Of a DNA stretch of 64,000 bases, positions 1 through 64,000 are shown piece by piece. How positions within the stretch are numbered: position 1 is the first letter of the stretch; each line of letters begins with the position of its first letter. The notes beneath the pieces were generated by a model that was not told where the DNA came from, did no database searches, and saw only the letters and a program-made list of their open reading frames with translations. The stretch comes from a bacterium. Lineage in GTDB: Bacteria > Joyebacterota > Joyebacteria > Joyebacterales > Joyebacteraceae. The position numbers and the translations under genes are program-made. Where the stretch lies: assembly GCA_025774935.1 (NCBI GenBank), contig JALGZK010000001.1, positions 414,591-478,590 of the forward strand. The letters are read 5' to 3'.

Positions 1-2351
1 CGAGCAACACGCTGGCGAACGACACGTTCTGGAAATCGGATGAGATCTTCCTTTCGATGGGCGACACGGCGACAGTGAAATGGCACTTCGACGACGTCCA
101 GGGCTACAGCCTGTCGGACAACCCCTTTCCACACACAGCGGGTGGCCAATCGGCGCCGGACGGTACCGCCGGCGCGGCGGTGAACGTGTTCGATCGGCTC
201 CAGGTCAGCGCCATCGGCTGGGAAGTGCGTTCCGGCGGCGACCGGGCGGATGCGAGCCTGATACTGACGCCGAGGGCGGCGACGGTTGATCAGCAGACGA
301 ACGTGATCTGTGTACCTGACCAGGAGTATCTGACCTCGGCAGTTCCCACGAAATCAGTCGACATCGAGTACCTCGGCGGCGGTAGCGGGCTCGTCTACGG
401 CTATTCCGTAGTCTTCTCGTGGGACGGCGCCATCGCGAGCACAGCTCCCGGAAGCGTGACCGAGGGGACCCTGCTCTCCAGCGCCGGCAGCACGTCCTTC
501 TCCTCGAGCGTGACGGGCACCAACGAGATCACCGTCGACTGCGAGCTCCTGGGTGAAGAACCCGGAGTGGCGGGCCCGGGGACCATGTTCAGCATCGAGT
601 TCACGGGTCTGTCGTTCGGTACCAGCCCCATCGACGTCACGGTCGACCAGGTGCACGACAAGGACCTCAACACTCTGACGGGATTCGCTGAGGAAGACGG
701 CGAGCTGGTCGTGGACGTCCAGGCGCCTGCGGTGACCGGGACGTACATCGAGAACGTCACACTTGCACACACCGACGACTACACGAAGCACGGCGACGCA
801 GCACAGGTGACCGCGACCGTGACCGACGATGACCCGGCCTTCGGGGCCTCGAACGTCGTCGCCGACCTCAGCGGCCTCGGCGGCAGCGCTGCAGTGAGTC
901 CGGACGACTACACGCGCGGTGTGGCTACCTGGAATCTCGCGAGCGTTGTATGCACTCCTGCGAACGGCACCGTCGCGGTGACGGTGACCGCGACCGATCC
1001 GATCGGCAACGTCACGTCCGAGGGAGACGACATCATCGCCGACAACACGGCACCCGGAACGGTCGAGGGTCTCGCTGCGACGCCCGCTCATCAGGAGGTG
1101 GGGCTGAGCTGGGACGACCCGACGGGGCTGGACGCGAACTACCGCGGCGTGGTGGTTCGGTACGCCGCGTGGGACGACTACCCGTACTACATCACGTCCG
1201 CGCCGGAGTATCCGGCCGACGAACTCGCGGGGGACGGCGAGGCGTTCAACGGTCTGGGCGCGGTGACGGGCGCGACGCACTCGATTGAGAACCGCGGCAT
1301 CTACTACTACAGCGCGTTCGCGTGCGATCAGGCACTGAACTACGGCGGGGTGGACTCAGGTGGCCAGGACCGATCGACGAACTACTGGCTGGGTGATGTG
1401 TCGGACGAACTGGGGAGCTGGGGCTACGACGGCCTGGTGAACGATGCCGATATAGACAAGCTGGGGGGAAACTACGCTCTTGCGCCGCCGGTTGGGGTGC
1501 CCGGCTACGCGGAGTGCGACGTGGGACCGACCGATGACCACAGCCGCTTCGGCGTACCTGAGCCGGACGACATCATCGAGTTCGAGGATCTCGTGATCTT
1601 CGCGATGAACTACGAAGCCGTGAGCCCCAGGGTGGTTCCGTTCCTGCCGCTGCCTGAGACGAGGCAGCAACTGGCTCTGTCTGTGGAAGAGCGCTCGGTG
1701 TCAGGCTCGGGCGAGGTCGAGCTGTCGCTCGTCCTCTCCGGGAACGTCGGCGAGGTCAAGGCACTGTCAAGCACTCTCACGTACGACGTGGCGGAGCTCG
1801 TGTTCGTGTCGGCACGGATGAGCGCTGAGGTGAGCTCGTCGCCGGGGGAGGTGTTCTTCTGGCACGGCTGCGAGGACGGCAGTGTCCGGGTGGATCTCGC
1901 GGTGCTGGGAACGGACGTCACGGTCGGCGGATCCGGTGAGGTGGCAGTCCTGACGTTCGCGGCTCTGTCGGACGAGCACGGCGTGGAGATCGAGAGCGCG
2001 CATCTCCGTGGGGCGGAGAACCAGCCGCTGGACGCGGACCTCGAGGACTTCGAGTCGGTTCCCGAGCGTCCTCAGACGTTCCATCTCGCTCAGAACGTGC
2101 CGAATCCGTTCAACCCGGTGACGAAGATCGCCTACCACGTGCCTCACGAGTCCGAGGTGACCATCCGCGTGTACGACGCAACGGGTCGCATCGTGACGAC
2201 GCTCGTGGACGCCGTGGTACAGCCGGGTCGTCACGAGGCCACCTGGAACGGCCAGAACGACCGGGGTGAAGCGGCGGGCAGTGGTGTCTACTTCTGCGCG
2301 ATGGAGGCACCCGACTTCCGCGAGCGAAGGAAGCTCACGCTGCTGAAGTGA
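1..2351 (+). CDS. Secreted multidomain protein, 5' truncated, with cohesin/dockerin-like modules and FlgD-like C-terminal domain
   Basis: The reading frame is open from base 3, so the N-terminus lies upstream of the window; about 782 residues are visible. In order there are beta-rich Ig/fibronectin-like segments (about 730-1350), a dockerin-like stretch with Asp/Asn-rich loops (LGDVSDELG ... VNDADIDKLGGNYA, 1384-1620), a cohesin-like domain (1670-2010), and a FlgD-like Ig domain (2079-2348) with NVPNPFNPVTKIAY, YDATGRIV, SGVYF and a terminal LTLLK. In related phyla such C-terminal domains are found on exported proteins. The cohesin plus dockerin-like pairing suggests cell-surface assembly or substrate binding, but the true function is unknown. 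It ends in TGA. Confidence 0.8.
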   Translation, partial: SNTLANDTFWKSDEIFLSMGDTATVKWHFDDVQGYSLSDNPFPHTAGGQSAPDGTAGAAVNVFDRLQVSAIGWEVRSGGDRADASLILTPRAATVDQQTNVICVPDQEYLTSAVPTKSVDIEYLGGGSGLVYGYSVVFSWDGAIASTAPGSVTEGTLLSSAGSTSFSSSVTGTNEITVDCELLGEEPGVAGPGTMFSIEFTGLSFGTSPIDVTVDQVHDKDLNTLTGFAEEDGELVVDVQAPAVTGTYIENVTLAHTDDYTKHGDAAQVTATVTDDDPAFGASNVVADLSGLGGSAAVSPDDYTRGVATWNLASVVCTPANGTVAVTVTATDPIGNVTSEGDDIIADNTAPGTVEGLAATPAHQEVGLSWDDPTGLDANYRGVVVRYAAWDDYPYYITSAPEYPADELAGDGEAFNGLGAVTGATHSIENRGIYYYSAFACDQALNYGGVDSGGQDRSTNYWLGDVSDELGSWGYDGLVNDADIDKLGGNYALAPPVGVPGYAECDVGPTDDHSRFGVPEPDDIIEFEDLVIFAMNYEAVSPRVVPFLPLPETRQQLALSVEERSVSGSGEVELSLVLSGNVGEVKALSSTLTYDVAELVFVSARMSAEVSSSPGEVFFWHGCEDGSVRVDLAVLGTDVTVGGSGEVAVLTFAALSDEHGVEIESAHLRGAENQPLDADLEDFESVPERPQTFHLAQNVPNPFNPVTKIAYHVPHESEVTIRVYDATGRIVTTLVDAVVQPGRHEATWNGQNDRGEAAGSGVYFCAMEAPDFRERRKLTLLK

Positions 2352-2422
2352 CATGGAACAGTCGGTGTGCCAGGTTCCGTCCGGCTCGCTCGGGCCCAAC
2401 GGGACGGTCCGCGAGAGGTCCC

Positions 2423-2451
2423 TTGACACGCAGGCGGCTGTGTCGCATGCT
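2423..2451 (+). promoter_or_regulatory. Sigma70-type promoter for the radical SAM gene
   Basis: TTGACA at 2423-2428, a 17-base spacer and CATGCT at 2446-2451, leaving a leader of about 85 bases before the GTG at 2544. Its place between the two genes argues against the small overlapping ORF at 2353-2547 being a gene. Confidence 0.45.
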
Positions 2452-2543
2452 CCAGTATCACTCAGTGACCTGACCAGTCGGAACAACTCAGCCCCGCTGG
2501 AGAGCGCGATCCGCGGAGACGGCCTCGATCCCGAGAAACCCTC

Positions 2544-4067
2544 GTGAACGCCCTGCTCATCTATCCCAAGTGCCCGGAGACCTTCTGGAGCTTCAGCCAC
2601 GCTCTCAGGCTGATCCACAGGAAGGCGGCTCAGCCTCCGCTCGGCCTCCTTACCGTGGCGGCCATGCTGCCGGCGGAGTGGAAGCTGCGACTCGTCGACC
2701 TCAATGTCACGGGGCTGAACGAGGAGGACCTCGGGTGGGCTGATTGTGCGCTGGTGAGCGGGATGATCGTACAGCGAGACTCGGCTCACCAGGTTATCGC
2801 GCGCTGCAAGCGAGCCGGACTCACGGTCATCGCTGGGGGGCCGCTCTTCGCGTCCGAGCACGAGCAGTTCGAGGACGTCGACCACTTCGTACTCAATGAG
2901 GCCGAGGTGACGCTCCCGCCGTTTCTGTCGGACCTGGAGCGCGGCGCCGCCAGGCGGATCTACCGAAGCGCGGAGTTCGCCGACCTCCATGAGACTCCCA
3001 TTCCTCTGTGGGAACTCGTCGACCATCGTCAGTACGCCTCCATGGGGATTCAGTTCTCTCGTGGCTGCCCGCACAGGTGCGAATTCTGCAACGTGACACA
3101 GCTCTTTGGACACCGATGGCGAACCAAGACGGCGGCCCAGGTCATCGCGGAGCTGGACGTCCTCCACGGACTGGGCTGGCGTGGCATCGTCCCGTTCGTC
3201 GACGACAACCTGAGTGGGAGCAGGGCCAGTCTTCGAAACCAGCTCCTGCCGGCCCTCATCGAGTGGCGGAAAGGCAAGTCCGGCTTCAGCTTCAGCGCGC
3301 AGGTCACGATCGACCTTGCCGACGATGAGCCGCTGATGCAGATGATGGCCCGCGCAGGCTTCGACACGGTCTTCGTGGGAATCGAAACATTGGAGGAGAT
3401 GAGCCTCGGCGAGTGCAACAAGCAGCCGAACCGGAATCGCGATCTTCTCGAGGATGTCAGGCGGATGCAGCGGGCGGGCCTCGAGGTCCAGGGAGGCTTC
3501 ATCGTCGGGTTCGACAGCGACACGCCGGCGATCTTCGAACGACTTGCGGAGTTCATTCAGGCCAGTGGCATCGTCACGGCGATGGTCGGTCTCCTCCAGG
3601 CGCCGGTCGGCACGAGCCTCCATGAGCGCCTCAGGCGCGAGAACCGCATCGGCGATTGCGTGTCCGGCAACAACGCCGACGGCACGACGAACATCATCCC
3701 ACACATGGGCCTCGCCTGTCTGCAGGGAGGCTACAGAAGACTACTGGAGGATCTCTACTCACCTCCGAAGTTCTACCGGCGCGTGAGGACCTTCCTGCGT
3801 GAGTACAAGCCGCGAAGGACGGGCTACGCACTGCAGTGCTCGGACATCGGGACGTTCTTCCGCTCCTTCTACTACCTGAGCATCGCCGGCAAGGAACGAC
3901 TGCGCTTCCCGGGTCTGCTCCTCTGGACCCTCCTGACGAGACCGCGGGTGCTTCCTGCTGCGTTCGGGCTGGCCGTGTACGGCTACCACTTCCGGAAGTG
4001 CTACGAGTCTCTCGTCGATCCGGGGTCTTCGGTACCGGAGGCGGCGAGGGTTGAGGGACCCCGCTAG
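2544..4067 (+). CDS. B12-binding-domain radical SAM protein (DUF4070 type)
   Basis: 507 residues from a GTG start. The N-terminal third resembles the cobalamin-binding fold of class B radical SAM enzymes, opening with LIYPKCPETFWSF. The [4Fe-4S] cysteines are C175, C179 and C182 in SRGCPHRCEFCN, followed by the radical SAM barrel (VDDNLSG, VGIETLEE, GFIVGFDSD). The C-terminal ~140 residues match the style of DUF4070. Relatives include hopanoid and lipid methylases, and most members are uncharacterised, so the substrate cannot be named. There is no clear Shine-Dalgarno site, but the start gives the normal family N-terminus. It stands alone between two promoters. Confidence 0.88.
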   Translation: MNALLIYPKCPETFWSFSHALRLIHRKAAQPPLGLLTVAAMLPAEWKLRLVDLNVTGLNEEDLGWADCALVSGMIVQRDSAHQVIARCKRAGLTVIAGGPLFASEHEQFEDVDHFVLNEAEVTLPPFLSDLERGAARRIYRSAEFADLHETPIPLWELVDHRQYASMGIQFSRGCPHRCEFCNVTQLFGHRWRTKTAAQVIAELDVLHGLGWRGIVPFVDDNLSGSRASLRNQLLPALIEWRKGKSGFSFSAQVTIDLADDEPLMQMMARAGFDTVFVGIETLEEMSLGECNKQPNRNRDLLEDVRRMQRAGLEVQGGFIVGFDSDTPAIFERLAEFIQASGIVTAMVGLLQAPVGTSLHERLRRENRIGDCVSGNNADGTTNIIPHMGLACLQGGYRRLLEDLYSPPKFYRRVRTFLREYKPRRTGYALQCSDIGTFFRSFYYLSIAGKERLRFPGLLLWTLLTRPRVLPAAFGLAVYGYHFRKCYESLVDPGSSVPEAARVEGPR

Positions 4068-4107
4068 CGGTCTCTGGACCTCGATCCAGGGACGATGAAG
4101 ATGGAGG

Positions 4108-4136
4108 TTGACCTGCAGCCCTGCTGAGGTTAAGAT
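4108..4136 (+). promoter_or_regulatory. Sigma70-type promoter upstream of the cold-shock gene leader
   Basis: TTGACC at 4108-4113, a 17-base spacer and TAAGAT at 4131-4136. Transcription would start near 4143, about 270 bases before the cold-shock start codon and about 50 bases before the intrinsic terminator at 4193-4222. Confidence 0.5.
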
Positions 4137-4142
4137 GTTGCT

Positions 4143-4222
4143 CAGCAGAAGCGACCAAGTCGGTATGGTGACATATCCGAAGGCTCTGAGGAGGGACCTG
4201 GCGCATAGGCCGGTCCCTTTTT
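4143..4222 (+). ncRNA. Candidate small RNA or attenuated leader (about 80 nt)
   Basis: A sigma70-type promoter ends just upstream and an intrinsic terminator closes the segment, so a discrete transcript of about 80 nucleotides is predicted. It contains no credible ORF and I do not recognise it as tmRNA, 6S, SRP RNA or a known riboswitch. It lies directly in the leader path of the downstream cold-shock gene, so it may instead be an attenuator whose read-through feeds that gene. The call rests only on promoter and terminator spacing. Confidence 0.3.
4193..4222 (+). terminator. Intrinsic terminator ahead of the cold-shock gene
   Basis: GGGACC (4193-4198) pairs with GGTCCC (4212-4217), with partly paired bases inside, and is followed at once by five T residues (4218-4222). 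This is one of the few terminators in the window with a real T tract. Confidence 0.65.
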
Positions 4223-4413
4223 GCGTTCCTGGGGGTGCCATGAGGCGCCCGAGATTGTGGAACGATGCTGGCGATCGGTGATGGCGCTTCCTGCAGGGGA
4301 GGACAGGCCCCGTGATGAAGGGCGTCGGAGGGTCGGATGAACCGACCCCCGACAACACGATCGCCAGAGCGAGGGTGGACCCCGCCGGGCGAGACCAAGA
4401 GAGGTAGAAGACA
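4223..4413 (+). promoter_or_regulatory. Cold-shock gene leader, no gene seen
   Basis: The 346-base gap between the radical SAM gene and the cold-shock gene (4068-4413) holds the promoter and terminator described separately. The remaining stretch contains several short imperfect inverted repeats (for example GTCGG-rich arms around 4321-4350) and a GAGAGG ribosome site just before the GTG at 4414. Long structured leaders are common for cspA-type genes. No second clear promoter was found here. Confidence 0.35.
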
Positions 4414-4629
4414 GTGAGTACGAACGGAACTGTGAAGTGGTTCAACGACAGCAAGGGTTTTGGCTTCATCGAGGTGGAGGACGGATCGAAGGACGTCTTC
4501 GTCCACCACTCCGCGATTCAGAGCGCAAGCGAGTACAAGTCGCTGAACGAAGGTGACCGCGTGCAGTTCGACGTCGTCCAGGGCGAGAAGGGCCCGGCGG
4601 CGGAGAACGTCATGAGGATCGAAGCCTAG
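4414..4629 (+). CDS. csp: Cold-shock domain protein (CspA family)
   Basis: A 71-residue single cold-shock domain starting at GTG, with both RNA-binding motifs: KGFGFIEV (RNP1) and VFVHHSAI (RNP2). It opens with [14 protein letters not shown] and has normal family length. These OB-fold proteins bind single-stranded RNA or DNA and act as RNA chaperones or antiterminators. An AGAGAGG ribosome site precedes the start. The gene has its own long leader and is followed by a strong hairpin, so it is probably monocistronic. Confidence 0.97.
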
Positions 4630-4665
4630 CCAGCGGCTACACAGTCGCAAGCTGAGTAGAAGAGC

Positions 4666-4699
4666 GCAGGGCCAGCCGGGATCGACCGGTTGGCCCTGC
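4666..4699 (+). terminator. Hairpin terminator after csp
   Basis: A 14-base stem (4666-4679 with 4686-4699), perfect except for one G-U pair, with the six-base loop GATCGA. No T tract follows, as in most hairpins between genes here. Confidence 0.5.
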
Positions 4700-4858
4700 A
4701 GCTTCGTGGCGTCCGGCGGAACCGTGCGCCTCCACGGTCGACTCCGTGCGCGTGTTCCTGCTGTTCCTGCCGGAGACGGTGTATCCATGGGCACGTGCGA
4801 GGCGGAAGTCGCGCAATGAGCTCTCAGGCGCGACCTAGGCAGTTGAATCGGGCCCGAT

Positions 4859-4887
4859 TTGTGCATAACGGCAATCTGTGCTAGTTT
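4859..4887 (+). promoter_or_regulatory. Promoter of the metal-efflux operon
   Basis: TTGTGC at 4859-4864, a 17-base spacer and TAGTTT at 4882-4887, preceded by the TG of the extended -10 seen across this window (GTGCTAGTTT). It lies about 100 bases upstream of the first gene of the operon. Confidence 0.45.
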
Positions 4888-4991
4888 GGAGCCATGAGTA
4901 CTCATCAGTGCCGCCACGGCTTGGCCTGATGGACCGGCAGCGCTCAAGCACGGCCGTGAGGTCTGAACGGTCACACAGCGAACGGGACCAC

Positions 4992-5435
4992 ATGAAGCGA
5001 AGCACCCACAGGAGAGCCACCACACTGGTTTGCGTGTTGTCCTGTCTCCTCGCGACCACCGGGGTGATGCCCGGTCTCTTCGTCTGCGTCTCGGCAGACG
5101 GGCAGGTTCAGGTCAAGACGAGCTGCGACTGCCGCCCGGGCCCCTCATGGGAGTCAGCGTCTGGAGAAGCTTCTCATCATCCCGCAGACCTGAAGGGCTC
5201 GCCCTCAAAGGACTCCTGCGGTCCGTGCTCGGACATCCCCCTGTCGGCCAGTACAGATGTGCCCATCATTCACGCGCAGGACACGACGTTCCAGCCCAAG
5301 GAGCTCGTGCTCGCTGCGCTCTCGTCTTCTCTGCCTCCCACTCACGAGGCCGGGGACGGGAGCCTGCTTCCGCGACCACAACCTGCACGCGATTCCACCC
5401 GCGCCTCTCTCCGAACAGTCGTTCTGCTCTGCTAG
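4992..5435 (+). CDS. Small secreted Cys-containing protein of the metal-efflux operon
   Basis: 147 residues from the ATG at 4992; upstream in-frame starts give an implausible N-terminus before the signal peptide. A signal peptide (VCVLSCLLATTGVMPGLF) is followed by LFVCVSADGQ, then CDC and CGPCSD motifs, a Pro/Ser-rich stretch and a hydrophobic RTVVLLC tail. Small proteins of this style, with a CVSxDGH-like start and a CGxCxD motif, often precede CzcB/CzcA-type efflux genes; their function is unknown. A role in periplasmic metal binding or sensing is my inference from the cysteines and from position immediately upstream of the adaptor gene. Confidence 0.65.
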   Translation: MKRSTHRRATTLVCVLSCLLATTGVMPGLFVCVSADGQVQVKTSCDCRPGPSWESASGEASHHPADLKGSPSKDSCGPCSDIPLSASTDVPIIHAQDTTFQPKELVLAALSSSLPPTHEAGDGSLLPRPQPARDSTRASLRTVVLLC

Positions 5436-5644
5436 CGTCCTCCAGAGATGCTGCTGGCTGACCTCTCTCACTGACGAACGTGGATCGGTCACCGTGGTGC
5501 GTTGCGCGCCCGGCTTCCACCGCGCACTGTGGCGGAGACAGCACACATCCCGAGGAACTCTCACGCGTCCGAAGTGCTTCGCACGATTCGATGGGAGGCT
5601 GGAGCCGTCGGGAACACCTCACAGCGGAGTCGAACGGAGATACC

Positions 5645-7216
5645 ATGAGAAGCAAGAAGCCAATCCTGATTGCCGCCCTGGCCGTGATCGTCGCGGTCTC
5701 GGCTCTGATCGTGATGACGGGCTGCGATCCGTCGTCTGGAGAAGAGCAGATGGCCGCAGCGCCTCAGGGCGAGCTGTGCGCCGAACACCAGCTTCCGATC
5801 GCCGAGTGCTTCATCTGTGACCCTGCCCTCCGCGACCCGGAACGACTCTGGTGCGCAGAGCACGACCGCTACGAAGACCGCTGCTTCATCTGCCACCCCG
5901 AGATCAGGGAGGCAGATCGTTTGTGGTGCGCCGAGCACAACCTCTACGAGGACGAGTGCGTCTTCTGTCATCCGGAGCTGCGCGAGGCCAGCGCCGGTTG
6001 CGAGGAGGAAGCGTGTGGCGGTTGCCCGGGTGAGGAAGCGAGTACCTCGTCCTCCGCCGAGCTGTGGTGCGCCGAGCACGGAGTCTCGGAGGCGGACTGC
6101 GGGATCTGCCACCCGGACCTCGCCGCCGACCTGGAACCCGGAGAGGGTCTGAAGATACGGATGGAGTCGTCCGAATCCGCCGTCAAGGCCGGGGTCGGTA
6201 CGTCGACACCGGTCCCGGGCGGGTCCCTCGCGGGAATCGAGGTCTTGAGTCGGGTGTCCTACGACCAGAACCGCCTGGCCCGGATCACGCCACTCGTGGC
6301 GGGAGTCGTACAGCGCGTGCCAGCGGACGCGGGAGACGCTGTCTCGAAGGGTCAGGCACTCGTCGAGATCACCTCTCCGGAGGTTGCCAGCGCGAAGAGC
6401 GACTACCTGAGCGCGCTGGCGAACGAAGCCTCGAAGCAGATCGCCTTCGAGCGCGAGGAGGGCCTCGCGGAGAAGGACCTCTCCTCCCGGCAGGCGTACG
6501 AGGATGCCCTGGCCGAGCGCGAGGCCGCAGCGAGCGCCACCAAGACGGCACGCGAGCGGCTCGTGTACTACGGATTGACGGATACACAGATCCGGAAGAT
6601 CACGGAGACGCGCTCGACGTCCTCCAGTCTCGTGATCCTCGCGCCCTTCGCGGGGACCCTGATCGACAGGGACGCCGTCGTCGGCCAGGCCGTCGAGGTC
6701 GGCGACGTGCTGTTCACCCTGGTCGATCTCTCGTCGATGTGGCTGGAGCTCTCCGTCCCGGAAGACAGAGTGTCCTCGCTCGTCGTCGGTGATCCGGTCT
6801 CGGCGACCTTCGACGCGCTGCCCGGGGCGGTCGCCCATGGCAGCCTCACCTGGCTGGCCCCTGGCGTCGACGAACAGAGTCGGATGGTCAGCGCCCGCGC
6901 CGTCGTGCCCGAACCCGATCCCGCCCTGAGGGACGGGCTCTTCGGCACCGCGAGGATCCTCCCGCAGAGGAGCGCGGCAGGCCTCCGCGTCCCGGCGGAC
7001 GCCCTCCATCGCTTCGACGATGCGCCGTTCGTCTTCGTCAGGCTCGACAATGACCTCTACGAGATCCGGAGAGTCGGTCTCGGGGGAACGAATGGAGGGA
7101 GTGTCGAGATCCTGGAGGGACTCAAACCTCATGAGGAGGTCGTCGTGGCCCACAGCTTCACCCTGCGGTCTGAGTTCCTGAAGTCCCGCCTCGGCGCGGG
7201 ATGCGTGGACCACTGA
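5645..7216 (+). CDS. RND efflux periplasmic adaptor (CzcB/CusB family) with four N-terminal Cys/His repeats
   Basis: 523 residues. The ATG at 5645 has GGAG at good spacing and gives a lipoprotein signal with lipid-bearing Cys27 (VMTGC). Residues 45-155 carry four copies of a CAEHxxxExxCxxCxP unit (Cys at 45/55/58, 70/80/83, 95/105/108 and 142/152/155) plus a CEEEACGGC cluster at 119-127. The rest is a membrane-fusion protein: barrel-sandwich halves around a helical hairpin (about residues 210-310), then beta-barrel and membrane-proximal domains. The protein would bridge the inner-membrane pump to an outer-membrane channel. One such Cys motif is known in relatives; four in tandem is unusual and suggests metal capture. 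Its stop precedes the pump start by 17 bases. Confidence 0.9.
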   Translation: MRSKKPILIAALAVIVAVSALIVMTGCDPSSGEEQMAAAPQGELCAEHQLPIAECFICDPALRDPERLWCAEHDRYEDRCFICHPEIREADRLWCAEHNLYEDECVFCHPELREASAGCEEEACGGCPGEEASTSSSAELWCAEHGVSEADCGICHPDLAADLEPGEGLKIRMESSESAVKAGVGTSTPVPGGSLAGIEVLSRVSYDQNRLARITPLVAGVVQRVPADAGDAVSKGQALVEITSPEVASAKSDYLSALANEASKQIAFEREEGLAEKDLSSRQAYEDALAEREAAASATKTARERLVYYGLTDTQIRKITETRSTSSSLVILAPFAGTLIDRDAVVGQAVEVGDVLFTLVDLSSMWLELSVPEDRVSSLVVGDPVSATFDALPGAVAHGSLTWLAPGVDEQSRMVSARAVVPEPDPALRDGLFGTARILPQRSAAGLRVPADALHRFDDAPFVFVRLDNDLYEIRRVGLGGTNGGSVEILEGLKPHEEVVVAHSFTLRSEFLKSRLGAGCVDH

Positions 7217-7233
7217 TCACCGGAGACGACCGC

Positions 7234-10200
7234 ATGCTGAACAGGATCGTAGAGCTGTCGCTCACGAACCGGCTGATCGTAGTCCTGGTGCTCGCAGCCG
7301 GGCTTGGGCTAGGCGTCCGGGCCATGCTGCGGACCCCGGTCGACGCGTTCCCTGACACCACACCTGTCCAGGTCCAGATCAACACCGTCGCGCCGGCGCT
7401 CGGCCCTGCTGAGATCGAACAGCAGATCACGCTCCCGGTGGAGCTCTCCATCGCGGGTCTGCCCGGCCTCACGAACGTTCGCTCGATCTCGAAGTTCGGC
7501 TTCTCCCAGGTCGTGGCCACGTTCGACGACCGGACGCACGTGTACGACGCGCGTCAGTTCATTCTCGAACGGCTGGGGAGCGTCGATCTTCCCGACGGCA
7601 TAGAACGACCGCAGCTGGGCCCGATGTCGACCGGTCTGGGTGAGGTCTTCCACTACATCGTCCGCTCCGAGAACCCCGACCGCACCCTCGACGAGCTCCG
7701 GACCCTCCACGACTGGGTCGTCAAACCCGAGCTCCGGAAGGTGGCGGGGGTGGCCGAGGTCAACTCGTGGGGTGGGTTCGAGCGCCAGTACCACGTGGTC
7801 GTCTCACCTCCGTCACTGGTCGAGCACGGGCTGACGCTCGGTAGCGTCTTCGAGGCGCTCGAAGAGAACAACCGGAACGTGGGCGGCGGCCAGGTCGTGT
7901 CCTCCGGGCTGTCGCTGCTGGTCCACGGGCTCGGCCGCGTCGCCACCATCGAGGAGATCGAGAACATCGTCATCGAGGCGCATGCCGGTACCCCCGTCCG
8001 GATCGGGGACGTCGCGGAGGTCGCGGTCGGGCACGAGATCAGGAGGGGCGCCGTGACGGCCGGCGGAGAAGGCGAGGCGGTGCTCGGACTCGGCTTCATG
8101 CTGATGGGGGAGAACAGCAAGGAGGTCACGGAGGAGTTGAGGGCGCAGCTGGAGTCCGTCCGCAGGTCCCTTCCGGACGACGTCGTGCTGGAGGTCGTCT
8201 ACGAGCGCACCGAGCTCGTGCAGGCGGTCATCGGCACGGTCAGACACAACCTGATCGCGGGCGCGCTGCTCGTGATCGTCGTGCTGTTCCTCTTTCTCGG
8301 CAATCTTCGCGCCGGACTCATCGTTGCTGTCGCAATTCCTCTAACCCTGGTCTACGCATTCCTCGGCATGTACGAGCTCGCCATCGCGGCTAGTCTCCTG
8401 AGCCTCGGGGCCATGGACTTCGGCATCATCGTGGACGGCTCCGTGGTGATGACGGACAACAACATGCGGCGGCTGGCCGAGGAGCAGCGTCGTCTTGGAA
8501 GACCGCTCACGAAGACTGAGCGGCTCCAGACCATCATCGCGTCCAGCAAGGAGGTCGTGCGCCCCATCGTGTTCGGGATGGGCATCATCCTCATCGTGTT
8601 CTTCCCCGTGCTCACGCTGGAAGGTATCGAGGGGAAGATGTTCAGGCCGATGGCGTGGACCTTCATCTTCGCGATGGTCGCGGCCCTCGTGATCGCCGTC
8701 ACGCTCTCGCCGATTCTGTCGTACTACTTCCTTCCTCGGAAAGTCAGGGAACGGGAAGGCCTGCTCGAACGGACGTTGAAGGCGTGGTACAGCTTCCTGC
8801 TTTCCAGGGTGCTTCGCAGAAAGGCAGTGCTGTTCGGCGTCGTCGTGATCCTGCTCGCGATGACGGCGGTTCTCGGAACCAGGCTCGGAGGCGAGTTCGT
8901 TCCGCGACTCAGCGAAGGCGCGATCGTCATCAACACGATACGCCTTGCGGGAGTCTCGAGATTCCCCAATGAGATCAAGCACATCTGGAGCCGGATAGGA
9001 ACGGCCGAGGTCGCAACGGACCCAATGGGGATCGAACTGTCCGACTTCTTCATCGCGCTCAATCCCCGTGAGCAATGGGAGAGCGCCCGGACGCAGGCGG
9101 AGCTCGTCGCGCAGATGGAGGAAGTGGTCGGCGACCTTCCCGGCCTAAACATGATCTTCACCCAGCCCATCGAGATGCGTCTGAACGAGATGGTCACCGG
9201 CATCCGCTCGGACGTTGGAATCAAGGTCTACGGGGACAACTTCGAGACGCTTGTGGAGCTGAGCGATCGTATCCAGGGGATACTGCTGACGATCGACGGC
9301 GCTTCGGATGTCGCCGGAGAGCAGGTCACGGGGCAGCCGACGCTCGAGCTCGTCGTCGATCAGGATCAGATCGCGCGGCACGGGATCCCCGCGCGCGCGG
9401 TCCTCGATCTCATCGAGACGGTCGGCGGGCGCCCGGCGGGCGACATCCTCGAGGGGCAGAGGCGGTTCCCGCTGGTGGTCAGACTCCCGGAGGAGCAGCG
9501 CACCGACGTGGAGGCCCTGTCGAACACTCTGATCCCGACTGAGGCGGGACCGCTCCTGCCACTCCGCCGGCTGGCCGACGTGAGAGTGACCGAAGGGCCG
9601 TCCACCATCAGCCGCGAGTGGGGTCGCCGCCTCGTCAAAGTCCAGTGCAACGTCAGGGACAGGGACGTCGCGTCCTTCGTGGACGAGGCGCGGTCGCGGA
9701 TCGAGAGCGAAGTGGCGCTCCCCGAAGGCTATGTCATCGAGTGGGGCGGGCAGTTTGAGCACCTCGAGCGCTCCAAGCTCCGGTTCATGGTGGTCGTTCC
9801 GCTCACGCTCGCGCTCATCTTCGTCCTCCTGTACTTCAGCCTGAGAAGCCTGAGCGACGTGCTCATCATCTACACCGGCATCCCGTTCGCGGCCGTGGGA
9901 GGGGTGGTCGCGCTCTACGCCCGTGGGATTCCCTTCAGCGTGAGCGCGGCGATCGGGTTCATCGCGCTGAGCGGCATCGCCGTCCTGGACGGGCAGGTGC
10001 TGGTCTCCACCATCCGCACGCTGCGAGGCCGGGGGCTTCCGCTCAGTGAGGCCGTGGTGGATGCCGCCAGGCAGCGGCTCCGGCCGGTGCTCGCGACGTC
10101 GATCACGGACGCGGTGGGGTTCATCCCGATGGCCATCTCTACCGGCGTCGGGGCCGAAGTTCAGAGGCCGCTCGCCACGGTCGTCATCGGCGGCATCACA

Positions 10201-10299
10201 ACCTGCACGGTTCTCACGCTGTTCGTGCTTCCCGCGCTCTATCTCACCGCGGGCAAGTGGCTGGGGAACGTGTCCGGCGAAGACGGTTCGGGGGATTAG
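7234..10299 (+). CDS. czcA: Heavy-metal efflux RND transporter (CzcA/CusA family, HME)
   Basis: 1021 residues. I chose the ATG at 7234, with GGAG ten bases upstream and the usual LNRIVELSLTNRLIV start, over the in-frame ATG at 7201 that overlaps the adaptor. The protein has two RND halves, each with a large periplasmic loop and six-helix bundle, and typical PVDAFPDTTPVQVQI and VGFIPMAIS motifs. The transmembrane-4 proton-relay region reads GAMDFGIIVDGSVVMTDNN, placing acidic residues at D395, D401 and D408 with the spacing of CzcA D402/D408/E415. This points to the divalent (Zn/Co/Cd) group rather than the Cu/Ag group, with the last Glu changed to Asp. It pumps metal outward using the proton gradient. 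No outer-membrane factor gene is adjacent. Confidence 0.93.
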   Translation: MLNRIVELSLTNRLIVVLVLAAGLGLGVRAMLRTPVDAFPDTTPVQVQINTVAPALGPAEIEQQITLPVELSIAGLPGLTNVRSISKFGFSQVVATFDDRTHVYDARQFILERLGSVDLPDGIERPQLGPMSTGLGEVFHYIVRSENPDRTLDELRTLHDWVVKPELRKVAGVAEVNSWGGFERQYHVVVSPPSLVEHGLTLGSVFEALEENNRNVGGGQVVSSGLSLLVHGLGRVATIEEIENIVIEAHAGTPVRIGDVAEVAVGHEIRRGAVTAGGEGEAVLGLGFMLMGENSKEVTEELRAQLESVRRSLPDDVVLEVVYERTELVQAVIGTVRHNLIAGALLVIVVLFLFLGNLRAGLIVAVAIPLTLVYAFLGMYELAIAASLLSLGAMDFGIIVDGSVVMTDNNMRRLAEEQRRLGRPLTKTERLQTIIASSKEVVRPIVFGMGIILIVFFPVLTLEGIEGKMFRPMAWTFIFAMVAALVIAVTLSPILSYYFLPRKVREREGLLERTLKAWYSFLLSRVLRRKAVLFGVVVILLAMTAVLGTRLGGEFVPRLSEGAIVINTIRLAGVSRFPNEIKHIWSRIGTAEVATDPMGIELSDFFIALNPREQWESARTQAELVAQMEEVVGDLPGLNMIFTQPIEMRLNEMVTGIRSDVGIKVYGDNFETLVELSDRIQGILLTIDGASDVAGEQVTGQPTLELVVDQDQIARHGIPARAVLDLIETVGGRPAGDILEGQRRFPLVVRLPEEQRTDVEALSNTLIPTEAGPLLPLRRLADVRVTEGPSTISREWGRRLVKVQCNVRDRDVASFVDEARSRIESEVALPEGYVIEWGGQFEHLERSKLRFMVVVPLTLALIFVLLYFSLRSLSDVLIIYTGIPFAAVGGVVALYARGIPFSVSAAIGFIALSGIAVLDGQVLVSTIRTLRGRGLPLSEAVVDAARQRLRPVLATSITDAVGFIPMAISTGVGAEVQRPLATVVIGGITTCTVLTLFVLPALYLTAGKWLGNVSGEDGSGD

Positions 10300-10330
10300 C
10301 GGCTCGCGGGAGGGGGCTGAGACAACAAGT

Positions 10331-10357
10331 AGGTCCGCCGTCGGAGGCGGCGGACCT
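10331..10357 (+). terminator. Hairpin terminator of the efflux operon
   Basis: A perfect ten-base stem, AGGTCCGCCG (10331-10340) with CGGCGGACCT (10348-10357), and a seven-base loop. It lies 32 bases after the pump stop, with no T tract. Confidence 0.55.
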
Positions 10358-10552
10358 CTGCACGTGCACCCGGGGCAGTGCTCCGCGCCGGAGGTGGCGT
10401 GGGCAGCTGACAGCGGACCTGCGGCTCCGTGGGTGCGCTTTATGCATGCACACGACGTGATTACCGAGTGACGGTTCAGATGTAACAGCAGCTCTCGGAG
10501 CCGTGCGGCGTGCGTGCCGGCGTCGCCACTGGCCACGGAGGGAGCAAGGAAC

Positions 10553-11323
10553 ATGAGGCGGATCCTGTACCTTCTCTTCCTCGTGGCAGTCGTGCTCCTT
10601 GTGGGCAACTACGAGGCGACCCTCGTTCCGTACTGGGGGGACAGACTCCCGGCGTCACTCGCGCTCATCGAGGACCATGACTACCGGGAGGCGCTCGCCG
10701 CGCTGCTGGAGCCCCCGGCGGAGTGGCCACCGGGGCCCCCGCAGCGAGACACGAAGCCGCGGCCACGCGACGAGGCCGTGGCCCACGGACGTGACGCGCG
10801 GTCGGTCAACATAGACTTGATCGCCGCGACGCTGGACGCCCGGCCCTTCTTCGACTACTCGCTGGACGAACTCACCGAGATACTCGGCCCTCCGACGTGG
10901 ATCCGGGCACCCAGAGTCGTCGCCAGGGGCAACAAGAGGCGTCTGGACGGTGCCCACGTCAAGTACCACTGGTCAGGTCTCGACTTCCGGTTCCGACATC
11001 CCGAGCTCGACCCTGGGCAGTTCTGCTACGAGATGGGAATCCGCACCGCCGACGTATGGGATGCCGACGCGCTCCTGCGCTACAAGCCGTTCCCGGGTGT
11101 CATCGCGCAGGGACTGGGGGGAGAGTGGAGCGCCGAGCGCGTGTTCAGGGAGGTGCTGCTGCCCACGCCGGAGTCGGGTGACGCGGCCTTCGAGGGGTTC
11201 CCGGAAGAACACGTGATGATCCTGAGGCACCACTCGGCCGAGTTCACTTACGAGCGGGACACAAGCCTCCTGCAAGCCGTCCGCCTCGTTCACTCGAGTC
11301 CCGAGATGGGCCTACAGGAGTAG
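10553..11323 (+). CDS. Membrane-anchored protein of unknown function
   Basis: 256 residues from the ATG at 10553, which has a GGAGGGAG site upstream. One N-terminal transmembrane segment (residues 4-20) is followed by a short module (ATLVPYWGDRLPASLALIED ... REALAALLE), a Pro/Arg-rich linker, and a soluble domain of about 160 residues (from DLIAATLDARPFFDYSLDELTEILGPP) that I do not recognise. The first 55 residues closely resemble the small protein at 34090-34350, so the module recurs in the genome. The likely topology is a short anchor with the rest outside the cytoplasm. The next gene downstream is on the opposite strand. Confidence 0.65.
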   Translation: MRRILYLLFLVAVVLLVGNYEATLVPYWGDRLPASLALIEDHDYREALAALLEPPAEWPPGPPQRDTKPRPRDEAVAHGRDARSVNIDLIAATLDARPFFDYSLDELTEILGPPTWIRAPRVVARGNKRRLDGAHVKYHWSGLDFRFRHPELDPGQFCYEMGIRTADVWDADALLRYKPFPGVIAQGLGGEWSAERVFREVLLPTPESGDAAFEGFPEEHVMILRHHSAEFTYERDTSLLQAVRLVHSSPEMGLQE

Positions 11324-11384
11324 ACTCTCGAACGCATCCCGGGGGCTCTGAGCAGGACCCCAGACCGTACCTGCCCCGGGCTCG

Positions 11385-12560
11385 CTACCGGGTCACCCCG
11401 CGGATCCTGGTCACGTAGACCCACATCCCCAGAACGAGCACCAGAGCGATCGCGATTCCGGTCCCGATGAGGAGCATCGTGATCTTCGCGAACGTGCGGT
11501 CGATGGTCCGGTCCATCTGGTCCTGCACCGCCAGGAGCATGCGAGCCTCCGTGGCGCCGAGGTGTTCGAACGATGCGTCGAGCATCCGCAGGGACATCTC
11601 CTCCATCTGCTCCAGAGCGGCGATCCGCTCCTCCCGCATCGCGTTCAGAACCGCCATCCGCTCCCCGGTCATCCACTCGAGCGTTGCGACGCGCTGTTCA
11701 TCGACCGAACGCATCAGCGCCTCGCGTTCGGCGCCAACGGCGGAGACGACGGAGTCGCGCTCCGACGCGATGATGCCCTTGCTCCCCCTGTACGTCGCCT
11801 GGAGGATCCGGTCAACGCTCTCCGGATCCGTCATCTCAAGGACGGCAAGCTCCGCCTGCCATCTCACCTGCCGGGGGAGGAGCGTGGTCTGGATCGACAG
11901 CCTGTCGTTGAGCTCGACGATCTGATCCTGCACGTCCTCGGCGATCGAAACGAGGCCTGAGTCGTATCCCTTCGTCAGGTCGACCAGGTGGTCGGTCGGC
12001 GCGTGCGAGGTGTAGAGATGGTTCGAGAGCGGGTTCGCCTCGACCCACGCGGCCATGTTCGCACGGCCCTCGCTGCGCACCTCCTCATCGACCGGAATCC
12101 CCGCGCCGATCGCATCGATCTCGCGCACGAGCTGGCGGCACGCCTCGATCGCGATCTGCTGATGCTCTCCGAAGAGCTCCGCCCCGATTCCGATCTCGAA
12201 GTACTCGAGCATCAGAAGACACGCCGCCCACGTCGTGACGTACGCGCCCACGGGCTCTGAGAGCGAGGTGACTCGGAGTATCGCGGGGACCGAGTACACC
12301 TTCCAAATGGCCGCGTTCCTGAGGATCTCCGGGTCGTCCGTCCGGCTTGCGATCTCGTCGGCGGCCACCTCCACGACGCCCGCGAAGCGTACGGCGAACG
12401 CGCTCACCTGGATGCGGAGCTCCTGAGCGGAGAGATCCTCGATGCCGAGTTCCTGCATCCGTCGAGTCTGGCGTGGGCCGCTCGACCCACAGCCGACGAT
12501 CGCGATCGTCAGAACCGTCCACGCGATCCAGCCGACGAGCCTGCGATTCCCGTGCAGCAT
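11385..12560 (-). CDS. Lipoprotein with long coiled coil and C-terminal membrane segment, unknown function
   Basis: 391 residues with AAGGAGGA upstream of the start. The N-terminal lipobox IVGC places the lipid on Cys24. Residues about 30-225 are mostly helical (AVRFAGVVEVAADEIASRT, LVREIDAIGAGIP). Residues about 225-345 form a charged heptad-rich region (SERDSVVSAVGAEREALMR and similar). A strongly hydrophobic segment at about 362-385 is followed by basic residues. Two membrane attachments joined by coiled coil suggest a protein spanning the periplasm, but I recognise no family. It is transcribed convergently with the gene at 10553 and divergently from the fragment at 12701. Confidence 0.7.
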   Translation of the reverse strand: MLHGNRRLVGWIAWTVLTIAIVGCGSSGPRQTRRMQELGIEDLSAQELRIQVSAFAVRFAGVVEVAADEIASRTDDPEILRNAAIWKVYSVPAILRVTSLSEPVGAYVTTWAACLLMLEYFEIGIGAELFGEHQQIAIEACRQLVREIDAIGAGIPVDEEVRSEGRANMAAWVEANPLSNHLYTSHAPTDHLVDLTKGYDSGLVSIAEDVQDQIVELNDRLSIQTTLLPRQVRWQAELAVLEMTDPESVDRILQATYRGSKGIIASERDSVVSAVGAEREALMRSVDEQRVATLEWMTGERMAVLNAMREERIAALEQMEEMSLRMLDASFEHLGATEARMLLAVQDQMDRTIDRTFAKITMLLIGTGIAIALVLVLGMWVYVTRIRGVTR

Positions 12561-12592
12561 TGCGTCCTCCTTGTTGGAGCGGATACACTCTC

Positions 12593-12621
12593 ATTGTCCG
12601 CCCTCGGGCGATTCCCTTCAA
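12593..12621 (-). promoter_or_regulatory. Promoter for the coiled-coil lipoprotein gene
   Basis: Read on the minus strand: TTGAAG (12621-12616), a 17-base spacer and GACAAT (12598-12593), 33 bases upstream of the start codon. It is divergent from the promoter at 12651-12679. Confidence 0.4.
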
Positions 12622-12650
12622 GCGGGAATCCGCAGTCATTCTGCAGAGTG

Positions 12651-12679
12651 TTGCTCGCATCTTGACCGCGTGCTACAAT
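12651..12679 (+). promoter_or_regulatory. Promoter for the barrel fragment at 12701
   Basis: TTGCTC at 12651-12656, a 17-base spacer and TACAAT at 12674-12679 within the extended element GTGCTACAAT. Confidence 0.5.
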
Positions 12680-12700
12680 GCCGGCGCTCACGAATCGTTC

Positions 12701-12949
12701 ATGCGACTCAAACGAGGTGTCCGGAGTGGAGGCAGGCGGGTGTGGGCCGCCGTCGCGTTCGGCGCTGTCGCCGCAGCGGTTGACGACCCGAGCGAGATCA
12801 CGTGGTCGGGTCTTCTTCCTGGCGTCGGTGTCGGCGTACGGTACATGGCCGTTCCGTCCGAACAGATCAACGTCGGTATCGATGTCGCCTTCGGCATCGA
12901 GGACTGGGGTATCTACTTCCGGATCGGAGAGGTGTTCGGAGACAAGTAG
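12701..12949 (+). pseudogene. C-terminal remnant of a BamA/TamA-type outer-membrane barrel
   Basis: 82 codons from the ATG at 12701. The last ~65 residues (PGVGVGVRYMAVPSEQINVG, then DVAFGIEDWGIYFRIGEVF) match the end of surface-antigen (D15/BamA-like) barrels: final beta strands, a GxGxRY motif and a terminal aromatic residue near the end. Everything upstream of the last strands is missing, so it could not form a barrel alone. It keeps a good promoter but lacks a clear ribosome site. I read it as a 5'-deleted remnant; a small independent outer-membrane peptide is the alternative. Confidence 0.5.
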
Positions 12950-13075
12950 TGCCTGCCCGGACGTTGTCGGGTGCTCGTCATGCGACGTGATGCACCTCGT
13001 CTGAACGGGAGATGCGGTTGCAGCTCGACGACGAGAGAGACGAGTTCACGCTCCGCTCGCACAGGAGGTTCGGTC

Positions 13076-15028
13076 ATGGAAGCCAAGAACGCAGCGCTGT
13101 GGTTGCTTGTTGTTGCCGTCGTCGCTGTGACAGCTGCTGGCTCAGCACGCGCACAGAGCTCTCCGGGACTGCCGCCACCCGACGAGACAGTGGCCGACGC
13201 GTTCGCTGAGCAGAAACACTATTCCCCGTACGCCGGACGCAGCTTCCCGACGCAGGTCTTCTGGGGAGACACGCATCTGCACACGGGGATGTCGATGGAC
13301 GCGGGTGCCTTCGGCGCGCGGCTGCTTCCTGAGGACGCCCACCGGTTCGCGCTCGGCGAGGAGCTCACCTCCTCCACCGGACTCCGGGTGAAGCTCTCAA
13401 GGCCTCTCGACTTCCTGGTCGTCGCGGACCACTCCGACAACATGGGGTTCTTCCCGCGGCTCTACGCAGGAGAACCCGAGCTTCTGGCGGACCCCACCGG
13501 CAGGCGGTGGTACGACATGATGCAGGAAGGCGGGCAGCAAGGGGTACAGGTGGCCAGCGAGGTCATCGCGTCCTTCTCGCAGGGCACGTTCCCGGAGGCA
13601 CTGGCCTCGCTGCCCGGATCCCCGGCCTACCGCTCGGCCTGGGAGGCGACCATCGAGGCGGCCGAGAAGTACAACGATCCCGGCCACTACACGGCGTTCA
13701 TCGGATACGAGTGGACGTCGAACGAGGGCGGCAACAACCGGCACCGCGTACTCATCTACCGCGGCGACGGATCGAAGGCCAGCCTCGTGGAACCCTACAC
13801 GACTCTGAGACCGCTGGGCAGCCCGAACGAGCGCGATCTGTGGGAGTGGATGAGCGCGTACGAGGACAGGACCGGCGACCGGCTCCTTGCGATCGCCCAC
13901 AACGGCAACCTCAGTAATGCCGTCATGTTCCCGATCAGCGACACCTTCAGCGGGCGGCCGCTCGACGACGCGTACGTCGAGAACCGGGCGAAGTGGGAAC
14001 CGCTCTACGAAGTCACCCAGATCAAGGGTGACGGCGAGGCCCATCCGTTCCTGTCCCCGAACGACGAGTTCGCTGACTACGAAACGTGGGACAAGGGCAA
14101 CCTCGATCTCAGCGTGCCCAAGACGGACGATATGCTGCAGTACGAGTACGCGCGGAGCGCCCTGCAGATCGGCCTGCAGCTGGAACGCCGACTGGGCGTG
14201 AACCCGTACAAGTTCGGCATGATCGGTTCCACCGACAGCCACACCGGGCTCGCCACAGCAGCGGAGGAGAACTTCTACGGGAAGCACTCCGGTGCGGAGC
14301 CGGGCCCGAAGCGCTGGGAGCATCCAGTGGCCAGGCTCGGCGACAAGTTCATCGACGGCTGGGAGATGACCGGCTCGGGGCTCGCGGCAGTGTGGGCCAA
14401 GGAGAACACCCGCGAGGCGCTCTTCGACGCGATGATCCGCAAAGAGACCTACGCGACGACCGGACCACGCATGCTCGTGCGTTTCTTCGGCGGGTGGGAG
14501 TTCAAGGAAGAGGACGCGATGAGGAGGCTGCCCGGCGCCATCGGCTACATGAAAGGCGTACCCATGGGTGGCGACCTTCCTCCGGCGCCGGATGGCGCGA
14601 CCGCACCGACGTTCCTGGTCGCGGCGATGAAGGACCCGCTCTCCGGCAACCTCGACCGGATCCAGATCGTGAAGGGCTGGATCGACGAAGACGGCGACCG
14701 CTCCGAGATCGTATACGACGCGGTGTGGTCGGATGCCGACGGGCGCGCGCCTGGAAGTGACGGCGAATTGCCGCCGGTCGGGAACACGGTCGACGTCGGG
14801 GAGGCGACCTGGACCAACACCATCGGCGCCGCGGAGCTCATCACCGTCTGGACGGACCCGGACTTCGACCCTGCGGTGCCGGCCTTCTACTACGCGCGGG
14901 TGATCGAGATCCCGACGCCGCGGTGGACGGCCTACGACTCGAAGCGCTTCGGAGTCACGATGAGCCCCGAGGTCCCGATGATCACGGAGGAGCGGGCGTA
15001 CACGTCACCGATCTGGTATGCGCCGTAG
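13076..15028 (+). CDS. DUF3604 family secreted protein
   Basis: 650 residues. The ATG at 13076 has AGGAGG seven bases upstream and opens a signal peptide ending near AGSARAQ. The DUF3604 fold follows, resembling PHP-type metal-dependent phosphoesterases: FWGDTHLHTG (His67, His69), VVADHSDNMG, AIAHNGN and IGSTDSHTG carry the likely metal ligands. Length is normal for the family. Members are exported and their substrate is unknown. The next gene, 86 bases downstream, encodes an outer-membrane barrel, and the two probably form one unit. Confidence 0.9.
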   Translation: MEAKNAALWLLVVAVVAVTAAGSARAQSSPGLPPPDETVADAFAEQKHYSPYAGRSFPTQVFWGDTHLHTGMSMDAGAFGARLLPEDAHRFALGEELTSSTGLRVKLSRPLDFLVVADHSDNMGFFPRLYAGEPELLADPTGRRWYDMMQEGGQQGVQVASEVIASFSQGTFPEALASLPGSPAYRSAWEATIEAAEKYNDPGHYTAFIGYEWTSNEGGNNRHRVLIYRGDGSKASLVEPYTTLRPLGSPNERDLWEWMSAYEDRTGDRLLAIAHNGNLSNAVMFPISDTFSGRPLDDAYVENRAKWEPLYEVTQIKGDGEAHPFLSPNDEFADYETWDKGNLDLSVPKTDDMLQYEYARSALQIGLQLERRLGVNPYKFGMIGSTDSHTGLATAAEENFYGKHSGAEPGPKRWEHPVARLGDKFIDGWEMTGSGLAAVWAKENTREALFDAMIRKETYATTGPRMLVRFFGGWEFKEEDAMRRLPGAIGYMKGVPMGGDLPPAPDGATAPTFLVAAMKDPLSGNLDRIQIVKGWIDEDGDRSEIVYDAVWSDADGRAPGSDGELPPVGNTVDVGEATWTNTIGAAELITVWTDPDFDPAVPAFYYARVIEIPTPRWTAYDSKRFGVTMSPEVPMITEERAYTSPIWYAP

Positions 15029-15114
15029 CGACTCTCAGGTGACGGTGCGGCGAAGAACGGACGGGGCCGTCGCCTGTTCCGAACTGACACCCGGGACTGA
15101 CCCAAGAGGTACCG

Positions 15115-15984
15115 ATGACAGAGCGCACCGTTCGACATCACGCAGTGAAACCGTGTGCAGGAGCGAGGACCGCGGCGGCGCTTCTCGCGTCGGTACTTCT
15201 CCTGCTGATTCCCGGTGCCGATGCCGCGGCCCAGGACCCGCTTGAGCTCGACCCGGAACCTGTCAGGCCCGGGTGGGAGGAGTGGGGGCTCGCCATCACC
15301 CCATACGCGTGGTTCGCGGCGCAGAGCACCGACGTCGGCGGGACAGAGATACGTTCGTCGTTCAACGATCTGGCCTCGATCACGAACTTCGGATTCCAGT
15401 CACGGCTCTACGCGCGATGGCAATGGCTCAGCTTCACCGCGGACTGGACCTACGCCGACCTGGAGACCAACCAACGGAGCGGGCTCACGTCTGCCGACCT
15501 TCGCATCAAGCAGCAGATCCTGGACATGAAGCTCGGCGGCAAGGTCTACGACACCCGCACGACGGCACAGGACGGCGGCATGGCGCTCTGGGTCGGCGCC
15601 GGGGCGCGGTACTGGGACAACGACGTGAACTACACGATCACGATCGACCCGATCCTGCCGGGCAACGATCCGACGGTGATCGACGGCAGGACCGCGCAAA
15701 CGTGGTGGGACCCGGTCATCGGCCTCAACATGCACTTCCCGGTCACGCCCTCGGTGGGGTTCAACGTCCGCGCCACCGGCGGAGGCTTCGGGATCGGCGA
15801 CGCGTCCGACTACATGTGGGACGCTGAGTTCGCGGCGCTCTTCCGCCTGTCCAAGCGTCTGATGCTGAGCGCCGGGTACAGGCAGTTCAAGTACAAGCGA
15901 ACCGACGGGAGCGGCGAAGACGAGGTCACGCAGACGACGAGCGTGGTCGGGCCCGCGATCGGGCTGAGCATCGGGATCTTCTAG
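15115..15984 (+). CDS. Outer-membrane beta-barrel protein
   Basis: 289 residues with an N-terminal signal peptide (LLASVLLLLIPGADAAAQ). Alternating-residue beta strands run through the rest (WGLAITPYAWFAAQS, LWVGAGARYWDND, LMLSAGYRQFKYKR), ending in an aromatic residue (SIGIF), as expected for recognition by the barrel assembly machinery. The size is that of eight- to ten-strand barrels. I cannot assign a specific family. It follows the DUF3604 gene and precedes a strong hairpin, so it probably ends that operon. Confidence 0.75.
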   Translation: MTERTVRHHAVKPCAGARTAAALLASVLLLLIPGADAAAQDPLELDPEPVRPGWEEWGLAITPYAWFAAQSTDVGGTEIRSSFNDLASITNFGFQSRLYARWQWLSFTADWTYADLETNQRSGLTSADLRIKQQILDMKLGGKVYDTRTTAQDGGMALWVGAGARYWDNDVNYTITIDPILPGNDPTVIDGRTAQTWWDPVIGLNMHFPVTPSVGFNVRATGGGFGIGDASDYMWDAEFAALFRLSKRLMLSAGYRQFKYKRTDGSGEDEVTQTTSVVGPAIGLSIGIF

Positions 15985-16030
15985 ATCGAGGGCCCGGCGA
16001 GACTGCGGGACAGCCCACATGGAAGCAGCA

Positions 16031-16055
16031 GGAGGCCGCGCGGTGCGCGGCCTCC
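16031..16055 (+). terminator. Hairpin terminator after the barrel gene
   Basis: A perfect 11-base stem, GGAGGCCGCGC (16031-16041) with GCGCGGCCTCC (16045-16055), and a three-base loop. It lies 20 bases before the GTG of the next gene. Confidence 0.55.
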
Positions 16056-16074
16056 GTTCGAGGAGGGACCGAGG

Positions 16075-16551
16075 GTGCCGGGCATCTTCGTCGACGCCGA
16101 TGCGTGTCCAGTCAAGGAAGAGGTCTACCGCGTTGCCAGACGCTACGGCGTCAGGGTGACCCTGGTCGCCGACGCGTGGATGCGGACGCCGGACGACGGC
16201 GGGATCGAGCTCGTGGTCGTGAAAGGCGACTTCGACGCGGCCGACGACTGGATCGCTGAGCACGTCGGCGCGGGGGACGTCGTGATCACCGCGGACATCC
16301 CTCTCGCCGCCAGGTGCTTGGAACAGGGCGCCCGGGTGCTCGGGATCAAAGGGCGTGAGTTCACGGAGGATTCGATCGGGGAAGCGCTTGCGAGCCGCGA
16401 GCTCATGTCCGAGTTGCGGGACCTCGGGGTCGCGACCGGCGGGCCCGCTCCGTTCGACAAACGGGACCGGTCGACGTTCCTTCAGCGTCTCGATGAGATC
16501 CTTCAGAGTGTCGCGCGCGAGGAGGACGCGGACGACTGCGCGACTAGGTGA
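16075..16551 (+). CDS. yaiI: YaiI/YqxD (UPF0178, DUF188) family protein
   Basis: 158 residues from a GTG start. The family signature is clear: IFVDADACPVKEEVYRVA at the N-terminus, then VVKGDFDAADDWIAEH, DVVITADIPLA and FTEDSIGEALASRELMSEL. The conserved acidic residues suggest a PIN/NYN-like nuclease fold, but the family has no proven activity. Its last eight bases overlap the end of the convergent homocysteine methyltransferase gene. Confidence 0.93.
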   Translation: MPGIFVDADACPVKEEVYRVARRYGVRVTLVADAWMRTPDDGGIELVVVKGDFDAADDWIAEHVGAGDVVITADIPLAARCLEQGARVLGIKGREFTEDSIGEALASRELMSELRDLGVATGGPAPFDKRDRSTFLQRLDEILQSVAREEDADDCATR

Positions 16552-17425
16552 GGAGCACCTCTCGAAGCGCGCGAATGTGATCCGGCGTGGTTCCGCAGCA
16601 GCCGCCGATGACCTGCACTCCGAGTTCGAGTAGCTCTTTCGCACGCTCGGCCATGAACTCGGGTGTCTCGTCGTAGATCGCGTGGCCGTCGACGATCTGG
16701 GGCAACCCGGCGTTCGGCTGGATCAGAAGCGGTGCGTCGGTGCAGGCCCGGAACTCCCTGGCGATCTCGACCATCGTCTCGCTCCCGTTCCCGCAGTTCG
16801 ATCCCACGACATCCGCCCCGGCTTCCACGAGCCCCGCCGCCGTGCTCGGCACGTCGTTCCCCATGATCGTGTGGAACCCGCGGGGGGTGGCGTCGAATGT
16901 CATCGTCGCCATGACCGGGATTCCTGCCGACACGCTTCGCGCCGCCTCAATCGCGAGTCTCGCTTCACCGACGTCCATCATGGTCTCGATCGTGAGGAGG
17001 TCGACGCCGGCCGCGACGAGCGCTTCCATCTGCCGACGGAAGCCGGCGCGGACCTCGTCCGGGACCGCGTCGCCGAGGGGCTCGAGTATGTGCCCGGAGG
17101 GCCCGCAGGAACCGGACACGTATGCCCGCCCCGCGACGGCCTCGCGCACCGCCTCCACGGCGATCCGGTTGATCTCCTCGGTCTGTCCGTCCAGGCCGTA
17201 GGTCGCGAGCCTCATCGGCGAGCCGCCGAACGTGTTGGTCTGGACGAGCTCTGCGCCCGCGTCGAGGTAGCCCTGGGCTACCTCTCGCAGGAGATCGGGC
17301 CGCGTGAGGTTGAGGGACTCGGGACTGTCCCCTGAGCGCAGGCCGCGCGCCATCAGGAAGCTGCCCGTGGCGCCGTCCGCGATGACGACCGGTCCGTTCC
17401 TCACTCTCTCCAGAAAGGGCCGCAT
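16544..17425 (-). CDS. Homocysteine S-methyltransferase (MetH N-terminal/BHMT-type domain)
   Basis: 293 residues from the ATG at 17425, which starts two bases after the corrinoid gene stop; an in-frame ATG at 17452 would overlap it. It is a single Pfam S-methyl_trans barrel with ADGATGSFL, TNTFGGS and the zinc cysteines C211 (GSNCGNG) and C276/C277 (GGCCGTTPDHI), which bind and activate homocysteine. Stand-alone members use S-methylmethionine or betaine, but here the neighbours supply a corrinoid carrier. I infer that it takes the methyl group from the corrinoid protein to make methionine, as the first domain of MetH does. It is the last gene of a four-gene operon. Confidence 0.9.
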   Translation of the reverse strand: MRPFLERVRNGPVVIADGATGSFLMARGLRSGDSPESLNLTRPDLLREVAQGYLDAGAELVQTNTFGGSPMRLATYGLDGQTEEINRIAVEAVREAVAGRAYVSGSCGPSGHILEPLGDAVPDEVRAGFRRQMEALVAAGVDLLTIETMMDVGEARLAIEAARSVSAGIPVMATMTFDATPRGFHTIMGNDVPSTAAGLVEAGADVVGSNCGNGSETMVEIAREFRACTDAPLLIQPNAGLPQIVDGHAIYDETPEFMAERAKELLELGVQVIGGCCGTTPDHIRALREVLLT

Positions 17426-17427
17426 GG

Positions 17428-18060
17428 TCACCCCACGAGCTCCTTCACACACTCGACGGCGTGGGCCGCGTCGAATCCGTAGCTGTCCGCTCCGATCTCC
17501 CGGGCGAACTCCTCAGTCACCGGCGCACCGCCCACCACCGTCCTGACGGAGGAGTCCAGTCCCCGCTCCTTCAGGAGCGCGATCACCTTCTTCATGCCGG
17601 GCATCGTCGTGGTCAGGAGCGCCGACATGCCGATGACGCTCGCTCCGGTCTCGTGCGCCGTGTCGACGAACGTCTCGGGAGAGACGTCCTTGCCCAGGTC
17701 TATGACCTCGAACCCCGCGCCACTCAGCATGATGCCGACCAGGTTCTTCCCGATGTCGTGGAGGTCGCCCTGAACCGTCCCGATCACGACGGTTCCACGC
17801 GACAGCGCGACGGCCTTCCCGAGGTGAGGTTCGAGCAGCTCGAGGCCCGCGTTCATCGCCCTCGCGGCCAGGAGCACTTCGGGAAGAAAGACCTCGTGGT
17901 TCCGGAAGCGATCTCCCACGACCTGCATCCCCGCGAGCAGCCCCCGCTCTAGAATCACTCCGGCCTCGAGCTCCTGCTCCAACGCCGACTGGGTGAGGGC
18001 CCGAACCGCCTCGTGCGCTCCGCATTCGAGTTCGGAAGCGATCTGTGACAGGATCTCCAT
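17428..18060 (-). CDS. Methyltransferase corrinoid protein (MtbC/MttC/MetH B12-domain family)
   Basis: 210 residues. An N-terminal helical cap (about residues 1-85) is followed by a Rossmann-like cobalamin domain. The lower-ligand motif is DLHDIG (D99-x-H101-x-x-G104), with GMSALLTTT and VVGGAPV forming the nucleotide-tail pocket. It carries the methyl group between the MttB-type enzyme and an acceptor. Its ATG directly abuts the TGA of the activation protein, showing translational coupling. Confidence 0.95.
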   Translation of the reverse strand: MEILSQIASELECGAHEAVRALTQSALEQELEAGVILERGLLAGMQVVGDRFRNHEVFLPEVLLAARAMNAGLELLEPHLGKAVALSRGTVVIGTVQGDLHDIGKNLVGIMLSGAGFEVIDLGKDVSPETFVDTAHETGASVIGMSALLTTTMPGMKKVIALLKERGLDSSVRTVVGGAPVTEEFAREIGADSYGFDAAHAVECVKELVG

Positions 18061-18789
18061 TCACGGCTCCTTCCGCAGGTTCTGCCGGATCTTCCGCATT
18101 CGGGACCTGCAGCTCTTCGTCCGGCAGTCCGGGCAAAACGGGTAGTCGTCGGCGATCTCGTGGATGGCAGCCGGTCCCGTGACCATCACTCCGGAGATCG
18201 ACTTGAGCGGCTGCATGAGACAGCTGTCCGTCAATAGGATCCCGATCTCATCGGGACGGAGCGCCGCGAAGAGCGCCCGCTGCCCCGTGATGTTCCAACC
18301 GCAGTAGCCGGGGCTGTAGCGAAGCGCCCAGGTGTCGGGACCCGCTGCGTGCCGCGACCGCGCCTCTTCCTGTGCGAGCCCGTCGAGATGAACTCCGGCG
18401 AGCTCCGTACCCTCCGAGGCGGCTGAGTCCAGCGCGGCTCCGAGCGCCGGCCGTCCCGCGTCGAAGAGCTCCGCGATGCGGTCGCTGAGTTCGGCGCCGA
18501 CAGTGGCTGCGAACAGCGCCAGTCGCTCAGCCCGCGGGAAGATCGCGAGAAGGGGAGAGGACGGCTCGTTGTCGCCGGCCCCTTCGTAGACCTCCGCGAA
18601 CTCGCGCGCGCCGATGTCGGCTGTGACCGCCCGCGGTTCCGCCTTCGCTCGGAACTCCTCGAGCGCTTCCTCGAGCAGGCGTTCGACGCGCGGCCCCGGC
18701 GAGCGATCGGTCGTCCCGCCCATGGCGCGCAGGACCGCCGCGCCGCTGGGCACGACCGCAGCAACCGGGATCTCGAACGTCCGTCTCAT
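18061..18789 (-). CDS. Stand-alone MetH-type activation domain protein
   Basis: 242 residues. The region YSPGYCGWNITGQ ... IGILLTDSCLMQPLKSISGV matches the AdoMet-binding core of the methionine synthase activation domain, which remethylates oxidised cob(II)alamin using AdoMet and an electron donor. A Cys-rich tail (PFCPDCRTKSCRSRM) ends the protein. Corrinoid systems with MttB-type enzymes usually use an ATP-dependent RamA-like activator instead, so a MetH-type activator in this operon is informative. It overlaps the MttB-like gene by four bases (ATGA). Confidence 0.88.
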   Translation of the reverse strand: MRRTFEIPVAAVVPSGAAVLRAMGGTTDRSPGPRVERLLEEALEEFRAKAEPRAVTADIGAREFAEVYEGAGDNEPSSPLLAIFPRAERLALFAATVGAELSDRIAELFDAGRPALGAALDSAASEGTELAGVHLDGLAQEEARSRHAAGPDTWALRYSPGYCGWNITGQRALFAALRPDEIGILLTDSCLMQPLKSISGVMVTGPAAIHEIADDYPFCPDCRTKSCRSRMRKIRQNLRKEP

Positions 18790-20264
18790 CGCGCTGGGAC
18801 CTCCTGGGACTCCCGATCGGGCAGCCGGTCGAGCCCGTGACGCCGGGCCTCCTCGGTCATGAGCTCCACGAGGTCCCTCTTCACGTCGTCAGACACGCGC
18901 GACGGCTCGTACTCCTCGAGGTGGCGGAGGACCTCGCGGTGCGCTCGCTCTCCGAGCGTGGTCTTACCTTCGGCCTGCCAGCGGGAGAGGTTCGCGCGCT
19001 CGATCACGGGTCCCGGGAAATAGTGCTCGCTCCTGAGATGCTTCCGGGTGTGGTCGGCGATGAGGACGTGTCCGTCCCTGAGCATCTCCTCGAAGAGGGG
19101 CTGCGCCGGGAAGTCGTCTCTGGGCTCGATCCCGCGGATCATGCGCTGGGTCATCCCGCAGATCTCGTTGTCGACGACGAGCTTCTCCGGACTCACGCAG
19201 CTCTCGAAGTCGAGCATGCCGGGCCCCGAGATGCTGTTGATGCCGGTCAGCGCTGCGAGCGTCGCGCCCATCGACGTCTCGAGGCCTGCCTGTGCGTCGA
19301 GCGCTTTGGCGTCGCTCAGGCCAATGTACGCCTGGGTGGGAATGCCGAGGTGCTTCCCGATCTCGCTGTACGCGCAATCGATCATCTGGGTCTCGACCGC
19401 TCCCATGGGCGTCGTCTCGTAGCGGATGTCGAAGGCAGCGGGGGAGCCGCCGTAGAGAACGGGGCAGCCGGGGTTCGCGAGCTGGCTCAACACGACGCCG
19501 CTCAGAGTTTCCGCTGTGTGCTGCACGAGGCTGCCGACGATGGTCACCGGTCCCATGAAGCCCGAGAGCGGCATCGAGACGAACTCGATCGGAACCGAAT
19601 CGGCGGCACAGTCGAGGAGGTTCTGCGCCGTCACGTCGCTCCACTTCAGGGGCGCGGTCGGGCAGGCGGAGAAGATCGTGAGGGGCTTTTCCCGGAGCGC
19701 CGCGGCCGAACCGCGTACCGCGAGCTGGAGGTCTCGCATCAGCGCGTACGACTCGATCGTGAACGCCCCGGTCACGACCGGCTTCTCGCAGTAGAGGAGG
19801 CAGAGGAAGAGCCGGTAGCTGTCCTGAATCGCCTCGGGCACGTCGCTGCAGATGAAGGCAGTGCTCTGTGCCTCGATGTGCTCCATGCGGCTCGTGAGTT
19901 TCGTGAAGCGCACCAGGTCGCCGGTCACCGGAGTCCGCATCTCGCTCGTGCCTGCGTCGAGCACGGTGATGCCAGAGGACCCGGGGGTGAAGTGAACGCG
20001 ATCTCCGGAGAGATCGTGGGTCTGTTCGCCCAGGCAGTCGTAGAGCGCGAACCCACTCGGCGCCTTCGAGATCGCCTCCGTCACGAGGGAGCCGGGGAGG
20101 GTGACCCTCCCGCTCTCACGATCGACCGTGGCGCCGTGGTCAGCGAGGAGCGCCACTGCGTTGTCGTTCTGGACCTTGACTCCGAGCGTAGCGAGGAGAT
20201 CGAGCGCCTCGTCGACGATCCGCTCGAGGAGGTCCGTGCTAAGAAGCTGCAATCTAGGACGCAT
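18786..20264 (-). CDS. Trimethylamine methyltransferase (MttB) family protein, non-pyrrolysine type
   Basis: 492 residues, full length for the family, and first gene of the operon, with GGAGAGAG before the ATG. It shows the MttB barrel through the whole length (LLATLGVKV, HFTPGSSGITVLDAGTSEMR, YGGSPAAFDIRYETTPMG, GINSISGPGMLDF). There is no in-frame amber codon, so it is not a pyrrolysine enzyme. Non-pyrrolysine members demethylate quaternary amines such as glycine betaine, proline betaine or carnitine; the substrate here cannot be told. It should load the corrinoid protein encoded two genes downstream. Confidence 0.93.
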   Translation of the reverse strand: MRPRLQLLSTDLLERIVDEALDLLATLGVKVQNDNAVALLADHGATVDRESGRVTLPGSLVTEAISKAPSGFALYDCLGEQTHDLSGDRVHFTPGSSGITVLDAGTSEMRTPVTGDLVRFTKLTSRMEHIEAQSTAFICSDVPEAIQDSYRLFLCLLYCEKPVVTGAFTIESYALMRDLQLAVRGSAAALREKPLTIFSACPTAPLKWSDVTAQNLLDCAADSVPIEFVSMPLSGFMGPVTIVGSLVQHTAETLSGVVLSQLANPGCPVLYGGSPAAFDIRYETTPMGAVETQMIDCAYSEIGKHLGIPTQAYIGLSDAKALDAQAGLETSMGATLAALTGINSISGPGMLDFESCVSPEKLVVDNEICGMTQRMIRGIEPRDDFPAQPLFEEMLRDGHVLIADHTRKHLRSEHYFPGPVIERANLSRWQAEGKTTLGERAHREVLRHLEEYEPSRVSDDVKRDLVELMTEEARRHGLDRLPDRESQEVPAR

Positions 20265-20320
20265 GGGTTCTCTCTCCGGGAGATCCTGCCCCGACGCTGC
20301 GCGACGGGGGAGGGCGGTCG

Positions 20321-20350
20321 TTGCTAGAGCCGCTTCGATTGTGCTACAGA
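20321..20350 (+). promoter_or_regulatory. Candidate promoter for the DUF1858 gene
   Basis: TTGCTA at 20321-20326, an 18-base spacer and TACAGA at 20345-20350 within GTGCTACAGA, matching the recurring extended -10. The rest of the region between the divergent genes (20265-20510) shows no gene. Confidence 0.4.
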
Positions 20351-20510
20351 TTGGCTCCTGACGCCAGTCCTCGAACGGGGGAGCAGACAGCCTTCGCGGA
20401 CGGGATGCAGCGAACCGTTCCTGCCCGGGGCCGCTCTAAACAACGGTCAGCATTCGCCCGGGCCGCGCCGGCATGCGGCGCCGACAGCCCGATAGCACGG
20501 AGGAGAGCAC

Positions 20511-20744
20511 ATGCAGGAGAATACCCTCTCGATCGCCGCCACCACCAACATCGCGGAGCTCCTCGACCACCACCCCGAGCTCCTGGACGTGCTCGTGGAG
20601 CTCGCACCGGCCCTGAAGAACCTCAAGAACCCCGTGATGCGAAAGGCGATGGCCAAGTTCGCCACGCTTCAGACGGCAGCGGACAAGGCAGGACTGCCGG
20701 TTGAGGAGCTGGTCGAGAAGCTCCGCTCGGCGGTGGTGGAGTAG
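20511..20744 (+). CDS. DUF1858 domain protein
   Basis: 77 residues forming one complete DUF1858 domain: NIAELLDHHPELLDVLVEL, LKNLKNPVMRKAMAKFATL, then AADKAGLPVEELVEKLRS. GGAGGAG precedes the ATG. The family is a small helical domain often fused to or encoded beside redox and iron-sulfur proteins; its role is unknown. Here it is alone, with its own promoter and terminator. Confidence 0.9.
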   Translation: MQENTLSIAATTNIAELLDHHPELLDVLVELAPALKNLKNPVMRKAMAKFATLQTAADKAGLPVEELVEKLRSAVVE

Positions 20745-20771
20745 ACTCCGGCCGGTGACCCCAGTCACGAA

Positions 20772-20797
20772 GCGGCCGCCTCGTTCGAGGCGGCCGC
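20772..20797 (+). terminator. Hairpin terminator after the DUF1858 gene
   Basis: GCGGCCGCCTCG (20772-20783) and CGAGGCGGCCGC (20786-20797) are perfectly complementary; the real loop is probably the central GTTC. There is no T tract. Confidence 0.55.
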
Positions 20798-20815
20798 GCT
20801 CGGCGACCGCGAGCG

Positions 20816-20844
20816 TTGCGGCCCCCTCCGGAGCGTGGTATAAT
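20816..20844 (+). promoter_or_regulatory. Promoter of the beta-helix protein gene
   Basis: TTGCGG at 20816-20821, a 17-base spacer and a consensus TATAAT at 20839-20844 inside GTGGTATAAT. The leader to the ATG at 20952 is about 100 bases. Confidence 0.6.
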
Positions 20845-20951
20845 GAATGCGCTCATCAAGAACATCCGCCCCTGCGCGAGAGCAGTCCGCAAACGGGCTC
20901 TCTGCCCGCTCGGACTCCCATCGCGCCCTCCACCGACAGGGAGCGGCCCGC

Positions 20952-22682
20952 ATGGACCTCAGTTCGAGACGCATCGCGGCGCTGGCCACGGCCACCCTCG
21001 TCGCTACGGCCCCGGCCTGTCTCGCCACCGTCATCGACGTACCTGACGACCAGCCAACCATCCAGCTCGGCATCGTGAACGCGGCCGACGGCGACACCGT
21101 CCTCGTCGCTCCCGACACCTACCACGAGGAGATCGACTTCCTCGGGAAGCCGGTCACGGTCGGGAGCTGGTACCTCACAACCGGAGATCCGGCCTACGTG
21201 GCGAGCACGGTCATCGACGGCCAGGGAGGCATGCTCGGTCCCCTGGTGACGTTCGAGAGCGGGGAGGACTCGCTCTCCGCGCTCGTCGGCGTGACGGTGC
21301 AGGGAGGATGGTCGCTGAGTGGAGGAGGCTTCCGCTGCGTCGGAGCCTCACCCCGGATCGCCGGCTGCACGATTCGCCTCAACGAAGCCTACCAGCAGGG
21401 GGCGGGGTTCTACCTGAACGGGGGGAGCCCCATCGTCGAGGGCAACCGCTTCGAGGCAAATGAGGTGACGCAGGACTCGGGCGGCGGGATCGCGATCTGG
21501 AACGGTGCTCCTCGCGTCGCCGGCAACGTCTTCGTCGACAACGTCGCGAACTCGACCGGTGGCGCGATCTTCTGCGAGAACGCGTCGCCTCTGATTATGG
21601 ACAACCTCATCGACGGGAACTCCGGTTCGAACATCTACGCCGGCGGCATCATGAGCCGGAACTGCACCCCCGTGATCGTGGGGAACGTGATCTCGAACAA
21701 CGACACGAACGGGTACGGCGGGGGAATCTTCTTCTGACTGCCGGGCTCGAGCCGCGGGTGCGGCTCTCCGGACCGAACGTCGACGGCGGACTTCGACCCG
21801 GACCGACTTCCGCGTACGGGGCGCAGCCCCGCAATCGACGGGAACGTCATCTTCGGGAACACGGCGTTCAGCGGAGGTGGAGGAGTCAGGCTCTGCTTCT
21901 TCGCCGGGATCATCGAGGAGCCGACCTTCCAGTGGAACACCATCTTCGACAACGAGACGTACGAGGAAGGCGGCGGCGTGTTGGTGTACGAGGCGGATCC
22001 GGTCATAGCGAGCTGTACCATCGACGGCAACAGCGCCGGCACGCTCGGAGGAGGAGTCTGCGCGGGACGCAGAGCAGTGGCCCCCATCCAGACGACGACC
22101 ATCACCAATACGATCGTGGCGAACTCGGAGTCAGGGGGAGGAGTGGCCTCAGAGCTCGCGCCTGTCGAGACATCGCTGTGCGATGTCTGGAACAACACGG
22201 GCGGCAACTACGTGAACTGCGCGCCGGCACCGAACGACATGTCCCTCGATCCACTCTACTGCGACGTCACGAACGACGACTTCACGCTCCGCGACGACTC
22301 GCCGTGCCTGCCGGAGAACAACGCCTGGAGCGCGCTCATAGGCGCGCACGGCGCGGGAGGCTGCGGGACGTCGGTCGGCGACGAGTCCGCCGGGCGAGCG
22401 TTCCGCCTCCACCGACCGTTCCCGAGCCCGTCGAGCGGACCCGTCGTGCTCGGGTACTCGCTGAGCGTCCCCGTCGCGTCCGTCGGTCTCGCCGTCCTCA
22501 GCATCGACGGCCGAGTGGTGAGGAGATTCGAGCGCCTGTCCGGGACTCCGGGCGACCACGGGGTCCCGTGGGACTGCACGAACGAACGGGGGCAGCCTGT
22601 CGCCTCCGGCGTGTACGTCGTGCGCGGGATTGCCGACGGGCGCCCCGAGTACAGCGGGCTCGTCATCCTCAGGCGCCGCTAG
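20952..22682 (+). pseudogene. Secreted right-handed beta-helix protein with FlgD-like C-terminus, interrupted by an in-frame TGA
   Basis: The ATG at 20952 opens a signal peptide (LATATLVATAPACLA). Parallel beta-helix coils follow, with repeated GGG(I/F) turns and xxxIxxNxI coils (IVEGNRFEANEV, RVAGNVFVDNVA, LIMDNLIDGNSG). A TGA at 21735-21737 stops the frame after YGGGIFF. The same frame stays open afterwards: about 29 atypical residues, then beta-helix coils resume (AIDGNVIFGN) to a FlgD-like domain (FPSPSSGPVVLGY ... SIDGRVV ... ASGVYVVR) ending at 22682. The atypical stretch suggests an insertion of about 90 bases or two compensating indels. A start at 21978 is unlikely to make an exported protein. 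It may be a pseudogene or an assembly error. Confidence 0.65.
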
Positions 22683-22737
22683 AACGACCCAGGGACGCCC
22701 GGCAGGGGCCCTCTGGACAACGCTGAGCGCTCCGTCA

Positions 22738-22766
22738 TTGACCATCGTTCAAATCTGTGATATCCT
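22738..22766 (+). promoter_or_regulatory. Promoter of the giant calcium-binding protein gene
   Basis: TTGACC at 22738-22743, a 17-base spacer and TATCCT at 22761-22766, with TGA before the -10. It lies about 50 bases upstream of the GTG at 22816. Confidence 0.5.
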
Positions 22767-22815
22767 AGTATAGTCTACATACGAATCGCACACGGTGCCC
22801 CACGGAGGTTGCAGC

Positions 22816-25800
22816 GTGAAGAGACTCCTGTACCTGATGGCGGTGCTCCTGCTCCTACTCGCCGCCACGGCGGCGGCCCAGACGAGGGTCGACACGGACG
22901 GGGACGGGCTCGAGGACGACATCGAGATCAGCCTCGGGACCGACCCGAACGACGACGACACCGACGACGACGGGTTGATGGACGGGACGGAGGACGAGAA
23001 CCACAACGGTGTCGTCAACCCTCAAGAGACGAGCCCGCTGCTGTTCGATTCGGACACGGACGGTCTCTCCGACGGCCTCGAACTCGGTCTGACCGCGCCC
23101 GAGGGGAACGACACCGACCTCGGGCTCTTCGTCGCGGACACCGACCCGCTGAGCACGACCGATCCGCTCGATGCGGACTCCGACGACGACGGTCTCACCG
23201 ACGGCGAGGAGGACGCGAACGGGAACGGAGCGGCCGACCCCGGCGAGGGCGACCCCAACGACGGCGACACCGACGACGATGGGCTCACAGACTACGAGGA
23301 GCTCATCACCTACGGCACCGACCCGAGCGACAGCGACACGGACGACGACGGACTCTCCGACTACGACGAGATCATCGTCCACGGCACCAATCCGCTCGAC
23401 GACGACAGCGACGACGACGGGCTTCTGGATGGCGAAGAGGTCCTGACGCATCTGACAGATCCGTGGGACGCGGACTCCGACGACGATGGGCTCGAGGACG
23501 GGGTCGAGGTGCTGACGGCGCTCACCGACCCGCTCGACGACGACTCTGACGACGACGGTCTGCTGGACGGCACCGAGGACGCGAACGGCGACGGGATCGT
23601 CGACCCGGGCGAGACCGAGCCGCTACTCTTCGACAGCGACACCGACCTCCTCTCGGACGGCCTCGAGTCGGGGCTGGTCGCGCCCCAGGGAACGGACACG
23701 AATCTGGGCGTCTTCGTCGCGGACACCGACCCGCTGACGACGACCGACCCCGTCGATGCGGACAGCGACGACGACGGACTCACGGACGGGGAGGAAGACG
23801 CCGACCTGGACGGTGCGGTCGACGCGACCGAGACCGACCCGAACCTCGCCGACACCGACTCCGACGGACTGAGCGACGGCGACGAGGTCCTGACGTACCT
23901 GACCGATCCTCTCGACGCTGACTCGGACGACGACGGTCTCACGGACGGTGACGAGGTAAACGTCTATGGCACTGAGCCGCTCGATGACGACTCGGACGAC
24001 GACCTCCTCCTCGACGGCGAAGAGGTCTTGACGCACCTGACCGACCCGCTCGACGCGGACTCCGACGACGATGGGCTCTCGGACGGCGTCGAGGTGCTGA
24101 CCGCATTGACGAATCCGCTCGACGATGACACCGACGACGACGGGCTCATGGATGGCACGGAGGACGCCAACGGCAACGGCGTCGTCGATCCCGGCGAGAC
24201 GGACCCGCTTCTCTTCGACACCGACTCCGATCTCCTGTCGGACGGTCTCGAGTCCGGTCTGGAAGTGCCCGAGGGGACCGGCACCGATCTCGGCGTCTTC
24301 GTCGCGGACACGGACCCCTTGACCACGACCGACCCGCTCGACGACGATTCGGACGACGACACGCTCACCGACGGCGCGGAGGACGCGGACCAGGACGGCG
24401 CCGTCGATCCGACGGAGACGGACCCCAACCTCGCCGACACGGACGGCGACGGGCTTTCGGACGGGGACGAGCTCCTGATCCACGGCACCGATCCGCTCGA
24501 CCCCGACACCGACGAGGACGGGCTGTCCGACGGCGACGAAGTGCTCGTCCATCTGACCGACCCGCTCGACCCCGACTCCGACGATGACGGACTCAACGAC
24601 GGCGACGAGATCCTGACGCACCTGACGGATCCGTGGGACGCGGACTCCGACGACGACGGGCTCGAGGACGGCGTCGAGGTGCTGACTGCGCTGACCGACC
24701 CGCTCGACGACGACACCGACGACGACGGACTCCTCGACGGGATCGAGGATGTGAACGGAGACGGGATCGTCGACCCGGGCGAGACCGAGCCGCTCCTCTT
24801 CGACAGCGACACCGACCTCCTCTCCGACGGTCTCGAGTCCGGCCTCGAGGCGCCGCAGGGCTCCGGGACGGACCTCGGCGTCTTCGTCGCGGACACGGAC
24901 CCCCTGACCACGACCGACCCGACCGACGCCGACTCGGATGACGACGGGCTCTCGGACGGAGCAGAGGACGCCGACCTCGACGGCGCCATCGACGAGGGAG
25001 AGACGGATCCGAACGACGCCGATTCCGACGACGACGGGCTCTCGGACGGCGTCGAGGTCCTGACGGCGCTGACCGATCCGCTCGATGACGACACCGACGA
25101 CGACGGGCTCATGGACGGGACCGAGGACGCCAACGGCGACGGCGTCGTCGATCCTGGGGAGACGGACCCGCTCCTCTTCGACACCGACACCGACCTCCTG
25201 TCGGACGGTCTCGAGTCGGGCCTCGAGGCGCCAGAGGGCACCGGCACCGACCTCGGCGTCTTCGTCGCGGACACGGACCCGCTGACCACGACAGACCCGA
25301 CCGATGCCGACTCGGATGACGACGGCCTCGCGGACGGAGCAGAGGACGCCGACCTCGACGGCGCCATCGACGAGGGAGAGACGGATCCGAACGACGCCGA
25401 TTCCGACGACGACGGGCTCTCGGACGGCATCGAAGTGCTGACGGCGCTGACGGACCCGCTCGACGACGACACCGACGACGACGGGCTCATGGACGGGACC
25501 GAGGACGCCAACGGCGACGGTATCGTCGACCCGGGCGAGACGAACCCGCTCCTCTTCGACACCGACTGGGACCTCCTCTCAGACGGCCTCGAGTCGGGAC
25601 TCGAAGCCCCGGAGGGGACCGGCACCGACCTCGGCATCTTCGTCGCGGACACGGACCCGCTGACCACGACCGACCCGACCGACGCCGACTCGGACGACGA
25701 CGTCCTGACGGACGGAGCCGAGGACGCGGACCTCGACGGAGCGGTCGACGCGACCGAGACCGACCCGAACGTGGCCGACACGGACGGTGACGGGCTCTCG

Positions 25801-28800
25801 GACGGTGACGAGGTCCTCGTCCACCTGACCGACCCGCTGGACACGGACTCCGACGACGACGGACTCACGGACGGGGACGAGGTCAACATCTACGGGACCG
25901 ATCCGCTCGACGACGACTCAGACGACGACACGCTCACCGACGGCGACGAGATCAACATCCACGGGACCGACCCGCTCCTCGCCGACACCGACGGGGACGG
26001 GCTGGAGGACGGCACCGAGATCTCCGTCACGAGCACCGACCCGCTCGACGACGATTCCGACGACGACGGGCTCATGGACGGCACCGAGGACGCGAACGCA
26101 GACGGCGTCCTCGATCCCGGCGAGACCGACCCGCTCGACGTCGACACGGACGACGACCTCCTCCTCGACGGGCTGGAGGCAGGCCTCACAGAACCCGAAG
26201 GGGACGACACGGATCTCGGGGTCTTCGTCGCCGACGCGGATCCCCTGAGCACCACCGATCCGGCCGACGACGACACGGACGACGACGGCCTCCTGGACGG
26301 TACCGAGGACGCCGACGCGAACGGCGCGGTCGACGCAGGCGAGACAACGCCGGCGGCCGCCGACTCGGACGGCGATGGCGTCCAGGACGGGACGGAGGGC
26401 GGCCTGACCGCGGCTGAGGGCAACGACACCGACCCAGGCGTCTTCATCCCCGACGCGGACCCCGGGACGACGGCCGACCCGCTCGATGACGATTCCGACG
26501 ACGACGGCCTCCTGGACGGTACCGAGGACACCGACGCGAACGGCGCGGTCGGCTTCGGCGAGAGCGACCCGCTCGACGACGACACCGACGACGACGGCCT
26601 CCTTGACGGAACGGAGGACGCCGACGGCAACGGGGCCATCGGGGAGGGCGAGACTGACCCGCTCGCGTTCGACACCGATCTCGACGGGCTGTCGGACGGC
26701 CTCGAGTCGGGCCTCGTGGCGCCGGAGGGTGTGGGGACCGACCTCGGCGTGTTCGTCTCCGACACCGATCCCGCGACCACGACCGACCCGGCCGATGATG
26801 ACACCGACGACGACGGGCTCCTCGACGGGACGGAGGACGTCGACCTGGACGGTGCGGTCGATCCCGACGAGACCGATCCGAACGTCGCGGACACCGACGG
26901 GGACGGCCTCTCAGACGGCGACGAGGTGCTCGTCCATCTGACGGACCCGCTCGACCCCGACTCCGACGACGACGGGCTCACGGACGGTGACGAGGTCAAC
27001 CTCTACGGGTCCGACCCGCTCGACACCGACACCGACGACGACGGCCTCCCGGACTACGACGAGGTCATGGTCTACGGTACGAACCCGGCTAGCTCCGACA
27101 CCGACGGCGACGGGCTCTCCGACCCCGACGAGATCTTCGTCTATGGGACCGATCCGGTTCTCGCCGACACCGACGGCGACGGGCTCTCCGACGGTGAGGA
27201 GATTTTCGTGACGCTGACCGACCCGTTAGACGACGACGTCGACGACGACGGGCTCATGGACGGCTCCGAAGACGTCAACGCGAACGGCGTCGTTGACGAG
27301 GGCGAGTCGGACCCCAACAACATCGAGAGCGACGGGGACGGCATCCTCGACGGCGTCGAGGCGGGGCTCGCGGAGCCCGAGGGAGACGACACCGACCTCG
27401 GGGTCTTCGTGGCCGACGCCGATCCGTCGACATCGACCGACCCCGCCGACACCGACTCCGACGACGACGGCTACCTGGACAACACCGAGGACCCCGACCT
27501 CAACGGCGCCGCGGAGCCCGGCCAGCTCGACGCCTCCACCGCCGACACCGACGGTGACAACATGCAGGACGGTACGGAGAACGGGCTGACGGAGCCCGAG
27601 GGACCCGACACAGACCTTGGCGTCTTCATCCCCGACGCGGACACGGGGACGACGACGGATCCGTTCGATCCCGACACCGACGACGACGGCCTCATGGACG
27701 GCGTCGAGGACGCCGACACGAACGGCGCGTACGAGGCGGGGGAGACCGATCCGCTCGACGACGACACCGACGACGACGGACTCATGGACGGGACTGAGGA
27801 CGCGGACGGGGACGGGGTCGTGGACGAAGGCGAGCCCGATCCGCGCGTCATCGACAGCGACGAGGACCTTCTCCTCGACGGACTCGAGGCGGGTCTCGCC
27901 GAGCCTGAGGGCATTGGCACCGACCTCGGGGTGTTCATCGCCGACGCCGACACCACGTCGACGACCGACCCGGCCGACGACGACACCGACGACGACGGCT
28001 ATCTCGACAGCACGGAGGACGCCGACATCGACGGCGCCGTCGACGAGGGCGAGCTCGATCCGGCGAACGCCGACACCGACGGCGACGGGCTACAGGACGG
28101 CACCGAGAACGGGCTCACCGAACCGGAGGGGAACGACACCGATCCGGTGGCGTTCCTGCCCGACCTGCACCCCGCGTCGACGACCGACCCGTTCGATGAC
28201 GACACCGACGACGACGGACTCATGGACGGGAGCGAGGACGGCGACCACGACGGGCTCGTCGACCCGCACGAGGCGGACCCGAACAACATCGAGACGGACG
28301 GTGACCTCCTCCTCGACGGACTGGAGGCGGGACTCGCCGAGCCCGAAGGCGACGACACCGATCTCGGTGTGTTCATCGCGGACGCCGATCCCCTGACGTC
28401 GACCGACCCGGCCGACGCCGACACGGACGACGACGGGCTCGATGACGGCACGGAGGACGCCAACCTCGACGGCGCTGTCGACCCGGACGAGACCGACCCG
28501 AACGACCCGGACACCGACGGCGACGGGTACAGCGACGGCGAGGAGGTCGCCGCGGGCGCGGACCCGCTCGACCCGAACCACCACCCGGGCAACATGAACG
28601 ACCCCTACATCTCGTCGGTCCTGGACGTCGGGAACGACCAGGGGCGCCGGGTCCGCGTGGGCTGGGGTCCGTCTCCGCTCGACGTGGTGGGCTCTCCGGA
28701 ACCGATCCTCGAATACAGCCTCTACCGCCGCATCGACTTCGCGCGACAGGAGAGTGGAGGGGAGCCCCTCGACGCCGTCCGCCACTCGCGGCTCTCCGGG

Positions 28801-29574
28801 GACTGGGACTTCGTGCGGAGCATTCCGGCGACCGGCGAGGAGTCGTACTTCGCGCTGTCGCCTACACTCTGTGACTCGACCGAGGCCAACGGCATCTGCT
28901 GGTCGGTCTTCTTCGTGAGGGCGCACACCGCGGTGCCGGTCGTCTTCTACGACAGCGAACCGGACAGCGGCTACTCGGTCGACAACCTCGCGCCCCAGGC
29001 GCCGGGGAACCTCATGGCGGACGGGGACGAGACGCAGGTACTGCTCACGTGGGACCCGAACGAAGAGGACGACTTCGACTACTACGCCGTCTACCGGGGC
29101 GACACCGAGGGCTTCGAGATCGGCGACCCCATCGGGTACACGACGACGGAGACCTTCGAGGACAACGACCCGCCCGCGACGTCGGAGTGGTGGTACAGAG
29201 TGACCGCGACGGACTTCGCGGGGAACGAGAGCCTGCCGTCCGACTCCGCGGGCGTCACCGGCACGGGCATCGAGGGCGACTTCCCGACGACGTTCTTCCT
29301 CGGCCCGCCGGTCCCGAACCCGTTCCGGGGCACGACGACCATCGAGCTCGGGATTCCACTGAGCGCAGGGTCGGCACGCGCCACCGTCCGCATCTACGAC
29401 GCGTCCGGCCGGCTCGTCCGAACGCTCACGGACGGACGGCACAGGGCCGGATTCCACCACCTGAGCTGGGACGGGGCGGATTCGGGCGGGCGGAAGGTCG
29501 CCAGCGGTGTCTACTACGTTCGCCTGGAGGCGGGCGACGTCGTGGAGAGGCGAAAAGCGGTTCTTCTGAAGTAG
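22816..29574 (+). CDS. Giant secreted calcium-binding protein with thrombospondin type 3-like repeats
   Basis: 2252 residues from the GTG at 22816; GGAGGT lies just before it and inside the alternative start at 22795. A signal peptide (LLYLMAVLLLLLAATAAAQ) is followed by about 1900 residues of Asp-rich repeats of the form DxDxDDDGLxDGxE, the thrombospondin type 3/EF-loop pattern that binds calcium. Longer modules (DPGETDPLLFDTDTDLL, GTDLGVFVADTDPLTTTD) recur between them. The last ~320 residues hold a non-repeat domain, a fibronectin type III domain (APQAPGNLMADGDETQVLL) and a FlgD-like domain (VPNPFRGTTTI, YDASGRLV, ASGVYYVR, VLLK). The expected result is a long, very acidic rod outside the cell, stiffened by calcium. 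A strong hairpin follows. Confidence 0.92.
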   Translation: MKRLLYLMAVLLLLLAATAAAQTRVDTDGDGLEDDIEISLGTDPNDDDTDDDGLMDGTEDENHNGVVNPQETSPLLFDSDTDGLSDGLELGLTAPEGNDTDLGLFVADTDPLSTTDPLDADSDDDGLTDGEEDANGNGAADPGEGDPNDGDTDDDGLTDYEELITYGTDPSDSDTDDDGLSDYDEIIVHGTNPLDDDSDDDGLLDGEEVLTHLTDPWDADSDDDGLEDGVEVLTALTDPLDDDSDDDGLLDGTEDANGDGIVDPGETEPLLFDSDTDLLSDGLESGLVAPQGTDTNLGVFVADTDPLTTTDPVDADSDDDGLTDGEEDADLDGAVDATETDPNLADTDSDGLSDGDEVLTYLTDPLDADSDDDGLTDGDEVNVYGTEPLDDDSDDDLLLDGEEVLTHLTDPLDADSDDDGLSDGVEVLTALTNPLDDDTDDDGLMDGTEDANGNGVVDPGETDPLLFDTDSDLLSDGLESGLEVPEGTGTDLGVFVADTDPLTTTDPLDDDSDDDTLTDGAEDADQDGAVDPTETDPNLADTDGDGLSDGDELLIHGTDPLDPDTDEDGLSDGDEVLVHLTDPLDPDSDDDGLNDGDEILTHLTDPWDADSDDDGLEDGVEVLTALTDPLDDDTDDDGLLDGIEDVNGDGIVDPGETEPLLFDSDTDLLSDGLESGLEAPQGSGTDLGVFVADTDPLTTTDPTDADSDDDGLSDGAEDADLDGAIDEGETDPNDADSDDDGLSDGVEVLTALTDPLDDDTDDDGLMDGTEDANGDGVVDPGETDPLLFDTDTDLLSDGLESGLEAPEGTGTDLGVFVADTDPLTTTDPTDADSDDDGLADGAEDADLDGAIDEGETDPNDADSDDDGLSDGIEVLTALTDPLDDDTDDDGLMDGTEDANGDGIVDPGETNPLLFDTDWDLLSDGLESGLEAPEGTGTDLGIFVADTDPLTTTDPTDADSDDDVLTDGAEDADLDGAVDATETDPNVADTDGDGLSDGDEVLVHLTDPLDTDSDDDGLTDGDEVNIYGTDPLDDDSDDDTLTDGDEINIHGTDPLLADTDGDGLEDGTEISVTSTDPLDDDSDDDGLMDGTEDANADGVLDPGETDPLDVDTDDDLLLDGLEAGLTEPEGDDTDLGVFVADADPLSTTDPADDDTDDDGLLDGTEDADANGAVDAGETTPAAADSDGDGVQDGTEGGLTAAEGNDTDPGVFIPDADPGTTADPLDDDSDDDGLLDGTEDTDANGAVGFGESDPLDDDTDDDGLLDGTEDADGNGAIGEGETDPLAFDTDLDGLSDGLESGLVAPEGVGTDLGVFVSDTDPATTTDPADDDTDDDGLLDGTEDVDLDGAVDPDETDPNVADTDGDGLSDGDEVLVHLTDPLDPDSDDDGLTDGDEVNLYGSDPLDTDTDDDGLPDYDEVMVYGTNPASSDTDGDGLSDPDEIFVYGTDPVLADTDGDGLSDGEEIFVTLTDPLDDDVDDDGLMDGSEDVNANGVVDEGESDPNNIESDGDGILDGVEAGLAEPEGDDTDLGVFVADADPSTSTDPADTDSDDDGYLDNTEDPDLNGAAEPGQLDASTADTDGDNMQDGTENGLTEPEGPDTDLGVFIPDADTGTTTDPFDPDTDDDGLMDGVEDADTNGAYEAGETDPLDDDTDDDGLMDGTEDADGDGVVDEGEPDPRVIDSDEDLLLDGLEAGLAEPEGIGTDLGVFIADADTTSTTDPADDDTDDDGYLDSTEDADIDGAVDEGELDPANADTDGDGLQDGTENGLTEPEGNDTDPVAFLPDLHPASTTDPFDDDTDDDGLMDGSEDGDHDGLVDPHEADPNNIETDGDLLLDGLEAGLAEPEGDDTDLGVFIADADPLTSTDPADADTDDDGLDDGTEDANLDGAVDPDETDPNDPDTDGDGYSDGEEVAAGADPLDPNHHPGNMNDPYISSVLDVGNDQGRRVRVGWGPSPLDVVGSPEPILEYSLYRRIDFARQESGGEPLDAVRHSRLSGDWDFVRSIPATGEESYFALSPTLCDSTEANGICWSVFFVRAHTAVPVVFYDSEPDSGYSVDNLAPQAPGNLMADGDETQVLLTWDPNEEDDFDYYAVYRGDTEGFEIGDPIGYTTTETFEDNDPPATSEWWYRVTATDFAGNESLPSDSAGVTGTGIEGDFPTTFFLGPPVPNPFRGTTTIELGIPLSAGSARATVRIYDASGRLVRTLTDGRHRAGFHHLSWDGADSGGRKVASGVYYVRLEAGDVVERRKAVLLK
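22890..28575 (+). repeat. Tandem Asp-rich calcium-loop repeats
   Basis: Several dozen copies of a roughly 13-20 residue unit built on D-S/T-DDDGL-xDG-x-E, with linkers such as EVLTxLTDPLD. Codon choice is dominated by GAC/GAT, which also generates long Ser/Pro-rich shadow ORFs on the minus strand. Confidence 0.9.
24706..25840 (+). repeat. Higher-order 378-bp repeat inside the calcium-binding gene
   Basis: Matching positions recur exactly 378 bases (126 codons) apart: DSDDDG(L/V) blocks start at 24931, 25309 and 25687, and the codon after DDD in DDDTDDDG falls at 24715, 25093 and 25471. The copies are nearly identical in protein and very similar in DNA, so this looks like recent segmental duplication. 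Confidence 0.85.
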
Positions 29575-29596
29575 GACAGCCCACAGAAGCACGCTG

Positions 29597-29626
29597 GCGC
29601 CCGGGGTTCGCGAGAGCCCCGGGCGC
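29597..29626 (+). terminator. Hairpin terminator after the calcium-binding gene
   Basis: A perfect ten-base stem, GCGCCCGGGG (29597-29606) with CCCCGGGCGC (29617-29626), 23 bases after the stop. Confidence 0.55.
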
Positions 29627-29892
29627 TCGCCATTCGGGCCAACCGAAACAGCATCCAACTTCCCGGGGCCTCCACGTGTCATATGGGGAGAAGGCACCCG
29701 CCCCCTCTCGCAGTGCCGACCGTCGCGTCATACGACCGCGCCGATTCGGTCCCCACCCTGGCAGTGCCCACCATAGAGCGTACGTGAGTCTTCTCTGTAG
29801 TAGATCCAAAGGAGTCGGGAGGGGGAGGGGTTCCTTCCACCACAGGTCCGGGCGCGGCGAGGCCGACGCCCTTTGACGTCGGAGGTGAGGCT
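29627..29892 (+). other. Intergenic region with no recognised gene
   Basis: The 318-base gap 29575-29892 holds the terminator hairpin, then unstructured sequence. I see no convincing promoter or small ORF. A strong GGAGGTGA ribosome site sits at 29881-29888, four bases before the next ATG. Confidence 0.4.
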
Positions 29893-32800
29893 ATGCCGAG
29901 CGCGGCGGCGGTTCACTCTGGGGTCCCGGCGGGGGACATCGACCGGTCCAGGAGCGTGCGATTCGTCGCGCTCGCGGCCGGTCTTCTCTTTGCGTTCGCG
30001 ACGCTGTGTCCGGGGCAGCTCGCGCGCGGTCCGGCGGCAGGCATCGACGGGGACGGTGCACTCGGGAACATCAGGATCCCGTTCGTGGCGAACGCCGGAC
30101 AGACGGACGAGCGCGTCGCGTTCACGGCGAGAGTCTCCGGCGGAACGGCGTTCGTCACGCGCGAGGGCACGATCGTCTACGCGCTTCGCGCGGACGGGCC
30201 ATCGGGCCCCATCAGGACCGTCGCCGTCGAGGAGTCGATCCTCGGGCTCAGGGAGTCGCCCGAGGGACTCGGCACGGCCGTGACCCGCATCAGCTCCATG
30301 AAGGGGAGCGACAGCCGGGCGTGGTGGTGCGACATCCCCGCGTTCGACGCGGTCGACCTCGGCGAGCTCGAGAGCGGCACGCTGGTCGAGCTCCGCACAC
30401 GAGCGGGAAGCGTCGAGAAGGTCTTCACCGTCCCACCGGGCACCGACCCGGGGGGCATCCGTGTCCGGTTCGAGGGCGCAAGCGCCCTCGAGGTCGGGGA
30501 GGCCGGAGAGTTGGTCGTCACGACACCCCTCGGGGACATCGTCTTCTCGCCGCCGGTCGCCTTCCAGAGACGCGCGGGGAAGGTCGAACCGGTCGACGTG
30601 GCATACGAGATCCTCGGCACGTCGTACGGGTTCACCCTCGGCCGATACGACGGTGCGCTTCCGCTCGTCATCGATCCGCTCCTAGCGTCGACGTTCCTCG
30701 GCGGCTCAGGGGAGGACGGCGGGTACTGCGGGAACGCCCTCGCGCTCGGCACGGACGGGAGCGTCTACGTCGCGGGCTACACCGCCTCGGACGATTTCCC
30801 GTCGTCCACGGGCATCCTCTATCAGGGTGGCGACTCGGATGTCTTCGTCGCGAGGTTCGACCGCGCGCTTACGACGCTCCTCGCCGCCACCTACGTCGGC
30901 GGAGCGAACCTCGAGCAAGCGAGCGCGATCGCCGTCGGGAACGACGGCGTGTACGTCACGGGGAGCACCATGTCGCCCCTCTTCCCGACGACCGGAGGCG
31001 CGTACGACGGGTCGTACGGCGGCAGCACGCCGGGCCCGTACGACGCTCCGGGCGACGCGTTCGTGACGAAGCTCACGTCTGACCTCTCCACGATCGTCTC
31101 TTCGACCTTCTACGGCGGCTCCGCGTGCGACTACGCGCGGGGCGTCTTCGTCGACGGGGGCGACGTGTACCTCACCGGATTCACCGCGTCCGGCGGACTC
31201 GCCACCTCCGGCGCCTTCGACGAGACCCACAACCCCGGCGGACAATGGGGAGGCATCGACTCGTATGTCGCCAGGTTCAGCGGAGACCTCTCGACCCTCC
31301 TCGCAGCGACGTACCTCGGCGGGAGCATGATGGACTACGTCGAGGATGCGACGATGACCTCGGCCGGGTTCTACGTGACGGGGTGGACGGCGTCCGACAA
31401 CTACCCGTGGACCCCGACCGCCTACGACACGACGTTCGCCGGCGGCGTCTACGACGCCTTCGTGACGGGGCTCGACCGCTCGCTCGGCACGCTCCTCGGC
31501 TCGACCTATCTGGGCGGCACGGAGTGGGACTTCGGGTACGGCATGACCTCCGACGCCGTCGGGAACGTCTACGTGACGGGCCACTTCGCGGAGAGCGGAG
31601 CCGAGACCACGTTCCCGACGACGCCCGGCGCCTTCCAGACCGAGTACAACGGCACCGGCGGACCGAACGTCGGCGACGACGCGTTCGTCTCGAAGTTCGA
31701 TCCCGCGCTCGAGACGCTCGTGGCATCGACCATCCTCGGCGGGACCGGGTGGGAGTACGGGAACGGCCTCGACTGGCACCCGAGCGGCCACGTCTATGCG
31801 ACGGGCACGACGTCCTCGGAGGACTTCCCGTGCCACGCTGGCGCCCATCAGGAGGAGTACGGCGGAAACGAGACGACGGTCCACTTCGGAGACGGGTTCG
31901 TGACGAAGCTCTCGGATGATCTCACGGCCGTCCCGGCGGCGACCTACCTGGGCGGAAGCTCCGACGACTTCCCCGAGTCGATCGCGGCCGATCCGGACGG
32001 CAACGTCTACGTCTCGGGCACGACCTGGTCCGAGGAGTTCGTGGTGACGTACGGCGCGTATGACGAGGACCACGCTGGGGGAGGCGAGAACGACGTGTTC
32101 GTGTCGGTGCTGAGCCCCGACCTCGGAACGCTCTCCTTCACAGCTGAACCGTCCACGGGCGTCGCGCCGTTCGACGTCACGCTCACGGGCGTATCGTCGG
32201 CGGTGCCGCCACCGACCGTGTGGCAGTGGGACTTCGGAGCTGACGGATCGATCGACGCCACGGGACAGGTCGTCGTGTGGACCTGCGCCGTGCCCGGACT
32301 CCAGACCGTGCGGCTCGTGACACCCGACGGCGACTTCGACCCGTCGGTCACGGTCGCGGACTGCATCCAGGCGTTCGACACGAGCAGCGCGCTCAGGTTC
32401 GACGGTGACGAGACGCAGGTCGTCTGCGCGGCGGCGCCGGATCTGAACCTCACCTCCGAGCTCACGCTCGAGGCCTGGATCAGACCCGATTCCTGGGGAG
32501 GGTTCCCCATCGGAACGTGGGGACTCGGCCAGGTCGTAGGCAAGGAGAACTTCAAGCTCTTCCTCGTCGGAGTCCACCCGATGAACGGGGAGAACACGCT
32601 CTGTCTCAGGCTCGAGCACGAGGACGGGACGTCCAGCGTCACCTGCGCGCCCGACTCCGCGCTCGTCCTCGGCGAGTGGCAGCACGTCGCCGCCGCCTAC
32701 GACGCCGCCACGAGCACGGCACGCCTCTGGATCAACGGCGCCGAGCAGGCCGTCACGCACCCGACGGCGCCCTCGGGGCCCGTCGCCGACCACGCGGCGG

Positions 32801-33364
32801 TCGATCTCAGGATCGGGAACTCGGAGGTGCTCTCCTGGTCGTTCGAGGGAGACATCGACGAGGTGCGCGTGTGGGGGAGGGCGCTCGAGACCTCCGAGAT
32901 CGAGGCCGGACTCGACTCGCCGCTCTCGGGTGACGAGCCGGGGCTCACGGCCTACTGGCGGATGGACGAGGGGAACGGCGGCGTGATCCTGGACCGCACG
33001 AACAGCGGCCACGCGGGCACGCTCGAGGGACCCTCGTGGGTCCAGGGCGTCGTTCTCATCGAGACGTCGGTGCCGGAGGACCCGGGCGCCGCGGAGGTCG
33101 CCGGCCTCAGTCGGCTCGGCAGCTACCCGAACCCCTTCAACCCGCGGACCACGATCGCGTTCGAGCTGCCCAGCGCAGGGACGGCCGTGATCGCCGTCTA
33201 CGATGCCTCCGGCCGGCGAATCCGCACCCTCATCGATGGAAGACTGGATGCCGGGCGCCACACGGTGCTCTGGGACGGTACCGACGACCGCGGCCGGAAT
33301 CTACTTCTGCAGGCTCGAGTCGACCGACTCGACAAACACCCTGAAACTCGCGCTTGTCAAGTAA
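29893..33364 (+). pseudogene. Secreted SBBP beta-propeller/PKD/LamG protein, frameshifted in its C-terminal domain
   Basis: The ATG follows GGAGGTGA by four bases. After a signal segment comes the N-terminal domain usual in SBBP proteins (FVANAGQTDERVAFTAR ... PLVIDPLLASTFLGGSGED). About eight SBBP repeats follow (xYVAGYTASDDFP ... DVFVARFD, STYLGGTEWDFGYG), then a PKD domain (about 32140-32360), a LamG/concanavalin-like domain (about 32385-33050) and a FlgD-like domain (SYPNPFNPRTTIAFELP, YDASGRRI, LWDGTDDRGR). At about 33298 the frame is lost: the expected five residues before IYFCRLE are missing, equivalent to a 14-base deletion. The correct tail (IYFCRLESTDST ... LALVK) continues in another frame to TAA at 33362-33364. 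Without correction the frame runs to 33777 through the histone gene. Confidence 0.8.
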
Positions 33365-33447
33365 TCCGGGTCGGGCGACGGCGCCGGGACGTCGATTCCC
33401 GGACCCGGATGGGGTCCTCAAGCCCTTCAAGAAGGCAACTTCTTCTC

Positions 33448-33475
33448 TTGACATCCCTGCGCCGGGTTGTATGCT
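33448..33475 (+). promoter_or_regulatory. Strong sigma70 promoter of the histone gene
   Basis: Consensus TTGACA at 33448-33453, a 16-base spacer and TATGCT at 33470-33475. The leader to the ATG at 33584 is about 100 bases. Confidence 0.65.
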
Positions 33476-33583
33476 CCGGTCTAAATGCGGGAGCAGGGGG
33501 CCAGGGTGGGCTCCGCGCCGCGTTGAGAGGAAAGCAACAGGGGCCCCAGAGCCGGTCGAGAACCGGCAGCCAGGAGGGAAGTG

Positions 33584-33757
33584 ATGGCTGGCTACGTCGT
33601 GAAGTCGAAGGTCGGAGAACTCTCGAAGAAGCTCGGAATGCGCCTCAGCGGCAAGGCCATCGACGAGCTCGACGCTCTGGTCGAGGGCGCGCTCAAGACG
33701 GCAGCGAAGCGTGCCGAGGCCAACAAGCGGAAGACGATCGCGGCCCAGGACATCTAG
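33584..33757 (+). CDS. Bacterial histone-fold protein
   Basis: 57 residues, ATG to TAG, with AGGAGGG about six bases upstream and a near-consensus promoter. The sequence reads as one histone fold: a short basic first helix (VVKSKVGELSKKLGM), a loop and long second helix (RLSGKAIDELDALVEGALK, then TAAKRAEANK), and RKTIAAQDI at the end. The RKT(I/V)xxxD signature is the loop-and-clamp motif of archaeal histones, whose equivalent in HMfB is RKTIKAEDI; here R49, T51 and D56. The third helix is absent or very short, as in the Bdellovibrio Bd0055 type. The protein should dimerise and coat or bend DNA, giving a nucleoid role. It lies in a different frame inside the read-through of the frameshifted upstream gene. 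Confidence 0.88.
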   Translation: MAGYVVKSKVGELSKKLGMRLSGKAIDELDALVEGALKTAAKRAEANKRKTIAAQDI

Positions 33758-33836
33758 AAGTCGAGAGAAGCGAGTGACGCAGGCGGTATCGGGGCCCTGA
33801 GCCCCCGGACGCCGGTGCGTCTGTTACGTTCAGAGA

Positions 33837-33871
33837 CCGGCTCGCGCGGCACCAGCCGCGCCGGCCGGTTT
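33837..33871 (+). terminator. Hairpin terminator after the histone gene
   Basis: GCGCGGC (33844-33850) pairs with GCCGCGC (33855-33861) around the loop ACCA, extended by CCGGC/GCCGG arms with a small internal loop (33837-33868) and followed by TTT. Confidence 0.5.
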
Positions 33872-34089
33872 CTGCGTCTCTGGTTCCTGTAACACGGTCT
33901 CGCGGGCCTGAAGGAGCCATGAACCGGCTTCCGGCTGCAACGGGTGTCTGCGCGCCCTCGGGGTCCGGTTTATGCACCGATGTCTGAGTGATCGCTGAGC
34001 GCCGGCTCATGGCCCGCGGCGTCCGCGGTCGTCATGCAGACGCCCCATCGGGAACCCCGCCCGGCGGCGCCCCACAGGAGGTGGATCAC
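33872..34089 (+). other. Intergenic region with no recognised gene
   Basis: The 332-base gap between the histone gene and the next gene (33758-34089) holds the terminator above. A 22-codon ORF at 33919-33987, with GGAG upstream, has no recognisable features. A perfect GGAGGTG ribosome site lies at 34078-34084. Confidence 0.35.
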
Positions 34090-34350
34090 GTGAAGCAGAT
34101 GCTGGGGCTCCTCTTCATCGGAACGCTCGTGCTGTTGCTCTCGAGCTACGACAGTGTCATCGAGCCCTACTGGAAGAGCAGGGGCGCGGAGGCTCTGGAG
34201 CTCATCGAAGACGGGAAGTTCCGGGAGGCGATCGAAGTGCTGTTCGACGAGGAGCTTGACTCCCCCGAGCGGAGTTCGTCGAACGCGCACGCGGCGCCAC
34301 CTGCGGACAGTACCGCGACGAGCGGCGCGATCGGTCCCTCCGGCCGCTGA
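34090..34350 (+). CDS. Small single-pass membrane protein, paralogue of the N-terminal module at 10553
   Basis: 86 residues from the GTG at 34090, chosen because GGAGGTG ends six bases upstream. One transmembrane segment (LLFIGTLVLLLSSY) is followed by SVIEPYWKSRGAEALELIED and REAIEVLFDEE, then a Ser/Ala-rich tail. The first 55 residues align with the start of the protein at 10553 (shared LLF, PYW, LIED and REA). That protein has a further ~200-residue domain which is absent here. The function is unknown. Confidence 0.6.
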   Translation: MKQMLGLLFIGTLVLLLSSYDSVIEPYWKSRGAEALELIEDGKFREAIEVLFDEELDSPERSSSNAHAAPPADSTATSGAIGPSGR

Positions 34351-34548
34351 TCGACAACGAACGACCATCCCCCCGCCGGCTCTGGTAGCGCGCACGGAGT
34401 CACCGCTCGATTCCGTCATCGTTGCGTAAATCACTAAGGCCACAGACGGACGGTGAGCGACCGTTTCCGCTGAGCCATGTACGCCGCACGTCGCCCGCTT
34501 TTCTTCCGCTCCTGTCGATTCCCCGCTAGGCAGCACGCACTCCGGTGC

Positions 34549-34554
34549 TATCAT
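34549..34554 (+). promoter_or_regulatory. Candidate -10 element for the CBM-like gene
   Basis: TATCAT in the context GTGCTATCAT, the extended -10 shared across the window. The matching -35 (CTAGGC near 34526) is poor, as extended -10 promoters allow. Confidence 0.35.
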
Positions 34555-34603
34555 TGTGATGTGGTCGCAGTCTGGATCTGATGACGCACTCCGGAGGAGC
34601 GCT

Positions 34604-35191
34604 ATGGAACAGGTGCGGCGGTTGCGCAATCACGCGGCTCGGGCTGGCCGCGTCCTCGTTCTCCTGACCGGCATCCTCTTCGCGCTGGTGGCATCGGCGT
34701 CGGCCGACACTTCCACGCTCATCGAGGGCGAGGACTACTGGGGTTGGAACGACATCGGCGGGAACATGATCGGGGTCGAGTGGTGCTCCACGGCGAGCGG
34801 GGAGTACACGGTCGACCACATCGACGTTCCGGGCGAGTGGGTGAGGCTGACGCTCACGCTCGCTTCGTCGGGCTGCTACTCCATCACGGTCGGCTATCAG
34901 GCGTACAACGGCGCTGAGATCGATCTCCGTGTGACGATCGAGAAGGGGGCGCCGACGGGTGAGGACGTCCACGAGGACTTCTCGCTCATCGGTTGGGGTA
35001 TCGGGTGAAACGCCGTCCCGACGGCTACCGGGAGTAGCCAGTTCTGCCTGAACGAGGGCGACTACGACATCCTCATCAGACTTGTGGACGGGACCCGCAC
35101 GCGCATCGACTACCTGCTCTTCGAGCCTGTCGACACCGCCGTGAGCAACGAAGTGACAACGTGGGGGACCATCAAGGCGCTCTTCCGCTAA
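34604..35191 (+). pseudogene. Secreted carbohydrate-binding-module-like protein with an in-frame TGA
   Basis: The ATG at 34604 has GGAGGAG upstream and opens a signal peptide (VLVLLTGILFALVASASA). The mature part resembles CBM6/CBM35-type beta-sandwich modules: LIEGEDYWGWNDIGG, ASGEYTVDHIDVPGEWVRL and CYSITVGYQAYNGAEIDLRV. The frame meets TGA at 35006-35008 after LIGWGIG. It then continues unchanged with sensible sequence (NAVPTATGSSQFCLNEGDYD, RIDYLLFEP, TTWGTIKALFR) to TAA at 35189-35191. A single TGG-to-TGA change would explain it, as Trp fits the context. Without read-through the product is 134 residues and lacks the last strands. Confidence 0.7.
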
Positions 35192-35335
35192 CCCCTGCGT
35201 CCGCGAACGCAAGACTCGCAGGAGACGCCGCCCGACACCGCCGCCGGGCGGCGTCTCTGCGTCCGGGAAGCGTGCCTCGCCCGCGCCGCCTCCCGCCGGT
35301 CGCGCCGGGACTCGTCAGAGGCGTGCATCACGTGG

Positions 35336-35341
35336 TACAAT
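35336..35341 (+). promoter_or_regulatory. Candidate -10 element for the BNR-repeat gene
   Basis: TACAAT in GTGGTACAAT, matching the recurring extended -10. The ATG at 35380 is about 30 bases past the expected start of transcription. There is no good -35. Confidence 0.4.
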
Positions 35342-35379
35342 GGTCAAGAACACCGATGAGCCTCAACCGGAGGTACGGC

Positions 35380-37140
35380 ATGGCGTCCCGCGTCGTCTTA
35401 TCACTCTCGCTAGTGTCCCTTCTCGCGGCGTCTACGGGCGCCGCGCTAGCCGCGCCGGGGGAGATGATCGAGCGCCCCGCCACGCAGGCGGAACTCCGGC
35501 GGATGGCCGACGCCGGGCCGGTCCCCTCGGTCTGGTTCGAGCCGTACGATCCAACCTCTGAGCTGCCGTCGTTCGCCCACGCGGCCGGCGCGGACCCTGC
35601 CCGCAGGTGGGATCCCGTCAACTGGCGCATCAACTCGGACATGACGACAGAGGTGCAGAACGAGGAGCAGGTCGTCGTGAACCCGACGGACCCGGAAAAC
35701 CTCGTGGCCATCTGGCGCGACTTCCGTCTCGGCTACCGGCGCGTCGGGGTCGCGTACTCGTTCGACGGCGGCTTCACGTGGACCGACTCGCTCATGGACG
35801 AGCCGACCTACCCGCGCCACAGCGATCCAGGCCTCACGACAGACAGGTTCGGCGGCATCTACGCGGTCATCCTCTCGTACACGGGGAACACCTCGGAGCC
35901 GAACGGCCTCTTCGTCGCCAAATCGGAGGACGGCGGGGTGACGTGGGGCCCGTTCGTGCCGGTCGTCAACGGCGTGCCAGGCGTCTTCGAGGACAAGGAA
36001 CTCATCGCGTGCGACCGCACCGGGGGCGTACACGACGGGAACCTCTACGTGACGTGGGCGCGGTTCTGGAGCACGCTCATCATGAGCTCGAGGTCAACAG
36101 ACGGCGGAGCGAGCTTCCAGAGCCCGGTCCAGGTCAGCGACCTCGGCGGCGTCCAGTGGCCGGTGCCAGCCGTCGGCCCGGACGGCACCGTGTACATCGC
36201 GTGGGTGCACTACTCACCGGCTCAGATCCGCCTCGACCGCTCGTACGACGGCGGCGCGACGTTCGGGAACGACACCATCGTCACCGACACGGACACGGGG
36301 TCGCTCGACATCAACGGAGGGGTGAGGGTCTTCTGCTTCCCGGCCATGGAGTGCGACATCACAGGCGGGACCTTCAACGGGCGGCTCTACATCGCGTACA
36401 TGGATGAGGGCTTCGGTGACTACGACATCTTTCTGCGGTACTCCGACGACCACGGCGAGACCTGGTCATCGCCACTCCGCGTGAACGACGACTTCCTCGG
36501 CAACGGCGCCGACCAGTTTCACCCGTGGACCGTCGTCAGCCCCGACGGAGTCGTGAACATCATCTTCTACGACCGGCGACACGATCCATCCAACCTCCTC
36601 ATGGATCTCTACCTCGCGCAGTCGCTCGACGGGGGGCAGTCGTTCGAACCGAACGTCAGGCTCACGTCGGTCTCCTCCGACCCGACCGCCGGCAGCGAGA
36701 GAGCGGGCCTCATCGGCGAGTACATCGGTCTGGCGGCCATCTCAGCCGACCGCGTCGTCCCGGTCTGGACCGACACGCGGCTCGGGAACCAGGACGCGTT
36801 CACGACGGTCTACGACCCGACGTTCGCCGGCGTGCCGGACGGGATGCAGGCCGCGCGACTCAGCCTCGCGGCGCCGAGGCCGAACCCGGCGACGCTCGAC
36901 AGCCGCCTCGCGTTCGCGGCACCGGGAGCGGACGACGTCGCCGCGGAGATCTACGACGTCTCCGGACGGCTCGTCAGGTCGCTCTCAGCCCGCGCGGGAG
37001 CGGACGGAGCGGGGGAGATCACGTGGGACGGCGCCGATGCGTCGGGTCGACCGGTCGCGTCGGGTGTCTACTTCCTCCGGGCGAGTGTCGAGGCGGCGGG
37101 CTCCGCCGAGGCGACCGCGAAGATCGTCGTGCTCAGGTAG
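35380..37140 (+). CDS. Secreted BNR/Asp-box beta-propeller (sialidase-like) with FlgD-like C-terminus
   Basis: 586 residues. I chose the ATG at 35380 because GGAGGT (35369-35374) is correctly spaced and the signal peptide then starts at once (VVLSLSLVSLLAASTGAALA). BNR/Asp-box repeats of the form SxDGGxTW occur several times (SFDGGFTWTD, SEDGGVTWG, STDGGASFQ, SYDGGATFG, SDDHGETWSS, SLDGGQSFE), as in sialidase propellers. The catalytic Arg triad of true sialidases is not evident, so enzymatic activity is doubtful. A FlgD-like domain ends the protein (APRPNPATLDSRLAF, YDVSGRLV, ASGVYFLR). A terminator hairpin follows. Confidence 0.88.
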   Translation: MASRVVLSLSLVSLLAASTGAALAAPGEMIERPATQAELRRMADAGPVPSVWFEPYDPTSELPSFAHAAGADPARRWDPVNWRINSDMTTEVQNEEQVVVNPTDPENLVAIWRDFRLGYRRVGVAYSFDGGFTWTDSLMDEPTYPRHSDPGLTTDRFGGIYAVILSYTGNTSEPNGLFVAKSEDGGVTWGPFVPVVNGVPGVFEDKELIACDRTGGVHDGNLYVTWARFWSTLIMSSRSTDGGASFQSPVQVSDLGGVQWPVPAVGPDGTVYIAWVHYSPAQIRLDRSYDGGATFGNDTIVTDTDTGSLDINGGVRVFCFPAMECDITGGTFNGRLYIAYMDEGFGDYDIFLRYSDDHGETWSSPLRVNDDFLGNGADQFHPWTVVSPDGVVNIIFYDRRHDPSNLLMDLYLAQSLDGGQSFEPNVRLTSVSSDPTAGSERAGLIGEYIGLAAISADRVVPVWTDTRLGNQDAFTTVYDPTFAGVPDGMQAARLSLAAPRPNPATLDSRLAFAAPGADDVAAEIYDVSGRLVRSLSARAGADGAGEITWDGADASGRPVASGVYFLRASVEAAGSAEATAKIVVLR

Positions 37141-37173
37141 CCGTCACTCACCCCCCTTGACCATCTCCGATCT

Positions 37174-37213
37174 CGAAGCGGTCGCCGGAACCACCGGCGG
37201 CCGCTTCGCGTTT
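37174..37213 (+). terminator. Hairpin terminator after the BNR gene
   Basis: CGAAGCGG and CGCCGG (37174-37188) pair with CCGGCG and CCGCTTCG (37194-37208) across one T-G position, with the loop AACCA, and are followed by CGTTT. Confidence 0.55.
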
Positions 37214-37229
37214 CCGGCCAATACTCACT

Positions 37230-37257
37230 TTGACAGCGGGGGGAACCGTGGTATAAT
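37230..37257 (+). promoter_or_regulatory. Consensus sigma70 promoter of the giant GEVED gene
   Basis: TTGACA at 37230-37235, a 16-base spacer and TATAAT at 37252-37257 in the GTGGTATAAT context. Both hexamers are perfect, and this is the strongest promoter seen in the window. Confidence 0.75.
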
Positions 37258-37290
37258 GTCGCCGCCAGATAGTTAGGAACGGGGAACACC

Positions 37291-37351
37291 ATGATTTCTC
37301 GTTGTTCATAACTCTATTGCGAGGCACTCCGCGTCGACGCGCGAGTGCCTC
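37291..37351 (+). promoter_or_regulatory. Leader with mini-ORF and hairpin ahead of the giant GEVED gene
   Basis: A six-codon ORF (MISRCS, 37291-37311) with a purine-rich site upstream is followed by a strong hairpin. GAGGCACTC (37321-37329) pairs perfectly with GAGTGCCTC (37343-37351), and an inner GCG/CGC stem extends it. The main ATG lies 20 bases after the hairpin. The order resembles a translation-linked attenuator, though a simple mRNA-stabilising stem is equally possible. Confidence 0.35.
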
Positions 37352-37370
37352 CTTCGTTGGGGGAAAGACA

Positions 37371-40300
37371 ATGCGGAGCATCACTCTCGTACTGACTGCC
37401 GCTCTTCTCGTCGCGATGGCCGTTCCGGTGTCCGCCGACTGGGACGAGGGCATGCCGGCCAAGTGGGTCCAGCTGCCGGACCTCGACCCGATCACGAGCG
37501 GCAACATAAACGCCACGGGCACAGACCCATTCCCTTACCTACTTGCCGACGACTTCGAGTGCATCGAACCGGGGTACATCACCGACTTCCACTTCTGGGG
37601 GTCGTGGTATCTCGACCAGCTTCCATTCGGCGACCCGAACAACGTGTTCTTCACGCTGAGCATCCACGCGGACATCCCGGACAGCCTGAGCCCCACCGGC
37701 TACAGCATGCCGGGCGAGTTGCTCTGGACGCTGGAGTTCCATCCCGGTGACTTCACTGCGCGGGTCTGGAGCCAGGGAACGGACCAGGGGTGGTTCGAGC
37801 CGCCGGATCTCTGGGAGTACGGCACCGATCAGACATGCTGGCAGTACAACTTCTACATCGACCCTATCGATGCGTTCTTCCAGCAGGGAACGCCTGAGGT
37901 CCCCATCGTCTACTGGGTGGACATCCAGGCGCACCCGTTCGACACGAGTGCCTTCTTCGGCGTGAAGTGCTCCATCGACCACTGGAATGACGACGCGGTC
38001 TGGGTGCCGGAGAACGAGCCGTACAACGGCGACTGGAACGAGCTCATCTATCCGTTCGGATTTGGTCACCCGTTCGAAGGGCAGTCGATCGACCTCGCCT
38101 TCGTGGTCACCGGCGAGCCCGCCGAGCTCGATTACGGCGACGCGCCCGACCCGATGTGGCCCACGCTCGCGGTGAGCGACGGCGCTCGCCATGCTCTGGG
38201 CGTGCCCGTCTACATGGGGGTCGGCGTGGACGGCGATCCCGACGGACAGCCACACCCGAACGCCCTCGGCGACGATCTCGACGGAAACGACGACGAGGAC
38301 GGAGTCACGTTCACGACCCCGCTCAATCCGGGGCAGCCCGCGTCGGTCGACATCCAGATGTTCACCATCGGCGTCGTCGACGCGTGGATCGACTGGGGCT
38401 CCGACGGAAGCTGGGGCGACGTCGGCGATCAGATCATCTACTCGCAGCCCGTGCTACTGGGCACGAACACCTTCAACTTCAACGTCCCGGCCTGGGTCCC
38501 GGCCGGAACGGTGACGTACGCCAGGTTCCGGATAAGCATGACCGGGGGCCTCCTGCCAACCGGATTCGCGCCGCAGGGCGAGGTCGAGGACTACGAGGTC
38601 ACGATCGGGGAGGGACAGGCGTACAAGTGGATCCAGCCGCCCGATCTCTCGGATCTGGGCATCGACGTGCACGCGACGGATCCCTATATCCTCGCCGATG
38701 ACTTCCTCTGCACCGAGCCAGGCGTCCTGACGCAGATCGAGATCTGGGGTTCCTGGTTCCAGGACTACCTTCCCTTCGGCGGCAACCCGGACGCCATGAC
38801 GTTCACACTGAGCATCCACGCGGACATCCCGGTCGAGCAGAGCCCGACCGGATACAGCATGCCGGGCGACGTGCTCTGGGTCCAGAACTTCGCGCCCGGG
38901 CAGTTCTCGGCAGAGATCTGGGCAGACAATCTCGAGGAAGGGTGGATGGAGCCGCCCGATGTCTACGTCTGGCCCGGCGACACCGTCTGCTGGAAATACA
39001 CGTTCTTCGTGGACATGACCGAGGCGTTCTACCAGGAAGGAACTCCGGGGAACCCCATCGTCTACTGGCTCGACCTCCAGGCCCACCCGGACGATCCAAG
39101 TGCGCTCTTCGGCTGGAAGACCTCGACCGAGCACTGGAACGACGACGCGGTCTGGGTGCAGGGAGTCGAGCCGTACCTCGGAGACTGGTTCGAGCTCCGC
39201 TACCCGCCGGACCATCCGTTCTTCCCCGAGTCGATCGATCTCGCCTTCACGATCACGAGCGAGCCGGTCGACCTCATCGACTGGGGCGACGCGCCCGATC
39301 CGAGCTACCCGACGGTCGCGGCGTCGAACGGCGCGAACCACACGATCGTTCCGGGCGTGTTCATGGGTGCCAGCATCGACCCCGAGACGAACGGTCAGCC
39401 CGACCCGAACGCGCTCGGCGACGATAATGACGGGAACGACGACGAGGACGGCGTGACCATCATCACGCCGCTCGCACCGGGCGCCATGGGGACCGCGAGG
39501 ATCGACGCGTCGACCGCAGGGTTCGTCGATGCGTGGATCGACTTCGACGGTGAAGGGACGTGGGCGCAGGCGTACGACCAGATCTTCGCGAGCACGCCCG
39601 TCATCGCCGGCGTGAACCTGCTCAACTTCGGAGTCCCGCTCACCATACCCGGCGGGCTCACCACGACGGCGCGATATCGGTTCAGCACGGTGGGCGGACT
39701 GCCGTATACGGGCGGGGCACCGGACGGCGAGGTCGAGGACCACACTGTCTACATCGGGCCGGCCGTCGACTACAAGTGGATCCAGAACCCCGACCTGGAC
39801 ACCACCGGCATCGATGTCAACGCGACCCATCCTTACATCCTCGCCGACGACTTCCTCTGCGACCAGAGCGGGCCGATCACCGGGATCTACCTCTTCGCCT
39901 CGTGGCTTGACGACTACCTGCCGGAGGGGGACCCTCAGTCGGTGATGTTCCAGCTGAGCATCCACGCGGACATCCCGGCCGAACAGAGCCCGACGGGCTA
40001 CAGCATGCCGGGCGAGCTGCTGTGGCTGCACCTCATCCCGCCGGGCTCGTTCACCGCGAGCGTCTGGGCTGAGGGGATCGAGGAAGGCTGGATGGACCCG
40101 CCGGACGGGTACATCTTCCCGGCCGACTACACCTGCTGGCGGTACGACTTCACGTTCCCGCCGTCCGAGGCATTCTGGCAGTACGGGACCGCGGACTCGG
40201 CGGTCGTCTACTGGGTCGACATCCAGGCGATGCCCAACGATCCCACGGCGATGTTCGGATGGAAGACGTCGCTCGACCACTGGAACGACGATGCTGTCTG

Positions 40301-43300
40301 GGTCCAGGGAGACGAGCCCTGGCTGGGCGACTGGAACGAGCTCCGCTATCCGCCGGGTCATCCGTTCACCCCGGAGTCCATCGATCTCGCGTTCGGCATC
40401 ATCGGTGAGCCGGGTGAGCTCGACTGGGGCGACGCGCCCGACCCGACGTATCAGACGCTCGGAATCTCCGGGGGTGCGAGCCACGTGCTCGGCGCCGGGC
40501 CTTTCATGGGCGCGAGCGTCGACGCGGACGCCGACGGCCAGCCCAACGCGTCGGCGACCGGCGACGACACCGACGGAAACGACGACGAGGACGGCGTCGT
40601 GTTCACGTCGCCCATCATCGTCGGCCAGACGGCCACGCTCGACGTGACCGCTTCGGCGGCGTGCGCGCTCGACGCATGGATCGACTTCGACGGCGACGGG
40701 CAGTGGTGGACGATCGGAGAACAGGTGTTCGCGAGCGTGACCCTGAACCCCGGCCTCAACTCCCTGAGCTTCCCGGTGCCCGGCACCGCGGTTGCGGGTC
40801 AGTCGTTCATGCGCTTCCGGGTGAGTTCCGCGGGCGGCCTGGGTTACTCCGGCTGGGCTCCCGACGGAGAGGTCGAGGACTACGAGGTCGACATCGAGGC
40901 CGAGACCATCGACTGGGGCGACGCGCCCGACCCGACCTACCCGACCATTGCGGCGTCGAACGGCGCGAATCACACCATCGTGCCCGGCGTGTTCTTGGGA
41001 GCCGCGATCGACGCCGAGGCGGACGGGCAGCCGAATGCGACCGCGACCGGCGACGACATCGCCGGCGTTCCGGACGATGAGGACGGCGTGGTGTTCACAT
41101 CGCCGATCGTCCCCGGGCAGATCGCGACGGTGACCGTCACGGCCTCCCAGAACGGCGTCATCGACGCGTGGATCGACTTCAATGACAACGGCAGCTGGGC
41201 CGATCCCGGCGAGCAGATCTTCGCCGCCACGTTCGTGGCCGCGGGCCCGAACTTCCTGAACTTCCCGGTGCCGGCGAGCGCCGTGATCACCTCTCAGACC
41301 TTCGCGCGGTTCCGCTACAACGTGAACGGAACAGCGCTCCCGTTCACGGGCCCGGCAACCGACGGCGAGGTCGAGGACTACGAGGTCTCCATCGTCGAGG
41401 AGGTCTCGTGCAAGTGGCTCCAGTACCCGGATCTCTCCGAGACTGGCGTCGACGTTAACGCGACCGAGCCGTTCCTCCTCGCCGACGACTTCCTCTGCGA
41501 GGAGCCCGGGTTCATCAACCAGATCGAAATCTGGGGCTCGTGGGCAGGGGACGTGTGGGCGGATCCCACAGAACTCGCGTTCACGCTCAGCATCCACGAG
41601 GACATCCCGGCCGAGGAGAGCCCGACCGGCTACAGCATGCCGGGCGACTTGCTCTGGATCCGGACGTTCGACCCGCTCACGTTCGACATCGATCTCTTCG
41701 CGGACGGGCTACTCGAGGGGTGGCTGGACCCGCCAGACATGTACGTCTGGCCGGGGGACACCATGTGCTGGAAGTACACGTTCTTGATGGACTTCCCGGA
41801 TGGGTTCTACCAGGCGGGGACGCCGGACGATCCCATCGTCTACTGGCTCGACGTCCAGGCGCACGTCCTGACGCCCGGCGTGCACTTCGGTTGGAAGACG
41901 TCGCTCGACCACTGGAACGACGACGCGGTGTGGGTCCAGGGCAATGAACCGTACGTCGGCGACTGGTTCGAGCTCCGGTACCCGCCGGACCATCCGTTCG
42001 CGGGCGAGTCGATCGATCTTGCGTTCTGCATCCAGAGCGATCCAAGCGTGATGTTCGACTGGGGCGATGCGCCCGACGGGCCGTACCCGACGCTCGCCGC
42101 CTCGAACGGCGCGCGCCACCCGCTGGGAGCGGGGCTCTTCCTCGGAGCCAACGTCGACACCGAGCCGAACGGGCAGCCCGACGCCGCAGCGACCGGCGAC
42201 GATCTGAACGGAGTCCCGGATGACGAGGACGGCGTCACGTTCACGACGCCGCTCATCCCCGGACTCCCGGCGAGCGTCAGCGTGGCCTCGTCTGGGGCAG
42301 GCCTCCTCGACGCGTGGATCGACTTCAACGGGAACGGAAGCTGGCTCGACGCTGGCGAGCAGATCGCGGCGTCGACCGGTCTCGTGGCCGGAGCGAACGT
42401 CATCAACTTCAACGTACCGGCCGGAAGCCCGACCGGAACTACGTTCTCGAGGTTCCGCGTGAGCCTGAGCGGCGGCCTCGCGCCGACGGGCATGGCACTG
42501 AACGGCGAGGTGGAGGACCACATGGCCACCATCGTCGAGGCGCTCGATTGGGGCGACGCGCCTGATCCCACGTATCCGACGCTTGCGGCCTCCAACGGCG
42601 CGAACCACGTCATCGTGCCGGGTATCTTCATGGGCGCGTTGGTCGACGCCGAGCTGGACGGACAGCCCGACGGCACGGCGACGGGCGACGACCTCGTCGG
42701 TGTCCCGGACGATGAGGATGGCGTGGTCTTCACGTCGCCGCTCTTCCTCGGCCTCACGGCGAATGTCACCGTCACGGCGTCCGTGGCGGGCGCGCTCGAC
42801 GCGTGGATCGACTTCGACGGGAACGGCAGCTGGGCCGATCCGGGCGAGCAGATCTTCGTGTCGGTGCCGCTCGTGCCGGGACCGAACCCGCTCGGGTTCA
42901 ACGTGCCGGCGGGTGCGGCCATGGGACAGACCTTCGCCAGGTTCCGGTTCAGCATGGCCGGAGGGCTCGGGTTCACCGGTGGTGCCGCCGACGGCGAGGT
43001 CGAGGACCACATGGCGGAGATCGTCGAAGGCGGGACGTTCAAGTGGACCCAGGAACCCGACCTCAGCGATTGGGGCATCGACGTCAACTCGACGATCGAC
43101 TACATCCTCGCGGACGACTTCGAGTGCACGGCGCCTGGGTACATCACCGACATCCACGTCTGGGGCTCCTGGGTCGACGACCTCATGCCTCTCGGCGATC
43201 CGGGCATGGTGACGTTCATCCTGAGCCTGCACGCCGACATCCCGGCCGACGAGAGCCCGACCGGTTACAGCATGCCGGGCGAGGTCCTCTGGATGAAGAC

Positions 43301-45629
43301 GTTCGCGCCGCCGGACTTCCAGGTCGAGCTCTGGGCCGACGGGCTCCTGGAAGGCTGGATGGATCCGCCGGACCTCTGGTTCTGGCCAGCGGACACGATG
43401 TGCTGGTACTACACGTTCCTGATCGATCCAACGGAGGCGCTCTGGCAGCAGGGCACGCCGGACGCGCCGTTCGTCTACTGGCTCGATGTCCAGGCCATCC
43501 CAGAGGAACCGGGTCCGCAGTTCGGCTGGAAGACGTCTCTCCAGCACTGGAACGACGATGCCGTCTGGGTGCTCGGCGCCGAACCATACGTCGGCGATTG
43601 GTTCGAACTCCGGTATCCGCCGGGCCACGAGCTCGCGGGCCAGTCAATCGACCTCGCGTTCGGCATTACCGGTGAGCCCGAGGACCCGATCGACTGGGGC
43701 GACGCTCCCGACCCGACGTACCCAACGCTCGCGGCGTCGAACGGCGCGTTCCACCCGATCGTGCCGGGCATGTTCCTCGGGGTCACGGTGGATCCGGATC
43801 CCGACGGCCAGCCCGATCCGAACGCGGTCGGGGACGACCTGGACGGGAACGACGACGAGAACGGCGTCACGTTCACGCCGCCTCTCGTGCCCGGGCAGCC
43901 GGCCACGGTCACTGTGACCGCGTCCGCTCCTGGGATGCTCGATGCGTGGATCGACTTCAACGGCGACGGCATCTGGGGAGGTGCCGCCGAGCAGATCTTC
44001 GCGGCCACGGCCCTCAACCCGGGTCCCAACCCGCTGGTGTTCAACGTGCCCGCGGGGTCGATCACCGGTCAGACGTTCAGTCGGTTCCGCTACAGCTCTG
44101 TCGGTGGGCTACCGGTCACAGGAGGGGCACCGGACGGGGAGGTCGAGGACACGAGCGTCTTCATCGAGGAAGCGGAGCTCGACTGGGGCGACGCGGACGA
44201 TCCGCCGTACCCGACGCTCGCGGCTTCGCTGGGCGCGAGCCACGTGATCGTGCCGGGGGTCTTCCTCGGAGCGAGCATCGACGCCGATCCGGACGGACAG
44301 CCGACCGCCAGCGCGGACGGCGACGATCTCGACGGGAACGACGACGAGGACGGTGTGGTCTTCACATCGCCGATCGTCCCCGGACAGATCGCGATGGTCG
44401 ACGTCACGGCTTCGGTCGCCGGCGCTCTCGACGCGTGGGTCGACTTCGACATGAACGGCAGCTGGGGCGACCCGGGCGAGCAGATCTTCGCGACTCAACC
44501 GCTCAACCCGGGTCCAAACTCGCTGACGTTCCTCGTGCCCGGGAGTGCTGTGCCGGGTCTGACGTCCTCGAGGTTCCGGTTCAGTACCGCCGGAGTGCCG
44601 ACCTACACCGGCCTGGCAGGAGACGGCGAGGTCGAGGACTACGTGGTGGGCATCGACCCGGGGCTGGAGTTCAAGTGGGTCCAGTACCCCGACCTCGATC
44701 TCACCGGCATCGACGTCAACGCGTCAGTCATTCCGGAGCCGTACATCCTGGCCGACGACTTCCTCTGCACCGAGCCTGGACGTCTCACGGAAATCACGAT
44801 CTGGGGCTCGTGGCTCTGGGACTTCGTGCCCGATCCAGGAGCAGTCCAGTTCACGCTCAGCATCCACTCCGACATTCCCGACAGCGTGAGCGGCACCGGG
44901 TTCAGCATGCCGGGCGAGGTCCTGTGGATGAGGACGTTCGCTCCGTACGAGTTCGGGGTCGACATCTGGATGGGCGGAATCGAAGAGGGCTGGATGAACC
45001 CGCCCGAGGACTACATCTTCCCGGCTGACTCGGTCTGCTGGATGTACACGTTCGTGATCGACCCGGCGGAGGCGTTCCACCAGGTCGGCACGCCGGACGC
45101 GCCGATCGTCTACTGGCTCGATCTCCAGGCGTGGTCGGAGTTCCCCGACGCGACATTCGGGTGGAAGACGTCACTCGACCACTGGAACGACGATGCAGTC
45201 TGGGGCATAGGCATGGAGCCGTACTTCGGACCGTGGAACGAGCTCCGGTACCCACCGCAGCACCCGTTCCACCCGGAGTCGATCGATCTCGCGTTCGCGC
45301 TCAACATGACCTACGGCACCGACGTGCCAGACGAGGAGATCGTGCCGGAGCGGCTCGGGCTCTACCAGAACGTCCCGAACCCGTTCAACCCGACGACGAC
45401 GATCGGCTACGACGTCCCGGCGGGAGGGAGCCACGTCGCGATCGAGATCTTCGACGTGAGCGGCCGTCTGGTCGCGACGCTCGTCGACGAGCCTCAGCTC
45501 GAGGGCCGTCGGAGCGTGTCGTGGCACGGCGTCGACGAGGCCGGACGCGAGCTCCCGTCCGGCGTCTACTTCTACCGGATGACCGCCGGTGAGTACGCCG
45601 AGACGCGCAAGATGCTCTTGCTGAAGTAG
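37371..45629 (+). CDS. Giant secreted protein of alternating DUF7901-like and GEVED domains
   Basis: 2752 residues from the ATG at 37371, which starts a signal peptide (LVLTAALLVAMAVPVSA). Two domain types repeat. One (D, about 215 residues) reads KWxQxPDL ... YILADDFxC ... PTGYSMPGE ... HWNDDAVW ... ESIDLAF. The other (G, GEVED, about 160 residues) reads DWGDAPDPTYPT ... DGQPxxxATGDDxxGxxDEDGV ... DAWIDFxGxGxW ... GEVEDY. The order is D-G-D-G-D-G-G-D-G-G-D-G-G-D, then a FlgD-like domain (NVPNPFNPTTTIGYDVP, FDVSGRLV, SGVYFYR, MLLLK). GEVED domains occur in surface and secreted proteins of marine and FCB bacteria, with no proven function; adhesion is my inference. A terminator follows. Confidence 0.93.
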   Translation: MRSITLVLTAALLVAMAVPVSADWDEGMPAKWVQLPDLDPITSGNINATGTDPFPYLLADDFECIEPGYITDFHFWGSWYLDQLPFGDPNNVFFTLSIHADIPDSLSPTGYSMPGELLWTLEFHPGDFTARVWSQGTDQGWFEPPDLWEYGTDQTCWQYNFYIDPIDAFFQQGTPEVPIVYWVDIQAHPFDTSAFFGVKCSIDHWNDDAVWVPENEPYNGDWNELIYPFGFGHPFEGQSIDLAFVVTGEPAELDYGDAPDPMWPTLAVSDGARHALGVPVYMGVGVDGDPDGQPHPNALGDDLDGNDDEDGVTFTTPLNPGQPASVDIQMFTIGVVDAWIDWGSDGSWGDVGDQIIYSQPVLLGTNTFNFNVPAWVPAGTVTYARFRISMTGGLLPTGFAPQGEVEDYEVTIGEGQAYKWIQPPDLSDLGIDVHATDPYILADDFLCTEPGVLTQIEIWGSWFQDYLPFGGNPDAMTFTLSIHADIPVEQSPTGYSMPGDVLWVQNFAPGQFSAEIWADNLEEGWMEPPDVYVWPGDTVCWKYTFFVDMTEAFYQEGTPGNPIVYWLDLQAHPDDPSALFGWKTSTEHWNDDAVWVQGVEPYLGDWFELRYPPDHPFFPESIDLAFTITSEPVDLIDWGDAPDPSYPTVAASNGANHTIVPGVFMGASIDPETNGQPDPNALGDDNDGNDDEDGVTIITPLAPGAMGTARIDASTAGFVDAWIDFDGEGTWAQAYDQIFASTPVIAGVNLLNFGVPLTIPGGLTTTARYRFSTVGGLPYTGGAPDGEVEDHTVYIGPAVDYKWIQNPDLDTTGIDVNATHPYILADDFLCDQSGPITGIYLFASWLDDYLPEGDPQSVMFQLSIHADIPAEQSPTGYSMPGELLWLHLIPPGSFTASVWAEGIEEGWMDPPDGYIFPADYTCWRYDFTFPPSEAFWQYGTADSAVVYWVDIQAMPNDPTAMFGWKTSLDHWNDDAVWVQGDEPWLGDWNELRYPPGHPFTPESIDLAFGIIGEPGELDWGDAPDPTYQTLGISGGASHVLGAGPFMGASVDADADGQPNASATGDDTDGNDDEDGVVFTSPIIVGQTATLDVTASAACALDAWIDFDGDGQWWTIGEQVFASVTLNPGLNSLSFPVPGTAVAGQSFMRFRVSSAGGLGYSGWAPDGEVEDYEVDIEAETIDWGDAPDPTYPTIAASNGANHTIVPGVFLGAAIDAEADGQPNATATGDDIAGVPDDEDGVVFTSPIVPGQIATVTVTASQNGVIDAWIDFNDNGSWADPGEQIFAATFVAAGPNFLNFPVPASAVITSQTFARFRYNVNGTALPFTGPATDGEVEDYEVSIVEEVSCKWLQYPDLSETGVDVNATEPFLLADDFLCEEPGFINQIEIWGSWAGDVWADPTELAFTLSIHEDIPAEESPTGYSMPGDLLWIRTFDPLTFDIDLFADGLLEGWLDPPDMYVWPGDTMCWKYTFLMDFPDGFYQAGTPDDPIVYWLDVQAHVLTPGVHFGWKTSLDHWNDDAVWVQGNEPYVGDWFELRYPPDHPFAGESIDLAFCIQSDPSVMFDWGDAPDGPYPTLAASNGARHPLGAGLFLGANVDTEPNGQPDAAATGDDLNGVPDDEDGVTFTTPLIPGLPASVSVASSGAGLLDAWIDFNGNGSWLDAGEQIAASTGLVAGANVINFNVPAGSPTGTTFSRFRVSLSGGLAPTGMALNGEVEDHMATIVEALDWGDAPDPTYPTLAASNGANHVIVPGIFMGALVDAELDGQPDGTATGDDLVGVPDDEDGVVFTSPLFLGLTANVTVTASVAGALDAWIDFDGNGSWADPGEQIFVSVPLVPGPNPLGFNVPAGAAMGQTFARFRFSMAGGLGFTGGAADGEVEDHMAEIVEGGTFKWTQEPDLSDWGIDVNSTIDYILADDFECTAPGYITDIHVWGSWVDDLMPLGDPGMVTFILSLHADIPADESPTGYSMPGEVLWMKTFAPPDFQVELWADGLLEGWMDPPDLWFWPADTMCWYYTFLIDPTEALWQQGTPDAPFVYWLDVQAIPEEPGPQFGWKTSLQHWNDDAVWVLGAEPYVGDWFELRYPPGHELAGQSIDLAFGITGEPEDPIDWGDAPDPTYPTLAASNGAFHPIVPGMFLGVTVDPDPDGQPDPNAVGDDLDGNDDENGVTFTPPLVPGQPATVTVTASAPGMLDAWIDFNGDGIWGGAAEQIFAATALNPGPNPLVFNVPAGSITGQTFSRFRYSSVGGLPVTGGAPDGEVEDTSVFIEEAELDWGDADDPPYPTLAASLGASHVIVPGVFLGASIDADPDGQPTASADGDDLDGNDDEDGVVFTSPIVPGQIAMVDVTASVAGALDAWVDFDMNGSWGDPGEQIFATQPLNPGPNSLTFLVPGSAVPGLTSSRFRFSTAGVPTYTGLAGDGEVEDYVVGIDPGLEFKWVQYPDLDLTGIDVNASVIPEPYILADDFLCTEPGRLTEITIWGSWLWDFVPDPGAVQFTLSIHSDIPDSVSGTGFSMPGEVLWMRTFAPYEFGVDIWMGGIEEGWMNPPEDYIFPADSVCWMYTFVIDPAEAFHQVGTPDAPIVYWLDLQAWSEFPDATFGWKTSLDHWNDDAVWGIGMEPYFGPWNELRYPPQHPFHPESIDLAFALNMTYGTDVPDEEIVPERLGLYQNVPNPFNPTTTIGYDVPAGGSHVAIEIFDVSGRLVATLVDEPQLEGRRSVSWHGVDEAGRELPSGVYFYRMTAGEYAETRKMLLLK
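37456..45310 (+). repeat. Six DUF7901-like and eight GEVED domain repeats
   Basis: Approximate unit starts are D: 37456, 38625, 39770, 41405, 43036, 44665; G: 38127, 39277, 40420, 40905, 42055, 42543, 43690, 44178. The last four D repeats are separated by paired G repeats, the first three by single ones. Copies are diverged but still closely similar. Confidence 0.85.
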
Positions 45630-45659
45630 CACCATCGCTGTCCAGGAGCGGTAGAAGGG

Positions 45660-45687
45660 GAGGCCCCCGGCACACGTCGGGGGCCTC
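45660..45687 (+). terminator. Hairpin terminator after the giant GEVED gene
   Basis: GAGGCCCCCG (45660-45669) pairs perfectly with CGGGGGCCTC (45678-45687), followed by TTC. Confidence 0.55.
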
Positions 45688-45714
45688 TTCGCGACGCGAC
45701 GGGGTGGCAGAGGT

Positions 45715-45743
45715 TTGGCCGGTCCGGGTCCCCGTGCTATGAT
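45715..45743 (+). promoter_or_regulatory. Promoter of the arylsulfotransferase-like pair
   Basis: TTGGCC at 45715-45720, a 17-base spacer and TATGAT at 45738-45743 within the recurring GTGCTATGAT element. Confidence 0.5.
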
Positions 45744-45779
45744 GCATGCGAGCACACCCGAGGCGGACCCGGCACGTCA

Positions 45780-45789
45780 GGGGGGGGGG
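45780..45789 (+). repeat. Homopolymer tract of ten G
   Basis: Ten consecutive G residues lie in the leader, eight bases before the TTG start at 45798 and about 37 after the -10. The tract occupies the ribosome-site position. Such tracts can change length by slippage. Confidence 0.85.
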
Positions 45790-45797
45790 AATCGAGC

Positions 45798-47138
45798 TTG
45801 CACCGGTCCGGCCGAGCGTCCCGCAGGGCGATTGTCGACACCGCTACCATCCGGCGGGTCGTCCTTCTGCTGGCCGTGGGTGTCCTCCTCGCCGCGCCCG
45901 GCTGCTCCCGGGAGGAGAGGGACCGGGACGACGGGACGACGACCATGTCCGAGGCGCCGGACAGGGAGGGGCGCTGGCGCGTCGCCAAGGACTGGCTCGA
46001 GCGCGGGGGGCTGAGCGACGAGCAGCGCGCGGAGATCGAGCGTCTCCAGACCCTGGGGTACGTCGGAGGCGTGAACCCCGCGCCGCCCGAGACAGGAGTG
46101 ACGGTCCACGCCCCCGAGCGCACGCACGACGGACTCAATTTCTACACGTCGGGCCACTCGCCTGTCGCGATCCTCATGGACATGGGCGGCAACGTCCTCC
46201 ACACGTGGGAGTACGGGTTCAGCGACGTCTGGCCGGACCGGAAGTACCCGGACCCTCCTGACGCCGCCGAGCGTTGGCGCCGTGCCCACCTCTTCGAGAA
46301 CGGCGACGTCCTCGCGATCTTCGAGGGCGTCGGGCTGATCAAGATCGACAAGGACTCGAGACTCCTGTGGGAGTACTCGGGGGGCGCTCACCATGACCTC
46401 GAGGTCATGGACGACGGGACCATCTACGTCCTGACGCGCGACGCGCACCTCATCCCCAGGATCAACGAGAGCCAGCCCATCCTGGAGGACTCGATCACGC
46501 TGCTCGACGGGAACGGAAACGAGCTCCACCGGTTCTCCGTACTGGAGGCGTTCGAGAACTCGGAGTACTCCAGCGTTCTCGAGAGGATGGAGAGGTCGGG
46601 CGACATCTTCCACACGAACACCGTGGAGGTCCTCGACCGATCGCTCGGAGACGAGCTTCCCGGATTCCGCGCGGGCAACCTTCTCATCTGTCTGCGGGAG
46701 CTCAGCGTCATCGCGGTGATCGACCCGGAGCGCGAGGTGGTCGTCTGGGCGCTGTCCGGCAACTGGAAGGCGCTCCACCAGCCGACCCTGCTCGAGAACG
46801 GCAACATCATGATATTCGACAACAAGGGCAGCGACGGGATGTCGCGAATCGTCGAGTTCAACCCCGCGACTCTCGAGGTGGCGTGGATCTACAGGGGGGA
46901 GCCACCGATCCCTCTGTTCTCGCCGTCGTGCGGCTCGAACCAGCGTCTCCCGAACGGCAACACGCTCATCACCGAGTCGGACAACGGCCGGGCGATAGAG
47001 GTGACACCCGGGAGGGAGACGGTCTGGGAGTACTGGAACCCGGAGAGGGCGGGGGAGATGAGGGAGTTCATCGCGACGATCTTCGAGATGATCAGGCTCC
47101 CGGAGGGCTTCCCGACCGACTGGGCGAGGGGGAAATGA
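45798..47138 (+). CDS. Arylsulfotransferase (ASST)-like lipoprotein, copy 1
   Basis: 446 residues from a TTG start; no ATG or GTG lies close enough upstream of the lipoprotein signal (VVLLLAVGVLLAAPGC). A linker (DEQRAEIERLQTLGYVGGVN) leads into a beta-propeller with ASST/PQQ-like blades: GVTVHAPERTHDGLNFYTSG, LMDMGGNVLHTWE, GGAHHDLEVMDDGTIYVLTR, SNQRLPNGNTLITESDNGRA and VWEYWNPE. ASST enzymes move sulfate between phenols in the periplasm, but many relatives have no shown activity, so the name marks the fold. It is followed 115 bases later by a close paralogue. Confidence 0.8.
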   Translation: MHRSGRASRRAIVDTATIRRVVLLLAVGVLLAAPGCSREERDRDDGTTTMSEAPDREGRWRVAKDWLERGGLSDEQRAEIERLQTLGYVGGVNPAPPETGVTVHAPERTHDGLNFYTSGHSPVAILMDMGGNVLHTWEYGFSDVWPDRKYPDPPDAAERWRRAHLFENGDVLAIFEGVGLIKIDKDSRLLWEYSGGAHHDLEVMDDGTIYVLTRDAHLIPRINESQPILEDSITLLDGNGNELHRFSVLEAFENSEYSSVLERMERSGDIFHTNTVEVLDRSLGDELPGFRAGNLLICLRELSVIAVIDPEREVVVWALSGNWKALHQPTLLENGNIMIFDNKGSDGMSRIVEFNPATLEVAWIYRGEPPIPLFSPSCGSNQRLPNGNTLITESDNGRAIEVTPGRETVWEYWNPERAGEMREFIATIFEMIRLPEGFPTDWARGK

Positions 47139-47253
47139 CGCCTCCCCGCCAGGCGGGAGCAACGGAGCCGCGATGACACTCGGCGGTGTCCCGTGCCACG
47201 ATGCCCGGCAGCGAATCCGAACTGACGCACGGCCCACACTGGAGGAACTCAGC

Positions 47254-48603
47254 GTGAATCGACCGCACGTCGTCTCCTGGAAGGGAAGTCGTTCCTCCGA
47301 CGCCAAGCGGCGCGTCCTTCTGCTGCTGGCCGCCGCCGTGCTCCTGATCTCCCCGGGGTGCTCGCGAGAAGATGCGGGGACAGCCGAGGAGACTGCCGGC
47401 GATTCGGCAGGCGCGCGCCCGAGGGAGGGGCGCTGGCGCACGGCCGGCGACTGGGAGACGAGGGGCGAACTCACCGACGAGCAGCGAGCCGAGATGGAGC
47501 GGCTCCAGACCTTGGGCTACGTCGGAGGCGTCAACCGCGCGCCGCCTCAGGTCGGCGTGACCGTCCACGACCGGGCTCGCGCCCATCCCGGGCTCAACTT
47601 CTACACCTCGGGCCACTTCCCGGGCGCGATCCTCATGGACATGGAGGGGAACGTCCTCCACACGTGGGAGCTCGGGTTCGCCGACGTGTGGCCGGGGCGG
47701 AAGTACCCCGATCCCGCGGACGCCGCGGAGCGGTGGCGCCGCGCGTACCTCTACGAGAACGGAGACGTGCTCGCGATCTTCGAGGGCGTCGGCCTCATCA
47801 AGCTCGACAGGGACTCGAACCTGTTGTGGTCGTACGAAGGAGGCGCACACCACGACCTGGAGGTCATGGACGACGGGACGATCTACGTCCTGACGCGGGA
47901 GGCCCACATCGTGTCCAGGATCAACCAGAACCAGCCGATCCTGGAGGACTCGATCACGATCCTCGACGCCGACGGAAACGAGCTCCGGAGCGTCTCCATC
48001 CTCGATGCGTTCAGGAACTCGGTCTACGACCGCACGCCACGCGGGATGAAGATGGCGAACAGGGGCGACATCACGCACGCGAACACGCTCGAGGTGCTGG
48101 ACGGGAGGATCGCCGACATGATTCCCGCGTTCCGGAAGGGAAACGTGCTCGTGTCCTTCCGGAAGCTCAACTCGATCGCCGTCGTCGACATGGACGCGGA
48201 GGAAGTCGTGTGGGTGCTCTCAGGGATGTGGCTGGCCCAGCACCAGCCGACAGTGCTCGAGAACGGCAACATCCTCATCTTCGACAACGGGGGAAACAGG
48301 GGCCCCTCACGCGTGATCGAGTTCGATCCCGTCACGCAGGAGATCGCGTGGAGCTACCTAGGCGGCCGCACGAAGAAGTTCTTCTCGAAGTCGTGCGGCT
48401 CGAACGAGCGGCTCCCTAACGGAAACACGCTCATCACGGAGTCGGACAACGGCCGCGTGTTCGAGTTGACACGCGACCACGAGATCGTCTGGGACTACAG
48501 GAATCCCGAGCGAGCGGGGGAGCAGCTGGAGCTCATCGCGACGATCTTCGAGATGGTCAGGCTGCCAGCTGACTTCCCGATCGGCTGGGCGGGCGGGGAG
48601 TGA
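47254..48603 (+). CDS. Arylsulfotransferase (ASST)-like lipoprotein, copy 2
   Basis: 449 residues. The GTG at 47254 has GGAGGAA six bases upstream and is preferred over an in-frame ATG at 47173. The lipobox is LLISPGC. It aligns with the preceding gene over its whole length, with identical blocks such as RLQTLGYVGGVN, GLNFYTSGH, ENGDVLAIFEGVGLIK, GGAHHDLEVMDDGTIYVLTR and RLPNGNTLITESDNGR, so the pair arose by tandem duplication. No promoter was found between them, which suggests co-transcription. A bidirectional hairpin follows. Confidence 0.85.
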   Translation: MNRPHVVSWKGSRSSDAKRRVLLLLAAAVLLISPGCSREDAGTAEETAGDSAGARPREGRWRTAGDWETRGELTDEQRAEMERLQTLGYVGGVNRAPPQVGVTVHDRARAHPGLNFYTSGHFPGAILMDMEGNVLHTWELGFADVWPGRKYPDPADAAERWRRAYLYENGDVLAIFEGVGLIKLDRDSNLLWSYEGGAHHDLEVMDDGTIYVLTREAHIVSRINQNQPILEDSITILDADGNELRSVSILDAFRNSVYDRTPRGMKMANRGDITHANTLEVLDGRIADMIPAFRKGNVLVSFRKLNSIAVVDMDAEEVVWVLSGMWLAQHQPTVLENGNILIFDNGGNRGPSRVIEFDPVTQEIAWSYLGGRTKKFFSKSCGSNERLPNGNTLITESDNGRVFELTRDHEIVWDYRNPERAGEQLELIATIFEMVRLPADFPIGWAGGE

Positions 48604-48637
48604 TCTGAGAGGACCCGTTGACTGCTCCGAGATGTAA

Positions 48638-48664
48638 CGAGCCCCGGGCGTCGCCCGGGGCTCG
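48638..48664. terminator. Bidirectional hairpin terminator
   Basis: CGAGCCCCGGGC (48638-48649) pairs perfectly with GCCCGGGGCTCG (48653-48664) around a three-base loop. It lies between convergent genes and can serve both. Confidence 0.6.
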
Positions 48665-48693
48665 GCTGTTTCGCGCGACGTGCGCGCCACAGC

Positions 48694-49809
48694 TCAGCTC
48701 CTGCGCGGGCAGTTCGGCAACTCCTCGTCCTCGCGCGGGTCGAGCGGGCCGGACTCGGCACAGTCGAGGGGGTCGCAGCACGTCTTGCAGACACGCTTGA
48801 ACGCGCGGAACCCGAGGAGCTCGACACCGGGCGCGAGGTAGCCCTCGCCGACGGGCTGCTCGCTGAGGAGATCGGTAGACAGGTACTTCTTGTTGTCGTC
48901 CGGGAAGACCGTCGCCACGACGGCATCGTCGCCGAGCTCATTCTGGAGCTGGACCGCACCGAGGAAGTTCGCGCCGGACGAGATCCCGACGCCGATTCCA
49001 AGGTCGTGGGCGAGCATCTGCGCCATGAGGATCGCGTCGCCGTCGTCGACGCTGATGACGCGGTCGAGCGCGTCCAGGTTCACTATCGGAGGGACGAACT
49101 CGTCGGAGATACCCTGGATGCGATGGCGGCCGACCTTGCATCCGGTCGAGAGCGTGGGGGAGTTCGAGGGCTCGAGCGGGTGGAGCCGGACCTTCGGACT
49201 CATCTCCCGGAGGAACCCTCCGACGCCCATGATCGTCCCGCCGGTGCCGACGCCCGCGACGAACGCGTCGGGGACCATCCCGCGGAACCGGAGCTGCCAC
49301 CAGATCTCCGGACCGGTCGTCTCCGCGTGCGCCTCGATGTTGTCGACGTTGGAGAACTGCCTCGGAAGAAAGGCCCCGGGCGTCCGGGCGGCGAGTTCCT
49401 CCGCCTTCTCGATGCTGCCCAGGAACCCGCCCTCCTCATGGCTCACGAGGTGGATGTCGGCCCCAAGGCTCCTTATCAGTCCGATCCGCTCCTCGCTCAT
49501 CCAGTCGGGCATGAAGATGGCCACCGGGTGACCGAGAGCCCTGCCGATCGCGGAGAACGAGATGCCCGTGTTGCCGCTCGTCGCTTCGACGATGAGACCG
49601 CCGCGTTCCAGGAGCCCGCGGGAGTAGCCGCGCTGCACGATGTGGAACGCCATGCGGTCCTTGATGCTGCCGGTCATGTTGAGGTTCTCGGCCTTGGCGT
49701 AGAGCACCCGTTCCCGACCCTGGTACATGTAGTCGACGGCAAGAAGGGGCGTGTTGCCGATGAGGCGCGTGAGGCCCCGCATCCGGCGATCAAGGTCGTG
49801 AGCGACCAC
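48694..49809 (-). CDS. PLP-dependent cysteine synthase family protein with Cys-rich C-terminal tail
   Basis: 371 residues from the GTG at 49809, preferred because GGAGGAG lies six bases before it; an ATG seven codons upstream (49830) has its AGGAGG abutting the start and is the alternative. Family motifs are complete: [10 protein letters not shown], the PLP lysine in [11 protein letters not shown], the substrate loop [10 protein letters not shown] and the phosphate loop GVGTGGTI. The enzyme should make cysteine from O-acetylserine (or a similar activated serine) and sulfide, or act as a cystathionine synthase. The last ~40 residues add [13 protein letters not shown] and ELPNCPRRS, which the core enzyme does not need. 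Confidence 0.9.
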
Positions 49810-49857
49810 GGTTGTCTCCTCCACCTTCATCCTCCTGGCGTCTGTCCATCCACCTCG

Positions 49858-49885
49858 ATTCTAGCACAACTACGCTCCGGGGCAA
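49858..49885 (-). promoter_or_regulatory. Promoter of the cysteine synthase-like gene
   Basis: On the minus strand: TTGCCC (49885-49880), a 16-base spacer and TAGAAT (49863-49858) inside GTGCTAGAAT, the same extended -10 as elsewhere in the window. Confidence 0.5.
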
Positions 49886-50022
49886 GCCACGAGCCGCCAT
49901 TGACTCGCCCACCCGCAGCGTATAGCCTTGATGCTCCAGCCGACGGCAGGCCGCGTCTCCGTCGGCAGTCTGACACACGGCTCGGAAGAGACCACCACGG
50001 GACACGATTCGGGACGGGGGGC

Positions 50023-52809
50023 ATGCCCGAAGCGAGCTACTACCGTATGCCCGTCCAGGAAGTCCTGGACGATCTCGCGACGAGCCTCAGGGGCCTCACG
50101 CGCGAGGAGGCCGCGAAGCGCCGCCTCGAGCACGGCGAGAACGAGCTCGGGGCCGAGTTCAAGACGCCGGCGTGGCTCCTCTTCCTATCGCAGTTCCGCG
50201 ACCTTCTCGTCATAGTCCTCATCGTCGCCGCGGCGATCTCGTTCGTCATCGGGAGCTACCGCGACGGAACGGTGATGCTCATCATCGTCGCCATCAACGC
50301 CGTCATCGGGTTCGTGCAGGAGTACAAGGTCTCCCGCATCCTCGAGAGCCTGAAGTCCCTCATACAGTCTCCTGCCAAGGTCGTCACAGACGGCGAGCTG
50401 ACCGAGCTCCCGCAGAGCCAGCTTGTCCCCGGCGACATCGTCCATCTGGAGGCGGGCGACAAGATCCCCGCAGACGTCCGGATAATCGAGTCGTTCGACC
50501 TCCGGACGAACGACTTCGCTCTCACGGGCGAGTCCACTCCGCAGGGAAAGGGGACCAACGCCATCGGCGAGGACGTCGTGCTCGCCGACCGCGACAACAT
50601 GGCGTACACGGGGACGACCGTCGCCTCAGGGAGCGCCGACGGTGTCGTCGTCCGGACCGGCATGAACACCGAGCTGGGCAGGATCGCCGGCTTGACGCAG
50701 GAGACCGAAGAGACCGCGTCCCCGCTCGAGAAGGAACTCGGTGCGCTCGCGAAGTGGCTCACGACGACCGTCGTCATCATCGGAGCGATCCTCTTCGGGG
50801 TCGCGCTCTGGCAGGGATTCAGTCTGTTCACGAGCATGGTCTACGCGCTCGGCATCGCGGTCGCGCTCGTCCCGCAGGCACTCCCGGCGCAGGTCACCGT
50901 CGCGCTCTCTACGACGAGCAAGCGCCTCGCCGACCGGAACGCCGTCGTCAAGAGCCTGCCGTCGGTCGAGACGCTCGGCTCGACGAGCGTCATCTGCACC
51001 GACAAGACGGGGACGCTCACTAAGAACGAGATGACGGTCACGTCGGTGTGGTTCAACGGCAGGCACTACTCGATGACCGGCATCGGCTACGAGCCCGAGG
51101 GAGCGATCCTCGACTCGGACGGGAACGCAGTCTCCCAGGAAGGCATCGACGAGATCGAGATCCTGATGGACGCGGCGACGATGGCTTCGAACGCCGAGAT
51201 CCACGAGCCCGACGAGGAGCACGACGGGTGGTACCCGGTGGGCGATCCGACGGAGGCCGCGCTCGTCACGATGTCGACCAAGCTCGGCACGCGCTCGCCG
51301 ATCGAAGACGAGGAGAACCCGGAGCTTCAGGAGTTCCCCTTCGACTCGGAGCGGAAGCGTATGAGCTCGGTCCGCCAGTTCGGGGACAGACAGGAGCTCG
51401 CCATGAAGGGAGCTCCCGGGAGCGTCCTCTCCATCAGCAGGTCGATCTATCGGGACGGCCAGGCGGTCCCGATCACGGAGGAGGACCGGAAGACGGCCCT
51501 CGGGGTCAACGACGAGTTCTCCAAGAAGGCGCTCAGGGTCCTCGCGATCGCCTACCGCCCGCTCGACTCGAACGGGAAGGACTACACCGTCGACGAGGTC
51601 GAGCGTGACGTCATCTTCCTGGGCTTGGTAGGCATGATCGACCCTCCGCGCGAGGGCGTGCGGGAGGCGATCGACGAGTGCCACGACGCGCATATCCGGA
51701 CGTTCATCATGACGGGCGACCAGTCGATCACCGCCCAGGCGGTCGGACGCGAGATCAACCTCTGCGAGGAAGGAAGCGCCCCGCGCGTCATCACGGGGAG
51801 GGAGCTCAAGGGGATCGAGGACCAGGACCTCACGGACGCGATGGAGGGGGAGACCGCCCTCATCTTCTCCCGCGTCGATCCCGCCGACAAACTCCGCATC
51901 GTGGAGCTCCTCGAGGACGAGGGCGAGGTCGTCGCAGTGACGGGCGACGGCGTCAACGATGCGCCCGCGCTCAAGCGGGCGGACATCGGGGTCGCGATGG
52001 GTGGTATCGGGACCGACGTGGCCAAGGAGGCGTCGGAGCTCGTGCTCCTCGACGACAGCTTCCCGACGCTCGTCGAGGCCGTACGGGAGGGCAGGACGAT
52101 CTACGCGAACCTCCGGAAGACCGTCCTCGCCTCCATGACGACGAACGCGGCGGAGCTCGTGGTCGTCCTTCTTGGACTGGCCGCCGTCTCCGTCAAGAAC
52201 TGGGCCATCCCGATCCTCGCGATCCAGATCCTCGCGATCGACCTTCTCGCGGAGATCATGCCGCTGACGTTCCTCACGTACGACCCTCCGTCCGACGACG
52301 TCATGACCTCCCGACCGAGGAACATCAGGGACCACATCCTGAACAGGAACACGGCCGCCGAGGTCGTGTTCCTCGGGGTCCTGATCGGGGCGCTCGCGTT
52401 CGCGAACTTCGTGCTCTTCATGTTCAGGGAGGGCGTCACTTTCACCGTCGATCACGCCGACCCCGTGATGTACGCGCGGGGCACGGCGATCACCTACCTC
52501 ACGATCGCCTACTGCCAGTTCGCGAACATCCTCTCGAGGCGCTACGAGTACGAGTCGGTCGTGAGCAGGAACTTCTTCACGAACCGCGTGCTCCTGTTCT
52601 CGATCCTCGGGTCGGTCGTGCTCGTCTTCGTAGGCGTCTACGGACCGTTCGTGAGCGACTTTTTGCAGTTCGCTCGGCTGTCGCTCGTCGACTGGGGCTA
52701 CGTTCTCGGAGCGGCCCTCGTATTCCTCGCGGCTTTCGAGGCCATCAAGCTCGGGAAGCGGCTGAGCCGGGGGAGGCGCGGGACCGCGGCGGGAGCAGCG
52801 CGCGCCTGA
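50023..52809 (+). CDS. P2-type cation-transporting ATPase with altered ion site
   Basis: 928 residues from the ATG at 50023; the frame is open much further upstream but only as a shadow of the opposite gene. All P-type motifs are present: TGES at 168, phosphorylated D327 in CTDKTGTLT, a KGAPG N-domain motif, MTGDQ, and TGDGVNDAPALKRADIG. The shape fits the Ca2+ or Na+/K+ (P2) group, and M5 keeps NAAELV as in SERCA. However, M4 has VPQALP (Q285) where SERCA has PEGLP, and M6 has AIDLLAEIMP where SERCA has VNLVTDGLP, so three ligands differ. The transported ion is therefore uncertain. It lies 15 bases before the alkyltransferase gene. Confidence 0.9.
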   Translation: MPEASYYRMPVQEVLDDLATSLRGLTREEAAKRRLEHGENELGAEFKTPAWLLFLSQFRDLLVIVLIVAAAISFVIGSYRDGTVMLIIVAINAVIGFVQEYKVSRILESLKSLIQSPAKVVTDGELTELPQSQLVPGDIVHLEAGDKIPADVRIIESFDLRTNDFALTGESTPQGKGTNAIGEDVVLADRDNMAYTGTTVASGSADGVVVRTGMNTELGRIAGLTQETEETASPLEKELGALAKWLTTTVVIIGAILFGVALWQGFSLFTSMVYALGIAVALVPQALPAQVTVALSTTSKRLADRNAVVKSLPSVETLGSTSVICTDKTGTLTKNEMTVTSVWFNGRHYSMTGIGYEPEGAILDSDGNAVSQEGIDEIEILMDAATMASNAEIHEPDEEHDGWYPVGDPTEAALVTMSTKLGTRSPIEDEENPELQEFPFDSERKRMSSVRQFGDRQELAMKGAPGSVLSISRSIYRDGQAVPITEEDRKTALGVNDEFSKKALRVLAIAYRPLDSNGKDYTVDEVERDVIFLGLVGMIDPPREGVREAIDECHDAHIRTFIMTGDQSITAQAVGREINLCEEGSAPRVITGRELKGIEDQDLTDAMEGETALIFSRVDPADKLRIVELLEDEGEVVAVTGDGVNDAPALKRADIGVAMGGIGTDVAKEASELVLLDDSFPTLVEAVREGRTIYANLRKTVLASMTTNAAELVVVLLGLAAVSVKNWAIPILAIQILAIDLLAEIMPLTFLTYDPPSDDVMTSRPRNIRDHILNRNTAAEVVFLGVLIGALAFANFVLFMFREGVTFTVDHADPVMYARGTAITYLTIAYCQFANILSRRYEYESVVSRNFFTNRVLLFSILGSVVLVFVGVYGPFVSDFLQFARLSLVDWGYVLGAALVFLAAFEAIKLGKRLSRGRRGTAAGAARA

Positions 52810-52824
52810 CCCCGAGGAGACGCA

Positions 52825-53381
52825 ATGGACCAGCCCCTCTACGTGAAGCTGTCGTCGCCCTTCGGGGCGTTCGCGGTCGTCTGGCGCGATGCGGGCGGCG
52901 GCCCGATGATCCAGCAGGTGCTTCTCGCGCGGGACGGCGCGTCGGGTGAGAAGCGGGCACGCGGGGCGTTCGCCGGCCTGCGGAAGGGCACCGACCCGCG
53001 AGTCGAGGAGGTCGCGGCGAGGATCCAGCGGTTTCTCGAGGGGGAGGTGCTCTCGTTCGCGCTCGACCTCGTCGACTTCGGCCGCTGCTCGCCGTTCCAG
53101 CGCCGGATCATCCTCGCGGAGCACGGGATTCCGCGGGGCATGGTCAGCACGTACGGACGCATCGCGCGGCATCTGGGGTCCCCGGGGCGGCGAGGGCGGT
53201 CGGCAACGCGCTCGGAACTAATCCGTTTCCGATCATCATCCCGTGCCACCGCGCGGTCCTGTCGGACGGGAGGCTCGGAGGATACCAGGGCGGGACCGCA
53301 ATGAAGCGCGCGCTCCTCGAGCTCGAGGGCGTCGAGATCTCGGAGGCCGGAAAGGTGATCACGAAGGAGTACTACTACTGA
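52825..53381 (+). pseudogene. ogt: O6-alkylguanine-DNA methyltransferase (Ogt/MGMT), frameshifted
   Basis: The ATG at 52825 has GAGGAGA upstream. The N-terminal part and the helix [20 protein letters not shown] are normal for the family. At the G4 run 53184-53187 the frame is lost; restoring one base gives [26 protein letters not shown], with the acceptor cysteine at 53244-53246, then LGGYQGG and a tail ending at TGA 53379-53381. The family transfers alkyl groups from O6-guanine to that Cys to repair DNA. As printed, the product lacks the active site. A single-base error in a G homopolymer is the simplest cause, with true decay the alternative. Confidence 0.85.
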
Positions 53382-53402
53382 TCGCGCAGGACGGGGGGAG
53401 AC

Positions 53403-55475
53403 ATGGCTGAAGGAAGAAGGTGGACGATACCGCTGGCGATCGCCGCAGTCGTCGCCCTGGCGGCCTGGGCGGGCGTCCCGGCCGCGGCCGACGACGTGAC
53501 CGCCGAGCCACTGCCGCCGGGGGACAGCCCGTCGCCGACGGTCTTCACGCGCCTTGCCGACGCCGGCGAGGCGGAGGACCACGAGGGATCCGATCACGTG
53601 ATCGTCTTCGAGAGGACGGTGAACCGCGTGAAGGAGACCGGAGTCACCTACACCGACGACTACGTCCTCTACAAGCTCCTCACTCCGGCGGCATGCCGCA
53701 ACATGTCGGTGCGGCGTTGGCGGTACGAGCCGTGGAGCAGCTTCGTCGACGTTCGCGAGGTGAACGTCATACGAGGTGACGAGAAGATCCCGGTCGACGT
53801 CTCGCAGGTGCACGATCTCCCGGCGCCGCAGTCGGCGATCTACTGGAACGCGCGCGTGAAGACGCTCCAGATGCCGCGCCTCGAGGTGAACGACGGGATC
53901 GAGATCAAGACGTTCCACAAGGGATACAGCTACGCGCTCCTCGACGAAGAAGCCGGAGCCGCCTCCGCGGCGGAGGGGAACGGCCCCGACGACGACAAGT
54001 ACATCCCGCCGATGCCGGGCGAGTACTTCGACATCATCCGCTTCTCAGCGACCGTGCCGATCATCGAACAGCGGTACGAGGTGGTCATCCCGTCGTCGAA
54101 GAGACTCCACTCGGAGACCTATAACGGACCGCTGTACGCAGGCACGAGCTACAGCGCGGACAGCACGCGCTACGCGTGGTGGGGCTACGACCTCCCACCG
54201 AGGCCGTACGAGTACAGGCAGGCCTCGGCGAGCGACGACGCCCCGAAGGTCGTCCTCGCGACCGTCGAGAGCTGGGAGGCGAAGAGCCGCTGGTTCTTCG
54301 ACGTGAACGAGGGGCAGTTCGACGTGACCCCCGCGATCCAGGCGAAGGTCGACGAGATCTTCGAGGAGGCGGGGCTCACCGATGCGTCGGAGGAGGAGAA
54401 GGCCGATGCGCTCGTCCACTGGGTCGCGCAGAACATCCGCTACAGCGGGCAGACCATGGGGGAGGGCGAGGGGTTCACCCTCCACTCCGGTGAGATGATC
54501 TTCGAGCAGCGGAGCGGGGTCTGCAAGGACATCGCCGGGATGCTCGTCACGATGATGCGCGCGGCGGGCATGGACTCGTACGCCGCGATGACGATGGCCG
54601 GAAGCCGCATCGACCTCGTCCCGGCCGACCAGTTCAACCATTGCGTGACCGCGCTCCGGAAGGCCGACGGCACGTTCGTGATGTACGACCCTACCTGGGT
54701 CCCGTACTACAACGACATCTGGTCGAAGTACGAGACGGAACAGCAGTACCTGGTGGGGACGCCGGAGGGGGAGCCGCTCGCGACGATCGACTACAGCCCG
54801 GCCGATGAGTCGCCGCTCAAGGTCCGGCACCGCGCGACGCTCTCCGAGGACGGCGCACTCGAGGGCACGTTCAGGTTCGACGGGTCGGGAGCGATGGACG
54901 CCAGGCTCCGGCGCATAACGCAGTCCGAGAGGATCGCCGACCTCGAGTACGCGATGTCGGGGCTCCTCTCGCCTCTCTCTTCCGGCGTCGAGATCGCGCG
55001 GTTCGAGCACCCGAGACCCGATGACTTCAGCCAGAAGATGTGGATCGAGATCGACTACCGGATCCCGGGATTCGCGCTGCCGGTGGGAGAGGCGCTCGAG
55101 TTCCGGAGCCCGATGATGACCGTCACGCTCGCGAGCGGATGGCTCTTCCGCGCGGGCGCCGTGCACTGGGACGACGAGCGCGAGACCGACCTCTTCCTCT
55201 GGTTCACCCAGCTCGTCGACGGCGAGGAGGAAATCCGGCTGCCCGGCGGCTACGAGATCAAGGAACCGCCCGAGTCCGAAGAGGTCGACGAGGCCTACGC
55301 GTACTTCAAGGGCGGGAGCGAGATCGACGGGAGGAACCTCGTGATCACGCAGCGCGCGGAGGTTCGCAGACGGCAGATCCCCCCGGACGGGTACGGGGGG
55401 TTCAAGACAGCGATGGAGGAAGCGCAGGCCTTCGGCGACGAGGTCTACCGCGCGGCGAAGGGAGGTGACCGATGA
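53403..55475 (+). CDS. DUF3857 and transglutaminase-like secreted protein
   Basis: 690 residues with a signal peptide (IAAVVALAAWAGVPAAA). A DUF3857 beta-rich domain occupies about residues 60-260, followed by a transglutaminase-like papain fold with an intact triad: C374 in SGVCKDIAGML, H413 in FNHCVTAL and D429 in MYDPTW. A C-terminal beta domain follows. Such proteins act in the periplasm or at the cell surface, probably as peptidases or amidases rather than cross-linking enzymes. It opens a tightly packed operon, and its last four bases overlap the next, related gene. Confidence 0.88.
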   Translation: MAEGRRWTIPLAIAAVVALAAWAGVPAAADDVTAEPLPPGDSPSPTVFTRLADAGEAEDHEGSDHVIVFERTVNRVKETGVTYTDDYVLYKLLTPAACRNMSVRRWRYEPWSSFVDVREVNVIRGDEKIPVDVSQVHDLPAPQSAIYWNARVKTLQMPRLEVNDGIEIKTFHKGYSYALLDEEAGAASAAEGNGPDDDKYIPPMPGEYFDIIRFSATVPIIEQRYEVVIPSSKRLHSETYNGPLYAGTSYSADSTRYAWWGYDLPPRPYEYRQASASDDAPKVVLATVESWEAKSRWFFDVNEGQFDVTPAIQAKVDEIFEEAGLTDASEEEKADALVHWVAQNIRYSGQTMGEGEGFTLHSGEMIFEQRSGVCKDIAGMLVTMMRAAGMDSYAAMTMAGSRIDLVPADQFNHCVTALRKADGTFVMYDPTWVPYYNDIWSKYETEQQYLVGTPEGEPLATIDYSPADESPLKVRHRATLSEDGALEGTFRFDGSGAMDARLRRITQSERIADLEYAMSGLLSPLSSGVEIARFEHPRPDDFSQKMWIEIDYRIPGFALPVGEALEFRSPMMTVTLASGWLFRAGAVHWDDERETDLFLWFTQLVDGEEEIRLPGGYEIKEPPESEEVDEAYAYFKGGSEIDGRNLVITQRAEVRRRQIPPDGYGGFKTAMEEAQAFGDEVYRAAKGGDR

Positions 55476-57403
55476 GACGCCACCTTCCGACACTCACGCT
55501 TGCACTGGCGCTTCTGGTCGGCGCCTCCGTCACACTCCGCGCCGAGCCGATGGCCGCCGCGGGCGGGCACGACATCGGGGAGCTCATGGCGCTCGCCGAG
55601 GAAAACTACGACCTCGAGACAATGGACGCCGTCATCCTCCTCGACTCAGAGACCGTCCTGATCTCGCCGGGCGCGCGAAAGACGACGGTCCACGAGATCG
55701 TCTGGATCGCGACGGAGCGCGGCATCGACACGTACGCTGACCTCCGGGTCCCGTACGACTCCGCGACCTCTTCGCTCGAGGTCGTGTCGCTCCGGACGTG
55801 GATGGACGGTCGCTGGTGGCCGCACGACACCGAGCTCAACCCGACCGCCATCGTGGAGACGATCCCGTACGCCGCGCAGAGCGCTGACGACTACACGACG
55901 ATGCGGGAGACGATGCTCCTTCACGACGGCGTCGAGATCCCGTGCATCGTCGAGACCGTCTACACGATCGAGGAGCGCCGGCCCGAGGATCTCGGCGCGG
56001 ACGGGATGTGGGTCTTCCCGCGGCACGACCCGGTCGTCCGGAGCCGACTCGTACTGGCGCTTCCGAACGACACGGTCCTCGCCACAGGGTCTGCCAACGG
56101 CGCGCCCGAGGCGGCGTCGCGCCCTCGCGGCGATGCAATCACTGCCCGCATGTGGCAGATGGACCTCGTCGACCGCATCCCCCGTCCTCTCGCGCACGAG
56201 CCGTCGGTCGACGCGCCGCACGTGGTCTGGTCGACGTGGCCGAGCTGGCAGGGGCTCGGGGACGCGTTCCTCGAACCGTTCGACGAGGCGGCGGGGCTCT
56301 CGGACGCCCTCGTCGAGTCCGTGGCGGTCCGCACCGCACGCGCTCCCACGCTCAGGGCGAAGGCCGAGGCGATTGCCGCGTTCGTCAGGGAGTCGACGCG
56401 GTACGTGAACTACGACGTCAGCCACTGGCGATTCGAGCCGCGTTCCGCGACGCGCGTCTGGGAGACTGCGTACGGGCACGAGCTCGACCGGGCGGTGCTC
56501 GCGGCCGCGCTCTTCCGCAAGGCGGGCTTCCGAGCGGACCCGGTCTACCGCACGGCTCCGTTCGTGACGGTGGCAGAGGACGTCCCGGGGTTTGCGCAGT
56601 TCGAGGACCTCCGCCTCTGGGTGAACGCCCGGGGCCTGGGCGACGACCTCTCGTGCTACTTCGACCCGTCGTCCGGCAGCCTCGACTTCTCGACTCGCCC
56701 CATGTCGGCGCGCGAGATCTGGATCGTCGACGACCCCGAGGGGCCGGCGCACTGGCCGACCGCGGGACCCGTCGCGAGCGAGATCGACGTCGTGCTCACG
56801 CTCGAGCCGGACGAAGAGGGAGGCTGGACAGGCACTGGATACGTCGGCGCGACTCACGAGCTGTGTCCGTACGACGCCGTCTCCGGTATCGGCGGCGAGA
56901 CCGGCAGCTACATCGGGAGGCTCGCGGGCGGCATTCTCGAGGGCGCGGACGTGAGCGACCACAGCCTCGCGTATCTCACAGAGGAGAAGATGAGCGCGGG
57001 GTTCGCGTTTACGCTCTCGGCTGGTGAGGACGACGAGACCGACCGAACGGAGATCGTCGCCGGGTCCGTCCGCGGCGGAGTCCTCGCGAACCTCTTCGAC
57101 GGAGTCACGCTCCACCACGGTCACAGGGGATCGACGGTCCGCGCAAAGGGGCCGTTGAGCCAGCGTCTCGTCCTTCAGATCAGAACGGGAGACTTCGAGG
57201 GGGTCCGGTTCCCGGCCGAGCTGACGCTCGAGAACGCCGTCGGGAGCTTCACGCTCACCGTGGACGAGGATACGGTCTGGACCACCGTGACGCGCGAACT
57301 CGTGGTCGATGCTCTCACGATCCCGCCCGAGCACTGGCCGCTCCTGCGCGAGCTTCTGCTCGCCGAGGAGAGCACGAGGGCCCGGACGATCGTCCTGGAG
57401 TAG
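55472..57403 (+). CDS. DUF3857/transglutaminase-like protein lacking catalytic Cys and His
   Basis: 643 residues. The ATG overlaps the previous stop (ATGA), with GGAGGTGA upstream. A signal peptide (TLALALLVGASVTLRA) is followed by a DUF3857-like domain and the transglutaminase-like fold. Aligned with its neighbour, the nucleophile position is Glu337 (YGHELDRAVLAAALFRKAGF, against SGVCKDIAGML), the His motif is replaced by FEDLRLWV, and only the Asp motif survives (YFDPSS). This looks like a pseudoenzyme that may bind or regulate its active neighbour or a glycopeptide. Confidence 0.82.
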   Translation: MRRHLPTLTLALALLVGASVTLRAEPMAAAGGHDIGELMALAEENYDLETMDAVILLDSETVLISPGARKTTVHEIVWIATERGIDTYADLRVPYDSATSSLEVVSLRTWMDGRWWPHDTELNPTAIVETIPYAAQSADDYTTMRETMLLHDGVEIPCIVETVYTIEERRPEDLGADGMWVFPRHDPVVRSRLVLALPNDTVLATGSANGAPEAASRPRGDAITARMWQMDLVDRIPRPLAHEPSVDAPHVVWSTWPSWQGLGDAFLEPFDEAAGLSDALVESVAVRTARAPTLRAKAEAIAAFVRESTRYVNYDVSHWRFEPRSATRVWETAYGHELDRAVLAAALFRKAGFRADPVYRTAPFVTVAEDVPGFAQFEDLRLWVNARGLGDDLSCYFDPSSGSLDFSTRPMSAREIWIVDDPEGPAHWPTAGPVASEIDVVLTLEPDEEGGWTGTGYVGATHELCPYDAVSGIGGETGSYIGRLAGGILEGADVSDHSLAYLTEEKMSAGFAFTLSAGEDDETDRTEIVAGSVRGGVLANLFDGVTLHHGHRGSTVRAKGPLSQRLVLQIRTGDFEGVRFPAELTLENAVGSFTLTVDEDTVWTTVTRELVVDALTIPPEHWPLLRELLLAEESTRARTIVLE

Positions 57404-57411
57404 GGGCGCAG

Positions 57412-59772
57412 GTGAAGACGCTCTACGTCATACACCACTCGCACACAGACATCGGGTACACGGAGCTCCAGGGGCGCGTCGCGCGCAGGCACGCGGACTT
57501 CATCCGCCAGGCGCTCGCGATCATCGAGAAGAGCGCCGGCAGACGGAGCCGGCACTTCACGGGGTTCCGGTGGCAGTGCGAGACGTTCTGGGGAGTCGAG
57601 AAGTTCCTCGAGGAAGCGACCGGCGACGAGCGCACCGCCTTCGTCGAAGCGGTACGCTCGGGCGCGATCGGAGTCTCGGGCAGCTACCTCAACTTGAACG
57701 AGCTCCTCGACTACGATCTCCTGTTGACCGCGACCGGGCGCGCAGCGGACTTCGGCCGCTCGATCGACGTGCCGGTCGATTCGGCGATGACCGCCGACAT
57801 CAACGGATACAGCTGGGGGTTCTCGCAGGCCCTGCACGACCGCGGGATCGAGAACCTGTTCACGTGCATTCACACCCACCACGGCATGTACCCGTTCGGG
57901 AGGACGCAGGTCCCGTTCTGGTGGGAGACGCCGAACGGAGACCGCGTGCTCGTGTGGAGCGGCGAGCACTACCACTTCGGGAACGAGCTCGGGATCGTGC
58001 CGGGCGCGGTGTCGTCGTACGTCACGAAGGACGAGTGCGACGCGGGGATGATCTTCGGAGACCACTGGAGCGTCGCCGAGATACGAATCCCGAGGTACGT
58101 GGAGCGGCTCGCGGACGGAGGATACCCGTACGACGTCGTCCCGGTCATGGCCTCGGGCCTGCGAACGGACAACGCACCGCCGTGCCCGCTCATCATCGAC
58201 TTCGTGGAGCGCTGGAACTCGGAGCACGGGTCGGAGATCCGCGTCGAGATGACGACGCTCTCCGCGTTCTTCCGGCACCTCCGCGAGCGCCGATATGACT
58301 TCCCCGTCCATCGCGGCGACTGGCCGGACTGGTGGTCGGACGGGCCGTCCGGGAACGCGGCGAGCACGAAGCTGTTCAGGAACGCACAACGGAGGCTCGC
58401 ATACTACCACGCCCTCACGGACCGCTACACGGAGCTGGAGCCGTCCGACGTCTCGGAGATTGAGAGCGACCTCATCCACTACGCGGAGCACACGTTCAGC
58501 TACGCGAACTCGGTGCGCGATCCCTGGTATCCGATGGTGCACGCGATCTCCGAGCGGAAGAAGGCGTATGCCGCAGTCGCGCACGACGGCGTCGAGACAG
58601 CGCTGGACGCCGCGCTCGGGATGCTCGGCGCGGCCGGGCTCGCAGTGGGAACACCGCTCACGTACTCGGTGGTGAATCCGCTCCACCGTGCGGTGAGCGG
58701 AGCGGCGTACCTCGCGGTGGGGCACTACGAACTCAACGAGCTCGGACTCGACCGCGGCGCCGAGGTGCTCGACGTGGAGTCCGGCGAAGCGCTCCCGTGC
58801 GAGCTCAGGAACACGCCATTCGGCGGTGAGTTCTGTGTCCCGGTGAGGCTCGCGCCGGGGGAGGAACGGTCGCTCGAGATCCGGGCGACAGACCGCGTCG
58901 AGTACGAGGCGCGGCTGCTTGATGGCGTGGAGGCGATCGAGACGCCGTTTGTCCGGATCGCGTGGCGGCCGGGCGACGGGATCGTCGGATGGCGGGACGT
59001 CGTGCTCGGCCGGGAGCTCCTGCGCGGAGAACTCAGCCACGCGCCGTTCACGCCCGTCCACGAGGTCACACCCGTTGCGGACCAGGAGGGAATCTGCACG
59101 GTCCGTGGCGACATGGGTCTGAACCGAAAGGGCACGGACGCTGTCAGGAGCCCAGGGTGTTTCGTCGGAGCGCAGGGCGTGCGATCGGGCAGGGTCTTCG
59201 CAGGCGCGACGCTCGAGTACGGAGTGCCGGGACTGAGCACGTACGTCGTCGAACTCCGCGCTCACGTCGCGGAGCCCCGCGTCGACGTCGCGGTGCGGTT
59301 CCACAAGGACAGCGTCTGGGAGCCGGAGAACGTCTACCTGTCGCTGCCGTTCACGACCGGCACCGGAGGCGAGACGCTCTGGCTCGACAAGGCGGGCGCT
59401 CCGGTGCGGCCCCGCGTCGATCAGCTGCCGGGCACGCTCACGGACTTCTACAGCATCCAAGAGGGACTCGCACTCACGGCGCGCGATCGCGGCGTGGCGG
59501 TCGCGACACCCGACAGCCACCTCGTCCAGCTCGGGGCTCTCGAGCACGGCGTGCGCCCGCTCGCGGGCGATCCCGTGCTCGACGACGACCCCGCGCACGT
59601 CTACGCTTGGCTCATGACGAACTACTGGGAGACGAACTTCTCAGCGGACCTCGGCGGGTTCTACGAGTTCAGGTACACGGTGAAGTGGGGGGCCGGACTG
59701 GCCGACCCGCGCGAGGCGCTCGAAGACTGCAGGGCCACGAACCACGGCATCGTCTCGTTCAGGCTGAGGTGA
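57412..59772 (+). CDS. Glycoside hydrolase family 38 (alpha-mannosidase-like) protein
   Basis: 786 residues from a GTG start eight bases after the previous stop. The N-terminal GH38 domain has the zinc motif HHSHTDIGYT (H11, D13), a likely nucleophile/ligand Asp129 in TADINGYSWG, and His360 in AEHTFSYANS at the position of the fourth ligand. The C-terminal half has the beta-sandwich layout of GH38 enzymes. No signal peptide is visible, so it is probably cytoplasmic and trims alpha-mannosides after import. The operon context (symporter, CBM9-like, PNGase F-like) supports use of N-glycan mannose. The exact linkage is unknown. Confidence 0.82.
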   Translation: MKTLYVIHHSHTDIGYTELQGRVARRHADFIRQALAIIEKSAGRRSRHFTGFRWQCETFWGVEKFLEEATGDERTAFVEAVRSGAIGVSGSYLNLNELLDYDLLLTATGRAADFGRSIDVPVDSAMTADINGYSWGFSQALHDRGIENLFTCIHTHHGMYPFGRTQVPFWWETPNGDRVLVWSGEHYHFGNELGIVPGAVSSYVTKDECDAGMIFGDHWSVAEIRIPRYVERLADGGYPYDVVPVMASGLRTDNAPPCPLIIDFVERWNSEHGSEIRVEMTTLSAFFRHLRERRYDFPVHRGDWPDWWSDGPSGNAASTKLFRNAQRRLAYYHALTDRYTELEPSDVSEIESDLIHYAEHTFSYANSVRDPWYPMVHAISERKKAYAAVAHDGVETALDAALGMLGAAGLAVGTPLTYSVVNPLHRAVSGAAYLAVGHYELNELGLDRGAEVLDVESGEALPCELRNTPFGGEFCVPVRLAPGEERSLEIRATDRVEYEARLLDGVEAIETPFVRIAWRPGDGIVGWRDVVLGRELLRGELSHAPFTPVHEVTPVADQEGICTVRGDMGLNRKGTDAVRSPGCFVGAQGVRSGRVFAGATLEYGVPGLSTYVVELRAHVAEPRVDVAVRFHKDSVWEPENVYLSLPFTTGTGGETLWLDKAGAPVRPRVDQLPGTLTDFYSIQEGLALTARDRGVAVATPDSHLVQLGALEHGVRPLAGDPVLDDDPAHVYAWLMTNYWETNFSADLGGFYEFRYTVKWGAGLADPREALEDCRATNHGIVSFRLR

Positions 59773-59833
59773 CGGCACCCAAGCGCGCGGAGCCCGCGCC
59801 CGGGGCGCCCTGGTAGGAGGGGAGGACCGGACC

Positions 59834-60988
59834 ATGACCGGCCGACGTTCGATCGCACTGGCGGGAGCCGGCCTCGTCGCTGTCGCGTGGATGATGTGGC
59901 CGGCGCCCGACGCCGCCTGCGACGTCCCGGTGCCCGACGGGGAATGGTCGCCGCTCGGGTACGTCTGCTACAGGGCCGCCGCGCCCATCACGATCGACGG
60001 GAAGCTCGACGAAGCGGAGTGGTCGGGCGCTCCCTGGACCAGCGACTTCGTAGACATCCGGGGAGACCTCGGGCCGACGCCTCGGTTCCGCACGCGCGCG
60101 AAGATGCTCTGGGACGACACCTACTTCTACGTCGCAGCCGAGATGGAGGAACCGCACGTGTGGGGGACGCTCCGGGAGCGAGACTCCGTCATTTTTCACG
60201 ACAACGACTTCGAGGTCTTCATCGACCCGGACGGCGACACGCACGATTATTACGAGCTCGAGGTGAACGCGCTCGGGACGGAGTGGGACCTCCTCCTTAC
60301 GAAGCCCTACAGAGACAGCGGCACGGCGATCGACTCGTGGGACATCCAGGGGCTCCTCACGGGCATACTCGTGATCGGGACCCTGAACGACCCCAGCGAC
60401 ACCGACCGGGGCTGGAGCATCGAGATCGCCATGCCGTGGGCCGTGCTCGAGGAGTGCGCTCGCAAGCCGGCGCCGCCCGAGGAGGGCGACGTGTGGCGCG
60501 TGAACTACTCACGCGTCGAGTGGCAGGCCGAGATCCAGGACGGAGCGTACGTGAAGCTCGCGGACCCCGAGACCGGGCGACCGCTCCCCGAGGACAACTG
60601 GGTGTGGTCGCCGCAGGGGCTCGTCAACATGCACTACCCGGAGATGTGGGGGTTCGTGCGGTTCTCGACGGCGGAGGCGGCCCCGGAGGTCCCCGTGCTC
60701 GCCGAAGCGGACTGGCTCGGGCCCGCCGAGTGGGCGCTCCGCCTCCTCTACTATAGAGAGCGGGCCCACTTCGCCGATGAGGGCTCGTTCACCGCCAACG
60801 CAGCGGAGCTGGGGCTCGAGGACGCGGTCGCGGGGCTCCCGACGAGCTGGCCCGCGGAGATCGCCGTGACCCCGAGCATGTTCGAGGCTCGGGTGTTCGC
60901 GCGCGACGGTACGACGCTCCACATCTCGCACGACGGCCGCCTATGGCGCACGACGCGCCCCGCGGGCCGAGGGGAGGAGAACCGATGA
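59834..60988 (+). CDS. Exported protein with CBM9-like carbohydrate-binding domain
   Basis: 384 residues with GGAGGGGAGG upstream of the ATG and a signal segment (IALAGAGLVAVAWMMWPAPDAAC). Residues about 45-275 match the CBM9 family: ITIDGKLDEAEWSGAPW, AKMLWDDTYFYVAAEMEEPH, DNDFEVFIDPDGDTHDYYELEVNA (shown in part), and IEIAMPW. A short C-terminal domain of about 90 residues follows, with no match I know. CBM9-like modules bind glycans or serve as outer-membrane substrate binders. It overlaps the symporter gene by four bases. Confidence 0.85.
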   Translation: MTGRRSIALAGAGLVAVAWMMWPAPDAACDVPVPDGEWSPLGYVCYRAAAPITIDGKLDEAEWSGAPWTSDFVDIRGDLGPTPRFRTRAKMLWDDTYFYVAAEMEEPHVWGTLRERDSVIFHDNDFEVFIDPDGDTHDYYELEVNALGTEWDLLLTKPYRDSGTAIDSWDIQGLLTGILVIGTLNDPSDTDRGWSIEIAMPWAVLEECARKPAPPEEGDVWRVNYSRVEWQAEIQDGAYVKLADPETGRPLPEDNWVWSPQGLVNMHYPEMWGFVRFSTAEAAPEVPVLAEADWLGPAEWALRLLYYRERAHFADEGSFTANAAELGLEDAVAGLPTSWPAEIAVTPSMFEARVFARDGTTLHISHDGRLWRTTRPAGRGEENR

Positions 60989-63009
60989 ACATGGCCCCCG
61001 TCGACTGGGGGATCCTCCTCGGCATCCTGGCCGTGATGGTCTTCGGCGTCCTCCTCTCGCGGAACTACATGAAGAGCGTCGCCGACTTCCTGGCCGCCGG
61101 CCGTACCGCGGGCCGCTACGCCGTGAGCATCGCCTCGGGGATCGCCGGTCTCGGCGCCATCACGATCGTCGGGCTCCTCGAGATGAACTACATCGCCGGG
61201 TTCTCGATGACGTGGTGGGGGTTCACGATGAGCGTCGTGATCCTCATACTCACGGTCTCGGGCTGGGTGATCTACCGGTTTCGAAGCACGCGCTCGCTCA
61301 CGCTCGCCGAGTTCTTCGAGCGGCGGTACAGCAGGAGGTTCCGGATCTTCGCGGGGCTCGTCGCGTTCCTCTCCGGGCTCATCAACTTCGGCATCTTCCC
61401 GGCGGTCGGCGCGCGGTTCTTCATCTACTTCTGCGGTCTGCCGCAGACGCTCGCTGTCGGCGCGCTCGCGGTCCCGACGTTCCCGCTCGTGATGATCGCC
61501 CTCCTCGGAATCGCGCTCTTCTTCGTGTTCTCGGGAGGACAGATCGCGGTCATCGTCACGGACTTCGCGCAGGGGCTCTTCGTCAACATCGTGTTCGTCG
61601 CGATCGTCCTCTACCTCTTCGCCCAGGTCGACTGGACGCAGATCATCTCGGCGCTCGAGAGCGCCCCCCAGGAAGCGTCGCTCATCAACCCGTTCAAGAC
61701 GAGCCACGTCGAGGACTTCAACCTCGTGTACTTCGTGATCGGCATCTTCGGTGTCATCTACGGAGCCATGTCGTGGCAGGGGACGCAGGCCTACAACACC
61801 TCCGCGCGCAGCGCGCACGAGGCGAAGATGGCCGGGGTGCTCGGTAACTGGAAGGGGTTTCCGCAGGGGCTCTTCATCCTCTTCGTCCCCATCATCATCT
61901 ACACCGTGATGCACCACCCGGACTTCGCAGGTGTAGCGGAGTCGGTTCAGGCCGCGATCGCGGGAGCCGGGTCCGAGGCAGTCCAGAGCCAGCTCAGGGG
62001 GCCGGTAGTCCTGACGAAGATCCTCCCGGTCGGCCTGATCGGGGCGTTCGCCGCCGTCATGCTCGCGGCGTTCATCAGCACCCACGACACGTACCTCCAC
62101 TCCTGGGGCAGCATCCTGATCCAGGACGTCATCATGCCCTTCAGGAAGAAGCCGTTCACCGAGAAGCAACACCTGAGGCTCCTGAAGCTCTCGATCCTCG
62201 GCGTGGCGGTCTTCATCTTCTTCTTCAGCCTGCTCTTCCAGCAGAGCGAGTACATCTTCCTGTTCTTCGCGATCACGGGCGCGATATTCGCCGGCGGGTC
62301 GGGCGCCGTCATCATCGGCGGGCTCTACTGGAAGCGGGGCACGGCCGCCGCGGCGTGGACAGCGCTCATCACCGGATCGACGGTCGCCGTGGGGGGCATC
62401 CTCATCCACCGCCTGCCGGAGGCGATGTTCTACGCGGGACCGATCGACCTGAACGCCACGCGGCTCGGCCAGCTCGGCTGGGAGACGGTCCGGTGGCTCT
62501 ACTTCATCAACGGCCAGCAGTACTGGGCCGTGGCGATGGGTGCGTCGACGCTCCTCTACGTCCTAGTCTCGCTCCTCGGGAAGCGGCAGGTCGCGGACTT
62601 CGACAGGCTCCTCCACCGGGGGAAGTACGCCGTCGCCGACGAGACGCAGGTGGTGAACGCAGCGCCGTCCAAGGGCTGGCGGATGCTCGGCATGGGGAAG
62701 GAGTTCACGCGCGCTGACAAGGCCATCTACATCGCGACGTACGTGCACACGGCAGTCTGGTTCACGATCTTCGTCGTCGGGACGATCTACAACCTCCGGC
62801 ACGACGTCCCGGACTCCGCGTGGACGTCGTTCTGGAAGAAGTACTTCTACGTACAGGTCGTCTTCTCCATCCTCGTGATCGTCTGGTTCACGATCGGAGG
62901 CCTGCGGGACATCCGAGACATGTTCCGACGGCTCTCGGTGATGAAACGCGACGCGGCCGACGACGGCATGGTGGTCCGCGAGGACGACCGGGAAGAGGGG
63001 ACAGCATGA
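60985..63009 (+). CDS. Sodium:solute symporter (SSS family)
   Basis: 674 residues. The ATG at 60985 overlaps the previous stop (ATGA) and has GGGGAGGAG upstream; an in-frame ATG at 60943 lies inside the previous gene. About 13 transmembrane helices fit the SSS (LeuT-like) fold, with typical RSLTLAEFFERRYSRRFR and AAVMLAAFISTHDTYLHSW. It should import a sugar, or another organic solute, with Na+ at the inner membrane. Its place between glycan-binding and glycan-cutting genes suggests mannose or a small glycan as substrate, which is inference. Confidence 0.93.
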   Translation: MNMAPVDWGILLGILAVMVFGVLLSRNYMKSVADFLAAGRTAGRYAVSIASGIAGLGAITIVGLLEMNYIAGFSMTWWGFTMSVVILILTVSGWVIYRFRSTRSLTLAEFFERRYSRRFRIFAGLVAFLSGLINFGIFPAVGARFFIYFCGLPQTLAVGALAVPTFPLVMIALLGIALFFVFSGGQIAVIVTDFAQGLFVNIVFVAIVLYLFAQVDWTQIISALESAPQEASLINPFKTSHVEDFNLVYFVIGIFGVIYGAMSWQGTQAYNTSARSAHEAKMAGVLGNWKGFPQGLFILFVPIIIYTVMHHPDFAGVAESVQAAIAGAGSEAVQSQLRGPVVLTKILPVGLIGAFAAVMLAAFISTHDTYLHSWGSILIQDVIMPFRKKPFTEKQHLRLLKLSILGVAVFIFFFSLLFQQSEYIFLFFAITGAIFAGGSGAVIIGGLYWKRGTAAAAWTALITGSTVAVGGILIHRLPEAMFYAGPIDLNATRLGQLGWETVRWLYFINGQQYWAVAMGASTLLYVLVSLLGKRQVADFDRLLHRGKYAVADETQVVNAAPSKGWRMLGMGKEFTRADKAIYIATYVHTAVWFTIFVVGTIYNLRHDVPDSAWTSFWKKYFYVQVVFSILVIVWFTIGGLRDIRDMFRRLSVMKRDAADDGMVVREDDREEGTA

Positions 63010-64000
63010 ACAGAGCGGCCGGACGGCGAGGCATCCGGGCAGGCCGCATCGGAGCGGGCGCGATTCTGTGCGCGGTCGTGCTCGTCCTCTTCGCGGGGAC
63101 CGGAGTCTGCGCGACGGGGGAGCCGGTGACGCTGCGCGTCTTCAACGCGAACGCCATCCACTTCCTGCCGGCGAACCCCGACACGTTCGCGACTGCCGAC
63201 GTCCGGTCCGAGGACAACGGACGCGAGATCGCGCGGGACATCGAGTTCGCTCCGCTCGGCGACATGGTGAGGATCACCGCGCTCGTCAGGATCGAACCGA
63301 TCCCGAAGGACCCGACGTCCGTGCACGACGCGTGGGACCGCGCCGGGAACGTGCGTCTCTCGATGCCGGGCATGGCTGACGTGGAGATCGTGAAGTTCGT
63401 GACGTCGTACGGCGGTGTCACCGAGCACGAGGTCGACGTCTCTCACCTCATGCCGTTCCTCCAGGACGCAGTCACGTTCAGAGGGTTCATCGACACGTGG
63501 CTCTCGCCGGCGTGGAAGATGACCTTCGACCTCGAGTTCGTGCCTGTCGGCGAACCGGAGCACCCGGGCGAGTCCAACGTGAACCCGACGTGGGGGACGG
63601 GCCTCGTCTACGAGCAGAACGTGACCGAGGAGCTCATGCGCGACGGCCCGCTCGATGCCGAGGTGGAGGTCCCCGACGGCGTCGGGAGGGTCCTCATGCA
63701 CTACCTCGTCTCGGGACACTGCACCGACGGCCGGGACGACGACGAGTTCGTGAGCAAGGACAACGTGATCTCGGTCGACGGGACCGTCGTCTACCGGTTC
63801 CGGCCCTGGCGCGACGACTGCGGCGAGTTCCGCGCGGTCAACCCCTACACGCGCCGCTGGTCGGACGGCTGGTGGTCGTCCGACTACAGCAGGAGCGGCT
63901 GGTGCCCGGGCGACTGGGTGCCTCCGCTCGTGCTCGACCTCACGGATCACCTGACGCCGGGCAAGCACGCCGTCAGGTTCAGCGTGGAGAACGTCCGCCC
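63006..64000 (+). CDS. PNGase F-like peptide-N-glycosidase, 3' truncated by the window end
   Basis: 331 residues are visible from the ATG at 63006, which overlaps the symporter stop. A signal peptide (GAILCAVVLVLFAGTGVCA) is followed by a two-part beta-jelly-roll of the PNGase F family. The diagnostic C-terminal block is RRWSDGWWSSDYSRSGWCPG, then DWVPPLVLDLTDHL and PGKHAVRFSVENVRP. The region SGHCTDGRDDDEFVSKDN is the likely place of the catalytic acid. PNGase F cuts the amide between Asn and the N-glycan, releasing the whole glycan from glycoproteins. Other family members are uncharacterised, so activity should be taken as probable. The frame stays open at 64000. Confidence 0.8.
   Translation, partial: MNRAAGRRGIRAGRIGAGAILCAVVLVLFAGTGVCATGEPVTLRVFNANAIHFLPANPDTFATADVRSEDNGREIARDIEFAPLGDMVRITALVRIEPIPKDPTSVHDAWDRAGNVRLSMPGMADVEIVKFVTSYGGVTEHEVDVSHLMPFLQDAVTFRGFIDTWLSPAWKMTFDLEFVPVGEPEHPGESNVNPTWGTGLVYEQNVTEELMRDGPLDAEVEVPDGVGRVLMHYLVSGHCTDGRDDDEFVSKDNVISVDGTVVYRFRPWRDDCGEFRAVNPYTRRWSDGWWSSDYSRSGWCPGDWVPPLVLDLTDHLTPGKHAVRFSVENVR

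Follow-up and report, generated by a model that had tools for sequence, protein, structure and literature searches.

We describe a 57-residue protein from a genome very probably belonging to Joyebacterota, a little-known lineage of marine sediment, that is almost certainly a histone-fold protein and that we assign, with good but lesser confidence, to the face-to-face (FtF) α3-truncated histones, which would make it a tetramer wrapping ~60 bp of DNA. Bacteria were long thought to be without histones, and to our knowledge the few bacterial histones solved with DNA are HBb (Bd0055) and HLp. The gene lies in the window, by which we mean the whole stretch of 64,000 nucleotides that was analysed, and it is accompanied by its own promoter, a conserved leader and a 3′ hairpin:

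33448 to 33475, plus strand: sigma-70-type promoter, TTGACA-16 nt-TATGCT, from a motif scan; 28 of 28 nt are the same in the sister-species contig L001.
33482 to 33583, plus strand: 5′ leader with AGGAGG and a 13-codon mini-ORF from 33485 (MREQGARVGSAPR, then a stop), from comparison with L001.
33584 to 33757, plus strand: histone gene of 57 codons, probably an FtF-type α3 histone, from homology, predicted fold and conservation.
33815 to 33895, plus strand: hairpin region 3′ of the gene, a possible terminator lacking a T-run, from its fold z-score and 91% identity with L001.

The reading frame opens at ATG 33584 and closes at TAG 33755-33757, encoding MAGYVVKSKVGELSKKLGMRLSGKAIDELDALVEGALKTAAKRAEANKRKTIAAQDI with a pI of 9.8, and a Shine-Dalgarno sequence, AGGAGG, stands at 33572-33577, 6 nt 5′ of the ATG. 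An earlier note made from the sequence had proposed here a stand-alone bacterial histone with an RD clamp, ending in RKTIAAQDI, preceded by a ribosome site and overlapped by a read-through frame. Coordinates, sequence and ribosome site proved to be as claimed, and profile searches, predicted fold, conservation and flanking DNA all agree with the histone assignment.

With the single sequence as query, phmmer against the PDB retrieved HTkC (E = 3.5e-5), HLp (2.3e-4) and Bd0055 (5e-3). A profile of eight members, the window protein and seven relatives, improved these values to 1.9e-13 for HTkC, 5.4e-9 for HLp and 1.2e-8 for Bd0055/HBb, and every PDB match of the profile better than 1e-2 was a histone or a histone-fold protein. 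Histone models in Pfam and NCBIfam match the 57-residue protein only below their cut-offs, and a search with the Pfam model PF00808 gave no match anywhere in the source genome, the protein having diverged too far from it.

The AlphaFold2 monomer, computed from the eight-sequence alignment (mean pLDDT 83.7, pTM 0.57), places α1 at residues 10-16, α2 at 23-46 and α3 at 54-56, with the RKT loop at 49-51 and an RD clamp between R49 and D56; the long second helix anticipated in the earlier note is thus found in the model, and the third helix, which that note described as missing, is truncated to a three-residue stub. Foldseek ranked HTkC best, together with HLp and HBb (E 3e-3 to 9e-3, probability 1.00), and VIA-align Z-scores of 5.6 for HBb, 5.2 for HTkC and 4.9 for HLp amount to a tie, with nucleosomal histones at 4.3 or below. 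Since the chain is helical and only 57 residues long these fold scores are modest, and the fold therefore backs the sequence result rather than extending it.

α3-truncated histones are defined by an α3 of 3-4 residues, a shortened α2 and an RxTxxxxD motif (Schwab et al. 2024, PMC11390915). The window histone has the short α3 and an α2 spanning 23-46, its closest structures are α3 histones, and it carries the motif as R49-K-T51-IAAQ-D56, invariant among the homologues. The full-length α3 typical of nucleosomal archaeal HMf histones is absent, as the protein stops at residue 57. Unlike the pseudodimeric DUF1931 family PF09123, in which two histone folds are fused over 138 positions and which had no match in 20 Joyebacterota genomes, the window histone is a single fold.

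The α3 histones are divided into FtF tetramers and bacterial dimers, among others, with FtF members marked by HMM positions R48, N52 and R54 and bacterial dimers lacking R48 and N52 (PMC11390915). The corresponding residues of Haloferax D4GZE0, R41/N45/R47, are reported to take part in the RD clamp and in the contacts between FtF dimers (PMC11390915), and those of HLp, R49, N53 and R55, serve a tetramer that wraps ~60 bp (PMC12701072). The window histone has R43, N47 and R49 at these three positions; along with T51 and D56 they are invariant in all eight homologues, so that the absence of R48 and N52 that characterizes bacterial dimers is not seen in any of them. Lysines in α1, a further FtF trait, are present as K7 and K9 in every homologue that covers that part.

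The earlier note had likened the protein to the Bd0055 type, which would imply a histone fold that acts on DNA as a dimer, by bending or coating it. The profile clearly shows HBb to be homologous, and the RD clamp is common to both. The HBb structure matches the monomer model no worse than the others do, and comparing folds does not tell the subtypes apart. By sequence, however, both FtF histones, HTkC and HLp, outscore HBb, which carries Ser and Asp where R43 and N47 stand in all homologues here, and in a small tree HBb joins other sequences apart from the window histone, although this placement is weakly supported, as are the deep nodes generally in a tree built on ~57 columns. HTkC itself carries Glu where N47 stands, and several sequences grouping with HBb retain the dyad R and N; the dyad motif may thus be ancestral to α3 histones and by itself is no proof of tetramers. 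We consider the dimer unlikely and Bd0055 not the best subtype, and because of the dyad residues, the sequence ranking and the likeness to haloarchaeal histones we file the protein as an FtF α3 histone, with a tetramer wrapping ~60 bp as the probable form.

Several solved or annotated histones serve as points of reference for this FtF assignment. HLp of Leptospira perolatii (PDB 9QT0-9QT2) is a bacterial α3 histone of like size with the same R-x3-N-x-R and RD clamp, aligning without gaps over 52 residues at about 38% identity (20/52); it differs in having a short N-terminal extension where the window histone is tail-less, and its genome is without HU (PMC12701072), whereas the window genome has two HU/IHF genes. 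HTkC of Thermococcus kodakarensis (FtF, PDB 9F2C), the top match by both sequence and Foldseek, is likewise tail-less and resembles the window histone at the end of α2 (KRAQAEGRKT in HTkC, KRAEANKRKT here), but it is archaeal, carries Glu in place of N47 and bears a two-residue insertion ahead of loop 1. The nearest matches in a plasmid collection were haloarchaeal histones annotated as 'DUF1931 domain-containing' (Natronomonas, Halorarius, Haladaptatus), which are 42-44% identical over their full length and keep all of the R-N-R-T-D residues, yet are archaeal, have more acidic helices and are two residues shorter before loop 1. HBb/Bd0055 of Bdellovibrio bacteriovorus (PDB 8FVX, 8CMP), published as a dimer, shares the α3-truncated fold and the SK and RKT...D motifs; besides its Ser/Asp at two dyad positions and lower score, its N-terminal half is longer by two residues.

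Joyebacterota belong to the FCB superphylum and comprise a single family with nine genus-level lineages (PMC13271369; PMC9727166), among which JALGVN01 is a named genus (PMC13271369). Contig L001 of the sister species, the only match in a single scan of genome contigs, belongs to JALGVN, and it is from this sister contig and the genus matches that we place the host in the phylum. A short N run at L001 2084-2088 coincides with the histone stop codon and masks the last residues there. Across a phylum sample of 20 genomes from one family and eight genera, the histone occurs in 8 genomes and 3 genera, always as one copy: 2/3 genomes of genus g1, to which the window belongs, 5/6 of g4 and 1/1 of g7, where the copy is cut by a contig end. 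It was not found in G001, a 97% complete genome of g1, through loss or an assembly gap; a search there for a flanking gene did not identify the site (best match, L031, 43% identical). As the histone is missing from G001 and from five of the eight genera, the gene is dispensable in the phylum.

Where present, the gene is under purifying selection. Comparison of g1 with g4 yields a dN of about 0.25-0.32, a dS of about 0.7-1.1 and a dN/dS of about 0.3-0.4, and within g4 the values are 0.01-0.05, 0.15-0.70 and about 0.03-0.23. Against L001 the histone coding sequence is 95% identical and the downstream ORF 74%, and the histone dS is 0.09 compared with 0.27-0.72 for three neighbouring genes; such a low dS would fit a highly expressed gene or an mRNA constraint, neither being proven. 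The neighbours in g4 are different (by eye, those in L013 resemble a metallophosphoesterase and a DegV protein), and another promoter-like site, TTGCGC-17-TATTCT, precedes 5/5 copies there, its second half reading TATTCT in four of them and TATCCT in the fifth. Given the different neighbours and the promoter-like sites of its own in g1 and g4, the gene stands alone in both settings.

The patchy presence of the gene, together with retention of HU/IHF in the phylum, would also suit a histone fold that no longer packages the chromosome and acts, for example, as a regulator or as part of another complex, and certain histone folds elsewhere are known not to bind DNA (discussed in PMC10627809). Against this, the homologues retain the residues expected to contact DNA, in the SK motif and the RKT loop, the protein has a pI of 9.8, and the stand-alone gene with its own promoter has no fixed partner gene; we regard a non-packaging role as very improbable. 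That the ORF is no gene at all and resembles histones by chance could be argued from its shortness and from the longer same-strand ORF, 29893-33777, that covers it. Relative to L001, however, the upstream gene is without 14 nt near 33295, which shifts its frame and thereby creates the overlap; its expected C-terminal end (...GIYFCRLESTDSTNTLKLALVK, then a stop) lies in another frame, with the stop at 33364, so the longer ORF overlaps the histone solely through a frameshift. The frameshift origin of the overlap, the E-value of 1.9e-13 to solved histones and conservation in three genera under purifying selection refute the chance reading. The 14-nt gap may be either genuine or a fault of the assembly, and gene callers favouring the long frame could miss the histone. 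The upstream gene itself, 29893-33364, appears by eye to encode a long SBBP-repeat/LamG-like secreted protein, its C-terminal end frameshifted relative to L001. A phage histone is not favoured, because a search of viral contigs yielded no relatives.

For the FtF histone that we favour, the best expectation, by analogy with HLp, would be a ring-shaped homotetramer. Two monomers would pair through their long α2 helices into a histone-fold dimer, and two such dimers may then join face to face, meeting at the α2 ends, loop 2 and the stub α3, with R43, N47 and R49 serving this dimer-dimer closure. The basic residues K7 and K9 of α1, together with positions in both loops, 1 and 2 (e.g. S22, K50, T51), are predicted to contact the DNA backbone, such that ~60 bp of DNA could wind around the ring without sequence specificity. 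Tail-less, homo-oligomeric and made from a single gene with its own promoter, the protein would act as a nucleoid protein alongside HU/IHF, genes of which occur in 19/20 Joyebacterota genomes; in HU the window genome differs from Leptospira interrogans as well as L. perolatii (PMC12701072). The promoter and the low synonymous divergence suggest that it may be abundant.

The promoter, TTGACA at 33448-33453 and TATGCT at 33470-33475, matches 10/12 consensus positions and is the sole such site in 1.2 kb, where shuffling expects 0.0 +/- 0.2; the promoter proposed in the earlier note is therefore present. From the position of the -10 element the leader presumably starts at 33482. It is 97% identical to L001, and the block from promoter to start codon 98%, compared with 62% in the intergenic stretch immediately before it; when the promoter and leader DNA was used as a query, the sister species was the only other place where it occurred, a weak 24-nt match in G013 being disregarded. 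The mini-ORF is in the histone's own frame and is kept in L001, with TAA instead of TGA. This conserved leader could be a control element. Rfam models revealed no known RNA, either in the leader or across the window, and we do not claim a riboswitch, because the full leader is no more stably folded than its shuffled versions (z about 0). A hairpin with the stem AGCCAG/CUGGCU is predicted, and its loop holds the Shine-Dalgarno sequence and the start codon. Downstream of the gene, the proposed terminator was upheld in part: a strong, conserved hairpin is present at ~33830-33870 (z = -3.4 for the 141-nt fold, 33750-33890), but a terminator scan found no T-run and did not score the hairpin region as a terminator. 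That this hairpin ends transcription is plausible but unproven.

According to the main texts of published surveys, the bacteria with FtF histones belong chiefly to Spirochaetota, Planctomycetota, Bdellovibrionota and Myxococcota; in those main texts we found no mention of histones from Joyebacterota (or Eisenbacteria), though we do not claim a first report. A Joyebacterota member thus extends bacterial histones beyond the phyla named there, and its coexistence with HU/IHF turns the sharing of the nucleoid into a testable question. A fuller picture, in which the histone of the HU/IHF-keeping Joyebacterota is a tetramer of archaeal type without tails, wraps ~60 bp, was gained early from archaea or inherited, and is self-controlled through its conserved mRNA leader, is one that we put forward tentatively and consider less likely than not. 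Outside the phylum, 29 of about 366 genomes gave matches to the Joyebacterota histone profile, a hint that uncultured bacteria carry α3 histones more often than the reported 1-2%, although that figure is not directly comparable with our sample, which is spread widely over families. Some of these genomes have two copies, and the R-N-R dyad is present in most of the sequences that were aligned.
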